Assembly: GCF_030317035.1 (NCBI RefSeq)
Contig: NZ_JASZYK010000001.1
Coordinates: 1,646,760-1,710,759 of the forward strand
DNA from: Variovorax sp. J22G73
GTDB lineage: Bacteria > Pseudomonadota > Gammaproteobacteria > Burkholderiales > Burkholderiaceae_C
Reading direction: 5' to 3'
Length of the DNA: 64,000 nucleotides
Shown: in pieces, positions 1 through 64,000 of the stretch
How positions within the stretch are numbered: position 1 is the stretch's first letter
How the letters are laid out: each line of letters starts with the position of its first letter
Position numbers and translations under genes: made by a program
The notes under the pieces: generated by a model
The model's database searches: none
The model's input: only the letters and a program-made list of their open reading frames with translations
What the model was told of the DNA's origin: nothing

Positions 1-1142
1 CGCTGTTCAACGAAGAGCTGGGCATGGTGCTGCAGGTGCGCACCGCCGAGCGCAACGATGTCATGCAGGTGCTGCGCGCCCACGGCCTCAGCGCGCACAG
101 CCACTTCGTCGGCAAGACGCGCCCGGCCAGTTCGGCCATGGACGCCGGCAAGGGCAAGGTCGAGGTGTGGCGCGACGCCAAGTCGGTGTTCAGCGCGAGC
201 CTGCACGACCTGCACCAGGTGTGGGACTCGGTCAGCTGGAAGATCGCCCGCGAGCGTGACAACCCCGCCTGCGCCGATGCCGAACACGCCGCCGCCGGCG
301 TGCCTTCGGACCCCGGCATGCACGTGTTCCTGCCGAACACCGCAGCTTCGGCACCGGTCGCCCCCGCCATTCTTCAATCGCGCCCCAAGGTCGCGATCCT
401 GCGCGAGCAGGGCGTCAACTCGCACGTCGAGATGGCCTACGCCTTCACCGAGGCCGGCTTCGAGGCCTTCGACGTCCACATGACCGACCTGCAGACGGGC
501 AGGGCGGACCTTGCCGACTTCAAGGGCGTGGTCGCCTGCGGCGGCTTCAGCTACGGCGACACGCTGGGCGCCGGCATCGGCTGGGCGCGCAGCATCACCT
601 TCAACCCGAAGCTGGCCGCGCAGTTCAAGACCTTCTTCGGCCGCGCGGACACCTTCGGCCTGGGCGTGTGCAACGGCTGCCAGATGTTCGCCGAGCTGGC
701 CGACATCATTCCGGGCGCCGAGGCCTGGCCGCGCTTCACCACCAACCAGAGCGAGCGCTTCGAGGCGCGCCTGTCGATGGTCGAGGTGCTCGAGTCGCCC
801 AGCATCTTCTTCGCGGGCATGGCCGGCAGCCGCCTGCCCATCGCCGTGGCGCACGGCGAGGGCTACGCCAACTTCAAGCACCGCGGCGACGCGGCCAAGG
901 CCATCGGCGCCATGCGCTTCGTGGACAACCACGGCCAGCCCACCGAGCAGTACCCGTTCAACCCGAACGGCAGCGCCGGCGGCCTCACCTCGGTGACCAC
1001 GCCGGACGGCCGCTTCACCGCGGTGATGCCGCACCCGGAGCGCGTGTTCCGCAACATCCAGACCAGCTGGACCTCGGGGGACAAGAGCGAGCTCAGCCCG
1101 TGGATGCAGATCTGGCGCAACGCGCGCCGCTGGGTGGGCTGA
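1..1142 (+). CDS. purL: Phosphoribosylformylglycinamidine synthase, C-terminal part (5' end outside window)
   Basis: This is the last ~380 codons of the large single-chain FGAM synthase of purine biosynthesis, which converts FGAR, glutamine and ATP to FGAM in the cytoplasm. The frame is open from base 3 and already reads an NEELG segment typical of the end of the synthase domain. A class I glutamine amidotransferase domain follows, beginning around PKVAILREQGVNSH. Its nucleophile is in GVCNGCQM and the His/Glu pair lies in the MPHPERV stretch near the C-terminus; a second conserved His is in AHGEG. The stop is TGA at 1140-1142. Only the 5' end is missing; no frameshift is seen in the visible part. 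Identification is secure from these motifs. Confidence 0.97.
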   Translation, partial: LFNEELGMVLQVRTAERNDVMQVLRAHGLSAHSHFVGKTRPASSAMDAGKGKVEVWRDAKSVFSASLHDLHQVWDSVSWKIARERDNPACADAEHAAAGVPSDPGMHVFLPNTAASAPVAPAILQSRPKVAILREQGVNSHVEMAYAFTEAGFEAFDVHMTDLQTGRADLADFKGVVACGGFSYGDTLGAGIGWARSITFNPKLAAQFKTFFGRADTFGLGVCNGCQMFAELADIIPGAEAWPRFTTNQSERFEARLSMVEVLESPSIFFAGMAGSRLPIAVAHGEGYANFKHRGDAAKAIGAMRFVDNHGQPTEQYPFNPNGSAGGLTSVTTPDGRFTAVMPHPERVFRNIQTSWTSGDKSELSPWMQIWRNARRWVG

Positions 1143-1156
1143 GCCGGGCCAAGCTA

Positions 1157-1468
1157 ATGCTGGGCCTCGACCACCCGCGAAGCCGGCATGTGCTGGAAGC
1201 GGCGCGGGTCGAGGAGCTCGTGCGCAAGCAGCTGCTCGCGTGGCGCGAAGACGAAGCAGCGGCTTCGTCGGCGCGCACGCAGATCCTGCAGGTGCTGCTG
1301 CCTCAGCTTGAAGGGCTGAACGCCGCGCACTTCGGCGCGTCGAAGAACATCTATCGCACGCTCGATGCGCTGGGGCAGGCCGTGCAGGGCGCCGATGCCG
1401 GCAAGGCGTGGCAGGCGTTCATGGCGCTCGACGGGCCGGGCGACAACTTCGGCACGTGGGCCATCTGA
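1157..1468 (+). CDS. Conserved-looking small protein of unknown function (103 aa)
   Basis: A 103-residue protein starts at ATG 1157, only 14 bases after the purL stop, so it is probably co-transcribed with purL. It is hydrophilic, predicted mostly helical, with no signal peptide, membrane segment or metal-binding motif that I can see. It ends with a glycine/aspartate-rich tail (DGPGDNFGTWAI). A longer in-frame reading upstream lies inside purL and is discarded as a shadow. I do not recognise the family. The strong bidirectional terminator at 1505-1532 closes this transcription unit. Confidence 0.6.
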   Translation: MLGLDHPRSRHVLEAARVEELVRKQLLAWREDEAAASSARTQILQVLLPQLEGLNAAHFGASKNIYRTLDALGQAVQGADAGKAWQAFMALDGPGDNFGTWAI

Positions 1469-1504
1469 GGCCATCGGAGGTCAGCTGAAAACAAGACGGC
1501 CATG

Positions 1505-1532
1505 AAAAAAGCGACCCGCGGGTCGCTTTTTT
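1505..1532. terminator. Bidirectional rho-independent terminator
   Basis: Six A, then GCGACCC / GGGTCGC, then six T form a near-perfect hairpin with A and T tracts on both sides. It sits between the rightward purL unit and the leftward parvulin gene and can serve both. Confidence 0.9.
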
Positions 1533-1552
1533 CTTGTTGAGCCCAGGTCGGC

Positions 1553-2338
1553 TTACTCGACCTTCGCCTTCGCGCGCAGGTCTTCCTGGTACTTCTGCAG
1601 GCGCTGCTGCTGCAGCTGCTGCGTGATCTGCGGCTTCACTTCTTCCAGCTTCGGCAGTTGGGCCTGGCGGATATCGTCGACGCGGATGATGTGATAACCG
1701 AACTGCGTCTTGATGGGCTCGGGGGTGGTCTCGCCCTTCTTGAGCTTGATCATCGCTTCCGAGAACTCGGGCACGAAGCTGGCGGGGTTGGCCCAGTCGA
1801 GGTCGCCGCCGTTGGCGCCCGAACCCGGGTCCTTGCTCTGCTTCTTGGCGATGTCTTCGAACTTGGCGCCCTTCTTCAGGTCGGCCATGATCTTCTTGGC
1901 CTGGTCTTCGGTTTCGACCAGGATGTGGCGAGCCTTGTATTCCTTGCCGCCGTTGGCCGCCACGAACTTGTCGTACTCGGCCTTCACGTCGGCGTCCGAC
2001 ACCGGGTTGGTCTTGCGGTAGTTTTCGAACAGTGCGCGAATCAGGATGGCCTGGCGGGCGAGTTCGAGCTGGTTCTTGTAGTCCTCGCCAGCGTCCAGGC
2101 CCTGCTTTTGCGCTTCTTGCATGAACACTTCGCGCGCAATGATTTCCTCGCGCAGCTGGGTCTGCATTTCAGGCGTCACCGGGCGGCCTGCGGCTGCCAG
2201 TTGCTGGGCCAGAACGTCCATGCGGGCCTTGGGCACCGGCTTGCCGTTCACGATGGCTGCGTTCTGCGCCAGAGCCGCCATGGACGTGGCACCGAGCAGC
2301 ACTGCGGCCGCGACGGCCTGCAAGATTTGTTTTTTCAT
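1553..2338 (-). CDS. Periplasmic parvulin-type peptidyl-prolyl isomerase
   Basis: A 261-residue protein that should catalyse cis/trans isomerisation of peptidyl-proline bonds and/or chaperone outer-membrane proteins in the periplasm. Residues 1-~25 are a Sec signal peptide (MKKQ, hydrophobic run, cleavage after ALAQ). An N-terminal helical SurA-like region follows, with many acidic and basic residues. The parvulin rotamase domain spans about residues 130-230 and shows the family landmarks ARHILVE, GANGGDLDW and FGYHIIRVDD. Size and layout match the Par27-type parvulins of Bordetella. I chose ATG 2338 because it begins the signal peptide; the longer in-frame extension upstream is not protein-like. 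It is the last gene of the leftward selO-msrB-yciB-bolA series, 139 bases after bolA, so it may also have its own promoter. Confidence 0.92.
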   Translation of the reverse strand: MKKQILQAVAAAVLLGATSMAALAQNAAIVNGKPVPKARMDVLAQQLAAAGRPVTPEMQTQLREEIIAREVFMQEAQKQGLDAGEDYKNQLELARQAILIRALFENYRKTNPVSDADVKAEYDKFVAANGGKEYKARHILVETEDQAKKIMADLKKGAKFEDIAKKQSKDPGSGANGGDLDWANPASFVPEFSEAMIKLKKGETTPEPIKTQFGYHIIRVDDIRQAQLPKLEEVKPQITQQLQQQRLQKYQEDLRAKAKVE

Positions 2339-2477
2339 GGAATGAATATCGAGCTGGAAAGGAAATGCGCTTGTAGGAAAGGGCGCGGGAAAGAAAGCAG
2401 GAATCGGGAAGGGGCGAGACGAAGGGGGAAGGTGGCGACGCCCACATGAAACGCGGCGTGCAGTTGCGTCGAACGAC

Positions 2478-2762
2478 TCAGAGCACCTCGATGGCGATGG
2501 CGTGCAGACCCTGTGCAATAAAAACCTGGAGGGCATCATACACAAGCCGATGCCGCGCCACGCGGGGCTTTCCGTCGAATCTGGGGGAGGCGATGCGCAC
2601 CCTGAAATGGGTGCCGTAGCCCTCGGCGTTGGCCCCCGTGTGGCCCGCGTGCGCGGCGCTTTCGTCGATCACCTCGAGCTGCGTGGGCGCCAGCGCGTCG
2701 CGCAGCGCCGCCTCGAGCGCGGCCACGGTGGGAAGGGGAATGGCGGTGCTCGTCATGGTCAT
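2478..2762 (-). CDS. bolA: BolA family protein
   Basis: A 94-residue BolA-like protein. Family members partner with monothiol glutaredoxins in iron-sulfur cluster handling and affect cell shape and stress responses. The sequence has the BolA pattern: an N-terminal helix, a GYGTHFRVRIASPRFDGK strand-turn region, then an RHRLVYDAL helix and a hydrophobic C-terminal segment. The start is MTMTS at 2762, 8 bases after the yciB stop; an in-frame ATG two codons later (2756) is equally possible. It is probably translated from the same mRNA as yciB and msrB. Confidence 0.88.
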   Translation of the reverse strand: MTMTSTAIPLPTVAALEAALRDALAPTQLEVIDESAAHAGHTGANAEGYGTHFRVRIASPRFDGKPRVARHRLVYDALQVFIAQGLHAIAIEVL

Positions 2763-2770
2763 GGTCGCCG

Positions 2771-3310
2771 TCAAGCCGCGGGCTTGTCTTCTTTCAGGTG
2801 CGGCGCGATGTACAGGCCCTGCGCCACCAGGAACACGATGGGGAACACATAGCCCCAGAGCTTGAAGTTGACCCAGGCCTCGGTGGTGAAGTACGCCGCC
2901 ACGTAGCCGTTGATCAGCGCCATGAACAGGCAATAGCAGATCCACGCCACGTTCAGCCGGGCCCAGATGCGATCGGGCAGCTCGAGCTGCTGGCCCAGCA
3001 GCATCTTCAGGAAGTTCTTCTTCAGCGCCCACAGCGCCACGGCCAGGGCGACGGCCATCGCGCCGTACAGCACGGTCGGCTTCCACTTGATGAAGCGGTC
3101 GTCGTGCAGCACCAGCGTGAGCGTGCCGAACAACAGGATGAGCACCAGCGTGGCCTTCTGCATGGCCTGCAGCTTGCGCTCCATGGCGTAGATGATGCCC
3201 ATCTGCACCACGGTGGCGGCCATCAGCACGCCGGTGGCGGTGTAGATGTCGCCGAGCTTGTACGCAACGAAGAACAGCAGGATCGGAAAGAAGTCGAGGA
3301 GCAGTTTCAT
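2771..3310 (-). CDS. yciB: Inner-membrane septation protein, YciB/IspA (IspZ) family
   Basis: A 179-residue integral membrane protein with five hydrophobic segments and the family N-terminus [14 protein letters not shown], followed by conserved KLGDIYTAT and KPTVLYG stretches. The family acts in the inner membrane in cell envelope and septum maintenance; the exact biochemical role is unsettled. Length equals that of E. coli YciB. Its ATG overlaps the msrB stop by four bases (3307-3310), which implies translational coupling. Confidence 0.93.
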
Positions 3311-3717
3311 TTTTTCTGGAAGTCGAGCGAAGCCGAATTCATGCAATAGCGAAGGCCGGTGTCGGTCGGGCCGTCGGGAAACACGTGGCCCAGGTGGGCG
3401 CCGCAATTGGCGCAAACGTTTTCGGTGCGCACCATGCCGTGCGAGCGGTCGACGATGTTGCGGATGGCGCCTGGCACGGCTTCTTCAGAGAAGCTGGGCC
3501 AGCCGCAGCCGGCGTCGAACTTGGTGGCCGACTCGAACAGCTTGGCGCCGCAGCACACGCAGTGGTAGGTGCCGTCGTCCCAGTGCGCCTCGTACTTGCC
3601 GGTGAAGGGGCGTTCGGTGGCGGCGTGGCGCGTCACTTCGAAGGCGGCCGGCTCGGCCCCCTTCTCGGCGAGCAGGGCTTTCCATTCGGCGTCGGTTTTT
3701 TGCAGGGGAGCGGTCAT
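3307..3717 (-). CDS. msrB: Peptide-methionine (R)-S-oxide reductase
   Basis: A 136-residue cytoplasmic MsrB that reduces the R epimer of methionine sulfoxide in proteins. Two CxxC pairs (CVCC and CANC) are the zinc site. The catalytic nucleophile is Cys125 in RYCMNSASL. The GCGWPSF signature of the family is present. It is sandwiched between selO and yciB with four-base ATGA overlaps on both sides (3714-3717 and 3307-3310), so these three are one tightly coupled operon. Pairing with selO, a redox-responsive AMPylator, fits an oxidative-stress repair unit. Confidence 0.97.
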
Positions 3718-5207
3718 GAGGAGCAGCTGATTTCGATGGTCGAGGCCCAGTCGGGCGGGAAGCCGGCGTAGGCGTCGGCTCCGGGGTGTTCTTCAAACGG
3801 GGTTTCCAGCAGGGCCAGCAAGGTTGCCACAACCGAGTGGTCTTTTTGCTGACTTGCTTCGATGGCTTGCTGGCCCAGGTGGTTCCGCAGCACGAACTTG
3901 GGGTTCGACTGCAGCATCGTGCGGCTCGCGGCCGCACGGTCGGTGCCGGCGAGCCGCTCCGAAAACAATAGCAGCCAGGCGTCGAAACCCTCGCGGTCCA
4001 GGAACAGGTCGCGCACCGGCTCGAGCGAGGCGTCCGCCACGGGGTCGGCCACGTAATGAGACAGCCGCCGCCAGAAGATCGTGTAGTCGACCTTGCCCGC
4101 GGCCAGCAGCTTGAGCACGCCTTCGATCAGCGCGCGGTCGCCTTCGGCCGCGTCCTTCAAGCCGAGCTTGGCGCGCATGCGGGCCTCGAACTCGGTGGGG
4201 AACACGGTCTTGTACGACTCCAGCGCGGCCACGGCCACTTCCTGGTCGCCAATGAGCGGCAGCAGCGCCTGCGCCAGGCAGAACAGGTTCCAGTACGCCA
4301 CGTTGGGCTGCTGGTTGAAGGCGTAGCGGCCGCTGGTGTCGCTGTGGTTGCAGATGTGGCGTGGGTCGAAGCCGTCCAGGAACTGGAACGGCCCGTAGTC
4401 GATGGTGAGCCCGAGGATGCTCATGTTGTCGGTGTTCATCACCCCGTGGCAGAAACCCACGGCCTGCCATTGGGCCAGCAGAGCAGCGGTGCGCTCGCTA
4501 ACCGCTTCAAGAAACGCGGCGTAGGCGTTGCCGCCGAAGCGCTCGGTGCTGCGGCAGGCCGGGTAGTAGCGGTCGATGACGTAGTCGGCCAGCGCGCGCA
4601 ACTCGTCTTCGCGCTGGTTGGCCGCGAAGTGCTCGAAATGGCCGAAGCGGATGAAGCTGGGCGCCACGCGGGCGACCACCGCGGCGGTTTCCAGCTCTTC
4701 GCGCCGCACGCGGGCATCGGAGCCGGTCACGCTGAGGGCGCGGGTCGTCGGAATGCCCAGGCCGTGCATCGCCTCGCTGCACAGGAACTCGCGGATGCTC
4801 GAGCGCAGCACCGCGCGGCCGTCTCCGCCCCGCGAATAGGGGGTGCGGCCCGCGCCCTTCAGTTGCAGCTCGAGGCCGCCTTCGGTCTCGCCGATGAGAA
4901 TGGCGCGCCCGTCACCGAGCTGGCCGGCCCACACGCCGAACTGGTGGCCGCTGTACACGCTCGACAAGGGGCTGGTGCCTGCAACGGGCAGGCTGCCCGT
5001 GAGGGCCGCGAGCGTGCGGGCCGACGTGTGCCAGTCGGCGGGCAGGCCGAGTTCGCGCGCCACGGCGTCGCTGCGGCACACCCAGTACGGTTCGGGCAGG
5101 GGGGTGGGCCGCAGTTCGGTGAAAAACGCGGGGCCCAGTTTTGAAAAGCCGGATTTCCAGCGCAGTCCCAGGTCGGCGGCCTCGGTGTCTTCAGCAAGCA
5201 AGCTCAT
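3714..5207 (-). CDS. selO: Protein adenylyltransferase SelO (YdiU family)
   Basis: A 497-residue pseudokinase-fold enzyme that transfers AMP from ATP to Ser/Thr/Tyr side chains of proteins. Visible landmarks are [18 protein letters not shown] (nucleotide-binding Lys and loop), the [20 protein letters not shown] helix region, and [17 protein letters not shown], which carries the metal-binding Asn/Asp residues. The protein ends in ISCSS, matching the conserved C-terminal cysteine tail that occupies the selenocysteine position of animal SelO. Start ATG 5207 has a normal N-terminus. It heads the msrB-yciB-bolA operon. Confidence 0.96.
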
Positions 5208-5273
5208 GGCCGGATTGTCCGGCAGAGCGCGAAACCCCTGGCTGGGCGGGCCATCGGGGCCGCGCGACCGAGC

Positions 5274-6368
5274 TCAGGCGGCCAGCGCCGCCGGGCCGTC
5301 CCAGATGCGCGCGCGGTACTGCGCCGGCGGCACGCCGAACCAGCGCTTGCACGCGCGAAAGAAGTTGCTCGTGTCCACGAAGCCCAGCATGTCGGCCACG
5401 TCGGTCAGCGTGTGGCGGTCTTCGGCCAGGTACTGCTGCGCCAGCTCGCGGCGGGTGCGGTCGAGCAGCGACTGGAAAGACACCGACTCTTCCTGCAGCC
5501 GGCGCTGCAGCGTGCGCTCGGCCAGGCCCAGGCCGGAGGCCACGTCCTGGCGGCGCGGCTCGCCGTGCTGCAGCCGGCGCGCAATTTCCGCGCACACCAG
5601 GCTGGCGGTGGTGGTCTGGCCCAGCAGGGTGAGCTGGTCGTCCAGCAGGTGCTCCTGCATCTCGCCGAGCACCGGGTGCGAGGTGGGCAGCGGCATGGCC
5701 ATGTCGGCGGCCGAGATCAGCATGCGGTTGGCCGTGGCGTTGAACTGAACGTCGCAGCCGAAGGCCTCGCGGTGCAGCCGGTCGCTGGCGGGCGCGGGGT
5801 AGACGAACTCCATGGCCAGCGGCTGCAGGTCGCGCCGCGTGAGCCATTGGCACTGCACCAGCGTGGTGAGCAGCGCGAACTCCACACGCTGCCGTGGAAT
5901 CGGCAGGCTGCCGCCCGTGTGCTCCATGGCCAGCCAGCAGCCGCGCGCGTCGGACGACAGCGAGAACGCCGTCGCGTCCGAGATCACGGCCATGTAGCGC
6001 GCCAGCCGCGCGAGCGCCGCGCCCAGGTCGGGGCTGCACGCCATGGCATGGCCCACCGTGCCCAGCTTGCTGTGGGTGGAGGCGAAGTCGCGGTGCAGGC
6101 CCAGCGTGGCCTTGCCGGCGCGCGCCACGGCCAGCTGCCACAGCACGGTGATCTCGTCGACCGGAATGCGCGCGTTCTGGCGGTGCAGCGAGTCGGGGTC
6201 GAAGCCCGCGTCGCCCAGCAGCCGGGGCACGTCCAGCCCCTCGGCTTCGAACATCGACAACACACCTTCGAGCCACGCCGCCGAGCTGGTGCGCAGCTCC
6301 GGCTGCGCGCAGCCCGGGCGGCGCGATGGCCTGCGCGAAGGGTGCGGGAGTAAGGCTCCTGAAGTCAT
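5274..6368 (-). CDS. AraC-family transcriptional regulator with arabinose-binding-like N-domain
   Basis: A 364-residue regulator. Residues ~35-220 form the sensor half typical of OruR/ArgR-like AraC proteins (ARIPVDEITVLWQLA region, no cupin motif). The C-terminal ~100 residues hold the double helix-turn-helix (GLAERTLQRRLQEE and ADMLGFVDTSNFFRACKRWFG). It diverges from the carboxylesterase gene at 6516 across 147 bases, which is the usual layout for a regulator and its target, so I infer it controls that esterase. Start 6368 is uncertain: no Shine-Dalgarno sequence precedes it, and the first ~30 residues are Arg/Pro-rich and may not be translated. The very long upstream in-frame extension is antisense to the esterase and is rejected. 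Confidence 0.88.
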   Translation of the reverse strand: MTSGALLPHPSRRPSRRPGCAQPELRTSSAAWLEGVLSMFEAEGLDVPRLLGDAGFDPDSLHRQNARIPVDEITVLWQLAVARAGKATLGLHRDFASTHSKLGTVGHAMACSPDLGAALARLARYMAVISDATAFSLSSDARGCWLAMEHTGGSLPIPRQRVEFALLTTLVQCQWLTRRDLQPLAMEFVYPAPASDRLHREAFGCDVQFNATANRMLISAADMAMPLPTSHPVLGEMQEHLLDDQLTLLGQTTTASLVCAEIARRLQHGEPRRQDVASGLGLAERTLQRRLQEESVSFQSLLDRTRRELAQQYLAEDRHTLTDVADMLGFVDTSNFFRACKRWFGVPPAQYRARIWDGPAALAA

Positions 6369-6515
6369 TGAATTGGCTCGCTTGCGATAGCGGTGAAAAG
6401 AGCGCCCGTTTCTAGAATTTTTTGGTGCGCGGCGGCCGGACGAACGAAACGGCTCGAAGTATGGCGGCCATGCACCAGGCCAGGAATTCCGATTAACCCG
6501 GTGTGGAGACAAAAC

Positions 6516-8378
6516 ATGAATACAACGGCGACAACGCAGACCCAGGCAACGACAGGCAGAACGGCGGTGGCCAAGGCCATTTCCATCGTGGCGGCCACGG
6601 CCGCGCTCGCCGCCATGGCGGCGCTCGCTGCCTGCGGCGGCGGGTCTTCGGGTTCTTCCGGCGTCGCTTTCCTGCCGAGCGCACCTCCGGCCCCACCACC
6701 CCCGCCACCCCCGGCCCCCGCGCCTGCCGTCGACGGCCCCATGGTCCGCCAGACCACCGCCGGCAAGATCGAAGGCGTGGACGACAGCGCCGCCTCCGGC
6801 ACCTACTACTGGAAGGGCGTGCCCTTCGCCAAGCCGCCGGTCGGCGCGCTGCGCTGGCGCGCCCCTGCCGAGCCCGAGGCCTGGACCGGCATCCGGCCCG
6901 CCAAGACCTTCGGTGCCGCGTGCCTGCAGATCGGCCGCATGTTCGGCCCGGGCAGCAACAACACCTACGACGCCACCATCGTCTCCACGATGGGCCAGCC
7001 GCTGGGCAGCGAAGACTGCCTGTTCGTCAACGTGTGGCGCCCGGCCACCACCGACACCAACCTGCCGGTGCTGCTGTTCGTGCACGGCGGAAGCAACATT
7101 TCGGGCTACACCGCCGACCCCCTGTACGACGGCGCCAAGCTGGCCAAGGCCGCCAACGCGGTGGTCATCACCGCCAGCTACCGGCTGGGTGTGCTGGGCT
7201 TCCTGAACGTGCCGCAGATTCGCCCGGGCGGCACCGCCGGCGACGACTCGGGCAACTTCGCGCTGCTCGACAACATGGCCGCGCTGCGCTACATCCGCGA
7301 CAACGTGGCCAGCTTCGGCGGCGACCCGGGCAACGTCACGCTGTCGGGCGAGTCGGCCGGCGCCACCAACCTGCTGGCGCTCATGACCTCGCCGATGGCC
7401 AAGGGCCTGTTCCACAAGGCTTTCGAGATGAGCGGCGGCATTTCCATGGCGAGCAACCTGGCGACCAAGCCCGGCGCGCAGCCGGCGCTGGTGCCGGCGT
7501 CGGTGTCGCTGGCGCAGGGCGACGCCATCCTGAAGAGCCTGTTGATCGCCGACCACACCGTCGCCGACGCCACGGCCGCGGCCACCTACATCGCCTCGCG
7601 CACCCCGGCGCAGATTGCCGACTACCTGCGCTCGAAGGAGGGCGGGGCGCTGCTGACGACCGTGCTCGGCGCCGGCCTGAGCAGCGTGGCGCCCATTCCC
7701 GACGGCACCGTGATTCCCCTGAACCCGATCGACGCCATTGCCGCCGACCAGTACGTGAAGGTGCCGACCCTGGCGGGCAACACGCGCGAGGAGGGCAAGC
7801 TCTTCGCGGCGCTGCTGGCCTCGTTCGGCGGCAAGTCGGGCTGGAAGGCCGGTGTCGACGACGCCCAGCGCCTGTCGCTGATGATGAACTTCGACCCCGA
7901 CGCCAGCACGCAGACGCTCACCTCGGGCGACATCATCGATGCGTCCTACCTGCCGGTAGGTACGCCCCTCATCGGCTACAACGCCAAGACCCAGCTCGTG
8001 ACCAGCCTGCTGTTCGAGGCCAACCGCGACAACCTGCTCGACACCATGAAGACGCGGCAGGCCAACCTGTGGAGCTACCGGCTCGACTGGGCGCAGGAGG
8101 CCTACCCGTGGAACGAGGTGTACGGCGCCGCGCACGCCTTCGACCTGCCGTTCGTGTTCGGCAATTTCGGCCCCTCGGTGGTGTCGAACGTCATCGGCGG
8201 CAAGGCCAACGAGAAGGGGCGCCTGGCGCTTTCGAGCGCCGTCATGGCCAGCATCGGCGCGTTCATGCGCAAGGGCGACCCGAACACCGCCGAGCTAGGC
8301 GTCACCTGGGCGCCGTGGCCCGCGCAGCTGCGCTTCGACGCCACGCTCACCGACAAGAAGATCACCACGGCGCCCTGA
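6516..8378 (+). CDS. Lipoprotein type B carboxylesterase
   Basis: A 620-residue alpha/beta hydrolase of the carboxylesterase B family that should hydrolyse carboxylic esters on the cell surface or in the periplasm. The N-terminus is a lipoprotein signal with lipobox LAAC (Cys40) followed by a Gly/Ser and then poly-Pro linker. The oxyanion-hole region LLFVHGGSN and the nucleophile elbow LSGESAGA (Ser280) are clear. PVGALRW near the start of the catalytic domain is another family marker. A Shine-Dalgarno-like GGAG lies upstream of ATG 6516. The AraC gene diverges from it. Substrate cannot be told from sequence. Confidence 0.93.
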   Translation: MNTTATTQTQATTGRTAVAKAISIVAATAALAAMAALAACGGGSSGSSGVAFLPSAPPAPPPPPPPAPAPAVDGPMVRQTTAGKIEGVDDSAASGTYYWKGVPFAKPPVGALRWRAPAEPEAWTGIRPAKTFGAACLQIGRMFGPGSNNTYDATIVSTMGQPLGSEDCLFVNVWRPATTDTNLPVLLFVHGGSNISGYTADPLYDGAKLAKAANAVVITASYRLGVLGFLNVPQIRPGGTAGDDSGNFALLDNMAALRYIRDNVASFGGDPGNVTLSGESAGATNLLALMTSPMAKGLFHKAFEMSGGISMASNLATKPGAQPALVPASVSLAQGDAILKSLLIADHTVADATAAATYIASRTPAQIADYLRSKEGGALLTTVLGAGLSSVAPIPDGTVIPLNPIDAIAADQYVKVPTLAGNTREEGKLFAALLASFGGKSGWKAGVDDAQRLSLMMNFDPDASTQTLTSGDIIDASYLPVGTPLIGYNAKTQLVTSLLFEANRDNLLDTMKTRQANLWSYRLDWAQEAYPWNEVYGAAHAFDLPFVFGNFGPSVVSNVIGGKANEKGRLALSSAVMASIGAFMRKGDPNTAELGVTWAPWPAQLRFDATLTDKKITTAP

Positions 8379-8606
8379 GGAGCGCGCCGGGTGGGCTCTC
8401 TGCAAGTGGCGCTTCGCGAGCGGCGCTGCGCCAACCTGGTGCGGGTGCCTGCCGGGCGGTCGGCCCGCGTGTCGCCAAGGTGCCCACCTGAGCCGCTTCG
8501 TTCAATCGTGCAGTGCGGGTTTGTGTCATTGTGGAAGTGGCCGAAGCTTGCGTGAATCCGTTGATCGCCAAGTTTTCATGAAGTCATTTCTTTTAGGAGT
8601 CCGTAG

Positions 8607-10250
<1,644 letters not shown>

Positions 10251-10274
10251 ATCCGCAGGCCAAGCCCTGCCGCG

Positions 10275-10360
10275 CTGTCGCGCACGCGATAGGAAAGCCG
10301 CCCCGGCGGCCTTCCTTCCGGGCAATCCCTGTGCGGTGAAAAAAAGGGCGCTTGTACGCT
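10275..10360 (+). repeat. Leader segment A, partly duplicated at 11704-11790
   Basis: The untranslated region before the first ABC binding-protein gene shares blocks in the same order with the region before the second. These are a CGCGATA motif, a GC-rich GGCC/GGCGGC hairpin block, GGGCA(A/T)TCCCTG, and an identical CGCTTGTACGCT. The two leaders therefore come from one ancestral segment duplicated together with the gene. Confidence 0.7.
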
Positions 10361-10392
10361 GGCAACCCGCCTAACAAAACTGGAGACTCTTC

Positions 10393-11622
10393 ATGCAATT
10401 TGCTATCAAGTCAGTAGCTGCCTGCGCCATGTTGGTGAGCTTTACCGCCGCATTCGCGCAAAAGGGCGAGACCGTCAAGATCGCCTGGCTCGACCCGCTG
10501 TCGGGCCTGATGGCCGCGGTGGGCACCAACCAGCTCAAGACCACGCAATTCCTTGCTGAGGAGTTCAACAAGAAGAACCAGTCGGGCGTGAAGTTCGAGG
10601 TGATCGGCATCGACAACAAGCTCAGCCCGCAGGAAACCACCGCGGCGCTGCGCTCGGCGCAGGACCAGGGCGCGCGCTACATCATGCAGGGCAACGGCTC
10701 GGGCCCGGCGCTGGCGATCATCGACGCCATCGAGAAGAACAACTCGCGCAACCCCGGCAAGGAGTTGCTGTTCATGAACTACGCGGCGGTCGACCCCGAC
10801 CTGACCAACAGCAAGTGCAGCTACTGGCACTTCCGGGTGGACGCCGACACCTCCATGAAGATGGAGGCGCTCACCGCCTGGATGAAGGACCAGCCGGACA
10901 TCAAGAAGGTCTACCTGCTCGGGCAGAACTACGCCCACGGCGTGCAGGTGGCCAAGTACGCCAAGGAAGACCTGAAGGTCAAGCGCCCCGACATCCAGAT
11001 CGTGGGCGAAGACCTGCACCCGCTCGCGCAGGTGCGCGACTTCTCGCCGTACATCGCCAAGATCAAGGCCTCGGGAGCCGACACGGTCATTACCGGCAAC
11101 TGGGGCTCCGACCTGTCGCTGCTCATCAAGGCGGCGAACGACTCGGGCCTGAACGTCAAGTTCCTGACCTACTACGCACCGGGCGCCGGCACCCCCACGG
11201 CCATGGGCGCCACGTCGGACGGCAAGGTCTACACCGTGGCCTACGCCCACTACAACATGGGCGGCGAGATCCAGCAGCTGCTCAACGGCTACAAGAAGCG
11301 CATGAACGACGACCTGACGCAGGCCTCGATCTACCACGTGTTCGCGCTGCTGGACGCCGCCTTCGCCAAGACCAAGTCGACCGACCCCGTGAAGGTGGCT
11401 GCTGCGCTGGAAGGCATGAAGATCAAGAGCTTCAACGGCGAGGTCGAGATGCGCAAGACCGACCACCAGCTGCAGCAGGGCCTGTACATCTCGCGCTGGG
11501 AAAAGGCCAGCGCCAAGTACCCCTACGACGCGGAGAACACCGGCTACACCAACGTGCCCGTGAAGTACTACGAGTCGTACGTGGCCAGCACGCCCACCAC
11601 CTGCCAGATGAAGCGCCCCTGA
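10393..11622 (+). CDS. Branched-chain amino acid-type ABC transporter, periplasmic binding protein (copy 1)
   Basis: A 409-residue LivJ-type (Peripla_BP_6) solute-binding protein. It has a Sec signal peptide ending AFAQ and a mature start KGETVKIAWLDPLSG. Ligand-domain landmarks include GIDNKLSPQET and GNGSGPALAIIDA. It is followed by a very similar second copy at 11841 and then livHMGF, so either protein could feed the same membrane complex. The real ligand may be a carboxylic or aromatic acid rather than an amino acid, because the operon is embedded in acyl-CoA catabolic genes (inference). ATG 10393 has TGGAG upstream. Confidence 0.93.
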   Translation: MQFAIKSVAACAMLVSFTAAFAQKGETVKIAWLDPLSGLMAAVGTNQLKTTQFLAEEFNKKNQSGVKFEVIGIDNKLSPQETTAALRSAQDQGARYIMQGNGSGPALAIIDAIEKNNSRNPGKELLFMNYAAVDPDLTNSKCSYWHFRVDADTSMKMEALTAWMKDQPDIKKVYLLGQNYAHGVQVAKYAKEDLKVKRPDIQIVGEDLHPLAQVRDFSPYIAKIKASGADTVITGNWGSDLSLLIKAANDSGLNVKFLTYYAPGAGTPTAMGATSDGKVYTVAYAHYNMGGEIQQLLNGYKKRMNDDLTQASIYHVFALLDAAFAKTKSTDPVKVAAALEGMKIKSFNGEVEMRKTDHQLQQGLYISRWEKASAKYPYDAENTGYTNVPVKYYESYVASTPTTCQMKRP

Positions 11623-11652
11623 GCGCAAAGCCGCACGCTTTCCGCGCAATTC

Positions 11653-11690
11653 CTACCCGTTGGTAGCAATGAGCTACCCGCCGGTAGCAA
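11653..11690. promoter_or_regulatory. Two tandem palindromes, candidate operator
   Basis: CTACCCGTTGGTAGCAA (11653-11669) and CTACCCGCCGGTAGCAA (11674-11690) are two CTACC-N4-GGTAG palindromes. They repeat with a 21-bp period (two helical turns) on the same face of the DNA. They lie between the two binding-protein genes, before the second leader, and look like a double binding site for a dimeric regulator. Confidence 0.55.
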
Positions 11691-11703
11691 ATTGTCTGCA
11701 AGC

Positions 11704-11790
11704 GTGTCGCCTGCGCGATAGAAACGGCCCTTTGCGGCCCCCCTCTTACGGGCATTCCCTGAGGGGAGGGGTTGCAATCGCTTGTACGCT
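11704..11790 (+). repeat. Leader segment B, partner of 10275-10360
   Basis: This copy carries the shared CGCGATA, GGCC-rich block, GGGCATTCCCTG and CGCTTGTACGCT. Here CGCTTGTACGCTCGTACAGCG also forms an inverted repeat (TGTACG/CGTACA) that copy A lacks. Confidence 0.65.
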
Positions 11791-11840
11791 CGTACAGCGT
11801 TTTGATTCGGTTCTGATTCGGTTTGACCAGGAGATATAGA

Positions 11841-13073
11841 TTGAAGTTCGCTCTGAAAATCGCTGCCGCTGCCGTCATTGCGGCCACCGCCACCGGTGCC
11901 CTCGCCCAGAAGGGTGAAACCGTCAAGATCGCATGGCTCGACCCGCTGTCGGGCCTGATGGCCGCGGTCGGGACCAACCAGCTCAAGACCTTCCAGTTCT
12001 TCGCCGAGGAGTTCAACAAGAAGAACGCCGCCGGCGTGAAGTTCGAGATCATCGGCATCGACAACAAGCTCAGCCCGCAGGAGACCACCAGCGCGCTGCG
12101 CTCGGCCCTCGACCAAGGCGCGCGCTACATCGTGCAGGGCAACGGCTCGGGCCCGGCGCTGGCGATCATCGATGCGCTGGAGAAGAACAACGCGCGCAAC
12201 CCCGGCAAGGAAGCGCTGTACCTGAACTACGCCGCGGTCGACCCCGAGCTGACCAACGCCAAGTGCAGCTACTGGCAGTTCCGCTTCGACGCCGACACGT
12301 CCATGAAGATGGAAGCGCTGACCACCTACATGAAGGACCAGCCGGAGATCAAGAAGGTCTACATCATCGGCCAGAACTACGCGCACGGCCAGCAGGTCTC
12401 CAAGTACGCCAAGGAAGACCTGAAGGTCAAGCGCCCCGACGTGCAGATCGTCGGCGACGACCTGCATCCGCTGGCCCAGGTGCGCGACTTCGCGCCCTAC
12501 ATCGCCAAGATCAAGGCCTCGGGCGCCGACACGGTCATCACGGGCAACTGGGGCTCCGACCTGGCGCTGCTCATCAAGGCGGCGAACGACTCGGGTCTGA
12601 ACGTCAAGTTCTACACCTACTACGCCGTGACCACCGGCACGCCGACCGCCATGGGCGCGGCGTCCGACGGCAAGGTGTACCAGGTCGGCTACGCCCACTA
12701 CAACATGGGCGGCGACATGCAGAAGTACGCCGACGACTTCAAGAAGAAGTTCAACGACGACCTCTACACCACCGACGTGTACACCGTGTTCCAGGCGCTC
12801 ACCGAAGCCTTCGTGAAGACCAAGTCGACCGACCCCGTGAAGGTGGCCGCCGCCATGGAAGGCATGAAGTTCAAGAGCTTCAACGGTGACGTCGAGCTGC
12901 GCAAGACCGACCACCAGCTGCAGCAGGGCCTGTACATCGCCAAGTGGGAAAAGGCCAGCGCCAAGTACCCGTACAGCCCGGAGAACACCGGCTACACGCT
13001 GGCGCCCGTGAAGTACTACGACGCCTATGTGGCCAGCACGCCCACGAGCTGCCAGATGAAGCGTCCCTCTTAA
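11841..13073 (+). CDS. Branched-chain amino acid-type ABC transporter, periplasmic binding protein (copy 2, TTG start)
   Basis: A 410-residue paralogue of the protein at 10393; long stretches are identical, including AWLDPLSGLMAAVGTNQLKT. It has a Sec signal peptide ending ALAQ. The start is placed at TTG 11841 because AGGAG lies 7 bases upstream and the codon opens a normal signal peptide (LKFALKIAAAAV). Another TTG at 11823 would put Arg-Tyr-Arg ahead and lacks a ribosome site. It is followed by an intra-operon terminator and then livHMGF. The two copies differ mostly in the mid-domain and C-terminal third, which suggests divergent ligand preference. Confidence 0.92.
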   Translation: MKFALKIAAAAVIAATATGALAQKGETVKIAWLDPLSGLMAAVGTNQLKTFQFFAEEFNKKNAAGVKFEIIGIDNKLSPQETTSALRSALDQGARYIVQGNGSGPALAIIDALEKNNARNPGKEALYLNYAAVDPELTNAKCSYWQFRFDADTSMKMEALTTYMKDQPEIKKVYIIGQNYAHGQQVSKYAKEDLKVKRPDVQIVGDDLHPLAQVRDFAPYIAKIKASGADTVITGNWGSDLALLIKAANDSGLNVKFYTYYAVTTGTPTAMGAASDGKVYQVGYAHYNMGGDMQKYADDFKKKFNDDLYTTDVYTVFQALTEAFVKTKSTDPVKVAAAMEGMKFKSFNGDVELRKTDHQLQQGLYIAKWEKASAKYPYSPENTGYTLAPVKYYDAYVASTPTSCQMKRPS

Positions 13074-13098
13074 GCCGGGCAGCACGCCAACGCGGTCG

Positions 13099-13133
13099 AG
13101 GCCCGACTTCAACACTCGGGCCTTTTTCTTTTT
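13099..13133 (+). terminator. Intra-operon rho-independent terminator
   Basis: AGGCCCGA (13099-13106) pairs with TCGGGCCT (13116-13123), followed by a T-rich run. It lies between the second binding-protein gene and the first permease gene. Partial read-through would give much more binding protein than membrane components. Confidence 0.8.
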
Positions 13134-13153
13134 TTACCTGACACGAAAGACCG

Positions 13154-14107
13154 ATGAACGTCGAATTCTTCGTCATCTCGCTGCTCAACGGCGTGAGCTA
13201 CGGCTTGCTGTTGTTCATGCTGAGTTCTGGCCTCACGCTGATCTTCAGCATGATGGGCGTGCTCAATTTCGCGCACGCCAGCTTCTACATGCTGGGCGCC
13301 TACTTCGCCTACACGATCTCGGGCATCCTGGGCTTCTGGCCGGCGCTGTTCATCGCGCCGCTGCTGGTGTTCGCGCTGGGCGCGGCCTTCGAGCGCTACT
13401 GCCTGCGCCGCGTGCACAAGTTCGGCCACGTGCCAGAGCTGCTGGTCACCTTCGGCCTTTCGTACCTCATTCTCGAAATCGTGCAGCTGGTGTGGGGCCG
13501 CTCCACGGTGCCCTACGGGCTGCCGCAGGCGCTGCAGGGCCCGCTGTTCACGCTGTACGGCACGCAGTTCCCCAAGTCGCGCTCGTTCATCATGCTGGTG
13601 GCGGTGCTGATGCTGGTGTCGGTGTGGCTGCTGCTCACGCGCACGCGCATCGGCCTGGTCATCCAGGCGGCGCTGAAGCACCCCGACATGGTCGAGGCGC
13701 TGGGCCACAACGTGCCGCGCGTGTTCATGATGGTGTTCGGCGGCGGCGCCGCGCTGGCGGGGCTGGCGGGCGTGGTGGGTGGCAACACCTACGTCACCGA
13801 GCCGGCCATGGCGGGCTCGGTGGGTTCCATCATCTTCGTGGTGGTGGTGGTCGGCGGCATGGGGTCGCTGGCCGGGGCCTTCCTGGCCTCGCTCATCATC
13901 GGCGTGGTGCAGACCTTTGCCGTGGCCATGGACCAGTCGCTCGCGGGCGCGCTGCAGTCGCTGGGCATGGCGGTGACGGACCAGACCTTCGGCTACGAGT
14001 TGCTCAAGCTCACCATCTCGCAGGTGGCGCCCATCCTTCCGTACCTGTTCCTGGTGCTGATCCTGATCTTCCGGCCCAAGGGTCTTCTTGGAACGCGGGA
14101 GGACTGA
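13154..14107 (+). CDS. livH: Branched-chain amino acid-type ABC transporter permease LivH
   Basis: A 317-residue inner-membrane permease with about eight hydrophobic helices. Family signatures are GLTLIFSMMGVLNFAHASFY near the N-terminus, the EAA-like loop around IQAALKHPDMVEALGHN, and VVVGGMGSLAGAF. It forms the channel with LivM. It starts 31 bases after the end of the intra-operon terminator stem, and livM follows 4 bases after its stop. Confidence 0.95.
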   Translation: MNVEFFVISLLNGVSYGLLLFMLSSGLTLIFSMMGVLNFAHASFYMLGAYFAYTISGILGFWPALFIAPLLVFALGAAFERYCLRRVHKFGHVPELLVTFGLSYLILEIVQLVWGRSTVPYGLPQALQGPLFTLYGTQFPKSRSFIMLVAVLMLVSVWLLLTRTRIGLVIQAALKHPDMVEALGHNVPRVFMMVFGGGAALAGLAGVVGGNTYVTEPAMAGSVGSIIFVVVVVGGMGSLAGAFLASLIIGVVQTFAVAMDQSLAGALQSLGMAVTDQTFGYELLKLTISQVAPILPYLFLVLILIFRPKGLLGTRED

Positions 14108-14111
14108 CGCG

Positions 14112-15464
14112 ATGACCACTGCAACCACACGCACGCCGGCCACGTCTGGCAACGCCGGCAACGCTTCCTCGCCGAAGAAGTACTACCGCTTCAAGCCGCT
14201 GAACATCGGCCGCATCCTGATCTGGTCGCTGTTCGCGCTGCTGCTCATCGTGGCGCCCATGCTCTTCAAGAGCAGCCTGGCGCTGACCATGCTCTCGCAG
14301 ATCGGCTACCTGATCATCATCTGCCTGAGCTACAACATCCTGCTGGGGCAGGGCGGCATGCTGAGCTTCGGGCATGCGGTGTATGTGGGGCTGGGCTCGT
14401 TCATCGCCATTCACGCGATGAACCTGGCCAGCGCCGGCAAGCTGCCGATTCCGCTGGTGCTCATTCCGCTCGTGGGCGGGCTGGGCGGCATGTTCTTCGC
14501 CGTGGTGTTCGGCTACGTGTCGACAAAGAAGTCGGGCACCACCTTCGCGATGATCACGCTGGGCCTGGGCGAGCTGGTGGCCGCCATGGCGCTGATGTTC
14601 CCGAGCTTCTTCGGCGGCGAAGGCGGCATCACCACCAACCGCGTGTACGGCACCTCGTTCTTCGGCATCAGCTTCGGCCCGCAGAACCAGGTGTACTACC
14701 TGATCGCCGTGTACTGCTTCATCTGCACCGCGCTGATGTTCGCCTTCACCGGCACGCCGCTGGGCCGCATGCTGAACGCGGTGCGCGACAACCCGGAGCG
14801 CGTGGAGTTCATCGGCTACAACACGCAGCGCGTGCGCTACTACGCCTTCATCATCGCGGGCTTCTTCGCGGGCATCGGCGGCGGGCTGGCGGCCATCAAC
14901 TTCGAGATCGTGAACGCGGCCGACAGCCTGAACGGGCTGCGTTCGGGCAGCTACCTGCTGTTCACCTTTCTGGGTGGCGCCACCTTCTTCTTCGGGCCGA
15001 TCATCGGCGCGGCGCTGCTGGTGTTCGCGCTGGTGCTGCTGTCGGAGCTCAGCAAGGCCTGGCTGCTGTACGTGGGCCTGGTGTTCCTGCTGATGGTGAT
15101 GTTCGCGCCCGGCGGCGTGGCCAGCCTGATCATGATGAACGTGCGCGTGGCGCTGTTCGGCAAGATCAAGCGCTTCTACCTGCTGTACGTGGGCCTGTTC
15201 ATCGGCGCGGCCATCATGCTGGCGGGCGCGGCGGCCATCGTCGAAATGATCTATCACATGCAACTCAACGCGGCGCTGGGGCCGGTGGTGCCGCTCGCCG
15301 GCCTGCAGCTGGACACCTCGTCGACCACCAGCTGGGTGGTGGCGGTGGCCTTGCTGGCGGTGGGCCTGGCCGTGTTCGAGGTGGTGCGCAGGCGCTTCGC
15401 GAAGACCTGGGGCCAGGCACAGGAAGAAATCGAAGCCGAGATCAAGCGAAGGGAGACGGCATGA
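14112..15464 (+). CDS. livM: Branched-chain amino acid-type ABC transporter permease LivM
   Basis: A 450-residue permease partner of LivH, longer than the usual ~320-360 residues. Core signatures are SYNILLGQGGMLSFGHAVYVG and RMLNAVRDNPERVEFIGYN. The extra length is a C-terminal extension (about residues 340-450) with two more hydrophobic segments and a charged tail, and a short Ser/Thr/Asn-rich N-terminal cytoplasmic lead. ATG 14112 has GGAGG upstream; a TTG at 14088 inside livH is rejected. The stop overlaps the livG start (ATGA at 15461-15464). Confidence 0.94.
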   Translation: MTTATTRTPATSGNAGNASSPKKYYRFKPLNIGRILIWSLFALLLIVAPMLFKSSLALTMLSQIGYLIIICLSYNILLGQGGMLSFGHAVYVGLGSFIAIHAMNLASAGKLPIPLVLIPLVGGLGGMFFAVVFGYVSTKKSGTTFAMITLGLGELVAAMALMFPSFFGGEGGITTNRVYGTSFFGISFGPQNQVYYLIAVYCFICTALMFAFTGTPLGRMLNAVRDNPERVEFIGYNTQRVRYYAFIIAGFFAGIGGGLAAINFEIVNAADSLNGLRSGSYLLFTFLGGATFFFGPIIGAALLVFALVLLSELSKAWLLYVGLVFLLMVMFAPGGVASLIMMNVRVALFGKIKRFYLLYVGLFIGAAIMLAGAAAIVEMIYHMQLNAALGPVVPLAGLQLDTSSTTSWVVAVALLAVGLAVFEVVRRRFAKTWGQAQEEIEAEIKRRETA

Positions 15465-16231
15465 CCTATTCACTCGAACTCAAGGGCCTGCGCAAGAGCT
15501 TCGGCAAGACCGACATCATCCGCGGGGTCGACCTGGCGGTGAACGCGGGCGAGCGCATCGCCATCATCGGGCCGAACGGCGCGGGCAAGAGCACGCTGTT
15601 CAACCTGATCAGCGGGCGGCTCGTGCCCTCCAGCGGCGAGGTGCTGCTGAACGGCGAGCGCATCGACGGCAAGAAGCCGTACGAAATCAATCGCATGGGG
15701 TTGTCGCGCAGCTTCCAGATCACCAACATCTTCCCGAAGCTGAGCGTGTTCGAGAACCTGCGCTGCGGCGTGCTGTGGAGCCTAGGCTACAAGTACACCT
15801 TCCTGCGCTTCCTGTCGAACCTGGACGACGCCAACGAGCGCACCGAAGAGCTCATCAAGCAGATCGGGCTGGAGAAAAAGCGCGACGTGCACGCGGTGAA
15901 CCTCACCTACGCCGAGCAGCGCGCGCTGGAAATCGGCGTGACCATTGCCGGGGGCGCCAGCGTCATCCTGCTGGACGAGCCCACGGCGGGCATGAGCAAG
16001 ACCGAGACCTCGCACTTCATCTCGCTCATCAAGCACGTGACGGTCGGCAAGACGCTGCTCACGGTGGAGCACGACATGGGCGTGGTGTTCGGCCTGGCCG
16101 ACAAGATCGCGGTGGTGGTGTACGGCGAAGTCATCGCTTTCGACACGCCGGCCGCCGTGCGCGCCAACGCGCGCGTGCAAGAGGCCTACCTCGGCTCATC
16201 GGTGGCTGATGCACAGGGAGCGGGACACTGA
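15461..16231 (+). CDS. livG: ABC transporter ATP-binding protein LivG
   Basis: A 256-residue cytoplasmic ATPase of the LivG type. Walker A is GPNGAGKST, Walker B is VILLDEPTAG, and the signature motif is the degenerate LTYAEQR, common in LivG. The D-loop/His switch region TVEHDMGVVF is intact. It is translationally coupled to livM by a four-base overlap. Confidence 0.95.
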   Translation: MTYSLELKGLRKSFGKTDIIRGVDLAVNAGERIAIIGPNGAGKSTLFNLISGRLVPSSGEVLLNGERIDGKKPYEINRMGLSRSFQITNIFPKLSVFENLRCGVLWSLGYKYTFLRFLSNLDDANERTEELIKQIGLEKKRDVHAVNLTYAEQRALEIGVTIAGGASVILLDEPTAGMSKTETSHFISLIKHVTVGKTLLTVEHDMGVVFGLADKIAVVVYGEVIAFDTPAAVRANARVQEAYLGSSVADAQGAGH

Positions 16232-16232
16232 C

Positions 16233-16928
16233 ATGCTGAAGCTTCAAGACATCCACGCCTACTACGGCAAGAGCCATGTGCTGCATGGCGTTTCCTTCGA
16301 CGTGAACCCGGGCGAGATCGTCGCGCTGCTGGGGCGCAACGGCTCGGGCCGCTCGACCACGGCCAAGGCCATCATGGGCCTGGTGCATGCCGAGGGCGGC
16401 CTGCACTGGAAGGGGCAGGACATCCTGCGCCGCAAGGCCTACGAGATCGCGCACTTCGGCATCGGCTACGTGCCCGAGAACCGCGACATCTTCCCCAAGC
16501 TCACGGTGCACCAGAACCTGCTGCTGGGGCAGAAGGGCACGGGCAAGGGCAGCCGCTGGCAGTTCGACGACATGTACGGCATGTTCCCGCGCCTGAAGGA
16601 GCGCCAGCACACCGAGGCCGGCGTGCTCTCGGGCGGCGAGCAGCAGATGCTCACGCTGTGCCGCACGCTCATGGGCGACCCCGACCTGATCATCATCGAC
16701 GAGCCCACCGAAGGGCTGGCGCCGAAGATCGTCGAGCTGGTGGGGCAGTACCTGCGCACGCTGAAGGACAAGGGCATCTCGGTGCTGCTGATCGAGCAGA
16801 AGCTCACCATCGCCATGCAGATCTCCGACCGCGCGCTCGTCATGGGCCACGGCAGCATCGTGTTCGACGGCACGCCCGACAGCCTGCGCGCCGACGCGAC
16901 CACGCGCAAGGAATGGCTCGAGGTCTGA
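16233..16928 (+). CDS. livF: ABC transporter ATP-binding protein LivF (Walker A Lys replaced by Arg)
   Basis: A 231-residue ATPase partner of LivG. The signature LSGGEQQML and Walker B DLIIIDEPTEG are canonical, but Walker A reads GRNGSGRST with Arg40 in place of the usual Lys. The codon is CGC and clean. I chose ATG 16233, one base after the livG stop, with AGGGAG upstream. An in-frame ATG at 16209 lies within livG and is less likely. Confidence 0.93.
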   Translation: MLKLQDIHAYYGKSHVLHGVSFDVNPGEIVALLGRNGSGRSTTAKAIMGLVHAEGGLHWKGQDILRRKAYEIAHFGIGYVPENRDIFPKLTVHQNLLLGQKGTGKGSRWQFDDMYGMFPRLKERQHTEAGVLSGGEQQMLTLCRTLMGDPDLIIIDEPTEGLAPKIVELVGQYLRTLKDKGISVLLIEQKLTIAMQISDRALVMGHGSIVFDGTPDSLRADATTRKEWLEV

Positions 16929-17034
16929 TCGCCTGCGCGGGGTCCGGGCCGCGCCCCGGATTCCTGCCTCGCCCCCTTGTCCCGGCAGCGACTGCATGCC
17001 ATTGTTGCGTCGCGACAAACGCCTAGAATCCCCC

Positions 17035-17064
17035 GAAAAAGAACACTCGTGCTTTTTCTTCTTT
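17035..17064 (+). terminator. Weak terminator-like hairpin after livF
   Basis: GAAAAAG (17035-17041) can pair with CTTTTTC (17052-17058), followed by T-rich sequence. The stem is A/T-rich and weak. It sits 25 bases before the next start codon, so it could instead be a leader element. Confidence 0.35.
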
Positions 17065-17089
17065 TTCTTCACACACCAAGGAACGCAGC

Positions 17090-19195
<2,106 letters not shown>

Positions 19196-19224
19196 GACGG
19201 AAAAGAAAAGGGTCGAGACCGCCC

Positions 19225-20700
19225 ATGTTGAAACGCATCTTCCTCGGGCTGCTGCTGGCAATCGTGTTGCTGGTGGCCGCCGTGGCGGTCAAGACCTGGA
19301 CCACGCCATCGCAGCAACTGGCGGTGGCGCCCGCACCCAAGCTGGACGTCGACCTGCAGGCGGCCGCCAAGCGGCTGTCCACCGCGATCACGTTCCGCAC
19401 GGTGTCGGGCTTGGACGACCCGGCCGCCAACGCGGCCGAGTTCGACAAGCTGCACGCCTTCCTGGCGCAGCAGTTCCCCAAGGTGCACGCCACCCTGAAG
19501 AAGGAAGTGGTGGGCAACAAGGCGCTGCTCTACACATGGGCCGGCACCGACCCGCAGGCCAAGCCCATCGCCTTGATGGCGCACCAGGACATGGTGCCCA
19601 TCGCCCCTGGCACCGAGAAGGCCTGGACGGTCGACCCCTTCGCCGGCGAGATCAAGGACGGCTTCATCTGGGGCCGCGGCACGCTCGACAACAAGAGCAA
19701 TCTTTTCGCGCAGATGGAAGCCATCGAGCTGCTCATCGGCGCCGGCTTCAAGCCGAAGCAGACCGTCTACCTCGTGACGGGCGACGACGAGGAAGTGAGC
19801 GGCCTGCGCGGCGCGCTGCCCATCGCCGAGCTGCTCAAGTCGCGCAACGTGCGCCTGGACTGGGTGCTCGACGAAGGCCTGCTGGTGCTCGACGGCGTGC
19901 TGCCGGGCCTGAGCAAGCCCGCGGCGCTGATCGGCCTGGCGGAGAAGGGCTACGGCACCTTCTTCCTGTCGCTGGACACCGCCCCCGGCCATTCGTCGAT
20001 GCCGCCGCAGCACAGCGCCATCGGCAGCATGAGCGCGGCGCTGGCACGGCTCGAAGCCAACCCCATGCCCGGTGGCATCCAGGGCGTGGCGGGCCAGATG
20101 TTCGGCGCGCTGGCACCCGAGATGAGCGGCATCAACCGCGTGATGCTGTCCAACCTGTGGCTCACCGAGCCGCTGGTGCGCGGCCAGCTCGAGAAGAGCC
20201 CGAGCAGCAACGCCATGCTGCGCACCACCACCGCGCTGACCATCGTGCGCGCGGGCAACAAGGACAACGTGCTGCCCGGGCGCGCCGAGGCGGCTGTCAA
20301 CTTCCGCATCCTGCCGGGCGACACGCTGGCCAGCACCGAGGCGCACCTGCGCCGCGCGCTGGGCAACGACGACATCAAGATCAAGCAATACCCCGGCAAC
20401 GCCGAGCCTTCGCCGGTGTCGTCCACCGACAGCACCGGCTACCGCGCCATCCAGCAGGCCGTGCGCCAGAGCTTTCCCGATGCGGTGGTGGCCCCCGGGC
20501 TCATGACCGCCGCGACCGACTCGCGCCACTTCAGCCTGGTGAGCGACGCCGTCTTCCGCTTCTCGCCGTTTCGCGTGAAGGCCGAGGACCTGGCGCGTTT
20601 CCACGGCAACAACGAACGCCTGGCCATCTCGAACTACGGCGAGATGATCGGCTTCTATCACCAGCTCCTGAGCAACACCAACGCTGCTCCGGCGCAATGA
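19225..20700 (+). CDS. M20 family metallopeptidase with N-terminal membrane anchor
   Basis: A 491-residue di-zinc peptidase similar to carboxypeptidase S/PM20D1-type enzymes, which cleave or form N-acyl amino acids or dipeptides. A hydrophobic N-terminus ([14 protein letters not shown]) anchors or exports it. Zinc and catalytic residues are visible: MAHQDMVP (His, Asp), [11 protein letters not shown] (bridging Asp), GDDEEVSG (Glu/Glu), and a dimerisation lid domain starting near PGHSSMPPQ. It lies between the fadB-like gene and the thiolase gene, so it may release fatty or organic acids from amides for the same pathway (inference). Confidence 0.9.
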
Positions 20701-20740
20701 CGACAACCTCTTTTCCCTTCCATCTTCAAAGGACCTCACC

Positions 20741-21916
20741 ATGACCAGCGCCGTCATCGTTTCCACCGCCCGCACGCCGCTCGCGAAGAGCTGGAAGGGT
20801 GCCTTCAACATGACGCACGGCGCCACGCTGGGCGGCCATGCCGTGCAGCACGCGGTGCAGCGCGCCGGCATCGACCCCGCCTCGGTGGACGACGTGATCA
20901 TGGGTTGCGCCACGCCCGAAGGCGCGACCGGCTCCAACATCGCGCGCCAGATCGCGCTGCGCGCCGGCCTGCCCGTCACCACCTCGGGCATGACCATCAA
21001 CCGCTTCTGCTCCTCGGGCCTGCAGACCATTGCCACCGCCGCGCAACGCATCATCGCGGGCGAGGGCGAGGTGTATGTGGCCGGCGGCGTCGAGAGCATC
21101 TCGTGCGTGCAGAACGAAGCCAACACGCACATGCTGGCCGACCCGTGGCTCGTGAAGCACAAGCCCGAGATCTACTGGAACATGCTGCAGACGGCCGAGC
21201 AGGTCGCCAAGCGCTACAACATCGGCCGCGAAGCCATGGACGAGTACGGCGCGCAAAGCCAGCAGCGCGCCACCGCTGCGCTGGAAGCCGGCCTCTTCAA
21301 GGCCGAGATCGCCCCCATCACCGTGCTGGCCGGCGTGGCCGACCCCGTGCTGGGCCTGCGCACCAAGGAAGTCACCGTCGAGAACGACGAAGGCATTCGC
21401 CCCGGCACCACCAAGGAAGGCATCAGCGGCATCCGCCCGGCCATTCCCGGCGGCGTGATCTCGGCCGGCAATGCCAGCCAGTTCTCCGACGGCGGCGGCG
21501 CCTGCGTGGTGGTCGACGAGAAGTACGCCGAGCAGAAGGGCCTGAAGCCCCTGGGCCGTTTCCTCGGCTTCGCCGTGGCCGGTTGCGAGCCCGACGAGAT
21601 GGGCATCGGCCCGGTCTTCGCCATTCCGAAGGTGCTCAAGCGCCTGGGCCTCACGGTCAACGACATCGACCTGTGGGAGCTGAACGAAGCCTTCGCCGTG
21701 CAGGTCATCTACTGCCGCGACAAGCTGGGCATTCCGGGCGACCGCCTGAACGTGAACGGCGGCGCCATCGCCGTGGGCCACCCCTACGGCGTGAGCGGCC
21801 AGCGCCTGACGGGCCACGCGCTCATCGAAGGCAAGCGCCGCGGCGCGAAGAAGGTCGTGGTCACCATGTGCATCGGCGGCGGCATGGGTGCCGCGGGCGT
21901 GTTCGAGGTCCTGTAA
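20741..21916 (+). CDS. Acetyl-CoA acyltransferase (3-ketoacyl-CoA thiolase)
   Basis: A 391-residue degradative thiolase that cleaves 3-ketoacyl-CoA with CoA. The nucleophile is Cys90 in [10 protein letters not shown]. The NEAFA block, [14 protein letters not shown] (catalytic His) and [10 protein letters not shown] (second Cys) are all present. Start ATG 20741 has AAGGAC upstream. With the upstream hydratase/dehydrogenase and the downstream acyl-CoA dehydrogenase it completes one turn of beta-oxidation. The next gene starts 2 bases after its stop. Confidence 0.95.
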
Positions 21917-21918
21917 GC

Positions 21919-22416
21919 ATGTCCGGCTTGGGCCACGACCACGAGGTCTCGCCCGAAGCCGGGACCGGAACCAGGGCCGCAGCTGGCGCCGCGGCCGAGG
22001 CTGTGCTGGCCTACGGCCGCCGCGTGCTGGCGTCGCAGCCGTTCAGCGTGCTGATCGGCGCCGAGCTGCATGCGCTGGCGCCCGGCCATGCCGAGATCCA
22101 GCTTCCGCTGAGCGCGCAGCTCAAGCAGCAGAACGGCTTTGCCCACGGCGGCATCGTGAGCTACATGGCCGACAACGCGCTCACCTTCGCCGGTGGCACC
22201 GCGTTGCGCGTGCCGGTGGTCACGGCCGAATTCAAGATCAACTACGTGCGGCCGGCGCTCGGCGAGCGGCTCGTCGCGCGTGCCCGGGCCGTGCACACCG
22301 GCAGCTCGCAGGCCGTGTGCACCTGCGAGGTGTTCGTGGTGAACGACGGCGCCGAGAAGCTCTGCGCGCTGGCGCAGGGCACCATCGCCAGGCTGCCCGA
22401 TTCCCCGAAAAAGTAG
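21919..22416 (+). CDS. PaaI-type hotdog thioesterase
   Basis: A 165-residue hotdog-fold protein predicted to hydrolyse acyl-CoA thioesters and so free trapped CoA. The conserved helix motif NGFAHGGIVSYMADNA carries the usual Asn/Gly/Asp positions, and the TAEFKINYVRPA strand follows. An Ala/Gly-rich N-terminal ~30 residues precede the domain. The start ATG 21919 is 2 bases after the thiolase stop (TAAGCATG), which implies coupling. Confidence 0.9.
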   Translation: MSGLGHDHEVSPEAGTGTRAAAGAAAEAVLAYGRRVLASQPFSVLIGAELHALAPGHAEIQLPLSAQLKQQNGFAHGGIVSYMADNALTFAGGTALRVPVVTAEFKINYVRPALGERLVARARAVHTGSSQAVCTCEVFVVNDGAEKLCALAQGTIARLPDSPKK

Positions 22417-22474
22417 CCACGTAGCCAAGCAGCCGCCCACAAGGCGCGGCGCAACCCGCAAGAAGAGACACACC

Positions 22475-24336
<1,862 letters not shown>

Positions 24337-24337
<1 letters not shown>

Positions 24338-24612
24338 TGGCCATCAACAATCCGCCGAACCCCACTCCCGACCAGAAGAACACGCCGCCCGCCGCCACGC
24401 CGGCAATGCAGGCCAAGCCGCCAAAGCCACATGCCCGGCTCGAGAAGTGGATCTGGATCCTGATCTACGGCGGCCTGTTCGTGCTGATCCTGGGCATTGC
24501 CACCGGCCGCACCGACGCCACGCTGGGCTGGTCGATTGCCGTGCCCGGCGCCATCGTCGCGCTGGTGGGCTTCGCGCTCATCTACGTGCGCTCGCGGCTG
24601 CCCAACAAGTAA
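24337..24612 (+). CDS. Small membrane protein of unknown function (91 aa)
   Basis: A 91-residue protein. The first ~35 residues are Pro/Asn/Lys-rich and cytoplasmic-looking. Two hydrophobic helices follow, WIWILIYGGLFVLILGIA and WSIAVPGAIVALVGFALIY, with a basic tail. ATG 24337 overlaps the acyl-CoA dehydrogenase stop (TGATG), so it is translated by re-initiation. I do not recognise a family. Its position in the operon suggests a role at the membrane connected with uptake or the dehydrogenase, but that is speculative. Confidence 0.75.
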
Positions 24613-24648
24613 GCAGAGACAAGAGACGAAAGACAAGAAGGCCCCGCC

Positions 24649-24951
24649 ATGCTCAAGCACATCGTGATGTGGAAGTTCAAGGAACACGCCGAAGGCGCCG
24701 ACAAGGCGACCAACCTGCGCAAGGCGAAGGCCCTGCTCGACGCCTGCGCCAAGCTGTCGCCCGGCACGCACCGCTTCGAGGTGGCCATTGCCCAGCCCGG
24801 GCTCGAGGCCACCTACGACCTGGTGCTGTATTCGGAGTTCACCGACGCCGCCGCGCTCGCGGCCTATGCGGACCACCCGCAGCACGTGGCGCTCAAGCCC
24901 TTCATCGGCGCGGTCCGTGAAGCGCGCCAGTGCATGGACTACGAGACCTGA
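24649..24951 (+). CDS. Dabb (stress-responsive alpha/beta barrel) domain protein
   Basis: A 100-residue dimeric ferredoxin-like-barrel protein. The opening LKHIVMWKFKEHA and the ending FIGAVREARQCMDYE are characteristic of the Dabb family, as is YDLVLYSEFTDAAALAAYADHPQH in the middle. Members include small stress proteins and a few cyclases or decarboxylases; no catalytic role can be assigned here. It sits between the membrane protein and an SDR in the same direction. Confidence 0.88.
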   Translation: MLKHIVMWKFKEHAEGADKATNLRKAKALLDACAKLSPGTHRFEVAIAQPGLEATYDLVLYSEFTDAAALAAYADHPQHVALKPFIGAVREARQCMDYET

Positions 24952-25003
24952 ACCCGCCGAACCTGCCAACCCCGACATTCCCAGACAACGGAGACAACGC
25001 ACC

Positions 25004-25798
25004 ATGACGCCCCGCAACATCAAGCAGCTGTTCGACCTCACCGGCAAGAGCGCCCTCATCACCGGCGGCTCGCGCGGCCTGGGCCTGCAGATGGCCCATG
25101 CGCTCGGCGAAGCCGGCGCGAAGATCATGCTGAGCTCGCGCAAGGCCGAAGACCTGGAGCAGGCCGCCGCCGAGCTGCAGTCCGCGGGCATCGACGCGCG
25201 CTGGATCGCCGCCGACTGCTCGAAGGAAGAAGACACGCGCCGCCTGGCCGACGAGACGCTGGAGCGCATGGGCGCGGTCGACATCCTCATCAACAACGCC
25301 GGCGCCAGCTGGGGCGCCCCGGCCGAGAACCACCCGGTCGAGGCCTGGGACAAGGTGATGAACCTGAACGTGCGCGGGTACTTCATCCTCTCGCAGCACA
25401 TCGCCAACGGCTACATGATCCCGAAGAAGACGGGGCGCATCATCAACATCGCCTCCATCGCGGGCCTCAACGGCAACGGCCCGGGCATGCAGACGCTGGC
25501 CTACAACACCTCGAAGACCGCCGTCATCGGCTTCACCAAGACGCTGGCCGCCGAATGGGGGCGCTACGGCATCAACGTGAACGCGATCTGCCCGGGCTTC
25601 TTCATGACGAAGATGGCCGCGGGCCTCATCAAGTCGCTCGGCGAAGAGAAGATGGCCGCCAACGCGCCGCTCGGCCGCCTGGGCGACGAGGAAGACCTGA
25701 AGGGCATCACGCTGCTGTACGCGAGCGATGCCGGCAAGCACATCACCGGCCAATGGATGGCGGTGGATGGCGGGGTCAGCGTGGTGCTCGGAGCCTGA
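25004..25798 (+). CDS. SDR family oxidoreductase
   Basis: A 264-residue NAD(P)-dependent short-chain dehydrogenase. The cofactor loop is ITGGSRGLGLQ, the NNAGA element is present, and the catalytic set is Ser in INIASIAG and YxxxK in YNTSKTAV. It resembles the gluconate 5-dehydrogenase/3-oxoacyl reductase group. I chose ATG 25004 (ACGGAGA upstream); the longer in-frame reading is inside the Dabb gene. In this block it could reduce or oxidise a hydroxyacyl intermediate. Confidence 0.92.
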   Translation: MTPRNIKQLFDLTGKSALITGGSRGLGLQMAHALGEAGAKIMLSSRKAEDLEQAAAELQSAGIDARWIAADCSKEEDTRRLADETLERMGAVDILINNAGASWGAPAENHPVEAWDKVMNLNVRGYFILSQHIANGYMIPKKTGRIINIASIAGLNGNGPGMQTLAYNTSKTAVIGFTKTLAAEWGRYGINVNAICPGFFMTKMAAGLIKSLGEEKMAANAPLGRLGDEEDLKGITLLYASDAGKHITGQWMAVDGGVSVVLGA

Positions 25799-25811
25799 AA
25801 GAAAACACCCC

Positions 25812-26276
25812 ATGTCTTCCCCCGATTCCAGCGACATCAATATCCGCTCGTACACGAGCCAGATTCCGTTCGCGCGCCACCTTGGCTTCGAGCTGACGAA
25901 GTTCGAAGGCGGCGAGTCCGAAATCGTCTACACCGCCAAGCCCGAACACCTGAACACTTTCGACGTGACCCACGGCGGCGCCTGCATGACGCTGCTCGAC
26001 ATCACCATGGCGGCGGCCGCACGCAGCGTGTCGCCCGAGACCGGCGTGGTCACCATCGAGATGAAGACCAGCTTCATGCAGCCCTCGGTCGGCCCGCTGC
26101 ACGCACGCGGCACGCTCATTCACCGCACCGCCACGCTGGCCTTCACCGAAGCCAAGATCTACGACGAGCAGGAGCGCGTGTGCGCCCATGCCACCGGCAC
26201 CTTCAAGTATGTGAAGCGCCGGCTGCCCACGGGCCCCACGAGCGTCAACGAGATGCGCCCGCCGTCCACCGACTGA
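25812..26276 (+). CDS. PaaI-family hotdog thioesterase (second copy)
   Basis: A 154-residue hotdog-fold thioesterase. The helix motif reads FDVTHGGACMTLLDITMAAAA, with the conserved HGG and Asp, followed by VVTIEMKTSFMQP. It is only distantly similar to the PaaI-type protein at 21919, so it is a separate subfamily rather than a recent copy. It starts 13 bases after the SDR stop, in the same operon. Confidence 0.9.
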   Translation: MSSPDSSDINIRSYTSQIPFARHLGFELTKFEGGESEIVYTAKPEHLNTFDVTHGGACMTLLDITMAAAARSVSPETGVVTIEMKTSFMQPSVGPLHARGTLIHRTATLAFTEAKIYDEQERVCAHATGTFKYVKRRLPTGPTSVNEMRPPSTD

Positions 26277-26347
26277 GCCGACTGAACCGACTGACGGTCC
26301 CACCGACCGTTCTACCCGTCCGATTGCATTCCCCCCAGGAGCCACAC

Positions 26348-27364
26348 ATGCCCACCAACAAGCAGATCCACCTCGACAACCGCCCCGAAGGCGAGGCCAC
26401 CGCCTCCAACTTCAAGCTCGTCATCGTCGAGACGCCCGCGCTCAACGACAACCAGGTGCTGGTGCGCCACCACTACATGAGCCTCGACCCGTACATGCGC
26501 GGTCGCATGAACGACTCGAAGAGCTACACCGCCAACCAGCCCGTGGGCCAGGTCTTCCAGGGCGGCACCGTCGGCGAAGTGGTCGAAAGCAAGCACCCCA
26601 AGTACGCCGTGGGCGACAAGGTGGTGGGCTTCGGCGGCTGGCAGCAATACAGCGTGGTCGACGCCTCGCAGCCCGGCGCGCTGAAGAAGGTCGACACCAC
26701 GCACGTGCCGCTGTCGCACTACCTGGGCGCCGTCGGCATGCCCGGCGTGACGGCCTGGTACGGGCTGGTGAAGATCATCGCGCCCAAGGCCGGCGAAACG
26801 CTGGTCATCACCGCCGCCAGCGGCGCCGTGGGCAGCGCCTTCGGCGCGCTGGCCAAGGCGCGCGGCTGCCGCGTGGTCGGCATTGCCGGCGGCCCCGACA
26901 AGTGCAAGTACGTGACCGACGAGCTGGGCTTCGACGCCTGCATCGACTACCGCCAGCACCCCGACGTGAAGTCGATGAGCGCCGCGCTGAAGGAAGCCTG
27001 CCCGAACGGCATCGACGGCTACTTCGAGAACGTGGGCGGCTACATCTTCGACGCCGTGCTGCTGCGCGCCAACGCCTTCGCCCGCGTGGCGCTGTGCGGA
27101 ATGATCGCCGGCTACGACGGCGCGCCGCTGCCGCTGAACAACCCCGCGCTGATCCTCATCAACCGCATGAAGATCGAAGGCTTCATCGTCAGCGAGCACA
27201 TGGAAGTGTGGCCCGAGGCGTTGGCCGAACTCGGCGCGCTGGTGGGCAGCGGCAAGCTCAAGCCGCGCGAGTCGGTCGCGCAGGGCATCGAGGCGGCGCC
27301 CGAGGCCTTCCTGGGGCTGCTGAAGGGCAAGAACTTCGGCAAGCAGCTGGTCAAGCTGATCTGA
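26348..27364 (+). CDS. NADP-dependent medium-chain reductase (CurA/PTGR1-like)
   Basis: A 338-residue zinc-free MDR enzyme. The N-terminal MSLDPYMRGRM block is diagnostic of the leukotriene-B4-dehydrogenase/CurA group, which reduces the double bond of enones and enals with NADPH. The Rossmann loop is ITAASGAVGSAFGALAKARG, with VGGYIFDAVL and LCGMIAGYDG further on. It probably handles alpha,beta-unsaturated intermediates or detoxifies lipid aldehydes. AGGAG lies upstream of ATG 26348. Confidence 0.93.
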   Translation: MPTNKQIHLDNRPEGEATASNFKLVIVETPALNDNQVLVRHHYMSLDPYMRGRMNDSKSYTANQPVGQVFQGGTVGEVVESKHPKYAVGDKVVGFGGWQQYSVVDASQPGALKKVDTTHVPLSHYLGAVGMPGVTAWYGLVKIIAPKAGETLVITAASGAVGSAFGALAKARGCRVVGIAGGPDKCKYVTDELGFDACIDYRQHPDVKSMSAALKEACPNGIDGYFENVGGYIFDAVLLRANAFARVALCGMIAGYDGAPLPLNNPALILINRMKIEGFIVSEHMEVWPEALAELGALVGSGKLKPRESVAQGIEAAPEAFLGLLKGKNFGKQLVKLI

Positions 27365-27410
27365 GCCTCTTCATTTAAAAACCACCGCGCATCACCTCAA
27401 GGGAACGACC

Positions 27411-28349
27411 ATGGCAGACCTCATCCTTCACCACTACCTGACATCGCCGTTCTCGGAGAAGGTGCGCCTGCTCCTGGGCGTGAAGAAGCTGCCGTGGAAG
27501 TCGGTCTTCATTCCGCCGATCATGCCCAAGCCCGACGTGGAGGTGCTCACCGGCGGCTACCGCAAGACGCCGTTCCTGCAGATCGGCGCCGACATGTACT
27601 GCGACAGCGCGCTCATCGCTGACGTGCTGGAGCACCTGCAGCCCGAGCCCACGCTCTACCCGGAGCCCGAGAAGGGCATGTCGCGCATCCTCGCGCAGTG
27701 GGCCGACACCACGTTGTTCTGGGCCTCCATGGCCTGGAACCTGCAGCCCAAGGGCGCGGCCGAGGTGTTCGCCAAGGCGCCGCCCGAGGCGCTGAAGGCC
27801 TTCGGTGAAGACCGCGGCAAGATGAGCGCCGGCAACATGACCCGCCTGCGCCCGGCCGACGCCACCAGTGCCTACAAGTCGTACCTGCGCCGCCTGTCGG
27901 ACATGCTCGACGACAAGCCCTTCCTGCTGGGCGAGGTGCCCAGCATTGCCGACTTCTCGGCCTACCACCCGCTGTGGTACACGCGCCGCATCGAGGCCGT
28001 GCGCGGCATCCTCGAGCTGACGCCGGCGGTGGTCGACTGGATGGACCGCGTGGCCGCCATCGGCCATGGCACGTCGGAAAAATTCTCGAGCGACGAAGCC
28101 ATCGCGGTGGCCAAGGCCTCCACGCCGCATTCGCTGCTGACCGACAGCACCTTCCAGGACGACCACGGCATTGCGCTGGGCAGCGCCGTGACCATCCGCG
28201 CCGAGAGCTTCGGCCTGGAGGAAACGCCGGGCACGCTGGTCGCGGCCACGCGCACCCACTACACGCTGGAGCGCAGCCACGAGCGCACGGGCACCGTGCA
28301 CGTGCACTTCCCGCGCATCGGGTACGTGCTGAAAAAGGCCGACGCCTGA
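27411..28349 (+). CDS. Glutathione S-transferase family protein with C-terminal extension
   Basis: A 312-residue protein. The first ~80 residues are a GST thioredoxin-like domain (YLTSPFSEKVRLLLGVKKLPW, then GGYRKTPFLQIGADMYCDSALI). An all-helical GST C-domain follows to about residue 220. The last ~90 residues form an extra segment not found in ordinary ~210-residue GSTs. The Ser-Pro-Phe-Ser start motif suggests Ser-type chemistry. It lies at the end of the catabolic block, between an MDR reductase and an SDR, all likely acting on reactive intermediates. Confidence 0.88.
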   Translation: MADLILHHYLTSPFSEKVRLLLGVKKLPWKSVFIPPIMPKPDVEVLTGGYRKTPFLQIGADMYCDSALIADVLEHLQPEPTLYPEPEKGMSRILAQWADTTLFWASMAWNLQPKGAAEVFAKAPPEALKAFGEDRGKMSAGNMTRLRPADATSAYKSYLRRLSDMLDDKPFLLGEVPSIADFSAYHPLWYTRRIEAVRGILELTPAVVDWMDRVAAIGHGTSEKFSSDEAIAVAKASTPHSLLTDSTFQDDHGIALGSAVTIRAESFGLEETPGTLVAATRTHYTLERSHERTGTVHVHFPRIGYVLKKADA

Positions 28350-28459
28350 ATCACGGCGGCCCGGCCGGGGCACCTTCGTGACTGCGCTCGCGCGCAATAC
28401 GTATTTCAATTGCGGTTCCAACGTCAGAGACATTCAACACAGAAGAAGGACACCGGCAA

Positions 28460-29365
28460 ATGATTCAGGACTTCAAGGGCAAGACCGCCGTTCTCACCGG
28501 CGCGGGCTCGGGCTTCGGCCTCGAATGCGCGCGCATCGGCGCCGCGCGCGGCATGAACCTGGTGCTGGTCGACGTGCAGCAGGACGCACTCGACAAGGCC
28601 CAGGCCGAGATGGAAGCCGCCGGCGCGCAGGTGCTGGCGCGCAAGGTCGATGTGTCCGACGTCGCGCAGATGGAAGCGTTGGCAGCCGCCGTGAAGGAAC
28701 GCTTCGGCGCGCCGCACTTCGTGTTCAACAACGCGGGCGTGGGCGCCGGCGGCCTGGTGTGGGAAAACTCCGTGGCCGACTGGGAATGGGTGCTGGGCGT
28801 GGACCTGTGGGGCGTGATCCACGGCGTGCGCCTGTTCACGCCGATGATGCTCGAGGCCGCCGCCAAAGACCCCGGCTACCGCGGCCACATCACCAACACC
28901 GCCAGCATGGCCGGCCTGCTCACGCCGCCGAACATGGGCATCTACAACGCGGCCAAGGCCGCCGTGGTGAGCCTCACCGAGACGATGTACCAGGACCTGA
29001 ACCTGGTCACCGACCAGATCGGCGCGAGCCTGCTGTGCCCGTACTTCGTGCCCACCGGCATCACCAGCAGCGAGCGCAACCGCCCGAACGCGCCGAAGGA
29101 CAGCGAGCTCACCAAGAGCCAGCTCATCGGCCAAGCCATGAGCAACAAGGCGGTGAGCAGCGGCAAGATCACCGCGGCCGAAGTGGCAGCCAAGGTGTTC
29201 GACGCCATCACCGCCAACCAGTTCTACGTGTACAGCCACCCGAAGGCGCTGGGCAACGTGCGCAGCCGCATGGAGAACATCGTCTCGGGCACGAACCCGG
29301 CCGACCCGTTCCTGGAGCGGCCCGAAATCGGGCTCAAGCTGCGTGAGCAGCTTCGCTCGGCCTGA
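28460..29365 (+). CDS. SDR family oxidoreductase
   Basis: A 301-residue short-chain dehydrogenase. It has the cofactor loop LTGAGSGFGLECA, the NNAGVG element, the catalytic Ser in NTASMAG and YNAAKAAVV for YxxxK. It is about 35 residues longer than the SDR at 25004, with an extended C-terminus (HPKALGNVRSRMENIV) like classical SDRs of the 1-deoxy-11-beta-oxocortisol/acyl type. AGAAGGA lies upstream of ATG 28460. It is the last gene of the rightward block before a convergent azoreductase. Confidence 0.91.
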   Translation: MIQDFKGKTAVLTGAGSGFGLECARIGAARGMNLVLVDVQQDALDKAQAEMEAAGAQVLARKVDVSDVAQMEALAAAVKERFGAPHFVFNNAGVGAGGLVWENSVADWEWVLGVDLWGVIHGVRLFTPMMLEAAAKDPGYRGHITNTASMAGLLTPPNMGIYNAAKAAVVSLTETMYQDLNLVTDQIGASLLCPYFVPTGITSSERNRPNAPKDSELTKSQLIGQAMSNKAVSSGKITAAEVAAKVFDAITANQFYVYSHPKALGNVRSRMENIVSGTNPADPFLERPEIGLKLREQLRSA

Positions 29366-29397
29366 GCGGCGTTCTTCTTTTTTCGTTTTCCGTTTTT

Positions 29398-30066
29398 TCA
29401 GCGGCCCTGCAGCTCGCCCACCAGCGTCTCGACGCGGGCGAGCGCAGCGGCGACCGACTGCGCGAGCAGGTCGCCCGGGTCTTCGGCATGCTCGACGCAC
29501 ACGCTGCGCACGTCCGTCAGCCCCAGCAGCGCCAGCGGGCTCGCGACGCCGGGCGTCAGCAGGTCCATGTGCGCCTGGAACCCACCCGGCCCGTAGCCGC
29601 TGCTGCCGCAGGCGCTGAGCAGCACCGTGCGGCGCTGGCGCTCGGCCAGCAGCGGCACATAGGGGTTCTCGCGGCTGCGGTCGAAGGCAAAGGTCTCGCC
29701 GATGCGCACGATGTTGTCGATCCATGACTTCAACGGCGCCGGCATGCCGAAGTTGTACATGGGCACGCCGATCACCAGCACGTCGGCGCGGCGCAGCTCT
29801 GAGACCAGCGCATCGCTTTCCGCGAGCGCCGCATGCATCCATGGCTCGCGTTCAGCCGGCGGGGTGTAGCCCGCCGCAATCCATTCGCCGGTGACGTGGC
29901 TCGGCGGGGTGGCGCCGATGTCGCGGTAGATCACTTCGTCGTGCGGGCGAGCGGCGCGCCATGTCGTCACGAAGTGGTGGCTCAGCCGGCGCGAGTGCGA
30001 GCCGTGCACGTGGGTGCCCGAACGGCCGGGGCGGGCGCTGGCATCGATGTGGAGCAGGGTGGTCAT
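29398..30066 (-). CDS. azoR: FMN-dependent NADH-azoreductase (module copy 1)
   Basis: A 222-residue flavodoxin-fold NAD(P)H:quinone/azo oxidoreductase. Key segments are HIDASARPGRSGTH (phosphate loop for FMN), VPMYNFGMPAPLKSWIDNIVRIGETF (isoalloxazine contacts) and the SACGSSGYG loop. It diverges from a GcvA-like LysR regulator at 30200 across 133 bases. The same divergent pair recurs at 35642-37456. Expression is probably controlled by that LysR protein in response to quinones or electrophiles (inference). Confidence 0.93.
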   Translation of the reverse strand: MTTLLHIDASARPGRSGTHVHGSHSRRLSHHFVTTWRAARPHDEVIYRDIGATPPSHVTGEWIAAGYTPPAEREPWMHAALAESDALVSELRRADVLVIGVPMYNFGMPAPLKSWIDNIVRIGETFAFDRSRENPYVPLLAERQRRTVLLSACGSSGYGPGGFQAHMDLLTPGVASPLALLGLTDVRSVCVEHAEDPGDLLAQSVAAALARVETLVGELQGR

Positions 30067-30199
30067 GGCGGGGTCTTCTGTGGCGATGGGTTGGATGAAT
30101 CTGGTTCAGCTGTGTGCTTGACACGGTTCTCAATCTATCCAAGCATCCAGAGGGCGACAAACGACGATTTCTTTGCGCTGCTAAAAAATTAATTCATCC

Positions 30200-31093
30200 A
30201 TGGCCACCCTGCACCAGCTCCCCGCGCTCGCATCGCTGCGCGCTTTCGAGGCTGCGGCGCGGCATTGCAGCGCCAAGCTCGCGGCGAACGAACTCTCGGT
30301 GACGCCCACTGCCATCAGCCACCAGGTGCGGCAGCTGGAAGATGCGCTGGGCGTGGCGCTGTTCATCCGCGAGCCGCGGCAACTGGTGCTCACGCCCCAG
30401 GGGCGCGAGCTGCAGGCGGTGCTCAGCGAATCGTTCGAGGCCATGGCGAACGCGGTGGCGCGGCTGCGCGCGCCGCCCAGGCGCCAGGCCATCACGCTGT
30501 CGGCCACGCCGGCCGTGGCCGCGCGCTGGTTGCTGCCGCGCGTGAACAGCCTGCGCGAGAAGCATCCGCGGCTCGACCTGCGCATTCATGCGTCGCACGA
30601 CGCGGTCGCGCTCGACGGCGTCACCGCCGACATCGCCATCCGCTACGGCAAAGGCCAATGGCCGGGCATGGTCGCGCAGAAGCTGTTCGACAACGTCTTC
30701 GCGCCGGCGTGCAGCCCCGCGCTCAAGCTGCGCCGTCGCGCCGACCTGAAGCGCCACACGCTGCTGCACTTCTCGTTGCCCCGCAGCAGGAGCCAGCCCG
30801 GCACGTGGAGCGAGTGGCAGCAGCAGGCGCAGGTGCCGGGCCTGGACGTGTCGGCGGGGCCGGTGTTTTCCGACGAGACGCACACCGTGTCGGCCGCGCT
30901 GCAAGGGCAGGGCGTGGCGCTGATGAGCCTGGCGCTGATCGCCGACGAACTGCGCGCGGGCAACCTGGTGCAGCCCTTCGGGCCGCAGCTGCAGGGGCTG
31001 CCGTTCTACCTGGTGTGCCCGCAGGCGCGGCGTGAAGAGCCTGCCGTGGCGGCGGTGTTCGACTGGGTGCGCGAGCTGCGTCCCCTGGGCTGA
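30200..31093 (+). CDS. LysR family regulator, GcvA-like (module copy 1)
   Basis: A 297-residue regulator. The N-terminal winged helix-turn-helix is typical of the GcvA group (LASLRAFEAAARHCS, then LSVTPTAISHQVRQLED). A periplasmic-binding-like effector domain follows. It is the presumed controller of the divergent azoR gene. A second, independent LysR/azoreductase pair in the same arrangement is found 5 kb to the right. The promoter of the cysS leader begins just 6 bases after this gene's stop. Confidence 0.93.
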   Translation: MATLHQLPALASLRAFEAAARHCSAKLAANELSVTPTAISHQVRQLEDALGVALFIREPRQLVLTPQGRELQAVLSESFEAMANAVARLRAPPRRQAITLSATPAVAARWLLPRVNSLREKHPRLDLRIHASHDAVALDGVTADIAIRYGKGQWPGMVAQKLFDNVFAPACSPALKLRRRADLKRHTLLHFSLPRSRSQPGTWSEWQQQAQVPGLDVSAGPVFSDETHTVSAALQGQGVALMSLALIADELRAGNLVQPFGPQLQGLPFYLVCPQARREEPAVAAVFDWVRELRPLG

Positions 31094-31098
31094 AGGCG

Positions 31099-31127
31099 TT
31101 GACCCGACCGGTGCCCGACGCTACGAT
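31099..31127 (+). promoter_or_regulatory. Sigma-70 promoter for the cysS leader transcript
   Basis: TTGACC (31099-31104), a 17-base spacer, and TACGAT (31122-31127) give a strong match to the housekeeping consensus. The predicted start site is 31133-31135, which is at or beside the leader-peptide ATG (31135), so the mRNA should be leaderless. Confidence 0.75.
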
Positions 31128-31134
31128 GACTTTC

Positions 31135-31233
31135 ATGTTCGCTCCCGCAACCCCGACCTTCCACCTGCTGAATGCCCGCTTCGTGCGCGCATGCGCATGC
31201 TGTCTCGGTCGGCCAAGGGGTGCTTGCGGCTAG
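31135..31233 (+). CDS. Candidate cysteine-rich leader peptide of cysS (32 aa)
   Basis: An ATG at the predicted 5' end of the transcript opens a 32-codon frame ending at TAG 31231. Residues 18-23 read Arg-Ala-Cys-Ala-Cys-Cys and residue 31 is a further Cys, so four of 32 codons are Cys (TGC, TGC, TGT, TGC), with three within four codons. There is no Shine-Dalgarno sequence, as expected for leaderless initiation. It is followed by a rho-independent terminator and then cysS. The arrangement matches amino-acid biosynthesis attenuators: slow decoding of Cys codons when charged tRNA-Cys is scarce would favour transcription into cysS. It is too short to be found by ordinary gene callers. Confidence 0.65.
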   Translation: MFAPATPTFHLLNARFVRACACCLGRPRGACG

Positions 31234-31263
31234 CGAATCACAGCTCACGTCCGCGTTCCTCAG

Positions 31264-31300
31264 GGCCACCCGTCGCAAGACCGGTGGCCTTTTTCTTTTT
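31264..31300 (+). terminator. Attenuator terminator upstream of cysS
   Basis: GGCCACC (31264-31270) pairs with GGTGGCC (31283-31289), followed directly by TTTTTCTTTTT. Competing pairings exist. GGTCGGCC (31207-31214, just after the Cys codons) can pair with 31264-31270 with one bulge. CTTGCGGC (31223-31230) can form an 8-bp helix with GTCGCAAG in the terminator loop (31272-31279). These give the mutually exclusive structures an attenuator needs. Confidence 0.7.
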
Positions 31301-31333
31301 GTTCGGCAAGTTCTCACTCTCCAGGAAAGCCCA

Positions 31334-32695
31334 ATGCCTCTCGTCCTGTACGACACCTGGTCGCGCGCCCTGCGGCCTTTCGCGCCATTGCAGCCCGAGC
31401 ACGTCGGTCTGTACTGCTGCGGCCCCACGGTGTACGACCACGCGCACATCGGCAACCTGCGCACCTACGTCTTCGAAGACGTGCTGCGCCGCGTGCTCGA
31501 GCTGAACGGCTTCCGGGTGCGGCACGTCGTCAACATCACCGACGTCGGCCACCTCGTGTCCGATGCCGACGAGGGCGAAGACAAGATGGAAAAGGGCAGC
31601 CGGCGCACCGGCGAGTCCGCGTGGGCCATCGCGCAGCGCTACACCGCCGCCTTCCAGGCCGACTGGCGCGCCCTGAACCTGCTGGAGCCCACGGCATGGC
31701 CGTGCGCCACCGACCACATTCCCGAGCAACTGGCGTTCATTGCCGAACTGGAGCGCAAGGGCTTCACCTACCGCACCGCCAACGGCATCTATTTCGACAC
31801 GACCCTGCAGGACGACTACGGCCACCTGGCGCGCCTGTCGCGCAAGGGCTTGCGTGCGGGCACCCGCGTTGCCATGGGCGACAAGCGCAGCGCCTGCGAC
31901 TTCGCGCTCTGGAAGTTCAGCCCGGCGGATGCCAGGCGCCAGATGGAATGGGACAGCCCCTGGGGCCGCGGCTTTCCGGGCTGGCACATCGAGTGCTCGG
32001 CGATGGCGGCGAAATTCCTGGGGCCGTGGTTCGACATCCATTGCGGCGGCGAAGACCATGTGGCCGTGCACCACAGCAACGAGATCGCGCAGACGCAGGC
32101 ATGCCACGGAACCCGGCTCGCCAACTTCTGGATGCACGGCCACTTCCTCACGCTGGACGACCGCAAGATGGCCAAGACCACCGGCGACTTCGTGCGGCTG
32201 CAGACGCTGGTGGACCAGGGCATCGACCCGCTGGCGTACCGCTACCTGTGCCTGGGCGCGCACTACCGAAGCACGCTGCGCTTCACCGACGAAGCCATTC
32301 GCTCGGCGCAGTCCGCGCTCGACCGGCTGCGCAAGACGTATGCGAGCTGGCCGCGCGGCGGTATCGCCGACGACAGGTTCGTGGCGCGCTTCAAGGCGGA
32401 GGTCGACCTCGACCTGAACATGCCGCGCGCATTGGCCGTGCTGTGGGAGCTGGTGCGCAGCGAGTTGCCGCCCGAGGTTCGACGCGCAACGGTCGATCGG
32501 TTCGATGCGGTGCTCGGTTTGCGGCTGGCCGAATGGGTGCCGCTCGTGCCCGAGGTTCCGGCCGAAATCGCCGCGCTGTTCGCGCAGCGCAAGGCGGCCC
32601 GTGCTCGCAAGGACTGGGCGCAGGCAGACCGTCTTCGCGAAGCGCTGAGGCTGCGCGGATGGCAGGCGAACGACGGCGAAAGCCCGCCGGGGTGA
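31334..32695 (+). CDS. cysS: Cysteinyl-tRNA synthetase
   Basis: A 453-residue class I aminoacyl-tRNA synthetase that charges tRNA-Cys. The CCGPTVYDHAHIGNLRTY segment holds the first zinc Cys and the HIGN version of the HIGH motif. WHIECSAM, HCGGEDHVAVHHSNEIAQ complete the zinc/cysteine site. The KMSKS loop reads KMAKT. HIGN with the FEDVLRR context differs from the usual HIGHAR form I expect of proteobacterial CysRS, so this may be an extra, divergent synthetase. ATG 31334 is set by AGGA upstream. Preceded by a Cys-codon leader and terminator, it is probably induced by cysteine starvation. In-frame codons upstream to 31172 lie in the leader and are excluded. Confidence 0.95.
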   Translation: MPLVLYDTWSRALRPFAPLQPEHVGLYCCGPTVYDHAHIGNLRTYVFEDVLRRVLELNGFRVRHVVNITDVGHLVSDADEGEDKMEKGSRRTGESAWAIAQRYTAAFQADWRALNLLEPTAWPCATDHIPEQLAFIAELERKGFTYRTANGIYFDTTLQDDYGHLARLSRKGLRAGTRVAMGDKRSACDFALWKFSPADARRQMEWDSPWGRGFPGWHIECSAMAAKFLGPWFDIHCGGEDHVAVHHSNEIAQTQACHGTRLANFWMHGHFLTLDDRKMAKTTGDFVRLQTLVDQGIDPLAYRYLCLGAHYRSTLRFTDEAIRSAQSALDRLRKTYASWPRGGIADDRFVARFKAEVDLDLNMPRALAVLWELVRSELPPEVRRATVDRFDAVLGLRLAEWVPLVPEVPAEIAALFAQRKAARARKDWAQADRLREALRLRGWQANDGESPPG

Positions 32696-32798
32696 CCTGG
32701 GCTGTCAAGCATGTCGGCGTCGCCTTTCAAGTCGATTTGGTTATTGCCGATAACAAAGTCACAAAATTGCCGCATTCTGTCTTCGGCCCGTTGGCGAC

Positions 32799-32827
32799 TT
32801 GAAACAATTTTGTAAACGATTTAATTA
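32799..32827 (+). promoter_or_regulatory. Sigma-70 promoter in an AT-rich intergenic stretch
   Basis: TTGAAA (32799-32804), a 17-base spacer, and TAATTA (32822-32827) precede the small gene at 32873 by about 45 bases. The surrounding sequence is much more AT-rich than the coding DNA on both sides. Confidence 0.65.
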
Positions 32828-32872
32828 CCTGGCGATTACCATCTCGGGCACTAGAAGAAGACAAGGAAATTC

Positions 32873-33076
32873 ATGGAGACATACCCGACCCTGCGCCAGG
32901 CCACTGGCGTGGCCCGCACCCTCAGCAAGCGCTCGTCCTGCACCATCGTGGTCTATCGCACTGGCGATGAGAAGTACGTGGCGGCCCATTCCACGGACAA
33001 GGTGGAGGGCACCATCGAAGGCGTGTACCGCGACGGCTACGTCGTCAACACCTTGCTGACGACCAAGAAGACCTGA
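32873..33076 (+). CDS. Small protein of unknown function (67 aa)
   Basis: A 67-residue basic protein (METYPTLRQATGVARTLSKR at its start, ending TTKKT) with alternating beta-like segments (SCTIVVYRTGDEKYVAAH, TIEGVYRDGYVVNTL). It has no signal peptide or membrane helix. It has its own promoter (32799-32827) and a strong terminator (33101-33124), so it is a monocistronic unit; AAGGAA lies upstream of ATG 32873. I do not recognise the family. An independent small gene with such clear signals is likely functional. Confidence 0.78.
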   Translation: METYPTLRQATGVARTLSKRSSCTIVVYRTGDEKYVAAHSTDKVEGTIEGVYRDGYVVNTLLTTKKT

Positions 33077-33100
33077 AGGGGCGGTTCGCGCTTTTTCGCC

Positions 33101-33124
33101 AAGCCTCCTGCGGGAGGCTTTTTC
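33101..33124 (+). terminator. Rho-independent terminator
   Basis: AAGCCTCC (33101-33108), a TGCG tetraloop, GGAGGCTT (33113-33120) and a T run. It ends the small-gene transcript just before the mntP riboswitch. Confidence 0.92.
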
Positions 33125-33199
33125 GTGGCCGCCCGCAAAGCCCTGCCGCCTGTGCAGGCGCTGTCACACAGGCATCGAAAAAGGCAGTCTAGAATCGCC

Positions 33200-33383
33200 G
33201 CTCCCTTGGGGAGTAGCCGGCTTCCGGACTTCGGAAGCGCTCACGTCAACATACTCGGTCGCACCTTGCGACCGTGGCGTGAGCAACCGACAGGTTGGCG
33301 AGACCAGTGGTGCACGAGCGCGGCTTTGGCCGGCGGGTTCGTGCGCCGCGGCGTCTTGAACCGGCCTTGCTTGCGACTCCCAC
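33200..33383 (+). ncRNA. yybP-ykoY manganese riboswitch controlling mntP
   Basis: The leader carries the conserved cores of this Mn2+-sensing class: GGGGAGTAG (33208-33216), GTCAACATACTC (33245-33256) and GGCGAGACC (33297-33305). Variable hairpins are CTTCCG/CGGAAG (33221-33237) and a perfect 8-bp stem CGGTCGCA/TGCGACCG (33256-33274). A -10-like TAGAAT at 33190 would start the RNA near 33200. Downstream GGTTC and GAACC segments with GC-rich arms (about 33336-33362) are the likely expression platform. The gene behind it is mntP, the classic partner, which supports the call. It fills most of the 307-base gap between genes. Confidence 0.9.
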
Positions 33384-33953
33384 ATGAACATCACCTCCAC
33401 GATCCTTCTTGCATTCGCCATGTCGACGGATGCTTTCGCCGCGGCTGTCGGCAAAGGCGCAGCCTTGCGCAAACCCTCCTGGCGCGAGGCCTTGCGCACC
33501 GGGCTGATCTTCGGCGTCATCGAGGCGCTGACACCCGTCATCGGCTGGGCCGCGGGGCTGGCCGCCGCGAGCTACGTCGCGAAATGGGACCACTGGATCG
33601 CCGTCACGTTGCTCAGCGTGCTGGGCCTGCGCATGATCTGGGCGGGCTTCGGCGCGCCCGACGCGGTCGACGACAAGCCCGACCGCAACTCCTTCTGGAC
33701 CCTTGCCCTCACCGGCTTCGCCACCAGCATCGACGCGATGGCGGTGGGCGTGGGCCTGGCCTTCATCAACGTGAACATCGCCTGGACCGCGCTGGCCATC
33801 GGCCTGGCCACGATGACGATGGTGACCATCGGCGTGATGGTCGGGCGCGTGCTGGGCGCGGTGATAGGCAAGCGCGCGGAAATCGTGGGCGGCGTGGTGC
33901 TGATCGGCATCGGCTTCCTGATCCTGTACGAGCACCTGAACGGGCTGGCCTGA
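33384..33953 (+). CDS. mntP: Manganese efflux pump MntP
   Basis: A 189-residue inner-membrane protein with six hydrophobic helices that exports Mn2+. The two repeat-related acidic membrane motifs are visible: [12 protein letters not shown] in helix 1 and [14 protein letters not shown] in helix 4. Length equals that of E. coli MntP. No Shine-Dalgarno sequence is obvious before ATG 33384, consistent with control of ribosome access or elongation by the riboswitch immediately upstream. Confidence 0.96.
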
Positions 33954-33985
33954 GGCTTGAGTGCCGACCGCCCGCCTTGCTCGTT

Positions 33986-35563
33986 TCACTGCGAGCTCGG
34001 AATGCCCTGCATCAGCAGCGCCAGCGCCTTGCGCAGGCTCGCGACCGAGGCCTGCTCGCCCTTGTCGTAGCCCATGCGCACCACGACCAGGTCGTGCGAC
34101 GGCACGATGAGCACCACCTGTCCGCCCGCGCCCAGCATGTAGTAGGCGGTGGTCGGCACGGGGAAGGTGCTGGTGCCGTTCAGCCAGAAGAAGCCGCCGT
34201 AGATGGGGCGCTTGTCCGCCGCCCAGGCCGGCGCGAGCGTGCTCACGAACTTGACGAAGCCTTCGGGCAACAGGCGCTCGCCGTTCCAAACGCCGTCCTG
34301 CAGGTACAGGTTGGCCAGCCGTGCCCAGTCGCGCGCGGACATGAAGTCGTAACCCTGCGCGAGGAAGTTGCCGTAGGGGTCGGTTTCCAGCGTCATGGTG
34401 CGAATGCCGATCTTGTCGAACAGCGCGCGCTGCGGGTACGACAGGTACTCCTCGCCGCGCTTTTCCACCGCCAGGCGAACCAGGTAGTTCGCCAGCACGG
34501 GGTCGGTGTTGCGGTAGCGGCCCACGGTGTTCGGCGGCCATTGCTGTGGCCGCGTGGCCGCGTAGTTGAAGGCGTTGATGCGCCCTGTGTAGAAATACAC
34601 GTGGTCGGGGTAGGTGCCGTTGGGGTCGAAGTCCGGGTCGTCCGGCGCCTTGATGCGCAGGCCGCTCGACATGTGCAGGATGTCCGAGATGCGGATCTCC
34701 TTGCGCTTGTCGCCGTCGGACTGCCATTCGGGAATGGGCGCGGGCTGGTCGAGCTGGTACACGCCCTGCTTGATGAGCGTGCCCAGTAGCGTGGCCGTCA
34801 CGCTCTTGCCCATCGACCACGACTCCAGCGGCGTGGTCGCGCCGATGCCGTTCATGTAGCGTTCGCCAACGATGCGCCCCTTGTGCGTGACCACGAAGGC
34901 CGCGGTGTAGGCGCCCGACACCTCGAAGGCCGCATCGACCGCCTGGCTCACCTTGGCGGTGTCGATGCCGGGCGCGGCATCGGTGGGCGTGACGTTGCCC
35001 ATGGGCCAGGGCTGGCTCGCGGGGTCGGGCAGGGTGCTGGTGACGGTCACGGGCGTGAAGAACACGCCGTCCTTGCCCGGCGGCAGCGTGATGCAGCCCT
35101 GCGAGCCGAAATAGCGCGCCACCAGCGTGGGCCCGTTCGGGATGGTGATGCGAACTTCCTTCTTGTCGCGGTCGACCACCGGCTTGCCGACCTTGGCGCG
35201 CTGCGCGTAGGGGCCGGTGAAGTAGCCGACGCTCTCGGCGGCCACGTCGGGGTCGAGCCCGGTGATGAAGGCCGCGGAGCACATCGCCTTGGCGTAGCCG
35301 GAGGTGTTGTGCTCCAGCGGATCGCCGGGCGGCGGCACGTACGGCGTGTTGAGCTCGTAGGTTCGCGCGCGGGCAATGAGCGCTTCGCGTGCGGGGAGTT
35401 CAGGGGCGGGCGTACCGGTGGTTGGAGGAGGCGCCACACCGGTGACCGGCAAGACGCCGGCACCGCCGCCGCCACCCCCACCGCCGCCTCCGCATGAGGC
35501 CAAAGCTATTACAAGAAGTGCGCCTGCCGCAAGGGCAAGGGGGACGCGAGCCAACCTCTGCAT
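33986..35563 (-). CDS. Lipoprotein serine hydrolase, class C beta-lactamase / 6-aminohexanoate-dimer hydrolase type
   Basis: A 525-residue penicillin-recognising-fold hydrolase. Residues 1-24 form a lipoprotein signal (lipobox ALASC), followed by a run of ten Gly and a Pro/Thr linker. The nucleophile motif SxxK is in ESWSMGKSVTATLLG. The YxN-like element lies around NTDPVLANYL and DFMSARDWARLAN. A short N-terminal domain unlike plain class C enzymes precedes the catalytic part, as in the amide-cleaving group. It probably acts on amides or esters in the periplasm; I see no sign of beta-lactam specificity. GAGGAG precedes ATG 35563. Confidence 0.9.
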   Translation of the reverse strand: MQRLARVPLALAAGALLVIALASCGGGGGGGGGGAGVLPVTGVAPPPTTGTPAPELPAREALIARARTYELNTPYVPPPGDPLEHNTSGYAKAMCSAAFITGLDPDVAAESVGYFTGPYAQRAKVGKPVVDRDKKEVRITIPNGPTLVARYFGSQGCITLPPGKDGVFFTPVTVTSTLPDPASQPWPMGNVTPTDAAPGIDTAKVSQAVDAAFEVSGAYTAAFVVTHKGRIVGERYMNGIGATTPLESWSMGKSVTATLLGTLIKQGVYQLDQPAPIPEWQSDGDKRKEIRISDILHMSSGLRIKAPDDPDFDPNGTYPDHVYFYTGRINAFNYAATRPQQWPPNTVGRYRNTDPVLANYLVRLAVEKRGEEYLSYPQRALFDKIGIRTMTLETDPYGNFLAQGYDFMSARDWARLANLYLQDGVWNGERLLPEGFVKFVSTLAPAWAADKRPIYGGFFWLNGTSTFPVPTTAYYMLGAGGQVVLIVPSHDLVVVRMGYDKGEQASVASLRKALALLMQGIPSSQ

Positions 35564-35641
35564 GAACTCTCCTCACTTGTTATGGCGTGGAAGTCTCCTT
35601 CAGAAGCGTGACGAAATGCAAGCTCGTATTCCTGCGTTGCT

Positions 35642-36568
35642 TCAAACCCCCGCTGCTTGCGACGCGATCCAGTCCCACACCGAACGAACCGCCGGTTCGT
35701 TCTCCCGCCCATTCGCCGTCGCGAGAAAGTAGCTGCCCGTGTCGAGCGCGGGACCGAAAGGCTGCACCAGCGCGCCGCTGCGCAGCTCTTCGGCGCAAAG
35801 CGTGAGGCTCAGCAGCGCCACGCCATGGCCCGCGAGCGCGGCCAGCGCGGCGTGCGTCTCGTCGGAAAACGACAGGCCCGCGGCCCTCATCGCACGCGCT
35901 TTCGGCGCTGCGATGCCCGCTTCGCGAAACCAGCGTGGCCACACGGCGGGCGCGAGGGCCTGCGGCTGCCAGTCGCAATGAATGAGGCGGTGCTTCGGCA
36001 GGTCGGCCGCGCGCTTCAGTTTCAGCATGGGGCTGCACAACGGCGCGTAGCGCTCGGGCATGAGCTCGCGCGACACCAGCCCCGGCCACTGGCCGCTGCC
36101 GGAGCGCACCGCGATGTCGGCATCGCCGCGCGCCAGGTCGACCAGCGTGTCGCTCGCATGCAGACGCAGCTCGACGGTGGGGCATGCCTTGCGAAACGCC
36201 TCCATGCGCGGCAGCACCCAGCGCGCGGCGAAGGCGGTGTTGGTGCTGAGCGTGACGGCCTGCGACGCGGCGGGCCGGCGCAGCCTGGCGATGCCCGCTT
36301 CGAGCACGTCGAAGCCCATGCGCAGGTCGTCGAACAGCCGCTTGCCCGCGGGCGTGAGCGCGAGCTGGCGCGTGAGCCGCACGAACAGCGGCTGGCCCAG
36401 CGTGTCTTCCAGCGCGCGCACCTGATGGCTGATGGCCGAGGGCGTTACCGACAGCTCGAGCGCCGCGCGCTGGAAGCTCAGGTGCGCGGCCGCGGCCTCG
36501 AACGCGCGCAGCGCCAACAAGGGCGACAACCGCCGCGAGGGACGAACAGGTGAGCTGGTTTCTTCCAT
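35642..36568 (-). CDS. LysR family regulator, GcvA-like (module copy 2)
   Basis: A 308-residue regulator with the GcvA-type N-terminus (LLALRAFEAAAAHLSFQ, LSVTPSAISHQVRALED), closely like the one at 30200. The start is set at 36568 (MEETS); a 41-residue extension to 36691 overlaps the azoreductase side and is unlikely. It diverges from the azoreductase gene at 36698 across 129 bases, so I infer it controls that gene. Confidence 0.92.
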   Translation of the reverse strand: MEETSSPVRPSRRLSPLLALRAFEAAAAHLSFQRAALELSVTPSAISHQVRALEDTLGQPLFVRLTRQLALTPAGKRLFDDLRMGFDVLEAGIARLRRPAASQAVTLSTNTAFAARWVLPRMEAFRKACPTVELRLHASDTLVDLARGDADIAVRSGSGQWPGLVSRELMPERYAPLCSPMLKLKRAADLPKHRLIHCDWQPQALAPAVWPRWFREAGIAAPKARAMRAAGLSFSDETHAALAALAGHGVALLSLTLCAEELRSGALVQPFGPALDTGSYFLATANGRENEPAVRSVWDWIASQAAGV

Positions 36569-36697
36569 CGGCAGAGAAATGATCGTTTGTGAAGGGAGGT
36601 CCTGAACCCTAGATTCATGGCCTGCGTGGCCATTGTGGCAGCGCCCCGTTTCCAGCACCTGCACCTCATGCACCCCATGCAACACATGCACTCACCC

Positions 36698-37456
36698 ATG
36701 AAGACCCCGAACCTCCACCTGCTGCACATCGATTCCAGCGCCCGCCCGGGCCGCTCCGGCACCGACCCGCACGGCTCGCACACGCGCCGCCTGTCGGCGC
36801 GCTTCGTCGAGCGCTGGCGCCATGCGCGGCCCGGCGACACCGTCGAGCACCTCGACGTGGGCCAGCACCCGCCCGCGCACGTCGATGGCCGATGGATCCA
36901 CGCCGCGTTCACGCCGCAGGCCGCGCGCGAACCGTGGATGACGCAGGCGCTCGCCGAAAGCGATCGGCTGGTCGACCAGCTCATCGCCGCGGACGTGATC
37001 GTCATCGGCCTGCCCATGTACAACTTCAGCGTGCCCGCGCAGTTCAAGGCATGGATCGACAACATCGTGCGCGTGGGCCGCACCTTCGGGTTCGACCGTT
37101 CGCGCGGCGCGGTGCCGTACTGGCCGCTGCTGGCCGACGCCGGCAAGCGCGTGGTGTTGCTGGGCGCGCGCGGCGACCACGGCTACGACGCGGGCGGGCG
37201 CGCGGCGCACCTGAACCACGCCGAGGCTAGCGTGCGTTCGGCTCTGGGCTACATCGGCATCACGGATGTGTTCGAGGCGGCGGTGGAGTCCGACGAGTTC
37301 GGCGGCGAGCAACTGGCGCAGTCGCTGCGGCGCGCCGAGTCGCGGGTCGATGAGCTGGCGGACTTTCTGCTGCGCTCGGCCATGCGCAGGCAGGCGCCGG
37401 GCCATGCCGTGCTGTCGGGCAGCGTCAGCGCGTCGGCATCAGGGGCGCAGGCCTAG
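36698..37456 (+). CDS. azoR: FMN-dependent NADH-azoreductase-like flavoprotein (module copy 2)
   Basis: A 252-residue paralogue of the protein at 29398, with the same FMN loop (HIDSSARPGRSGTD) and the same LPMYNFSVPAQFKAWIDNIVRVGRTF core. It has an extra ~20-residue C-terminal tail rich in Ser and Ala. The start is uncertain: several ATGs follow each other in frame (36617 to 36698) without a ribosome-binding site, and I use 36698 because it begins the conserved fold. The stop codon overlaps the convergent polysaccharide gene's stop at CTAG (37453-37456). Confidence 0.88.
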   Translation: MKTPNLHLLHIDSSARPGRSGTDPHGSHTRRLSARFVERWRHARPGDTVEHLDVGQHPPAHVDGRWIHAAFTPQAAREPWMTQALAESDRLVDQLIAADVIVIGLPMYNFSVPAQFKAWIDNIVRVGRTFGFDRSRGAVPYWPLLADAGKRVVLLGARGDHGYDAGGRAAHLNHAEASVRSALGYIGITDVFEAAVESDEFGGEQLAQSLRRAESRVDELADFLLRSAMRRQAPGHAVLSGSVSASASGAQA

Positions 37457-40400
37457 CGCGGTGCGGCGGATGAAGCGACCGCGCCCGCAGGCACGTCGTC
37501 CCACCCGCCACCGAGCGCCTTGTAGAGGTTGACCGTGTTCACCGCCTGCTTGAGCTGCAGCTCGATGGCCTGGCGCTGCTCCAGGTACAGCTCGCGTTGC
37601 GCGTCGGCGCCGGCGAAGTAGTCTTCCAGCCCGTTGCGAAAGCGCGTGCGCGAAATGGACGCCACCTTGTCCAGCGCCTGCACGCGCGCTTGTTGCGCGA
37701 CGATCTGCGGACGCAGGTGGCTGTCGGTGATGAGCGCGTTGGCCGTTTCGCGCAGCGCCTGCTGCACCGCGTATTCGTAGCTGGCCATGGCGGCGGCCAG
37801 GCGCTCTTCGTTGGCGCTCAGGTTGGCCGAGCGGCGGCCCCAGTCGAAGATCGGCAGCGACACGCCCAGCACCGTGGCCCAGCTGCGGTTGCCCGCACTC
37901 AGCAGGCTGGAAAACTCGGTGCTCAGCCCGCCCGCCACCGCCGTCAACGAAAAGCTCGGATAGAACGCCGCCTTGGCCGCGCCCACGCCCGAGTTGGCGG
38001 CCTCCACGCGCGCATACGCGGCCAGCAGGTCGGGGCGGCGCTGCAGCAGGCTGGCGGGCAGGCCCACGGGCACGTCGGCCACCGAGCGTTCGGGCCAGGG
38101 GCGCTGCATGCCGATGGTCGGCGGCACGGGCTGGCCGACCAGCACCGAGAGCCACTGCAGGTCTTGCCCCACGCGCATGCGGAACTCTTCGCGCTGCACG
38201 TTGGCGCGCTCCACCAGCGACTGCGAGCGCAGCACGTTCAGGTCCGACGTGCCGCCCACCGTGCGGGCCCGCTGCATGACGCGGGTGCTTTCGCTCTGGC
38301 TGCCGAAGTCGCCCTCGGCCAGCGCCAGCAGGGCACGGTCGGCGCGCAGCGTGAGGTAGGCGTTCGACACCTCGCCCACCAGGTTCATGCGCGCCGCCGC
38401 CAGGTCGCGCTCGCTGGCCAGTGCCTGCGAGCCGGCCTGCTTCACGCCGGCATCGACACGGCCGAAGAAGTCGAGCTCGTACGAGGTGATACCGGCCTGC
38501 ACGGCATAGGTGGTGGCCACGCTGCCCACGCCGTTCAGGGCCTGGTTGCTGGTGACGATGCCGTCGGGCCCCAGCGAGGTGCTCACGTTGCCGCGCCCGA
38601 CGGAGCCGGCCACGCCGATTTCGGGGAACAGGCCGGAGCGCGTGCCGCCGTAGACGGCGCGCGCCTCGCGGGCCTTGGCGGCGTACACGCGCAGGTCGCG
38701 GTTCTGCAGCAGCGCGGTGGCGATCAGGCCGCGCAGTTCGTCGTCGCGCACGAACACATGCCACGCGACCGGCGCCGCGGCGGCGTTGCCCGTGCCCTCG
38801 GCCCACTGGGCGGGCACCACCACGTCGGCCTCCTTCAGCGGCGGCGTGAGGTTGCAGCCCGTGAGCACCAGCACGCCCAGCATCAGCACCATGACCAGCG
38901 GCAGCGGCGCGGCCATGGCGCGGGCAAAGCCGAACGGCAAACGCGCGACACGCGGCATCCGGGGCATCCGCGGCATCCGGCGCACACGGGGCCAGTGCCA
39001 TCCCGCGCTCCCCATGAACGCCAGCGCCGCGCGCCCCGGCTTCACCTGCACGGCCACATGGCTGGGCGGCAGGCTGAACACCAGGCGAATCAGGTGGTCG
39101 TGCAGCACCTCGTCGCGCACGAAGGCGAGCTCCACGCCCGCTGCCGAACGGCCCTTCAGCAGCGCACCGACCCAGCCCACGCGCTCCACGTGCACGTCGA
39201 GCCGTTCGCCCACGGGCATGCGCCGCAGCAGCGCGCTTTCGCGCAGCACCGCGCCGTCGACCGCGATCTGCACGAAGCGCGTCGCGCCCACGCCGGCGGC
39301 GCTGCGCAGCGTGGTGTCGGCGCCGTACGGAAAGCGCTCGTCGTGCTCGGGCCGCGGCCGGTCGATGCAGGCGATGAGCGCGGCCAGGCAGTACAGGGTG
39401 GTGACGATGGTCCACAGCACGTTGAGCATGTCGCCCGTGGTCATGGTGCCCCCGATGGAGCCGATGGCCGCCGCCTCCATCGCCACGATGAGGCCGCCGA
39501 ACACCAGCACCAGGTTCCAGTGCACCACGGTCTTCGAGCGGTCCTGCCCCTTGGCCGTGACCTTGAAAGGCCGCCCGAAGGGCCGCACCAGCGAGGTGAC
39601 GATGGTGCGCGTGACGGCCATGGCCGCCACGATCTGCGTGACCTCCGTGAACACCGGCAGGCAGCGCCACTGGCTGATCCAGTAGGTGTAGCCCCAGAAC
39701 ATCACCAGCGGCGGCAGCCCGTACATCGAGAAGGCGCGCGGCGTGGCGTGGAAGGCCGACACGCCCGTGTACCAGTACAGCGCGGGCGCGGCGAGCATCA
39801 GCAGGATGAAGGGCTTGGTCAGCCAGTGCAGCAGGCCGTGCACGTAGTGCACCCGCGCCGCAAAGCTGTAGCCGCGCCCGCGCAGCGGCCCGTCGCGCAG
39901 CAGCGCCACCTGGATGGTGCCCAGGCACCAGCGGCTGCGCTGGTTGATGTAGTCGACGATGCTGTCCGCCGAGAGCCCGTTCGACAGCCGCTCGTTGAGC
40001 CAGCGCGTGACCCAGCCGAAGCGCATCAGCGTGTAGGTGGTGTAGATGTCCTCGCACACGCTGCCCGTGGGAAAGCCGCCGGCCTCGGTGATGGCGTCGC
40101 GTCGTATCACGAACGAGGTGCCCACGCAGAAGGCCACGTCAGCCGCGTCCTTGGCGGGTTGCAGCACGTCGAAGAACACGCGCTGCTCGTCCACCCAGCT
40201 GTCGGTGGCGCGCAGGTTGTGCTGGATGGGGTCGGCGTTGTAATAGAACTGCGGCGTCTGCACCAGGCCCACCCGGGCCTCGTCGAACAGGCCCAGCGTG
40301 CGGTAGACGATGTTGCGGTGGGGCGTGAAGTCGGCGTCCAGCACCAGGATGAAGGGCGCGTTGGTGGCTGCGGCCGACAGGCGCAGCCCGTTGTTCAGGT

Positions 40401-40950
40401 TGCCGGCCTTGGCGTGCGCGTTGTCGGGCCTGCGCGCGTAGTGCACGCCCTTACGCTCGCAGTAGTCGCGCAGCCAGTCGCGCCGCGTGTCGTCGAGCAC
40501 CCACACGTTCACATGCGGGTAGTCGATGGCCTGCGCGGCCAGGATGGTCTTCTCGAGCACGCCCAGCTCTTCGTTGTAGGTGCAGATGAACACATCGACC
40601 GCTGGCACGTCCGTGCCGCGCGCGCGCAGCGCGGCCTCGCCGCGGTCGGCCTGGGCGTGGTTGTCGCGCCGGCGCGTGAGCATCTGGATGGACAGCAGCG
40701 TGTAGACGATGGCGATCATCTCGAACGCCAGGAACACCCACGACACCAGCGTGCCGAAGCCCAGGTCGGCCGGCGGCAGCGTCTCGGCCAGCCGCCACGC
40801 CACGTAGCGCACCAGCACCAGCGCGGTAAGAAAGCCGAACAGCACGCGGTGCGAGGCGCGGTCGGCGCGGGCGTGGAAGATCATGATCAGCGCCAGCGCC
40901 GCGACCATCAGGTTGACCCTGAACTCGGGCGTGTCCATCAGTTCGAGCAT
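37453..40950 (-). CDS. Cellulose-synthase-like glycosyltransferase fused in frame to a NodT-type outer-membrane efflux lipoprotein
   Basis: One uninterrupted 1165-residue frame. Residues 1-~100 hold membrane helices. The GT2 catalytic core follows with VLDDT (~150), LDADF (~205), CEDIYTT (~300) and QRSRW (~340), the four motifs of processive BcsA-like synthases that polymerise nucleotide-sugars and thread the chain through the inner membrane. More helices run to ~530. A PilZ-like beta-barrel (~540-640) comes next, but its RxxxR and (D/N)xSxxG cyclic-di-GMP motifs are not intact. Then Arg-rich MPRMPRMPR repeats and a lipoprotein signal with lipobox LTGC (Cys699) begin a full-length TolC/NodT outer-membrane factor to the end. 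AGGAG precedes ATG 40950; I see no ribosome site before the second half. It could still be two proteins (internal start near 38916), but no stop separates them. Confidence 0.8.
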   Translation of the reverse strand: MLELMDTPEFRVNLMVAALALIMIFHARADRASHRVLFGFLTALVLVRYVAWRLAETLPPADLGFGTLVSWVFLAFEMIAIVYTLLSIQMLTRRRDNHAQADRGEAALRARGTDVPAVDVFICTYNEELGVLEKTILAAQAIDYPHVNVWVLDDTRRDWLRDYCERKGVHYARRPDNAHAKAGNLNNGLRLSAAATNAPFILVLDADFTPHRNIVYRTLGLFDEARVGLVQTPQFYYNADPIQHNLRATDSWVDEQRVFFDVLQPAKDAADVAFCVGTSFVIRRDAITEAGGFPTGSVCEDIYTTYTLMRFGWVTRWLNERLSNGLSADSIVDYINQRSRWCLGTIQVALLRDGPLRGRGYSFAARVHYVHGLLHWLTKPFILLMLAAPALYWYTGVSAFHATPRAFSMYGLPPLVMFWGYTYWISQWRCLPVFTEVTQIVAAMAVTRTIVTSLVRPFGRPFKVTAKGQDRSKTVVHWNLVLVFGGLIVAMEAAAIGSIGGTMTTGDMLNVLWTIVTTLYCLAALIACIDRPRPEHDERFPYGADTTLRSAAGVGATRFVQIAVDGAVLRESALLRRMPVGERLDVHVERVGWVGALLKGRSAAGVELAFVRDEVLHDHLIRLVFSLPPSHVAVQVKPGRAALAFMGSAGWHWPRVRRMPRMPRMPRVARLPFGFARAMAAPLPLVMVLMLGVLVLTGCNLTPPLKEADVVVPAQWAEGTGNAAAAPVAWHVFVRDDELRGLIATALLQNRDLRVYAAKAREARAVYGGTRSGLFPEIGVAGSVGRGNVSTSLGPDGIVTSNQALNGVGSVATTYAVQAGITSYELDFFGRVDAGVKQAGSQALASERDLAAARMNLVGEVSNAYLTLRADRALLALAEGDFGSQSESTRVMQRARTVGGTSDLNVLRSQSLVERANVQREEFRMRVGQDLQWLSVLVGQPVPPTIGMQRPWPERSVADVPVGLPASLLQRRPDLLAAYARVEAANSGVGAAKAAFYPSFSLTAVAGGLSTEFSSLLSAGNRSWATVLGVSLPIFDWGRRSANLSANEERLAAAMASYEYAVQQALRETANALITDSHLRPQIVAQQARVQALDKVASISRTRFRNGLEDYFAGADAQRELYLEQRQAIELQLKQAVNTVNLYKALGGGWDDVPAGAVASSAAPR

Positions 40951-42305
40951 GGTGTTTCTCCTGAAGGGGCCGTGGTGGCGTTGGGGGTGACGACGTTGCC
41001 GGTGAACGGGTTCCAGCCCGTGGCCGCGAGCGCGATCCAGGCGGTGGCGCCCAGGTGGGGCCAGCGGTAGTAGAAGAAGTCGGCACCCACCGAGTCGGGG
41101 CCGCTGGCCAGCCCGGTCGAGATGCGCGGGCTCGGCGTGGCGTAGTACAGGCCGTTGTCCGCGCGCTGCGCGGCCAGCAGCTGCCACAGCGCATCGGGCG
41201 CCGCGCCCTTCACGGCCACCAGCGTGGCGGCGGCCTGCGCGCTGCCTTCGGTCCAGATGCCGTCGGGCTGCTGCGAAAAGCCGTAGCCGTCGCCGAAGCG
41301 GTGGTTGCGCTCCACCCACGCCAGGCCCGCGCGCCACGCGCACCCGCCCCGCGGTGCCGCGAGCAGCGGCCACAACTGCGCATCGAGGCCCGAGCCCGTG
41401 GTGGCGATGGTGGCGCCGTCGGCCTTGGTGCCGATGTAGAAGCGCTGCTCGCTTGTGCTCCACATGCGCGAGACAAAGGCCAGCGCCACGTCCGCCTGGC
41501 GCGCCTGCTCGGGCCGGGCGCTGCCGCGCGCGGCCCATGCGGCGGCCATGGCGATGTCGATGTTGTGCTCGGTCGATTTCCAGGTCTGCGCGGTTTGCGC
41601 GTTGTCCCAGCCGTACCAGCCGCCCTGGTAGCCGTCGGGGTCGACGGTGGCGCGGGCGCGCTGCTCGATCCACCCGAGCAGCCTTGCCGTCGCCTCGGTG
41701 TAGCGGGGCGAGGGCGAAGGCAGGGCGCGGCTCACGTTCAGCAGCAGCAGCGCGGCCCATGCCACGTTGCCGGTGGCGGTGCTCACCTGGTAGGCATCGG
41801 CAATCCACAGGTTCTTGCCCGCGTCCCAGTAGCCGGCGAGCACCGGCTTGCCGTCGGCCATCGGGCCGGCGCGGTAGCCGTTGCGCACGCGCCCGTCGGT
41901 GTAGAGCGGGTCGCGTTCCACGGCGAGCGCCACGGCGTCGGCGATGCGCGTGGCCGAGGCGGTGTCGCCGCAGGCCAGCAGGGCGATGCCGGCCAGCGCG
42001 TTGTCGTACACGAAGGCCACGTTCGCAAGGCTGGGCGACAGCTCGGGCACGCCTTCGATGGCGCGCTCGGTGCGGTAGCTGGACAGCAGCAGCGCGGACG
42101 ACGGATCGCCGCGCGCGTCGGTAGCGACGGCGCGGCGCAGGCCCTCGCAGCTTTGCTGCGCAAGCGACTGCTGCACTTCGGTCGCGGCCATGGTGCGGTT
42201 GGAGGTGAGCGCGGTGAAAGCCACGGCACAGAGCGCGACCAGCGCGACACCTGCGACAGCCGCTGGCAACGCGCCGGCGCGCAGAAAGAGAGGAGGGCGG
42301 CTCAT
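40938..42305 (-). CDS. Periplasmic six-hairpin glycosidase-like protein
   Basis: A 455-residue protein with an N-terminal membrane anchor or signal (LPAAVAGVALVALCAVAF). The rest is rich in aromatic-flanked helical repeats typical of (alpha/alpha)6-barrel glycosidases. Acidic candidates occur in FVYDNALAG, STEHNIDIA and WTEGSAQAA, and sugar-stacking Trp/Tyr in GWYGWDNAQ. I cannot name a GH family with certainty; GH8-like cellulases of cellulose operons are the functional analogue. It overlaps the synthase start by 13 bases (40938-40950) and follows the adaptor gene by 47 bases, so it is the middle gene of one operon. It may trim or release the polymer in the periplasm. Confidence 0.72.
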   Translation of the reverse strand: MSRPPLFLRAGALPAAVAGVALVALCAVAFTALTSNRTMAATEVQQSLAQQSCEGLRRAVATDARGDPSSALLLSSYRTERAIEGVPELSPSLANVAFVYDNALAGIALLACGDTASATRIADAVALAVERDPLYTDGRVRNGYRAGPMADGKPVLAGYWDAGKNLWIADAYQVSTATGNVAWAALLLLNVSRALPSPSPRYTEATARLLGWIEQRARATVDPDGYQGGWYGWDNAQTAQTWKSTEHNIDIAMAAAWAARGSARPEQARQADVALAFVSRMWSTSEQRFYIGTKADGATIATTGSGLDAQLWPLLAAPRGGCAWRAGLAWVERNHRFGDGYGFSQQPDGIWTEGSAQAAATLVAVKGAAPDALWQLLAAQRADNGLYYATPSPRISTGLASGPDSVGADFFYYRWPHLGATAWIALAATGWNPFTGNVVTPNATTAPSGETPCSN

Positions 42306-42352
42306 CGCGGTCTTGTCGCTATGTCGGGGGCTGTGTCGATGCTGTATCGGGG

Positions 42353-43687
42353 CTACGACGCCAGCCTGGCCGATACCACCTTGCCGGGCGCGCACAACCC
42401 GCGTTGCTCCAGCCATTCCGGGGAGTCCGATTCCACATGGGCGACCGCGTACACCGAGCCCTGCTCCGCGAAAGGGAAGGGCACGGCGTAGCGGCTCTGG
42501 AAGTCTTCCGGCGCGACCGGCAGGATCTGCGTGACGCGCGCCGACACCTCGGGGCGGCTGTCGTCGGTCTTCACCGCGATGGTCGAGCCCATGTTCAACC
42601 GCTTGGCCACCCGCGGCGGAAACACCGCCACCACCTCGACGCGGCTGCAGTCGATCATGCGCACCAGCGTGGCGCCCTGCGGCACGTAGCTGCCCTGCGG
42701 CATGAGCACGGTGTGCACCTGCCCGGCCTGCAGCGCGCGCACCTCGAAGGCGGCCATGCGGTCGATGCGGCGGCGCTCGTCGGTCTCCAGCGTGCTCACC
42801 TCGCGCAGCTGCTGCTGCAACGCTTCGCTGTCGTGGCGGGCGCGCTCGATGTCGCCGGCAAGCGTCTCGCGGCGGTTGGCCAGGGTCTGGTACACGTTGC
42901 CCCCGCTGCCGCCCACGAACACGCCGCGGCTGGCGCTGGCCACGCTCTGGCCCAGCCCCGCGTAGGCCTGCTCGGCCACCGCCGCGCTGGCGCGCGAAAT
43001 GCTCAGCTGCGCCTGCGCCGCGTCCATGGCCTGCGGGCTCACGGCGCCTTCGTCGAGCATGGCGGAGGTGTGGCGCACCTTCAGCTCCTGCTCGGCCACG
43101 TTGCTCTGGGCCACGTCGCGCTGGCGCTGCGCAACCTGCCAGGCGTCGCGCGTCTGCGCCATCGAGGCCGAGCGGTACAGCTTGCCCTGCTGCTCGACGA
43201 ACTGCAGTTCTTCGGTGGAGGCGCTCAGCTGGTTGGCCAGTTGCGCCACCTGGCTTTGCAGCGCCAGGCGCTGCGTGGTGAGCGTGGTGAGGATGTCGCG
43301 GTTGATGGTCGGGTTCTGCACGGTGGCGACCACCGCGCCCGCGTCGACCTTGTCGAGCGCGCGCACCGTCATCTGCGTGACCACGCCGCTGATGGGCGAT
43401 GTCACCAGCACCACCGGCGCCTGCAGCACCGTGCGCGTGGCCTGGCGCGACACCAGCGGCTGGATCAGCGTGGTCACCACCAGCCACAGCACGAAGGCGA
43501 GCAGGGCGTAGCCCGCCACGCGCGGCACGATCGACTCCGGCGTGGAGGCGGGAGCAGCATGATGGGATCCGCCGGGCGGTGTGCCAGGTGGTGCGCCCCC
43601 GGCGCCCTTGCGCCTGAGGCGCTGCAGCCAGCTGGCAGCTTCGGCATCGGCGACTTCGTTCGCTTCCCGGACAGTGCTTGCGTTCAT
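42353..43687 (-). CDS. HlyD-family periplasmic adaptor (membrane fusion protein)
   Basis: A 444-residue adaptor. Residues 1-50 are cytoplasmic with a Gly/Pro-rich stretch. One membrane helix follows (VAGYALLAFVLWLVVTTLI). The split lipoyl/barrel-sandwich domain (VLVTSPISGVVTQM ... FEVRALQAGQVHTVLMPQGSYV) surrounds a long alpha-helical hairpin with heptad repeats (about residues 120-290). A beta-barrel domain closes the protein. Such adaptors dock onto TolC-type channels. It is the first gene of the operon leading to the synthase-channel fusion, so it probably bridges inner and outer membrane parts of the same complex. Similar HlyD-type partners accompany the BgsA mixed-linkage glucan synthase of Sinorhizobium meliloti. 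Confidence 0.88.
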   Translation of the reverse strand: MNASTVREANEVADAEAASWLQRLRRKGAGGAPPGTPPGGSHHAAPASTPESIVPRVAGYALLAFVLWLVVTTLIQPLVSRQATRTVLQAPVVLVTSPISGVVTQMTVRALDKVDAGAVVATVQNPTINRDILTTLTTQRLALQSQVAQLANQLSASTEELQFVEQQGKLYRSASMAQTRDAWQVAQRQRDVAQSNVAEQELKVRHTSAMLDEGAVSPQAMDAAQAQLSISRASAAVAEQAYAGLGQSVASASRGVFVGGSGGNVYQTLANRRETLAGDIERARHDSEALQQQLREVSTLETDERRRIDRMAAFEVRALQAGQVHTVLMPQGSYVPQGATLVRMIDCSRVEVVAVFPPRVAKRLNMGSTIAVKTDDSRPEVSARVTQILPVAPEDFQSRYAVPFPFAEQGSVYAVAHVESDSPEWLEQRGLCAPGKVVSARLAS

Positions 43688-43774
43688 GTGCGCCTCGCAA
43701 TAGATGACGTTGGTGACCTAAAGAAACCGTCGTCTCCGCTGTCGCGGCACATCTTTGGGGCGTGCCATCTGCTG

Positions 43775-43791
43775 TTGCTGCAATGCAGCAA
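43775..43791. promoter_or_regulatory. Palindromic operator in the polysaccharide/cyclase intergenic region
   Basis: TTGCTGCA-A-TGCAGCAA is a perfect 8-bp inverted repeat around one central base. It abuts the -35 box of the rightward promoter and lies 88 bases before the adaptor start, so one bound dimer could affect both directions. Confidence 0.6.
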
Positions 43792-43821
43792 TAGACATGC
43801 CAAAAGTTAACAATTTATGCT
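43792..43821 (+). promoter_or_regulatory. Promoter of the diguanylate cyclase gene
   Basis: TAGACA (43792-43797), an 18-base spacer and TATGCT (43816-43821) match the sigma-70 pattern. The 5' untranslated region would be about 135 bases. No equally clear promoter is seen for the leftward adaptor gene. Confidence 0.5.
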
Positions 43822-43963
43822 TACATGAGCAACAGGATGTACACGTTGCGGCGCAACCGAAAACGGCCGGCGGACGTGGCGCCGACACTTCCTCGCGCGG
43901 TGGAACCCGCCGATACTCGAGTCGACAACTCACGCCGGCAACGCACCGGCATCTGAAAGTTCA

Positions 43964-46768
43964 ATGAACGCCACCGGACCCTCGACATTCCGCTTCGCCC
44001 TGCACACCCGTCTCAGCCTGGGCGTGGCAGCCCTGGTACTGGCAGCGACCTTCGGCATCGCGACCTACGCGATGCACCTCGTCAAGAGCAGCATGCAGGC
44101 GTCGATCGCCGCGGAAGAACTGGCCCGCGTGAGCGGCATTTCAGACGCCATAGACCAGAAGCTTGGCAGCCGCCGCATCCTGCTGCAGACCTTCGCCGAA
44201 AGCGTGCAGGCGCAGGCGTTTCCCGACGCCGAGCCGCTGCAGGCCTTCCTGGAGCGCCACGCCTCGCTGCGCCAGGCCTTCGACAACGTGGCCTTCCTCG
44301 ACAGCGACGGCAAGCTCGTGGCCAACCTGAACGGCGCGCTCGTCAACGGCAGCGTCAACGTGAAGGACCGCGACTACTTCCAGCAGACCGTGGCGAAGAA
44401 GGCCGGGCTGGTTTCGCAGCCTTATCGCAACCGCCTGAACGGGCTGGCGCAGGTGGCCATCACCCAGCCGGTGCTCGACGCCGCGGGCGACGTCAAGTTC
44501 GTGATTTCCGGCGCCATCAACCTGAAGGACCGCAACATCCTCGGCGCGCTGGGCGACGTGCGCTTCGGCAAGCACGGCTACCTGTTCATCACCACCACAG
44601 ACGGCGTGGTGGTCGACCACCCTGACCTCGCGCGCATCCTGAGCGTGGTGCAGCCCAAGGTCGGCAACGCCGAGATCCTGCGCGCCATGGCCGGCTTCGA
44701 GGGCACAGGCGAGGGCGTCGACGAGACCGGCGTGCCCAGCCTGTATGCGTTCGACCGCACCGAGCAGACCAACTGGGTCGTCGGCGCCATGTACCCGCGC
44801 GCCGAGGCCTTTGCCCGCGTCGACGCCATCGAGCGCAACGCCTGGCTCGGTGCGCTGGTGCTCGCGCTGACCGCCGGCGCGCTGGCGTTCGTGGTGGTGC
44901 GCCGGCGCCTGAAGCCGCTGGCCGAGCTGCACGGCCACATGCAGTCGGCGCGAGAGAGCGCCGCCGGCGCGCAGGCACCGCGTGTTGCGAGCCACTACGC
45001 GCCCGACGAGATCGGCGACCTGTCGCGCACCTTCGACGAGCTGATGGCCCAGCGCCACGCCAGCGAGCTGAGCCTGGCGCACAGCGAGGCGCAGGTGCGC
45101 ACCATTGCCGACAGCATTCCGGCCATGGTCTCGCACGTGGACGCCTCGCTGCGCTACACCTTCGTGAACGAGCGCATCCGCGCGCTGCACCACCACGCGC
45201 CGCTGGTCGGGCGCGCGATGCCCGAGGTGCGCGGCGCCGACTTCGCCGTGGTCGAGCCGTATTTCGAGCGCGCGCTGGCCGGCGAAACCGTCATCCTCGA
45301 GAAAGCCGGCGACCCCGCGCTGGGCATCGGCGAGCGCACGTTCCAGGCGCACTACATTCCCGACCTCGACGCCGACGGCGTGGTGCGCGGCGTGTTCTCC
45401 ATGACCTTCGACATCACCGAAGAAGTGAACGTCCGCAAGGCCGTGGCCGAGAAGGAAAAGCGCCTGCGCGACGTGACCGACAGCATTCCGGCGCTGGTGG
45501 GCTACTTCGACCGCAACCAGAACTGCCTGTTCGGCAACATCCGCGCGCGCCAGATGGCCGGCCTGGGCGACAAGCCCATCGAGGGCACCACGCTGCGCTC
45601 GGCGCTGGGCGATGAAATGTACGAGCAGCACAAGCCCTACCTGCCGGTGATGCTGTCGGGCAAGAAGGTGCGCTTTCCGGTGCGCGCGCCGGTGCACGGC
45701 AAGCAGGGCTACTTCCAGGTCAACCTGATTCCCGACACCAACGCGCGCGGCGAGGTGGTGGGCTTCTATCTGATGAGCTTCAACATCACGGCGCTGAAGG
45801 AGGCCGAGCTGCGCCAGGCCGAGAGCGAGCTGCGCCTGCGCACCATCACCGACAACCTGCCCGCGCTCATCACCTACATCGACCGCGAGGAAAAGATCAC
45901 CTTCGCCAACGCCACCAGCCGCGACTGGCTGGGCCTCGACCCGATGCAGGTGCTCGGGCGCCACCTGCAGGACGTGGCCGGCCGCGACGTGTACCTGTCG
46001 CGCAGGCCCATGCTGGCGCGCGCGCTGGGCGGAGAAAAGGTCGAGTTCGAGGCGCGCACGCAGCGCAAGGGCTTCGAGCGCATCACGCAGGTCATCTACG
46101 TGCCCGACGTGCGGGCCGACGGCCTCACGCACGGCATCTTCTCGCTGGCGCTGGACATCACCGCGCTGAAGCTGGTGGAGCACCAGCTCATCGAGCTCGC
46201 GCGGCTGGACACGCTCACCGGCCTGCCCAACCGGCTGGCCTTCAACGAGCACCTGCCCGACGCCGTGTTGCGCGTGCGGCTCACGGGCAACGCCATGGCG
46301 CTGATGTTCCTGGACGTGGACCATTTCAAGACCATCAACGACACCTTCGGCCATGCCGTGGGCGACGCGGTGCTGGTCGAGTACGCGCGGCGCCTGCTGG
46401 CCAGCGTGCGCGGCACCGACAAGGTGGCCCGGTTGGCCGGCGACGAGTTCGTGCTGGTGCTGGAGAACCTGGCCGGCCCGCAGGCCGCGGCCACCGTGGC
46501 CGAGAAGGTGGTGGAGCGCATCAACGGCACGCCCTTCGTGGTCGAGGGGCAGACCATTTCGGTCACCACCAGCGTCGGCATCGCCTTTCACTGGGCGGCC
46601 GACTCGGCGGCCACGGCCGAAGAGCTGCTCGCGCGGGCCGATGCGGCGCTCTACAACGCCAAGGCCGCGGGGCGCAACCGCTTCGAGTTCTTCCTGTCGG
46701 CCGGCGTGCCGCGGGACCCGCTGATGCTGGGCGGGGAAGTGGCCGATCCGGCGCCGGAAGGTAAGTAG
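43964..46768 (+). CDS. Membrane diguanylate cyclase with dCache sensor and three PAS domains
   Basis: A 934-residue enzyme that makes cyclic di-GMP from GTP. A membrane helix near residue 15-35 and another near 300 flank a periplasmic double-Cache sensor domain (~45-295). HAMP-like sequence follows (RRRLKPLAELHGHM). Three PAS domains span about residues 375-745, each opening with a TIADSIPAMV-, VTDSIPALV- or ITDNLPALI-type segment. The GGDEF domain covers ~755-910: its active site reads AGDEF, an active variant, and an RGTD product-inhibition site lies five residues upstream. No EAL domain is present. It diverges from the polysaccharide operon, which makes it the likely local second-messenger source. 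Confidence 0.94.
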   Translation: MNATGPSTFRFALHTRLSLGVAALVLAATFGIATYAMHLVKSSMQASIAAEELARVSGISDAIDQKLGSRRILLQTFAESVQAQAFPDAEPLQAFLERHASLRQAFDNVAFLDSDGKLVANLNGALVNGSVNVKDRDYFQQTVAKKAGLVSQPYRNRLNGLAQVAITQPVLDAAGDVKFVISGAINLKDRNILGALGDVRFGKHGYLFITTTDGVVVDHPDLARILSVVQPKVGNAEILRAMAGFEGTGEGVDETGVPSLYAFDRTEQTNWVVGAMYPRAEAFARVDAIERNAWLGALVLALTAGALAFVVVRRRLKPLAELHGHMQSARESAAGAQAPRVASHYAPDEIGDLSRTFDELMAQRHASELSLAHSEAQVRTIADSIPAMVSHVDASLRYTFVNERIRALHHHAPLVGRAMPEVRGADFAVVEPYFERALAGETVILEKAGDPALGIGERTFQAHYIPDLDADGVVRGVFSMTFDITEEVNVRKAVAEKEKRLRDVTDSIPALVGYFDRNQNCLFGNIRARQMAGLGDKPIEGTTLRSALGDEMYEQHKPYLPVMLSGKKVRFPVRAPVHGKQGYFQVNLIPDTNARGEVVGFYLMSFNITALKEAELRQAESELRLRTITDNLPALITYIDREEKITFANATSRDWLGLDPMQVLGRHLQDVAGRDVYLSRRPMLARALGGEKVEFEARTQRKGFERITQVIYVPDVRADGLTHGIFSLALDITALKLVEHQLIELARLDTLTGLPNRLAFNEHLPDAVLRVRLTGNAMALMFLDVDHFKTINDTFGHAVGDAVLVEYARRLLASVRGTDKVARLAGDEFVLVLENLAGPQAAATVAEKVVERINGTPFVVEGQTISVTTSVGIAFHWAADSAATAEELLARADAALYNAKAAGRNRFEFFLSAGVPRDPLMLGGEVADPAPEGK

Positions 46769-46816
46769 GACGAGCAGGGCAAGCACGCGGCGCTGGCGAT
46801 GGTCAGCCCGAACGGC

Positions 46817-46853
46817 GCAGCCGCCGCCGGGGCTGAACCCGAGCGGCGGCTGC
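46817..46853. terminator. Strong hairpin between convergent genes
   Basis: GCAGCCGCCGC (46817-46827) and GCGGCGGCTGC (46843-46853) are perfect 11-bp arms around a 15-base loop. There is no clear T tract on either strand, so it may act as a transcript-end protecting structure or a rho-assisted terminator. Confidence 0.5.
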
Positions 46854-46873
46854 TGTGAAGATAAAAACCCGAA

Positions 46874-48058
46874 TCAGGCCTGGGCCGAAGCGCAGTCCGC
46901 CAGCTGCGGCTCGCGCCGGTCGAGCGCGCGGCTCAACAGCGCGATCGCCAGGCCCACCACCGTGAGCAGCGCCGCCACCCAGCCCAGCGCGGCCAGCCCC
47001 GGGCCGCGGCTGATGACCACGCCGCCGACCCATGCACCGAGCGCGTTGCCCAGGTTGAAGGCCGCGATGTTCAGGCTAGACGCCAGGTTCTGGCCCGCGC
47101 CCGAGGCCTTCTCCAGCACCCGCAGCTGCATGGGTGCCACGGTGGCGAACGAGGCCACGCCGAGCAGCCCGACGAACACCACCGCGGTGAACGGCGTGCC
47201 GATGGCGAACTGCATGGCGCCCAGCACTGCGGCCAGCACCACCAGCGTGCCGATCACGGCGGCCATCGGCGCGCGGTCGGCCAGCTTGCCGCCCAGGATG
47301 TTGCCCACCGCCAGCCCGCCGCCGAACACCAGCAGGATGGGCGACACGGCCGATTCCGACAGCCCCGTGAGCTGCGTGAGCAGCGGCTGGATGTACGTGA
47401 ACACCACGAACACGCCGGCAAAGCCGAGCACCGTCATCGCCAGGCCCAGCAGCACCTGCGGGCGCGCCAGCACCGCCAGCTCTTCGCGCAGCGGGGCCGG
47501 CTTGGTCTCGCCCTTCACGCGCGGCACGAACACGGCGAGCACCGCGAGCGCCAGCACGCCGATGAGCGTCACCGCCCAGAAGGCCGCGCGCCAGCCGAAG
47601 TGCAGCCCCAGCCACGCACCGAAGGGCACGCCCAGCAGCGTGGCCGCGGTGAGGCCGGTGAACATGATGGCGATGGCCGAGGCGCGGCGCTCGGGCGCCA
47701 CCAGGCCGGTGGCCACCACCGAGCCGACGCCGAAGAAGGTGCCGTGCGCCAGCGAAGTGACCACGCGCGCGGCCATCAGCATCTCGTAGTTGGGCGCCAG
47801 CGCGCAGGCCAGGTTGCCGAGCGTGAAGACCGCCATGAGCGCGAGCAGCACGGTCTTGCGCGGCAGCTTGCGCGTGGCGATGGTGAGCACGGGCGCGCCG
47901 ACCGCCACCCCGAGCGCGTAGCCCGAGATGAGCAGGCCGGCGGCCGTGATGGAGACGTGGAGATCGGTCGAGACCTGCATCAGCAGGCCCATGATGACGA
48001 ACTCGGTGGTGCCTATTCCGAAGGCACCGGCGGTGAGGGCAAGTAGAGCGATTGGCAT
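46874..48058 (-). CDS. MFS transporter, DHA1 drug/sugar efflux type
   Basis: A 394-residue protein with twelve hydrophobic helices. The start PIALLALTAGAFGIGTTEFVIMGLLMQVS is typical of the AraJ/YdhP/Cmr efflux group. It should export a small organic compound by proton antiport. It diverges from a LysR gene across 114 bases that contain a matching palindrome (48118-48138). ATG 48058 starts the first helix directly. Confidence 0.92.
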   Translation of the reverse strand: MPIALLALTAGAFGIGTTEFVIMGLLMQVSTDLHVSITAAGLLISGYALGVAVGAPVLTIATRKLPRKTVLLALMAVFTLGNLACALAPNYEMLMAARVVTSLAHGTFFGVGSVVATGLVAPERRASAIAIMFTGLTAATLLGVPFGAWLGLHFGWRAAFWAVTLIGVLALAVLAVFVPRVKGETKPAPLREELAVLARPQVLLGLAMTVLGFAGVFVVFTYIQPLLTQLTGLSESAVSPILLVFGGGLAVGNILGGKLADRAPMAAVIGTLVVLAAVLGAMQFAIGTPFTAVVFVGLLGVASFATVAPMQLRVLEKASGAGQNLASSLNIAAFNLGNALGAWVGGVVISRGPGLAALGWVAALLTVVGLAIALLSRALDRREPQLADCASAQA

Positions 48059-48117
48059 GATGCCCTGTACTGTGAAGACATTCGCCTTCGATGACTAGAA
48101 TGCCGCCGGTACAGACA

Positions 48118-48138
48118 CTTGTGACTTCAAATCACAAG
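48118..48138. promoter_or_regulatory. LysR-type operator palindrome
   Basis: CTTGTGA-N7-TCACAAG is a perfect 7-bp inverted repeat with the T-N11-A pattern of LysR sites. It lies between the divergent efflux and LysR genes, 35 bases before the LysR start, where autoregulation and target control would both occur. Confidence 0.65.
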
Positions 48139-48172
48139 CTAATGAGCTACCGAGGCAACAGAAAGGGCAACC

Positions 48173-49135
48173 ATGCCGCGCATCGACGTCAACCGCTCCG
48201 GCGAAATGGAGGCCTTCGTGCAGGTGGTCGAGTCCGGCGGGTTCTCCTCGGCGGCGCGCCTGTTGGGCATGACGCCTTCGGCGGTGAGCAAGCTGGTGGC
48301 GCGGCTGGAGCTGCGCCTGGGCATCCAGCTGGTGCATCGCTCCACGCGCAAGCTGCAGCTCACGCCCGAGGGCACCGAGTTCTACCAGCGCAGCACGCGC
48401 GTGCTGGCCGACATGGACGAGGCCGAGCGTTGCGCCGCGGCCGGTGCCGCGCCGCGCGGGCGCGTGAGCATCAACGCCAGCGTGTCCTTCGGGCACCACA
48501 AGCTGGTGCCGCTGGTGCCACGCCTGCTCGAGCTGCACCCGCAGATCACGCTCGACATTGCGCTGACCGACCGCATCGTCGACCTGATGGACGAGCGCGC
48601 CGACATCGCGATCCGCTGGGGCCAGCTGCCGTCGTCCGACCTGGTGGCGCGGCGCCTGGGCGAGACCAGCCAGACCATCCTGGCCGCGCCGTCGTACCTC
48701 GAAAAATACGGCACGCCGCGCACCCCGCAGGAGCTGGAGGCGCACAGCCAGCTCGGCTGGACTTTCATGCGAAAAGCGCCCGACTGGCCGTTTCGCGTGG
48801 ACGGCCGCATGGTGTCGATGCCCGTGGCGGGCCCGGTGCGCGCGGGCGACGGCGAAACGCTGCGCCAGCTGGCGATCGCGGGGGCGGGCGTGGCGCGGCT
48901 GTCGCTGTACCACACGCAGCACGACATCGACGCCGGCCGGCTGGTGCCGCTGCTGGAGGAGTTCAACCCGTGCGAGGTGGAGCCGATCCACGCGGTGTAC
49001 ATCGGCAAGGCCGGCACGCTGCCCGCGCGGGTGCGGGCGGTGCTGGACTTTCTGGTGGCCTGCTCGGGCGTGGGCGGCGGGCGCTACACGCTCAAGCGAA
49101 CGCTGCCGATGCCGGGAAACGCAGCGCTCACCTGA
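48173..49135 (+). CDS. LysR family regulator, CrgA-like
   Basis: A 320-residue regulator. The DNA-binding part (MEAFVQVVESGGFSSAARLLGMTPSAVSKLVARLE) is of the CrgA/DsdC-like subgroup common in Burkholderiales. The effector domain has the VSINASVSFG opening. It diverges from the MFS efflux gene and probably senses that pump's substrate. Its 3' end overlaps the convergent hydratase gene by 52 bases (49084-49135). GAAAGGG precedes ATG 48173. Confidence 0.92.
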   Translation: MPRIDVNRSGEMEAFVQVVESGGFSSAARLLGMTPSAVSKLVARLELRLGIQLVHRSTRKLQLTPEGTEFYQRSTRVLADMDEAERCAAAGAAPRGRVSINASVSFGHHKLVPLVPRLLELHPQITLDIALTDRIVDLMDERADIAIRWGQLPSSDLVARRLGETSQTILAAPSYLEKYGTPRTPQELEAHSQLGWTFMRKAPDWPFRVDGRMVSMPVAGPVRAGDGETLRQLAIAGAGVARLSLYHTQHDIDAGRLVPLLEEFNPCEVEPIHAVYIGKAGTLPARVRAVLDFLVACSGVGGGRYTLKRTLPMPGNAALT

Positions 49136-49854
49136 TCGCCGCGGCGGCAGGGGAGGATGCCGACCCACGAGCCGGTGGTCACGACGGTGCCCTTGGGAAC
49201 GGTCTGGCCGTGGCGGGTGACGTGGCGCAGCCACGTCGGCAGCAGCCAGGCCGGGTCGGCCAGCGGATGGGTGCCTTCGCGCACCACGGTTTCCGCGGAG
49301 CCGACCTTGGCTTCGCAGCGCTGCGAGGCCCAGTCGACGGCGGCGTAGGGCACCCAGTCGCCCACCGCCAGCGCACCGTGCACTTGCGAATCGGCGAGGC
49401 GGAGCAGGGCGGGCGTGGCCGCCAGGTCTTGCCAGCGCGCATCGACGATCTCGACCGACACGGCCATGGCGTCGATGAGCGATGCAGCGGTTTCGGGGGT
49501 GAGTTGCGCGGCTTGCGCGGGCGTGACGTCCTGGCCGAGGCGCAGGGCGATTTCGGCTTCGATGCCGGGGGTGTGGAACACGAGGTCGCTGAAATCGGAG
49601 GCGTTCTGTCGCACACCGGCGGGTGGCAGCGGCGCATGCGTGAGCGTCGCGCTGCGCGAAGCGCCGCCGGATTTCCAGGCACCGGGCACGGGCTGCGCGT
49701 CGAACCAGCCGAGCGCGGCGGCCACGGCGTCCTGCACTTCGTAGGCTTGCGCGTGGGTGGCGAGCGCATCGGTCCAGGGCGAGGCGTCGAGGGTCCGGTT
49801 GCCGCTGCGCGCGGCGACCAGGGCGTCTGTGAGGGCTGTTTGGGAAGGGGTCAT
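49084..49854 (-). CDS. 2-keto-4-pentenoate hydratase / fumarylacetoacetase-fold family enzyme
   Basis: A 256-residue MhpD-like protein. The metal-binding acidic motif is in TPGIEAEIALRLG, with a second acidic run in VSVEIVDARW and a C-terminal TTGSWVG-type loop. Enzymes of this group hydrate 2-oxopent-4-enoate or decarboxylate 4-oxalocrotonate in aromatic meta-cleavage pathways. No other meta-cleavage genes lie nearby, so the substrate is open. Its 3' end overlaps the LysR gene's 3' end by 52 bases on the opposite strand. Confidence 0.85.
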   Translation of the reverse strand: MTPSQTALTDALVAARSGNRTLDASPWTDALATHAQAYEVQDAVAAALGWFDAQPVPGAWKSGGASRSATLTHAPLPPAGVRQNASDFSDLVFHTPGIEAEIALRLGQDVTPAQAAQLTPETAASLIDAMAVSVEIVDARWQDLAATPALLRLADSQVHGALAVGDWVPYAAVDWASQRCEAKVGSAETVVREGTHPLADPAWLLPTWLRHVTRHGQTVPKGTVVTTGSWVGILPCRRGDQVSAAFPGIGSVRLSV

Positions 49855-49923
49855 TTTTGGGATCTTCTCAGGTTGCTCAAGGCGTTTGGTTGTTGTCGCC
49901 TTTTCAGGGTTTGTTCGGGACGG

Positions 49924-50017
49924 GTGAACAGGCCGCCGGGTACTTCCCTCCGCGAATGTCCCCCGCCTTCGGCTCCTCCTTTATTTCGCTGCGGGAAGCA
50001 CCCGACGCCCTGTTCAC
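49924..50017. repeat. 94-bp imperfect inverted-repeat element
   Basis: The left arm 49924-49948 (GTGAACAGG ... CTTCCC) and right arm 49993-50017 (GGGAAG ... CCTGTTCAC) match over 25 bases with three mismatches, around a 44-base loop. It occupies most of the gap between 49855 and 50101. An 80-codon reading frame through it on the minus strand looks non-coding. The structure resembles a dispersed intergenic repeat or a miniature mobile element remnant. Confidence 0.7.
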
Positions 50018-50101
50018 TTGGGCACGCGGCTGGTGAACCGCTGATCGACAACCGCCGGCGTGTCGCGCCCCGAACAGCGACCTTCAACACTGACGACGAC
50101 C

Positions 50102-51082
50102 TCAGCTCTCAACGTGAACGTTCCCGTCCTTCACGACCTTCGCCCACTTCGCGATCTCGGTGCTGATGAACTGCTTGAACTTGTCCTGCGAACCACCACC
50201 GTCTTCCGCGCCATAGGTGTCCAGGCGCTCCTGCACGTCGGGCATGGCGAGCACGGTGTTCACGTCGCGGTTCACTTTCTGCGCAATGGCCGCCGGCAGC
50301 TTGCCCGGGCCGGCCAGCCCGTACCAGGTCGTGGCCTCGAAACCCTGGAAGCCTTGCTCCTGCATCGTCGGCACGTTGGGGTGGCCCTTGGCGCGCTTGG
50401 TGCGGGTCTGCGCGACGGCGATGACGCGGCCGTTCTTCACATGCGGCGTGGCGGCCGTCATGGTCTCGAAGCTGTACTGGATCTGCCCGCCCATCAGGTC
50501 GGCCAGCAAGGGGCCGCTGCCCTTGTACGGCACGTGCAGCGCGTCGACGCCGCCCTGCAGCTTGAACATTTCCAGCGCCAGGTGCTGGGCCGATCCCGCG
50601 CCCGCGGAACCGAAGCTCAGGGTGCCCGGCGCGGCCTTGCAGGCGGCGACGATGTCCTTCACGTTCAATGCCTTCTGGCCCGGGTTGGCGATGAGCAGGT
50701 TGGGCGTGACGCCCACCAGCACGATGGGCACGAAGTCGCGCTCCACGTTGTAGCGCAGCTTGGGCTGCAGGCTGGGCGCGAGCGCGTGGCTGTTGATGTG
50801 CGCCATGAGCAGGGTGCTGCCGTCCGCGGGCTGCTGCGCCACGTAGTCGGCGGCCAGGACACCGGCCACGCCGCCCTTGTTCTCGACGATGACCTGCTGG
50901 CCCCACATGAGGGTGAGCTTCTGCGCGACCACGCGCGCCAGCGCGTCGGTGCCGCCGCCCGGCGGAAAACCGACGACGATGCGCACCGGCCCCGAAGGCC
51001 ACTCCTGCGCGAAAAGCCGGGGCACGCCCAGCGTGGCGGCCGCGCCCGCGGCGGCCTGGATCAGGGAACGTCTTTGCATCAT
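50102..51082 (-). CDS. Bug-family (tripartite tricarboxylate transporter) periplasmic binding protein
   Basis: A 326-residue solute-binding protein of the TctC/Bug type, which captures carboxylic acids in the periplasm. The N-terminus MMQRRSLIQAAAGAAA has a twin-arginine-like export signal, cleaved before EWPS. Family landmarks are VRIVVGFPPGGGTDALAR, VENKGGVAG and GSAGAGSAQHLALE. The start 51082 has GGAGA upstream; a second Met follows immediately. No TctA/TctB membrane genes are nearby, so it is an orphan receptor. It lies downstream of the aminotransferase on the same strand, 144 bases away. Confidence 0.93.
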   Translation of the reverse strand: MMQRRSLIQAAAGAAATLGVPRLFAQEWPSGPVRIVVGFPPGGGTDALARVVAQKLTLMWGQQVIVENKGGVAGVLAADYVAQQPADGSTLLMAHINSHALAPSLQPKLRYNVERDFVPIVLVGVTPNLLIANPGQKALNVKDIVAACKAAPGTLSFGSAGAGSAQHLALEMFKLQGGVDALHVPYKGSGPLLADLMGGQIQYSFETMTAATPHVKNGRVIAVAQTRTKRAKGHPNVPTMQEQGFQGFEATTWYGLAGPGKLPAAIAQKVNRDVNTVLAMPDVQERLDTYGAEDGGGSQDKFKQFISTEIAKWAKVVKDGNVHVES

Positions 51083-51193
51083 CTTTGTCTCCGTGGTGTT
51101 GGGGTCCGATGCGTGCCGGGCCGTGTTGCATGGCGCCCGGCAAGGGGGCCGCCGCATCGTTCGAGCGATGCGTTGCGGCCGGTGTGTAGTGAA

Positions 51194-51251
51194 GGCGCTA
51201 AGTCGCCTTCTTCAGCGCCGCCGGCGCTAAGCCGCCTTCTGCAGCGCCACT
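51194..51251. repeat. 29-bp tandem duplication at the aminotransferase 3' end
   Basis: GGCGCTAAGTCGCCTTCTTC- (51194-51222) and GGCGCTAAGCCGCCTTCTGC- (51223-51251) are consecutive 29-bp copies, with a partial third GGCGCTGCG. The real stop of the aminotransferase (51227-51229) is in the second copy; the first is a silent duplicate of its last codons. Confidence 0.75.
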
Positions 51252-52468
51252 GGCGCTGCGTGGCTCGCGAAATGGTCCATGGCCGCGTGCACGCCGCTGG
51301 CAGCCAGCTTGATGCCCGCGAGCTTCATGCCCATTTCCACGCCCGCGACCATGGCGACCAGCGTCAGGTCGTTGCTGTCGCCCAGGTGGCCCATGCGGAA
51401 CATGCGGCCCTTGAGCTTGCCCAGCCCGGTGCCCAGCGACAGGTCGAAGCGCTGGTGGATCAGGCGGCGTAGCGCGTCGGCGTCCACGCCCTCGGGCGTG
51501 ATCACGCCGGTGAGCACGGGCGAGTACACGGCCGGGTCGGCGCACTGCACCGGCAGGCCCCACGCGTTCACCGCGGCGCGCACGCCCGCGGCCCAGCGCT
51601 GGTGGCGCGCGAACACGTTGTCCAGCCCTTCGCCGAGCAGCATGTCCAGCGACTCGGACAGGCCGTACAGCAGGTTGGTGTTGGGCGTGTAGGGCCAGTA
51701 GCCGTCCTTGTTCATCTCGACGATCTCGCCCCAGTCCCAGAAGGCGCGCGGCAGCTTCGCATGCTTGGCGGCCTCGAGCGCGCGCGGCGAAAGCGCGTTG
51801 AAGCTGATGCCCGGCGGCAGCATCAGGCCCTTCTGCGAGCCGCTGACGGTCACGTCCACGCCCCATTCGTCGTGCCGGAAATCGGCGCTCGCCAGGCCCG
51901 AGATGCTGTCGACCAGCAGCAGGGCAGGGTGGCCGGCCGCGTCGATGGCCTTTCGCACCGAGGCGATATCGGAGGTCACGCCGGTGGAGGTCTCGTTGTG
52001 CACCACGCACACGGCCTTGATCTTCTTTTCGGTGTCCTTGCGCAGGCGCGCCTCGATGAGCTCGGCCTGCACGCCGCGGCGCCAGCCGGGCGCGTTGGGC
52101 AGTTGCGCGTCGGTGCCGGCGAAGGCCAGGAACTCGGTCGACAGGCCCAGGCGCGTGGCCATCTTCTGCCACAGCGAGGCGAAGTGGCCCGTTTCGTACA
52201 TGAGCACGTGGTCGCCCGGGCTCAGCGTGTTGGCCAGCGCGGCCTCCCACGCGCCGGTGCCCGAGGCGGGGTAGATGGCGACCGGGTGCTTCGTCTTGAA
52301 GACCTGCTGGATGCCGCCCAGCACCTTGAGCCCCAGCGTGCCGAACTCGGGCCCGCGGTGGTCGATGGTGGGCAGGCTCATGGCCCGCAGGATGCGGTCG
52401 GGCACCGGACTGGGCCCCGGAATCTGGAGGAAGTGGCGACCGGTGGGATGGATGTCGAGTTGCAGCAT
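51227..52468 (-). CDS. Class V aminotransferase (alanine/serine-glyoxylate type)
   Basis: A 413-residue PLP enzyme. IPGPSPVPDRILRAM at the N-terminus and the YPASGTGAWEAALAN phosphate-binding segment identify the alanine/serine-glyoxylate group. The PLP lysine is in VSGSQKGLMLPPG, preceded by the LLVDSISGL Asp. It likely transfers amino groups to glyoxylate or cleaves related compounds. ATG 52468 is preceded by AAGGA; the in-frame ATG at 52483 is rejected. A GntR gene diverges from it, with two operator copies in between, so its expression is probably repressed by that GntR protein. Confidence 0.93.
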   Translation of the reverse strand: MLQLDIHPTGRHFLQIPGPSPVPDRILRAMSLPTIDHRGPEFGTLGLKVLGGIQQVFKTKHPVAIYPASGTGAWEAALANTLSPGDHVLMYETGHFASLWQKMATRLGLSTEFLAFAGTDAQLPNAPGWRRGVQAELIEARLRKDTEKKIKAVCVVHNETSTGVTSDIASVRKAIDAAGHPALLLVDSISGLASADFRHDEWGVDVTVSGSQKGLMLPPGISFNALSPRALEAAKHAKLPRAFWDWGEIVEMNKDGYWPYTPNTNLLYGLSESLDMLLGEGLDNVFARHQRWAAGVRAAVNAWGLPVQCADPAVYSPVLTGVITPEGVDADALRRLIHQRFDLSLGTGLGKLKGRMFRMGHLGDSNDLTLVAMVAGVEMGMKLAGIKLAASGVHAAMDHFASHAAPVALQKAA

Positions 52469-52492
52469 GGACTGTCCTTTCACCTGTCAGTT

Positions 52493-52509
52493 TTGCATTC
52501 AAAATGCAT
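52493..52509. promoter_or_regulatory. GntR operator, copy near the aminotransferase
   Basis: TTGCATT-CAA-AATGCAT. The 18-base block TTTTGCATTCAAAATGCA (52491-52508) is repeated exactly at 52557-52574. It lies 25 bases upstream of the aminotransferase start. Confidence 0.75.
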
Positions 52510-52558
52510 TTTGTTTTGATGGTTTACCCTGAAGCGCTGCGCTTGTGAGCCTCATTTT

Positions 52559-52575
52559 TTGCATTCAAAATGCAA
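52559..52575. promoter_or_regulatory. GntR operator, copy near the regulator
   Basis: TTGCATT-CAA-AATGCAA, a perfect 7-bp palindrome with a 3-base centre, 15 bases before the GntR start. The spacing to the other copy is 66 bp, which would permit cooperative binding or looping. Confidence 0.78.
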
Positions 52576-52590
52576 TCAACGGAAAGAACC

Positions 52591-53301
52591 ATGACCGCTG
52601 AAATCATCGAGATCTCCAGGCTTGCGCTGCATGACCAGGTGGCGTCGCGCCTGCGCACCATGCTGGTCGAAGGCCACATCGCGCCGGGCGCCAAGCTCAA
52701 CGAGCGCGAGCTGTGCCTGCAGCTGAACGTGTCGCGCACGCCGCTGCGCGAGGCCATCAAGCTGCTGGCCGCCGAAGGGCTGGTCGACCTGCTGCCCAAC
52801 CGTGGCGCGGTGGCGGTGAAGCTCACCGAGGCCGACGTGCTCGACACCTTCGAGGTGCTGGCCATGCTCGAGGGCATGTCGGGCGAACTGGCGGCCAAGC
52901 GCATCACCGACGAAGAGCTGGCCGAGGTGCGCGCGCTGCACTACGAAATGATGGCCTGCTTCTCTCGGCGTGACCTCTCGGGCTATTACAGGCTGAACGC
53001 GCGCATCCACACGGCCATCAACGACGCGGCCGCCAACCCGGTGCTGTCGAACACCTACCGCTCCATCAACGCCCGCGTGCAGTCGTTGCGCTTTCGCACC
53101 AACCAGAACGAGGCCAAGTGGAAGCACGCGGTGCAGGAGCACGAGCAGATGATCGATGCGCTGGCCGCGCGCGACGCCGCCGCCATGCGCAAGGTGCTGG
53201 TGGCGCACGTGCTGCGCAAGCGCGACACGGTGCTGGAGCTGCTGCGCGCGGGCGAGATCTATCCGGTGGCGAAGACCAGCGCCAAGGCCAAGCCAAGCTG
53301 A
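52591..53301 (+). CDS. GntR family regulator (FadR/FCD subfamily)
   Basis: A 236-residue repressor. The winged helix (LHDQVASRLRTMLVEGHIAPG, then LNVSRTPLREAIKLLAAEGLV) is followed by an all-helical FCD effector domain. Its metal-binding Asp/His residues lie around YYRLNARIHTAI and EHEQMIDAL. FCD proteins usually sense carboxylic acids such as lactate, glycolate or gluconate. ATG 52591 has GGAAAG upstream; the in-frame ATG at 52570 is inside the operator and is rejected. It probably controls both the divergent aminotransferase and the large dehydrogenase 52 bases downstream. Confidence 0.93.
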   Translation: MTAEIIEISRLALHDQVASRLRTMLVEGHIAPGAKLNERELCLQLNVSRTPLREAIKLLAAEGLVDLLPNRGAVAVKLTEADVLDTFEVLAMLEGMSGELAAKRITDEELAEVRALHYEMMACFSRRDLSGYYRLNARIHTAINDAAANPVLSNTYRSINARVQSLRFRTNQNEAKWKHAVQEHEQMIDALAARDAAAMRKVLVAHVLRKRDTVLELLRAGEIYPVAKTSAKAKPS

Positions 53302-53353
53302 CGAGCTGACAAGTCGGACTCGAATCTCAAGAAAAAACCGAAGCCCCCACACC

Positions 53354-56300
53354 ATGCGCATCGATCCCGCCAGCCACATGCAGCCAGCCGGAACCGTTCT
53401 TCCGCCCAACGACACCTGCGAGCTGCTCGCACGCCGCCTGCGCGCCGACACGCAGGGCGAGGTGCTGTTCGACGACGGCTCGCGCGGGCGCTACGCCACC
53501 GACGCGTCGATCTACCAGATCACGCCCGTGGGCGCCTTCGTGCCGACGAACGAGCGCGACATCGCGACCGCCATCGACATCGCGCGCGACCTGAAGGTGC
53601 CGGTGCTCGCGCGCGGCGGCGGCACTAGCCAGTGCGGGCAGACCACGGGCGCGGCGCTGGTGATCGACAACAGCAAGCACTTTCGCAAGGTGCTCGACGT
53701 GAACGTGCAGGAGGGCACCGCCACGGTGGAGCCCGGCCTGGTGCTCGACCACCTGAACGCGCAGCTCAAGCCGCACGGGCTCTGGTACCCGGTCGATGTG
53801 TCGACCAGCGCGCAGGCCACGCTGGGTGGCATGGCGGGCAACAACTCGTGCGGTTCGCGCTCCATCGCATACGGCAACATGGTGCACAACGTGCTGGGCG
53901 CGAGCGCGTGGCTGTCGAACGGCGAGCTGGTCGAGTTCGGGCCCGTGGGTTCGCTCGGCGTGCGCGCGGCCGGCATCGCGCAGTTCGTGCGCGGGCTGGC
54001 GCGCCAGCACCGCGAGGCCATGGCCGAGCACTGGCCCAAGGTGATGCGCCGCGTGGCGGGCTACAACCTCGACATCTTCGACAACCAGAGCGAGAAGCCC
54101 TACACCGCCGACGGCAGCGTGAACCTGGCGCACCTGCTCATCGGCTCCGAGGGCACGCTGGCCTACACGCGCAGCCTGAAGCTCAAGCTCGCGCCGCTGC
54201 CGCGCGCCAAGGTGCTGGGCATCGTCAACTTTGCGACCTTTCATGCGGCGATGGATTCGGCGCAGCACATCGTCAAGCTCGGGCCCACGGCGGTGGAGCT
54301 GGTCGACCGCACCATGATCGAGCTGGCGCTGGCCAACCCGGCCTTCAGGCCCACGGTGGAAACCGCGCTCATCGGCAAGCCCGCGGCCATCCTGCTGGTG
54401 GAGTTCTCAGGCGCCGACAAGGCCGCGCTGCTGCCCCGACTGAAGCAGTTGGTCGAGCTGATGGGCGACCTGGGCCTGCCCGGCAGCGTGGTCGAAATGC
54501 CCGACGAGGCGCGCCAGAAAAACCTGTGGGAAGTGCGCAAGGCGGGGCTGAACATCATGATGAGCCTGAAGGGCGACGGCAAGCCGGTGAGCTTCATCGA
54601 AGACTGCGCGGTGCCGCTCGCGCACCTGGCCGAGTACACCGACGCGCTGACCGAAGTGTTCGCGCGGCACGGCAGCCGCGGCACCTGGTACGCGCATGCC
54701 TCGGTCGGCACGCTGCATGTGCGGCCCATCCTGGACATGCGGGTGGACGGCGCGGCCAAGATGCGCGTCATCGCGGAAGAGGCCAGCGCGCTGGTGCGCA
54801 AGTACAAGGGCGCGTTCAGCGGCGAGCACGGCGACGGGCTGTGCCGCGGCGAGTGGATCGAATGGCAGTTCGGCCCCGCCATCAACGACGCCTTTCGCGC
54901 CATCAAGCGCAAGCTGGACCCCATCGGCCTGTTCAACCCCGGCAAGATCATCGACCCGCCGCGCATGGACGACGGCGCGCTGTTTCGCTTTGCGCCGCCC
55001 ACGGCGCCCAAGCCGTACCGCCGCATCGAGCTCAAGCCCGTGCTCGACTGGTCGGGCTGGAACGTCGATGCCGACCCCGTCACCGAGGTAACCACCGCTC
55101 CCGGCACCGGCGGCGACAGCACCGGCGGCCTGGCCAAGGCCGTGGAAATGTGCAACAACAACGGCCACTGCCGCAAGTTCGACGCCGGCACCATGTGCCC
55201 CAGCTACCGCGTGACGCGCGACGAGCAGCACCTGACGCGCGGCCGCGCCAACACGCTGCGCCTGGCGCTGTCGGGCCAACTGGGCCCCGACGCCTTCACC
55301 AGCGAGGCCATGCACGACACCATGGACCTGTGCGTCGGCTGCAAGGGCTGCAAGCGCGACTGCCCCACGGGCGTGGACATGGCGAAGATGAAGGTCGAGT
55401 TTCTGGACCACTACAAGAAGCGCCACGGCCACACCCTGAAAGACCGGCTGGTGGCGAACCTGCCCGACTACGCGCACAAGGCCAGCCGCATGCCGTGGCT
55501 GCTGAACCTGCGCAACAGCGTGCCCGGCGCGGCGTGGCTCGGGGAAAAGATGCTTGGCTTTTCTGCCAGGCGCTCGCTGCCCGCATGGCGCAGCGACACC
55601 TTCTGGCGCGCCAGGACCAACGAGCCGGGCCTGTTCGTCGAGCGCGAGGTGGCGCTGGCCATTGCGCGCCGCGGCGGCAAGGCGGCGGTGCTGTTCGTCG
55701 ACACCTTCAACGGCACCTTCGAGAGCGAGAACGCCTTCGCCGCCGCGCGCGTGCTGCAGGCCGCGGGCTACGTGCTGCACACGGTCGAGAAGCGCGGCGG
55801 GCACCATTGCTGCGGCCGCACCTTCCTGGCGAGCGGCATGGTCGACGAGGCGAAGAAGAAGGCCGAGGCGCTGATCGACGCGCTGCTGCCGCTCGCGCGT
55901 GCTGGCGTGCCCATCGTCGGCCTGGAGCCGTCGTGCCTGCTCACGCTGCGCGACGAGACGCTGGTGATGGGCTTCGGCGAAAAGGCCGAGCTGGTCGCCA
56001 GGCACGCGCTGCTGTTCGAGGAGTTCATTGCACGCGAGATCAGGCAGGGCCGCTTCGAGCTGCAGCTGAAGCCGGCCACGCAGCCCATCCTGCTGCACGG
56101 CCACTGCCACCAGAAGGCCTTCGGCGCGGTGAGCCCGGTGATGGAGGTGCTCAAGCTCATTCCGGGCGCGCAGCCCGAGCTCATCGAAAGCTCGTGCTGC
56201 GGCATGGCCGGCAGCTTCGGCTACGAGGCCAGCCACTACGAGGTGTCGATGCAGATGGCCGAGGCCAGCCTGCTGCCGGCCATTCGCAAGCAGCCCGATG

Positions 56301-56431
56301 CCATCGTGGTGGCCGACGGCACCAGCTGCCGCCACCAGATCGAGGACGGCGCGCAGAGAAAGGCGGTGCATGTGGCGGTGCTGCTGGAGCGGCACCTGCT
56401 GCACGCGGACGCGGCGGGCGGCGCGGCCTGA
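53354..56431 (+). CDS. FAD/iron-sulfur 2-hydroxy-acid dehydrogenase, YdiJ-like
   Basis: A 1025-residue enzyme joining three modules found separately in glycolate oxidase. An FAD-binding type 4 domain (~35-260) has the GGGTSQCGQTTG and GNNSCGSRSIAYG loops. An FAD-oxidase C-terminal cap follows to ~540. Two cysteine-rich ferredoxin-like motifs come next, CNNNGHC...CPSY (~600) and CVGCKGCKRDCP (~660). Two CCG heterodisulfide-type motifs, HHCCGRTF (~817) and SSCCGMAG (~945), end the protein. E. coli YdiJ, a D-2-hydroxyglutarate dehydrogenase, has the same size and order. It should oxidise a D-2-hydroxy acid and pass electrons to the respiratory chain. Confidence 0.92.
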   Translation: MRIDPASHMQPAGTVLPPNDTCELLARRLRADTQGEVLFDDGSRGRYATDASIYQITPVGAFVPTNERDIATAIDIARDLKVPVLARGGGTSQCGQTTGAALVIDNSKHFRKVLDVNVQEGTATVEPGLVLDHLNAQLKPHGLWYPVDVSTSAQATLGGMAGNNSCGSRSIAYGNMVHNVLGASAWLSNGELVEFGPVGSLGVRAAGIAQFVRGLARQHREAMAEHWPKVMRRVAGYNLDIFDNQSEKPYTADGSVNLAHLLIGSEGTLAYTRSLKLKLAPLPRAKVLGIVNFATFHAAMDSAQHIVKLGPTAVELVDRTMIELALANPAFRPTVETALIGKPAAILLVEFSGADKAALLPRLKQLVELMGDLGLPGSVVEMPDEARQKNLWEVRKAGLNIMMSLKGDGKPVSFIEDCAVPLAHLAEYTDALTEVFARHGSRGTWYAHASVGTLHVRPILDMRVDGAAKMRVIAEEASALVRKYKGAFSGEHGDGLCRGEWIEWQFGPAINDAFRAIKRKLDPIGLFNPGKIIDPPRMDDGALFRFAPPTAPKPYRRIELKPVLDWSGWNVDADPVTEVTTAPGTGGDSTGGLAKAVEMCNNNGHCRKFDAGTMCPSYRVTRDEQHLTRGRANTLRLALSGQLGPDAFTSEAMHDTMDLCVGCKGCKRDCPTGVDMAKMKVEFLDHYKKRHGHTLKDRLVANLPDYAHKASRMPWLLNLRNSVPGAAWLGEKMLGFSARRSLPAWRSDTFWRARTNEPGLFVEREVALAIARRGGKAAVLFVDTFNGTFESENAFAAARVLQAAGYVLHTVEKRGGHHCCGRTFLASGMVDEAKKKAEALIDALLPLARAGVPIVGLEPSCLLTLRDETLVMGFGEKAELVARHALLFEEFIAREIRQGRFELQLKPATQPILLHGHCHQKAFGAVSPVMEVLKLIPGAQPELIESSCCGMAGSFGYEASHYEVSMQMAEASLLPAIRKQPDAIVVADGTSCRHQIEDGAQRKAVHVAVLLERHLLHADAAGGAA

Positions 56432-56526
56432 CCTGCGCAGCCTGCACGAACTGCCTGCCCTGCGCGCGCTGCACGATCAGCACGATCGTGCGGGCTGCCG
56501 CAAAATAGCCGCGCCACCCCGCTCCG

Positions 56527-57774
56527 ATGTCGACCACCCTCACTTCCCACGTTCCCGCGCAGCCCACGCTGCGGCTCGCCTTTGCGCTGTCGATGGGCGC
56601 GGCCGTGTCGCTCGGCATCACGCGCTTCGCCTACGGGCTGCTGCTGCCGCCGATGCGCGCGGACCTGGGCTGGAGCTATGCGCTGGCCGGGGGCATGAAC
56701 ACGGCGAACGCGGTCGGCTACCTGATCGGCGCGTTGATCACGCCAGCGCTGATGCGGCGCTTCGGCGTGGTGCGGCTGCTGGTGGTCGGGGCGGTGCTGG
56801 CCAGCGTGTTCATGGCGGGCAGCGGCTTTGTCACCGCCGCGCCGGCCTTGCTGGCGCAGCGCCTGCTGGCGGGCGTGGCGAGCGCCTGGGTGTTCGTGGC
56901 GGGCGGGCTGCTGGCGGCGCGGCTCGGCGAGGCCGATGCGGCGAACGGCGCTTCACGCGGGGGGCTGCTGCTGGGCATCTACTACGGCGGCACCGGCTTC
57001 GGCATTCTGCTGTCGGCGCTGCTGGTGCCGCAGGTGCTGAAGGCGGCGTCGCAGGTTCCGCATGGCTGGGCCTGGGCGTGGTGGGCGCTGGCCGTTGCCA
57101 GCGGCGCGGCCACCTGCCTGCTGGCCTGGGCGGGGCGCGCCATGCCCGAGCGGCCGGTGCATGCATCGTCCGCGGGAACGGGCGCTGGAGCGGCAACCGC
57201 AAGCACGGCACCGCCGGTCGCGCTGCGCCGCTTCGGCTGGGCGCTCGCGGGCTACACGCTGTTCGGCATGGGCTACATCGGCTACATGACCTTCGTGATC
57301 GCGCTGCTGCGCGAGCAGGGCGCCAGCGCCAGCTTCGTCACGTTGTTCTATGCCTTGCTGGGCGTCGCGTGCGTGGCGTCGTCGCGGTTGTGGGCCGGGC
57401 TGCTCGACCGGTACCGCGGCGGGCAACCGCAGGCCTTGCTCAACGGCTTGCTGGGCGTGGCCACGCTGCTGCCGGTGCTGAGCGCGTCGGCGCCGGTGGC
57501 GCTGGTGTCGGGCGTGCTGTTCGGCGGGGTCTTCTTGTCGGTGGTGGCATCGACCACCGCGCTGGTGCGTCACAACCTGCCGTCGTCGCGCTGGGCGCAG
57601 GGCATCAGCATGTTCACCATCGTCTTCGCGCTGGGGCAGATCGTGGGGCCGACCGTCACCGGCTGGATCTCCGACGGGCCGGGCGGCCTGGCGCGCGGCC
57701 TGGTGGCGTCGGCCATCGCGCTGTGGCTGGGCGCGGTGCTGGCATCGCGCCAGCACGCGCTGCAGGAGGCCTGA
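56527..57774 (+). CDS. MFS transporter, YbfB/YjiJ type
   Basis: A 415-residue protein with twelve hydrophobic helices, opening with LRLAFALSMGAAVSLGITRFAYGLLLPPM, the hallmark of the YbfB/YjiJ family. A cytoplasmic loop of ~25 Ala/Gly/Thr residues separates the halves. Substrate unknown; its position after the 2-hydroxy-acid dehydrogenase suggests transport of that acid. The stop overlaps the next gene's ATG (TGATG at 57772-57776). No ribosome-binding site is visible before ATG 56527. Confidence 0.92.
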   Translation: MSTTLTSHVPAQPTLRLAFALSMGAAVSLGITRFAYGLLLPPMRADLGWSYALAGGMNTANAVGYLIGALITPALMRRFGVVRLLVVGAVLASVFMAGSGFVTAAPALLAQRLLAGVASAWVFVAGGLLAARLGEADAANGASRGGLLLGIYYGGTGFGILLSALLVPQVLKAASQVPHGWAWAWWALAVASGAATCLLAWAGRAMPERPVHASSAGTGAGAATASTAPPVALRRFGWALAGYTLFGMGYIGYMTFVIALLREQGASASFVTLFYALLGVACVASSRLWAGLLDRYRGGQPQALLNGLLGVATLLPVLSASAPVALVSGVLFGGVFLSVVASTTALVRHNLPSSRWAQGISMFTIVFALGQIVGPTVTGWISDGPGGLARGLVASAIALWLGAVLASRQHALQEA

Positions 57775-58328
57775 TGAGCGGCTTTGCGCTGTTCGACACC
57801 GCCATCGGCGTGTGCGCGCTGGCGTGGGGGCCGCAGGGGCTGGTCGGCGTGCAATTGCCGGCCGACGACGGCGAACCGGCCACCCGATTGCGCATGCAGC
57901 GGCGGTTTCCGGAATTGCGCGAGCAATTGCCCGATGAGGCCGATGAGGCCGATGAAATGGCGCAGCGCGCCATCACCGCCATCCAGGATTTGCTGCAAGG
58001 CAAGCACGACGACCTGCTGCACATTGCGCTCGACATGCGCGGCGTGTCGGAATTTCACCAGCGCATCTACGCCATTGCGCGGCGCATTCCGCCGGGGCAA
58101 ACGCGCACCTATGGCGACATCGCGCAAGAGCTCGGCGACACGACCCTGGCCCGCGCGGTCGGCCAGGCGATGGGCCTGAACCCCTTCGCGCCGGTGGTGC
58201 CCTGCCACCGCGTGCTGGCCGCGGGCAACAAGCCCGGCGGCTTTTCCGCCGGCGGCGGCGCGCTGACCAAGCTGCGCATGCTCGGCATAGAGGATGCCCG
58301 GCCGAACGGAATGGGCTCGCTTTTTTAA
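57774..58328 (+). CDS. ogt: Methylated-DNA--[protein]-cysteine S-methyltransferase
   Basis: A 184-residue suicide DNA-repair protein that removes alkyl groups from O6 of guanine. The active-site motif PCHRV (Cys near residue 143) lies in NPFAPVVPCHRVLA. The helix-turn-helix and recognition arginine occur in TYGDIAQELGD and ARAVGQAMG. The N-terminal ~75 residues form the variable ribonuclease-like domain, with an acidic EADEADEM stretch. It is translationally coupled to the MFS gene. Confidence 0.95.
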   Translation: MSGFALFDTAIGVCALAWGPQGLVGVQLPADDGEPATRLRMQRRFPELREQLPDEADEADEMAQRAITAIQDLLQGKHDDLLHIALDMRGVSEFHQRIYAIARRIPPGQTRTYGDIAQELGDTTLARAVGQAMGLNPFAPVVPCHRVLAAGNKPGGFSAGGGALTKLRMLGIEDARPNGMGSLF

Positions 58329-58633
58329 ACAAAGCGCCGTCCTAATTCAAAAGCGCCGCCCTTTCCTGCAAATGGAGAGAATTCGAGAGAATTGGAGCGC
58401 AATTAAAAACAAATAGCCGAAAACCCGTATTAGCCGGGTATGAAATTGCTGCGATTGGGCGTAAAAATAAAAACGCTGGTTTCGCCGCGCAATTCATAGG
58501 GCCTTGTAAAGCCGAATTTCCAGAGCGAATTCCAGCCGGTCCGGGCAGGAGGTCCGGGGTAGCTCACAGGGGAGTCCGCAGATGCTGTGCACGCAGCGCT
58601 GCGAGCGGCTTTGCAAGAAAGCAGGCGCGGCCC
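58329..58633. other. AT-rich upstream region of the adhesin gene
   Basis: These 305 bases are markedly more AT-rich than the flanks. They contain the GAGAGAATT repeat (58375-58393), a small ACCCG/CGGGT hairpin around 58425-58441, an A-rich block near 58461-58473, and the uORF described separately. No sigma-70 promoter stands out with confidence. Confidence 0.55.
58375..58393. promoter_or_regulatory. Direct repeat in the adhesin upstream region
   Basis: GAGAGAATT occurs at 58375-58383 and 58385-58393, a 10-bp period that puts both on one DNA face. This fits a two-half-site response-regulator target. It is about 240 bases before the adhesin start, in AT-rich sequence. Confidence 0.4.
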
Positions 58634-58662
58634 ATGAACAAGTCGTTTCGAAGCGCCTTTAA
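58582..58662 (+). CDS. Possible upstream ORF overlapping the adhesin start (26 aa)
   Basis: ATG 58582 follows a strong AGGGGAG at a 7-base spacing and opens 26 codons (MLCTQRCERLCKKAGAAHEQ and six more). It ends at TAA 58660-58662, inside the adhesin gene in another frame. The adhesin ATG itself has a weaker ribosome site, so adhesin translation could depend on ribosomes arriving here. It may equally be non-coding. Confidence 0.35.
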   Translation: MLCTQRCERLCKKAGAAHEQVVSKRL

Positions 58663-61600
58663 CGCGTCCCTCGGCGCGTGGGTGGCGGTTCCGGAAACCA
58701 GCCTGGCACGCGGCAAGCCCAACCGCGCGGGCCGCCGGACCGCGTTGAAGTTCGCGCTGGCGGCTGCGGCGCTCGTCGTATTGCAGGCCTGGCCGCGAAC
58801 GGCTTTGGCCGACGTCATCCTGATGAGCTCGACCTGCGCGACGGGTGCCTCCGTCGCGCCAGGCCGCGTCAATCCGGGCCCCACCACCAACGGGCCCGCC
58901 GGCGTCGGCGCGCCCAGCTCGGACGGCTCGGGCACCTATTCGTCGGTGGCGGGCTGCAACGCGAGCGGGGGCGGTTTCAATTCGGTCACGGTGTACGGCA
59001 GCTTCGCCAGCGCTACCGGCATCGGCGCATCGGCGCTGGGCTTCCTGAGCGTGGCCAACCGCTGGTCGACCGCGTTCGGGCTGGAGTCGTCGGCCAGCGG
59101 CATCTCGAGCATTGCGATGGGATTCGGCAGCAACGCGCCGGGGGCCAACGCGGTCGCCATCGGCGGCTCGGGGGGCGACGGCACCACGCCGCTGAGCGTC
59201 GCCAACTCGACCACCGCCTCTGGCGCCGGCGCGGTCGCCATCGGCGCCAACGCGACCAAGGGCGCGCAGGCTGCGGCGCCGAACGGCATTGCGCTGGGTG
59301 GCCAGGCATCGGTCGTCGCCGCCGCCACCTCGGGCATCGCCATCGGGCGAGGCTCGACGGTCACCGGGGCGTTCGGCATCGCGCAGGGCGACGGCGCCAA
59401 GTCGACGGCGGGCGGGGCCATCGCATTCGGCACCTTGTCGGAGGCGCACGGCACCAATTCCGCCGCCTTCGGCTACAGCGCCATCGCAAGCCAGGCGAAC
59501 GGCATCGCCGTGGGCACGGGCGCCGAATCCGCGGGCCTCGGGAGCACGGCGCTGGGCTCGTTCACCCGAGCGCACGGCGACAACTCGCTGGCGCTGGGCG
59601 GCTCCGACGCATTCAATACGGCAGACATCGCCCTGGGTTCCGGTGCCGCGGCCGGGCTGGCGTCCGACACGACATCGACGCGCAACGTCGCCATCGGCGT
59701 GACGGCCGCGGCCACCGGCGGCTTTTCGTCCGCATTGGGCGCGACCACCCAGGCCACCGCAGCCGGCGCCACCGCCCTGGGCAGCAACGCCACCAAGGGC
59801 GCGATGGCCCTCGCGCCCGATTCCATCGCCATCGGCGGGCAGTCCGAAGTGCTCGGGGTCTCTACGTCGGGCATCGCCATCGGCCGCGGCGCCTTCGTCG
59901 ACGGCGCGTTCGGCATTGCGCAGGGCGACGGCAGCTTCAGCGGCCCCACCGGGCACAACGTGGCCATCGGCTCGTCAGGCACCGCCGCGGACAGCGACAC
60001 CGCCACCGGCGGCGCGGTGGCCGTCGGGCGTGCGCAAAACGCCGGGGGCGACGGTGCCGTGGCCCTGGGTAGCGCGAACACGGCGCTCGGCGTCGGCGCG
60101 GTCGCGCTGGGCAATGCGAACAACGCCAACGGCGCGGGCGCGCTGGCCTTCGGCTCCGGCGCCAATTCGAACGGCACCGGCGCCATCGCCATCGGCAGCA
60201 CGTCGAAGGCCACGGCCGCGAATTCGACGGCGCTCGGGTCCAGCGCGAACGCCGCCGGACAGAACGCCACCGCACTCGGAAACTCGGCATGGGCCGGCGG
60301 CGTGAACGCCGCCGCGTTCGGCTTCGGCACAAACGCCAGCGGCAGCCGCAGCGTTGCCATCGGTTCCGGCGCCAACGCCGTCGCCGACTTCGCGACGGCC
60401 GCCGGCCGGCTGGCGAATGCCTCCGGCGTGGGCGCGACGGCGCTGGGCGGCAACGCCGCGTCGGGCGCAGCCGCAGCAGCCGCCGATTCGCTGGCCTTCG
60501 GTGGCCAGTCCAGCGTGGGCTCAACGGCAACCTCAGGCATTGCCGTCGGGCGCGGTGCCACCGTGAGCGGTGCCTTCGGCATTGCGCAGGGCGACGGTGC
60601 GAACGCCGTGGGCCAGGGCGCCGTTGCCCTGGGCACTTCCGCCGCGGCCGGCGCATCGAACTCGACGGCGCTCGGGGCCAGCGCCAACGCCTCCGAGCAG
60701 AACGCCACGGCGGTTGGCACCTCGGCGCTGGCCGGGGGCATCAACTCCGCCGCGCTCGGGTTCAACACCAACGCTAACGGCGTTCGCAGCATCGCCATCG
60801 GCTCGGCCGCCAACGCCGTCGCCGACTACGCGACAGCGGTCGGCCGGCTGGCGAATGCATCCGGCACGGGCGCGACGGCCCTGGGCGGCAACGTCACCCT
60901 GGGCGCCGTGGCCGGCGCGACCGATTCCGTGGCCATCGGCGGGCAGTCGAACGTCGGTGCCGCGGCAACCTCGGGCATCGCCATCGGCCGCGGTGCGACG
61001 GTCGGGGCCGCCTTCGGCATTGCCCAGGGCGACGGCGTGACCAGCGGCGCGACCGGACAGAACGTGGCCATCGGCTCCAGCGGCACCACGGCCAACAGCG
61101 GCACGTCAACCGGCGGCGCGGTGGCCATCGGGCGCGGGCAGAAGGCCACGGGCAACGGCGCCGTGGCCATCGGCGACCCCAACACCGCCACGGGCGACGG
61201 TGCCGTCGCACTGGGCGCCAACGCCACGGCGGCCGGCAACCTGGCCGGTACCACCGCCGCCAACGGTGCGGTGGCGCTGGGCAATTCGGTCAACGCCATC
61301 GGGCAAGGGTCCGTGGCGTTGGGCAATGCGAGTGACGCGATCGGCGGCGGGGCGGTGGCGCTGGGCAACACGGCGCGCGCGGCCGCTCCGAGCGCGCTGG
61401 CCTTCGGCACCGGCGCCAGGTCCAACGGCAACAGCGCGACGGCCATCGGCGCCAACGCCAACGCGGCATTCGCCAACGACCTTGCCATCGGCAGCAATTC
61501 ACTGGCGGTGGGCGACGCCAGCGGCAACTCGTCGACGGCCTACGGCAATTCGGCGCAGGCCGTCGGCATCAATTCCATGGCGTTCGGCACGCTTGCCAAT

Positions 61601-64000
61601 GCGTCCGGCGCGTCGTCCGAGGCCTTCGGCGCCGGTGCGAACGCCGTCGGCGCCAACGCCATGGCGTTCGGCACTTCCGCCAAGGCCAGCGGCGCGAGTT
61701 CGTCGGCGTTCGGGACCGGCGCGAACGCCGGCGGACAGAACGCCACGGCCATCGGCAACGGTGCGGCGGCGGCCGGCCAGAACGCCACGGCCATCGGTCC
61801 CACCGCATCGGCCGGCGCACTGAACGCCATTGCGCTCGGCCTCGCCGCGAACGCCGGCGGCATCCGCGGCATCGCCATCGGGTCCGGTTCCAGCGCCGGT
61901 GGCGACAACGCCGCGGCCCTCGGCCGGCTGGCAAATGCTTCGGCGGCAGGCGCAACGGCGCTGGGGGGCAACGCCACCGCCGGTGCCGCGGCCGGCGCCA
62001 CCGATTCCATCGCCATCGGCGGGCAGTCGGTCGTGGCGTCCGGGGCCACTTCGGGCATCGCCATCGGCCTGGGCGCGAATGCGAGCGTGGCGCGCAGCGT
62101 GGCGCTGGGCGACGGCGCCACGACCGCGGCTGCGACCGGCGTTTCCAGCGCCACGGTCGGCGGCATCACCTACGGCGGTTTTGCCGGGGCGGCGCCGGTG
62201 GGGGTGGTCAGCGTGGGTGCGGCGGGCGCCGAGCGGCAGGTCACCAACGTGGCCGCGGGGCAGGTGACCGCGACCTCGACCGATGCGATCAACGGCAGCC
62301 AGCTGTTCGCCGGGCTGAGCACTACGGGCAGCGGGATCGCTAGCCTTTCTTCGGGGTTGAGCACGGTGACGAGTGGGATTGGGAGTTTGTCGACGGGGTT
62401 GAGTACGACGAACAGCGGGATCACGAGTCTTTCTTCGGGGCTGAGCACGGTGACGAGTGGGATCGGTAGTTTGTCGACGGGGTTGAGCACGACGAACAGC
62501 GGGATCACGAGTCTTTCGTCGGGGCTGAGCACGGTGACGAGTGGGATCGGGAGCTTGTCGACGGGGCTGAGTACGACGAACAGCAGTGTGGGCAGCCTGT
62601 CGATATCGACATCGACCGGGTTGAGCACGGCCACCAGCGGGATCACGAGCTTGTCGACCGGGCTGAGCACCGCGACGAGCGGCATCACCAGCCTGTCATC
62701 GGGCCTGAGCACCGCGACAAGCGGGATCGCGAGTTTGTCCACCGGCCTGAGCACGACGAACAGCAGTGTGGTCAGCTTGTCGACTTCCACTTCGACGGGG
62801 CTGAGCACGGCCACAAGCGGCATCACCAGTCTGTCATCGGGCCTGAGCACTGCGACGAGCGGGATCACGAGTTTGTCTTCCGGCCTGAGCACCACGAACA
62901 GCAGCGTGGCCAGCTTGTCGACGTCCACCTCGACAGGACTGAGCACTGCGACGAGCAGCATCGACAGCTTGTCTGTATCGACTTCGACCGGGTTGAGCAC
63001 GGCCACGAGCGGAATCACCAGTCTGTCGACCGGGCTAAGCACCACGAACAGCAACGTGAACAGCTTGTCGACGTCCACCTCGACAGGACTGAGCACCGCG
63101 ACGAGCAGCATCGACAGCTTGTCCGTATCGACGTCGACCGGGTTAAGCACGGCCACCAGCGGAATCACCAGTCTGTCGACAGGGCTGAGCACCACGAACA
63201 GCGTCGTAGACAGCCTGTCGACTTCTACGTCTACAGGACTGAGCACCGCGACCAGTGGCATCACCAGCCTGTCGACAGGCCTGAGCACGACGAACAGCAA
63301 TGTAGACAGCCTGTCGACTTCGACCTCGACGGGACTGAGCACCGCCACCAGCGGGATCACGAGCCTTTCGACCGGGCTGAGCACCACGAACAGCAACGTC
63401 GACAGCTTGTCGACTTCCACATCGACAGGATTGAGCACGGCAACAAGTGGGATCACGAGCCTGTCCACGGGCCTCAGCACGACGAACAGCGTCGTCGACA
63501 GTCTGTCGACTTCCACATCAACAGGCTTGAGCACTGCAACGAGCAGCATCGACAGCCTGTCTACTTCAACATCGACGGGGCTCAGCACAGCCACAAGCGG
63601 AATCGCAAGCCTGTCGTCCGGCCTGAGTACCGCGACCAGCGGTATCACCAGCTTGTCGACGGGCTTGAGTACTACGAACAGCAACGTGGACAGCTTGTCG
63701 ACCTCGACATCGACAGGCCTCAGCACGGCGACCAGTGGAATCACTAGCCTGTCGTCCGGCCTGAGTACCGCGACCAGCGGTATCACCAGCTTGTCGACTG
63801 GCCTCAGCACCACGAACAGCAATGTGGACAGCCTGTCGACTTCGACCTCGACAGGGCTGAGCACCGTGACGAGCGGCATCAGCAGCCTATCGACCGGCTT
63901 GAGTACGACGAACAGCAACGTGGACAGCTTGTCGACTTCGACATCGACAGGCCTCAGCACAGCAACCAGTGGAATCACCAGCCTGTCGACGGGCTTGAGT
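58634..64000 (+). CDS. Giant trimeric autotransporter adhesin (3' end outside window)
   Basis: The frame is open from ATG 58634 to the window edge, at least 1789 codons. Residues 1-60 are an extended signal peptide (ESPR): MNKSFRSAFNASLGAWVAVP, then a basic stretch and a hydrophobic core ending ALA. Residues ~110-1190 are YadA-type head repeats (AIAIG, AVALG, ATALG blocks with NA and GA linkers). Residues 1217-1224 (DAINGSQL) are the HANS-type neck connector. After that comes a Ser/Thr/Gly-rich stalk of SLSTGLST-type repeats. The C-terminal membrane anchor must lie beyond 64000. Type V trimers of this kind bind surfaces or cells. Head blocks are also grouped into longer modules. Confidence 0.93.
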   Translation, partial: MNKSFRSAFNASLGAWVAVPETSLARGKPNRAGRRTALKFALAAAALVVLQAWPRTALADVILMSSTCATGASVAPGRVNPGPTTNGPAGVGAPSSDGSGTYSSVAGCNASGGGFNSVTVYGSFASATGIGASALGFLSVANRWSTAFGLESSASGISSIAMGFGSNAPGANAVAIGGSGGDGTTPLSVANSTTASGAGAVAIGANATKGAQAAAPNGIALGGQASVVAAATSGIAIGRGSTVTGAFGIAQGDGAKSTAGGAIAFGTLSEAHGTNSAAFGYSAIASQANGIAVGTGAESAGLGSTALGSFTRAHGDNSLALGGSDAFNTADIALGSGAAAGLASDTTSTRNVAIGVTAAATGGFSSALGATTQATAAGATALGSNATKGAMALAPDSIAIGGQSEVLGVSTSGIAIGRGAFVDGAFGIAQGDGSFSGPTGHNVAIGSSGTAADSDTATGGAVAVGRAQNAGGDGAVALGSANTALGVGAVALGNANNANGAGALAFGSGANSNGTGAIAIGSTSKATAANSTALGSSANAAGQNATALGNSAWAGGVNAAAFGFGTNASGSRSVAIGSGANAVADFATAAGRLANASGVGATALGGNAASGAAAAAADSLAFGGQSSVGSTATSGIAVGRGATVSGAFGIAQGDGANAVGQGAVALGTSAAAGASNSTALGASANASEQNATAVGTSALAGGINSAALGFNTNANGVRSIAIGSAANAVADYATAVGRLANASGTGATALGGNVTLGAVAGATDSVAIGGQSNVGAAATSGIAIGRGATVGAAFGIAQGDGVTSGATGQNVAIGSSGTTANSGTSTGGAVAIGRGQKATGNGAVAIGDPNTATGDGAVALGANATAAGNLAGTTAANGAVALGNSVNAIGQGSVALGNASDAIGGGAVALGNTARAAAPSALAFGTGARSNGNSATAIGANANAAFANDLAIGSNSLAVGDASGNSSTAYGNSAQAVGINSMAFGTLANASGASSEAFGAGANAVGANAMAFGTSAKASGASSSAFGTGANAGGQNATAIGNGAAAAGQNATAIGPTASAGALNAIALGLAANAGGIRGIAIGSGSSAGGDNAAALGRLANASAAGATALGGNATAGAAAGATDSIAIGGQSVVASGATSGIAIGLGANASVARSVALGDGATTAAATGVSSATVGGITYGGFAGAAPVGVVSVGAAGAERQVTNVAAGQVTATSTDAINGSQLFAGLSTTGSGIASLSSGLSTVTSGIGSLSTGLSTTNSGITSLSSGLSTVTSGIGSLSTGLSTTNSGITSLSSGLSTVTSGIGSLSTGLSTTNSSVGSLSISTSTGLSTATSGITSLSTGLSTATSGITSLSSGLSTATSGIASLSTGLSTTNSSVVSLSTSTSTGLSTATSGITSLSSGLSTATSGITSLSSGLSTTNSSVASLSTSTSTGLSTATSSIDSLSVSTSTGLSTATSGITSLSTGLSTTNSNVNSLSTSTSTGLSTATSSIDSLSVSTSTGLSTATSGITSLSTGLSTTNSVVDSLSTSTSTGLSTATSGITSLSTGLSTTNSNVDSLSTSTSTGLSTATSGITSLSTGLSTTNSNVDSLSTSTSTGLSTATSGITSLSTGLSTTNSVVDSLSTSTSTGLSTATSSIDSLSTSTSTGLSTATSGIASLSSGLSTATSGITSLSTGLSTTNSNVDSLSTSTSTGLSTATSGITSLSSGLSTATSGITSLSTGLSTTNSNVDSLSTSTSTGLSTVTSGISSLSTGLSTTNSNVDSLSTSTSTGLSTATSGITSLSTGLS
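62350..64000 (+). repeat. Adhesin stalk repeats (42/54-bp units, with 84-bp and 96-bp periods)
   Basis: The unit encodes SLSTGLSTATSGIT (14 residues, 42 bp), with a variant that inserts four residues, SLSTSTSTGLSTATSGIT (18 residues, 54 bp). Pairs give 84-bp repeats, nearly identical in sequence three times at about 62361, 62445 and 62529, and later 96-bp combinations with more varied codons. The region continues past the window. Confidence 0.9.

Follow-up and report, generated by a model that had tools for sequence, protein, structure and literature searches.

In Variovorax sp. J22G73, the synthase and the outer-membrane channel of a putative glycan-export operon are encoded by a single 1165-codon open frame, with a lipoprotein-signal-like segment at the joint. 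We consider it somewhat probable that this operon constitutes a synthase–HlyD–TolC-family export route for a beta-glycan and that the joined chain is cut at the lipobox Cys of this segment. The joined frame is the most unusual part of the locus and had been named in passing in an earlier note on this DNA. All positions refer to the window, the whole stretch of 64,000 nucleotides that was analysed.

Gene content and conservation of the operon

The operon consists of three genes on the minus strand, encoding an HlyD-family periplasmic adaptor of 444 aa (42353..43687; HlyD_3, 1.3e-12), a glycosidase-like protein of 455 aa (40938..42305), and the GT2–channel frame (37453..40950). The genes are tightly packed, with 47 nt from the HlyD stop to the glycosidase start and an overlap of 13 nt between the glycosidase and synthase genes. 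A diguanylate cyclase gene (43964..46768) diverges on the plus strand. The four items named in the earlier note (adaptor, glycosidase-like protein, GT2–channel protein, and divergent cyclase) were all recovered where it had placed them. The same note had called the locus self-contained; this stands in that the parts for synthesis and exit lie together, with no BcsB or BcsC among the profile matches of the operon genes, but the genome also carries canonical BcsB and BcsC, its only matches of this kind, approximately 52 kb from the operon.

Gene order was compared across 31 loci retrieved with the glycosidase as the sole query. The order HlyD–glycosidase–GT2–channel was observed in 23 of them (14 Variovorax, 8 Dyella, and 1 Frateuria), and one genome of another Burkholderiales family showed the same order with the synthase and a separate lipoprotein channel. 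Among 100 Variovorax genomes, the glycosidase and the synthase–channel probe occurred in the same 33, and neither occurred in the other 67. Both counts exceed what chance would give. Alphaproteobacterial relatives possessed the adaptor, glycosidase, and synthase, and no channel gene was found in the neighbouring stretches examined. At the ybeY/corC site of Rhodanobacteraceae, the adaptor, synthase, and channel were jointly absent in 3 of 11 loci, and one further locus of the 11 had lost the synthase and retained a truncated adaptor and channel. The earlier note would have been contradicted by genes not conserved together in relatives; the order was instead kept in Variovorax, Dyella/Frateuria, and the additional Burkholderiales genome. 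At the level of sequence, this comparison bears out the view that the operon probably encodes all three steps, synthesis, passage through the periplasm, and exit at the outer membrane, with HlyD/TolC-type parts.

The joint between synthase and channel

The open frame begins with a BcsA-like GT2 part (residues 1–520; 39391..40950, minus strand), which matched Glyco_trans_2_3 in Pfam (2.7e-21), carried DD154, DxD207, CED301, QRSRW341, and the gating loop FKVTAK in the alignment, and had BcsA structures as the best PDB matches of its core. This part is followed on the same strand by a PilZ-fold domain with degenerate c-di-GMP motifs (residues 537–629; 39064..39342), an internal hydrophobic helix (residues 678–696) leading to the lipobox LTGC, in which Cys699 precedes Asn (38854..38919), and a channel part (residues 700–1150; 37501..38853). 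The channel part represents a complete NodT/OprM-type outer-membrane factor, scoring 305.8 bits against TIGR01845 (cut-off, 210.05) over positions 3–460 of the 460-position profile and matching OEP in Pfam (2.7e-40); Foldseek returned OprM matches from a weak model of this part. The full-length structural model was poor (pLDDT 46, pTM 0.32), and only its PilZ and GT parts were used; the PilZ fold is kept in the predicted structure. Because hydropathy indicated three helices before the GT domain and four after it, the PilZ end would be cytoplasmic and the signal helix would point outward.

The joint is real and not an assembly error. Synthase and channel formed one frame in all 14 named Variovorax loci, one of which ends at a contig edge. 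A probe across the joint matched 33 of the 100 Variovorax genomes at 34 places with zero internal stops; 33 places spanned the probe (one from residue 2) and one stopped at 391 of 431, the search having scored the best candidates of the first pass, up to 17. A protein-database search in which 7997 candidates were scored yielded 41 fused clusters among 53 matches; 18 of these 41 are included in the synthase–channel alignment, whose 20 rows were hand-picked for spread. These three sets together rule out a frameshift or a stop lost in assembly. A frame break within the channel part was observed in one genome (G024). Over the 25 codons from the PilZ end to the signal in seven loci, linker differences by codon position were 36/36/161, counted on non-independent pairs and excluding pairs of unequal linker length. 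This third-position excess, together with the lack of stops at 34 of 34 places, indicates that translation runs along the whole of the long frame. In the nine Dyella/Frateuria loci, synthase and channel were invariably two genes, and the separate channel had its own start and, as judged by eye, its own signal and lipobox.

Reading the segment at the joint as a lipoprotein signal, which in the Variovorax frame is internal rather than N-terminal, draws on established lipoprotein biology: the lipobox, cutting by signal peptidase II, Lol sorting, and the Asp(+2) rule for retention. The lipobox Cys was present at all 34 places in the genus sample, followed by Asn in 32 and Ser in 2. A second set of loci and protein clusters, partly overlapping the genus sample, had it in 56 of 56 members, and the lipobox was strict in 51; here the Cys was the one ranked best by a script among those following a hydrophobic stretch. 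The following residue was never Asp in the rows examined. We propose that, after membrane insertion, the internal helix would act as a lipoprotein signal, at which the chain would receive its lipid and then be cleaved by signal peptidase II. The freed channel, with Asn or Ser and never Asp as the next residue, would proceed to the outer membrane, and the synthase with its PilZ domain would remain in the inner membrane; such cutting would yield the two proteins in equal numbers. The Bradyrhizobium cytochrome b/c1 precursor, which is cut at an internal signal, provides a precedent. That the channel is made as a tail of the synthase, released at the internal signal in a 1:1 ratio, and co-assembled at one spot through the HlyD protein is a tentative proposal, to which we give a nearly even chance.

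The main rival to lipobox cutting is internal initiation at an in-frame start near the signal helix, by which both the fusion and a free lipoprotein channel would be made, the free channel being functional; we consider this rather unlikely. At 32 of 34 places, an in-frame ATG, GTG, or TTG codon lies 12–30 codons upstream of the lipobox Cys; most rows of the larger Variovorax branch share the position, with a start codon exactly 22 before the Cys in 20 of 25 rows (GTG in 14 and ATG in 6). Some of these candidate starts have a weak Shine–Dalgarno-like string upstream, and the segment downstream would then serve as a regular lipoprotein signal of the kind seen in Dyella. However, the same codon is GCG or GTA in the remaining 5 of the 25 rows, the J22G73 branch has no common start position, and the 12–30 range is devoid of start codons in loci L094 and L099. 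GTG is, moreover, the commonest Val codon in the junction probes anyway (896/1381), and the long frame is translated through regardless.

The single stop-free frame would also be expected if synthase and channel stayed together as one uncut, envelope-spanning protein, a reading that we regard as highly improbable. Only a few residues separate the helix from the channel fold, and the N-terminus of OprM-type channels is anchored at the outer membrane, with which an uncut chain clashes; this reading also gives no reason why the lipobox Cys should have been retained at each of the 34 places. Least probable of all is that the channel and adaptor are parts of a small-molecule efflux pump lying by chance next to a glycan synthase. 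The NodT and efflux family labels, and the annotation of the Cupriavidus taiwanensis homologue P0162 as a drug efflux lipoprotein, are in line with such a pump, but the operon lacks genes for an RND, ABC, or MFS pump, its arrangement persists over two orders, and synthase and channel share one frame.

Adaptor, glycosidase-like protein, and the proposed route

In the proposed route, the synthase would polymerise a UDP-sugar, probably that of glucose, and the growing chain would be extruded through the membrane channel of the synthase itself. The HlyD protein would take the place of BcsB and dock tip-to-tip on the outer-membrane channel, and the glycosidase-like protein would trim or clear polymer in the periplasm in the manner of BcsZ.

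The adaptor has an N-terminal hydrophobic anchor, as judged by eye, and a helical hairpin with a TolC-tip-like segment at residues 200–232. A TolC-docking motif, RxxxLxxxxxxS, is given in the available part of a published study (PMC3391258). All nine Dyella/Frateuria adaptors carried this motif unaltered at the tip of the hairpin; in the 15 Variovorax adaptors the strict form was never found, the basic residue being shifted by one place. The related form RxxxLxxxxxx[ST] occurred at the tip in six of nine other HlyD–GT2 loci, including BgsB, which carries the RLT form.

The glycosidase-like protein has an N-terminal signal-like segment (by eye). Membership in a named GH family was rejected, as the protein had no family match in Pfam or NCBIfam and its alphaproteobacterial homologues had sub-threshold matches only, e.g., to GH127. 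Its predicted structure (pLDDT 87, pTM 0.87), with 12 main helices, matched six-hairpin sugar enzymes, and the model has the (alpha/alpha)6 fold of the six-hairpin glycosidase superfamily. The Foldseek matches included the endo-1,4-glucanase 4q2b, which we take to be a BcsZ; at the sequence level, comparison with the PDB gave chance matches only. Because six-hairpin fold matches also cover isomerases and terpene cyclases, hydrolysis is a putative activity of this protein. The invariant acids in an alignment of 35 hand-picked rows (22 from 120 listed matches, and 12 loci) include Asp101, Asp137, Asp170, Glu246, Asp250, Asp308, and Glu353. A search from an alphaproteobacterial glycosidase yielded 1059 relatives, and the 120 names listed were hypothetical or carried an unrelated lyase label. 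The glycosidase also occurred without partner genes nearby, both in Dyella-type loci (L038, L046, L048, and L049) and in 4 of the 10 positives of a 398-genome sample, scored for the best 4 candidates per genome; a fifth lay at a contig end.

Relation to known systems and to c-di-GMP

The earlier note had drawn a parallel with the Bgs system of Sinorhizobium. This holds in that an HlyD-like protein accompanies a BcsA-like synthase in both, according to the available parts of two papers (PMC5567048, PMC9495663), but XcsAB-TolC is the closer published proposal among the literature examined. That the operon is a plain Bgs-family member, making a mixed-linkage glucan under c-di-GMP activation with the channel as an optional part, seems improbable to us. 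The shared pair of proteins and the RLT tip motif in BgsB point in that direction. However, the synthase, which is 50–53% identical to its nearest alphaproteobacterial relatives and 38% identical to BgsA over 530 residues, clusters with glycosidase-bearing relatives (12 rows; 100/99) and apparently apart from BgsA, which forms a long branch in this midpoint-rooted tree covering 8 of the 23 four-gene loci. In addition, BgsA is reported to have no PilZ domain in the available text of PMC5567048, in contrast to the PilZ fold of the operon synthase. No glycosidase or channel match was found beside Sinorhizobium BgsA in the stretch searched.

XcsAB-TolC (Maeda et al. 2018, via the review PMC12430437) is a proposed cyanobacterial path of cellulose export, and the passages available from the review call the model unconfirmed. 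By the description of parts given there, it combines a PilZ-type cellulose synthase, an HlyD-like adaptor, an endoglucanase, and a TolC channel, much as the present operon does, with the synthase, adaptor, and endoglucanase genes adjacent in two cyanobacteria. In that account the Xcs channel lies outside the operon, whereas the Variovorax operon includes its channel, within the frame of the synthase itself. Likeness to the Bcs system extends to the GT2 core and the BcsZ-type Foldseek match, but the operon has neither BcsB nor BcsC, and the synthase is only 31–33% identical to BcsA-type rows and scored 345.8 bits against TIGR03030, the equivalog for UDP-forming cellulose synthase, below the cut-off of 699.1.

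Fusions of other kinds have been described. Zymomonas is reported to carry BcsAB and BcsZC fusions, and the available passages of that paper do not mention a synthase-to-channel fusion (PMC7112194). Titles and abstracts in the literature searched, which lay outside most subscription journals, contained no GT2–channel fusion or internal lipoprotein signal. Database proteins (P0164–P0173) comprise singly occurring RND-channel, adaptor-channel, and kinase-channel fusions; they resemble the Variovorax protein in having an inner-membrane protein followed by OEP, with a lipobox-like Cys seen by eye at the joint in 5 of 6 (absent in P0164). Each comes from one contig and is possibly an artefact, whereas the joint in Variovorax recurs throughout the genus sample. 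For R. etli, the Bgs paper regards the HlyD-like protein as probably forming the channel, and its available text nowhere uses the term "outer membrane" (PMC9495663). The Variovorax operon points to an outer-membrane channel for HlyD-linked glucan synthases, tied to them by a gene fusion, and does so in a genus of which strains are in culture. If the proposed route is correct, the operon would reveal genetically which class of outer-membrane channel serves Bgs/Xcs-type synthases; if the lipobox is cut, the fusion would be a natural polyprotein linking two envelope membranes with a built-in one-to-one stoichiometry.

The PilZ c-di-GMP motifs expected of an Xcs synthase are lost in the J22G73 branch, though the fold is kept. 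Neither motif was present at the aligned place in any of six rows of this branch, in comparison with both in 4 of 4 BcsA-type control rows, and Dyella retains them. Control by c-di-GMP through PilZ was probably lost in this branch, and control by these motifs was rejected for the J22G73 locus; binding of c-di-GMP by C-BgsA, reported in the available text of PMC5567048, shows that binding is possible without PilZ motifs, so that some control by c-di-GMP may persist. Control of the operon through c-di-GMP from the divergent cyclase, which the earlier note had listed with it, found no support, given the loss of these motifs and the presence of the cyclase gene beside the operon in just one of the 14 named Variovorax loci. 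The cyclase is probably a neighbour that does not belong to the system in a fixed way; as a fixed partner it was rejected on this count, the other GGDEF matches (L024 and L027) being weak and far downstream. The protein itself showed a dCache-3xPAS-GGDEF architecture in Pfam (dCache_1, 54 bits with a cut-off of 45; three PAS_4 stretches; GGDEF, 6.6e-44), with AGDEF as the active-site motif and RxxD five residues upstream.

Organization of the operon and the synthase–channel frame

The minus strand of the window carries three tightly spaced genes, encoding an HlyD-family adaptor identified by profile search (43687–42353), a glycosidase-like protein without a Pfam or NCBIfam family (42305–40938), and a single open frame of 1165 codons in which a BcsA-like GT2 synthase precedes a NodT/OprM-type channel (40950–37453). 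A gap of 47 nt separates the adaptor and glycosidase genes, and the glycosidase and synthase genes overlap by 13 nt. The corresponding overlap in Dyella/Frateuria was 4 nt in 8/9 loci and 1 nt in 1/9, which points to translational coupling of glycosidase and synthase. The host Variovorax genome (8.39 Mb, 35 contigs) also encodes canonical BcsC and BcsB outside the window, approximately 52 kb from the operon (L060; G000:C1:1624602-1632416), and thus has a second cellulose route; a BcsA homologue lies within the same 20-kb stretch.

Synthase and channel shared a single open frame in all 14 named Variovorax loci (L033 ends at a contig end); in all nine Dyella/Frateuria loci they were separate genes, with the channel having its own start, signal, and lipobox. 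A protein search using residues 640–1165 of the frame, in which a length filter kept long proteins only, yielded 53 matches, including 41 GT2-OEP fusions, and those carrying organism names came from Variovorax and one Ramlibacter MAG. A probe spanning the joint matched 34 places in 33 of 100 Variovorax genomes, the same 33 that were glycosidase-positive, and none of these places contained an internal stop. The match spanned the probe at 33 places, in one case from probe residue 2; the shorter match (G024, L091) had a frame break, either natural or a sequencing error, within the channel part, past the joint, of an otherwise typical copy. One Variovorax genome (G464) contained two copies each of the glycosidase and the joint.

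Linker length, taken from one landmark to another, ranged from 51 to 70 codons across loci, and the frame was open throughout. Because the high GC content of the linker (0.65 to 0.78) makes open frames cheap, the absence of stops weighs less than the genus-wide count and the codon-position pattern: substitutions among seven loci in the 25 codons from the PilZ end to the signal numbered 36/36/161 at codon positions 1/2/3, resembling flanking coding DNA. A short in-frame repeat of Arg-Met-Pro units (38945–38985) makes the window linker longer than those of other aligned rows, and a comparable stretch occurs in L025.

Lipobox at the joint

The lipobox Cys was conserved at 34/34 places (the window and 33 joint-probe places), with Leu (or Val) at position -3 in 29 and Thr in five, followed by Asn in 32 and Ser in two. 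It was likewise present in 56/56 sequences from 15 loci and 41 protein clusters, which partly overlap. The channel part begins directly behind the lipobox, and an uncut chain would therefore keep the channel N-terminus at the inner membrane, whereas OprM/NodT-type channels have their anchor at the outer membrane. Cutting of the chain at Cys699 would resolve this conflict. The main alternative is that internal translation initiation upstream of the signal helix produces the channel. An in-frame start codon was located 12–30 codons upstream of the Cys at 32/34 places, although L094 and L099 lacked one; GTG or ATG at codon -22 was common to 20/25 rows of the larger Variovorax branch but missing from the other five, and the smaller branch, which includes the window, had no common start-codon position. 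Proteins P0164–P0173, one contig each, are in-frame fusions of an RND pump, an HlyD adaptor, or a histidine kinase with an OEP channel; five of six examined had a lipobox-like Cys at the joint, and P0164 had none.

Phylogenetic distribution and possible joint loss

In a midpoint-rooted synthase tree of 22 rows, Variovorax, Dyella/Frateuria, Nitrobacter, Agrobacterium H13-3, and Phyllobacterium formed a clade of 12 rows (100/99). Synthase and glycosidase are neighbours in every member; the glycosidase follows the synthase in Agrobacterium and precedes it elsewhere in the clade. HlyD-GT2 loci in which no glycosidase was matched fell outside this clade, including S. meliloti BgsA, itself a long branch, and BcsA-type rows formed a third group. 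No channel match was found within the stretches examined for the alphaproteobacterial members. The BcsA TED motif (window 40048–40050, residue 301 region) was CED in Variovorax and Dyella, TED in locus L080, and SED in Agrobacterium and Nitrobacter.

Among 398 sampled Pseudomonadota genomes, ten contained the glycosidase: all four genes were present in G000 (the window's own genome) and G384, adaptor-glycosidase-synthase in G166 and G258, and a match to the junction probe in G031; the glycosidase of G222 lay at a contig end, and no operon neighbour was found beside those of G213, G450, G170, and G419. One genome of another Burkholderiales family had the four genes in order with the channel as a separate lipoprotein, to which a Cupriavidus taiwanensis protein named drug efflux lipoprotein (P0162) was very similar by eye.

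At the ybeY/corC site of Rhodanobacteraceae (L037, L040, L042–L049, and L053), all four genes were present in 7/11 loci and the glycosidase alone in 3/11, and in 1/11 the synthase was gone and the adaptor and channel were truncated. These loci look like a natural deletion series from four genes down to the glycosidase alone. Their gene content, together with an adaptor remnant still upstream of the glycosidase in L038, fits a history in which adaptor, synthase, and channel were lost together. The L042 contig, labelled Candidatus Eremiobacteraeota, has Dyella-like neighbours and a decayed operon copy, and is probably mis-binned.

Proposed export route and adaptor docking, and possible c-di-GMP control

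BcsA-like synthases push polymer out through the membrane channel that they themselves form, and hexamers of HlyD-type proteins can link an inner-membrane partner with a trimeric OprM/NodT channel. The synthase of this operon would extrude polymer in the same way, and the adaptor hexamer may bridge it to the trimeric channel. The proposed working mode is that of the XcsAB-TolC model put forward for cyanobacteria; according to a 2025 review, this model is unconfirmed and its parts do not share an operon with TolC (PMC12430437). Since the operon is Xcs-like in its proposed working mode, is not a Bcs operon, and is not clearly a Bgs system, we regard it as a system of known type with an unusual, predicted polyprotein feature.

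The TolC-docking motif of adaptors has been published as RxxxLxxxxxx[ST] (PMC3391258). This motif was exact at the hairpin tip in 9/9 Dyella/Frateuria adaptors and in 6/9 other HlyD-GT2 loci, S. meliloti BgsB among them, and in 0/15 Variovorax rows. Alignment supports adaptor–channel docking for the family, and more weakly for the window's own adaptor because the basic residue in Variovorax is shifted one place earlier.

Both PilZ motifs occurred at the aligned place in 4/4 BcsA-type control rows and, by eye, in the Burkholderiales genome with the separate channel. Dyella/Frateuria retained the second motif in 9/9 and RxxxR in 8/9, nine rows of the larger Variovorax branch retained the second motif only, and neither motif stood at the aligned place in any of the six rows on the window's branch. 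Pfam PilZ scores were 1e-9, 1.1e-9, and 3.7e-8 in three Dyella/Frateuria rows and 1.3e-5 in L028; the window's synthase–channel frame had no Pfam PilZ match. The earlier note pointed towards c-di-GMP control, with a diguanylate cyclase diverging from the operon; this regulatory idea is disfavoured in this strain because the PilZ motifs are lost and the cyclase is unconserved; c-di-GMP binding without PilZ motifs, in a BgsA-like manner, is possible. The Allorhizobium HlyD-GT2 locus L065 lies amid EAL, GGDEF, and PilZ genes, which suggests that its branch is under c-di-GMP control.
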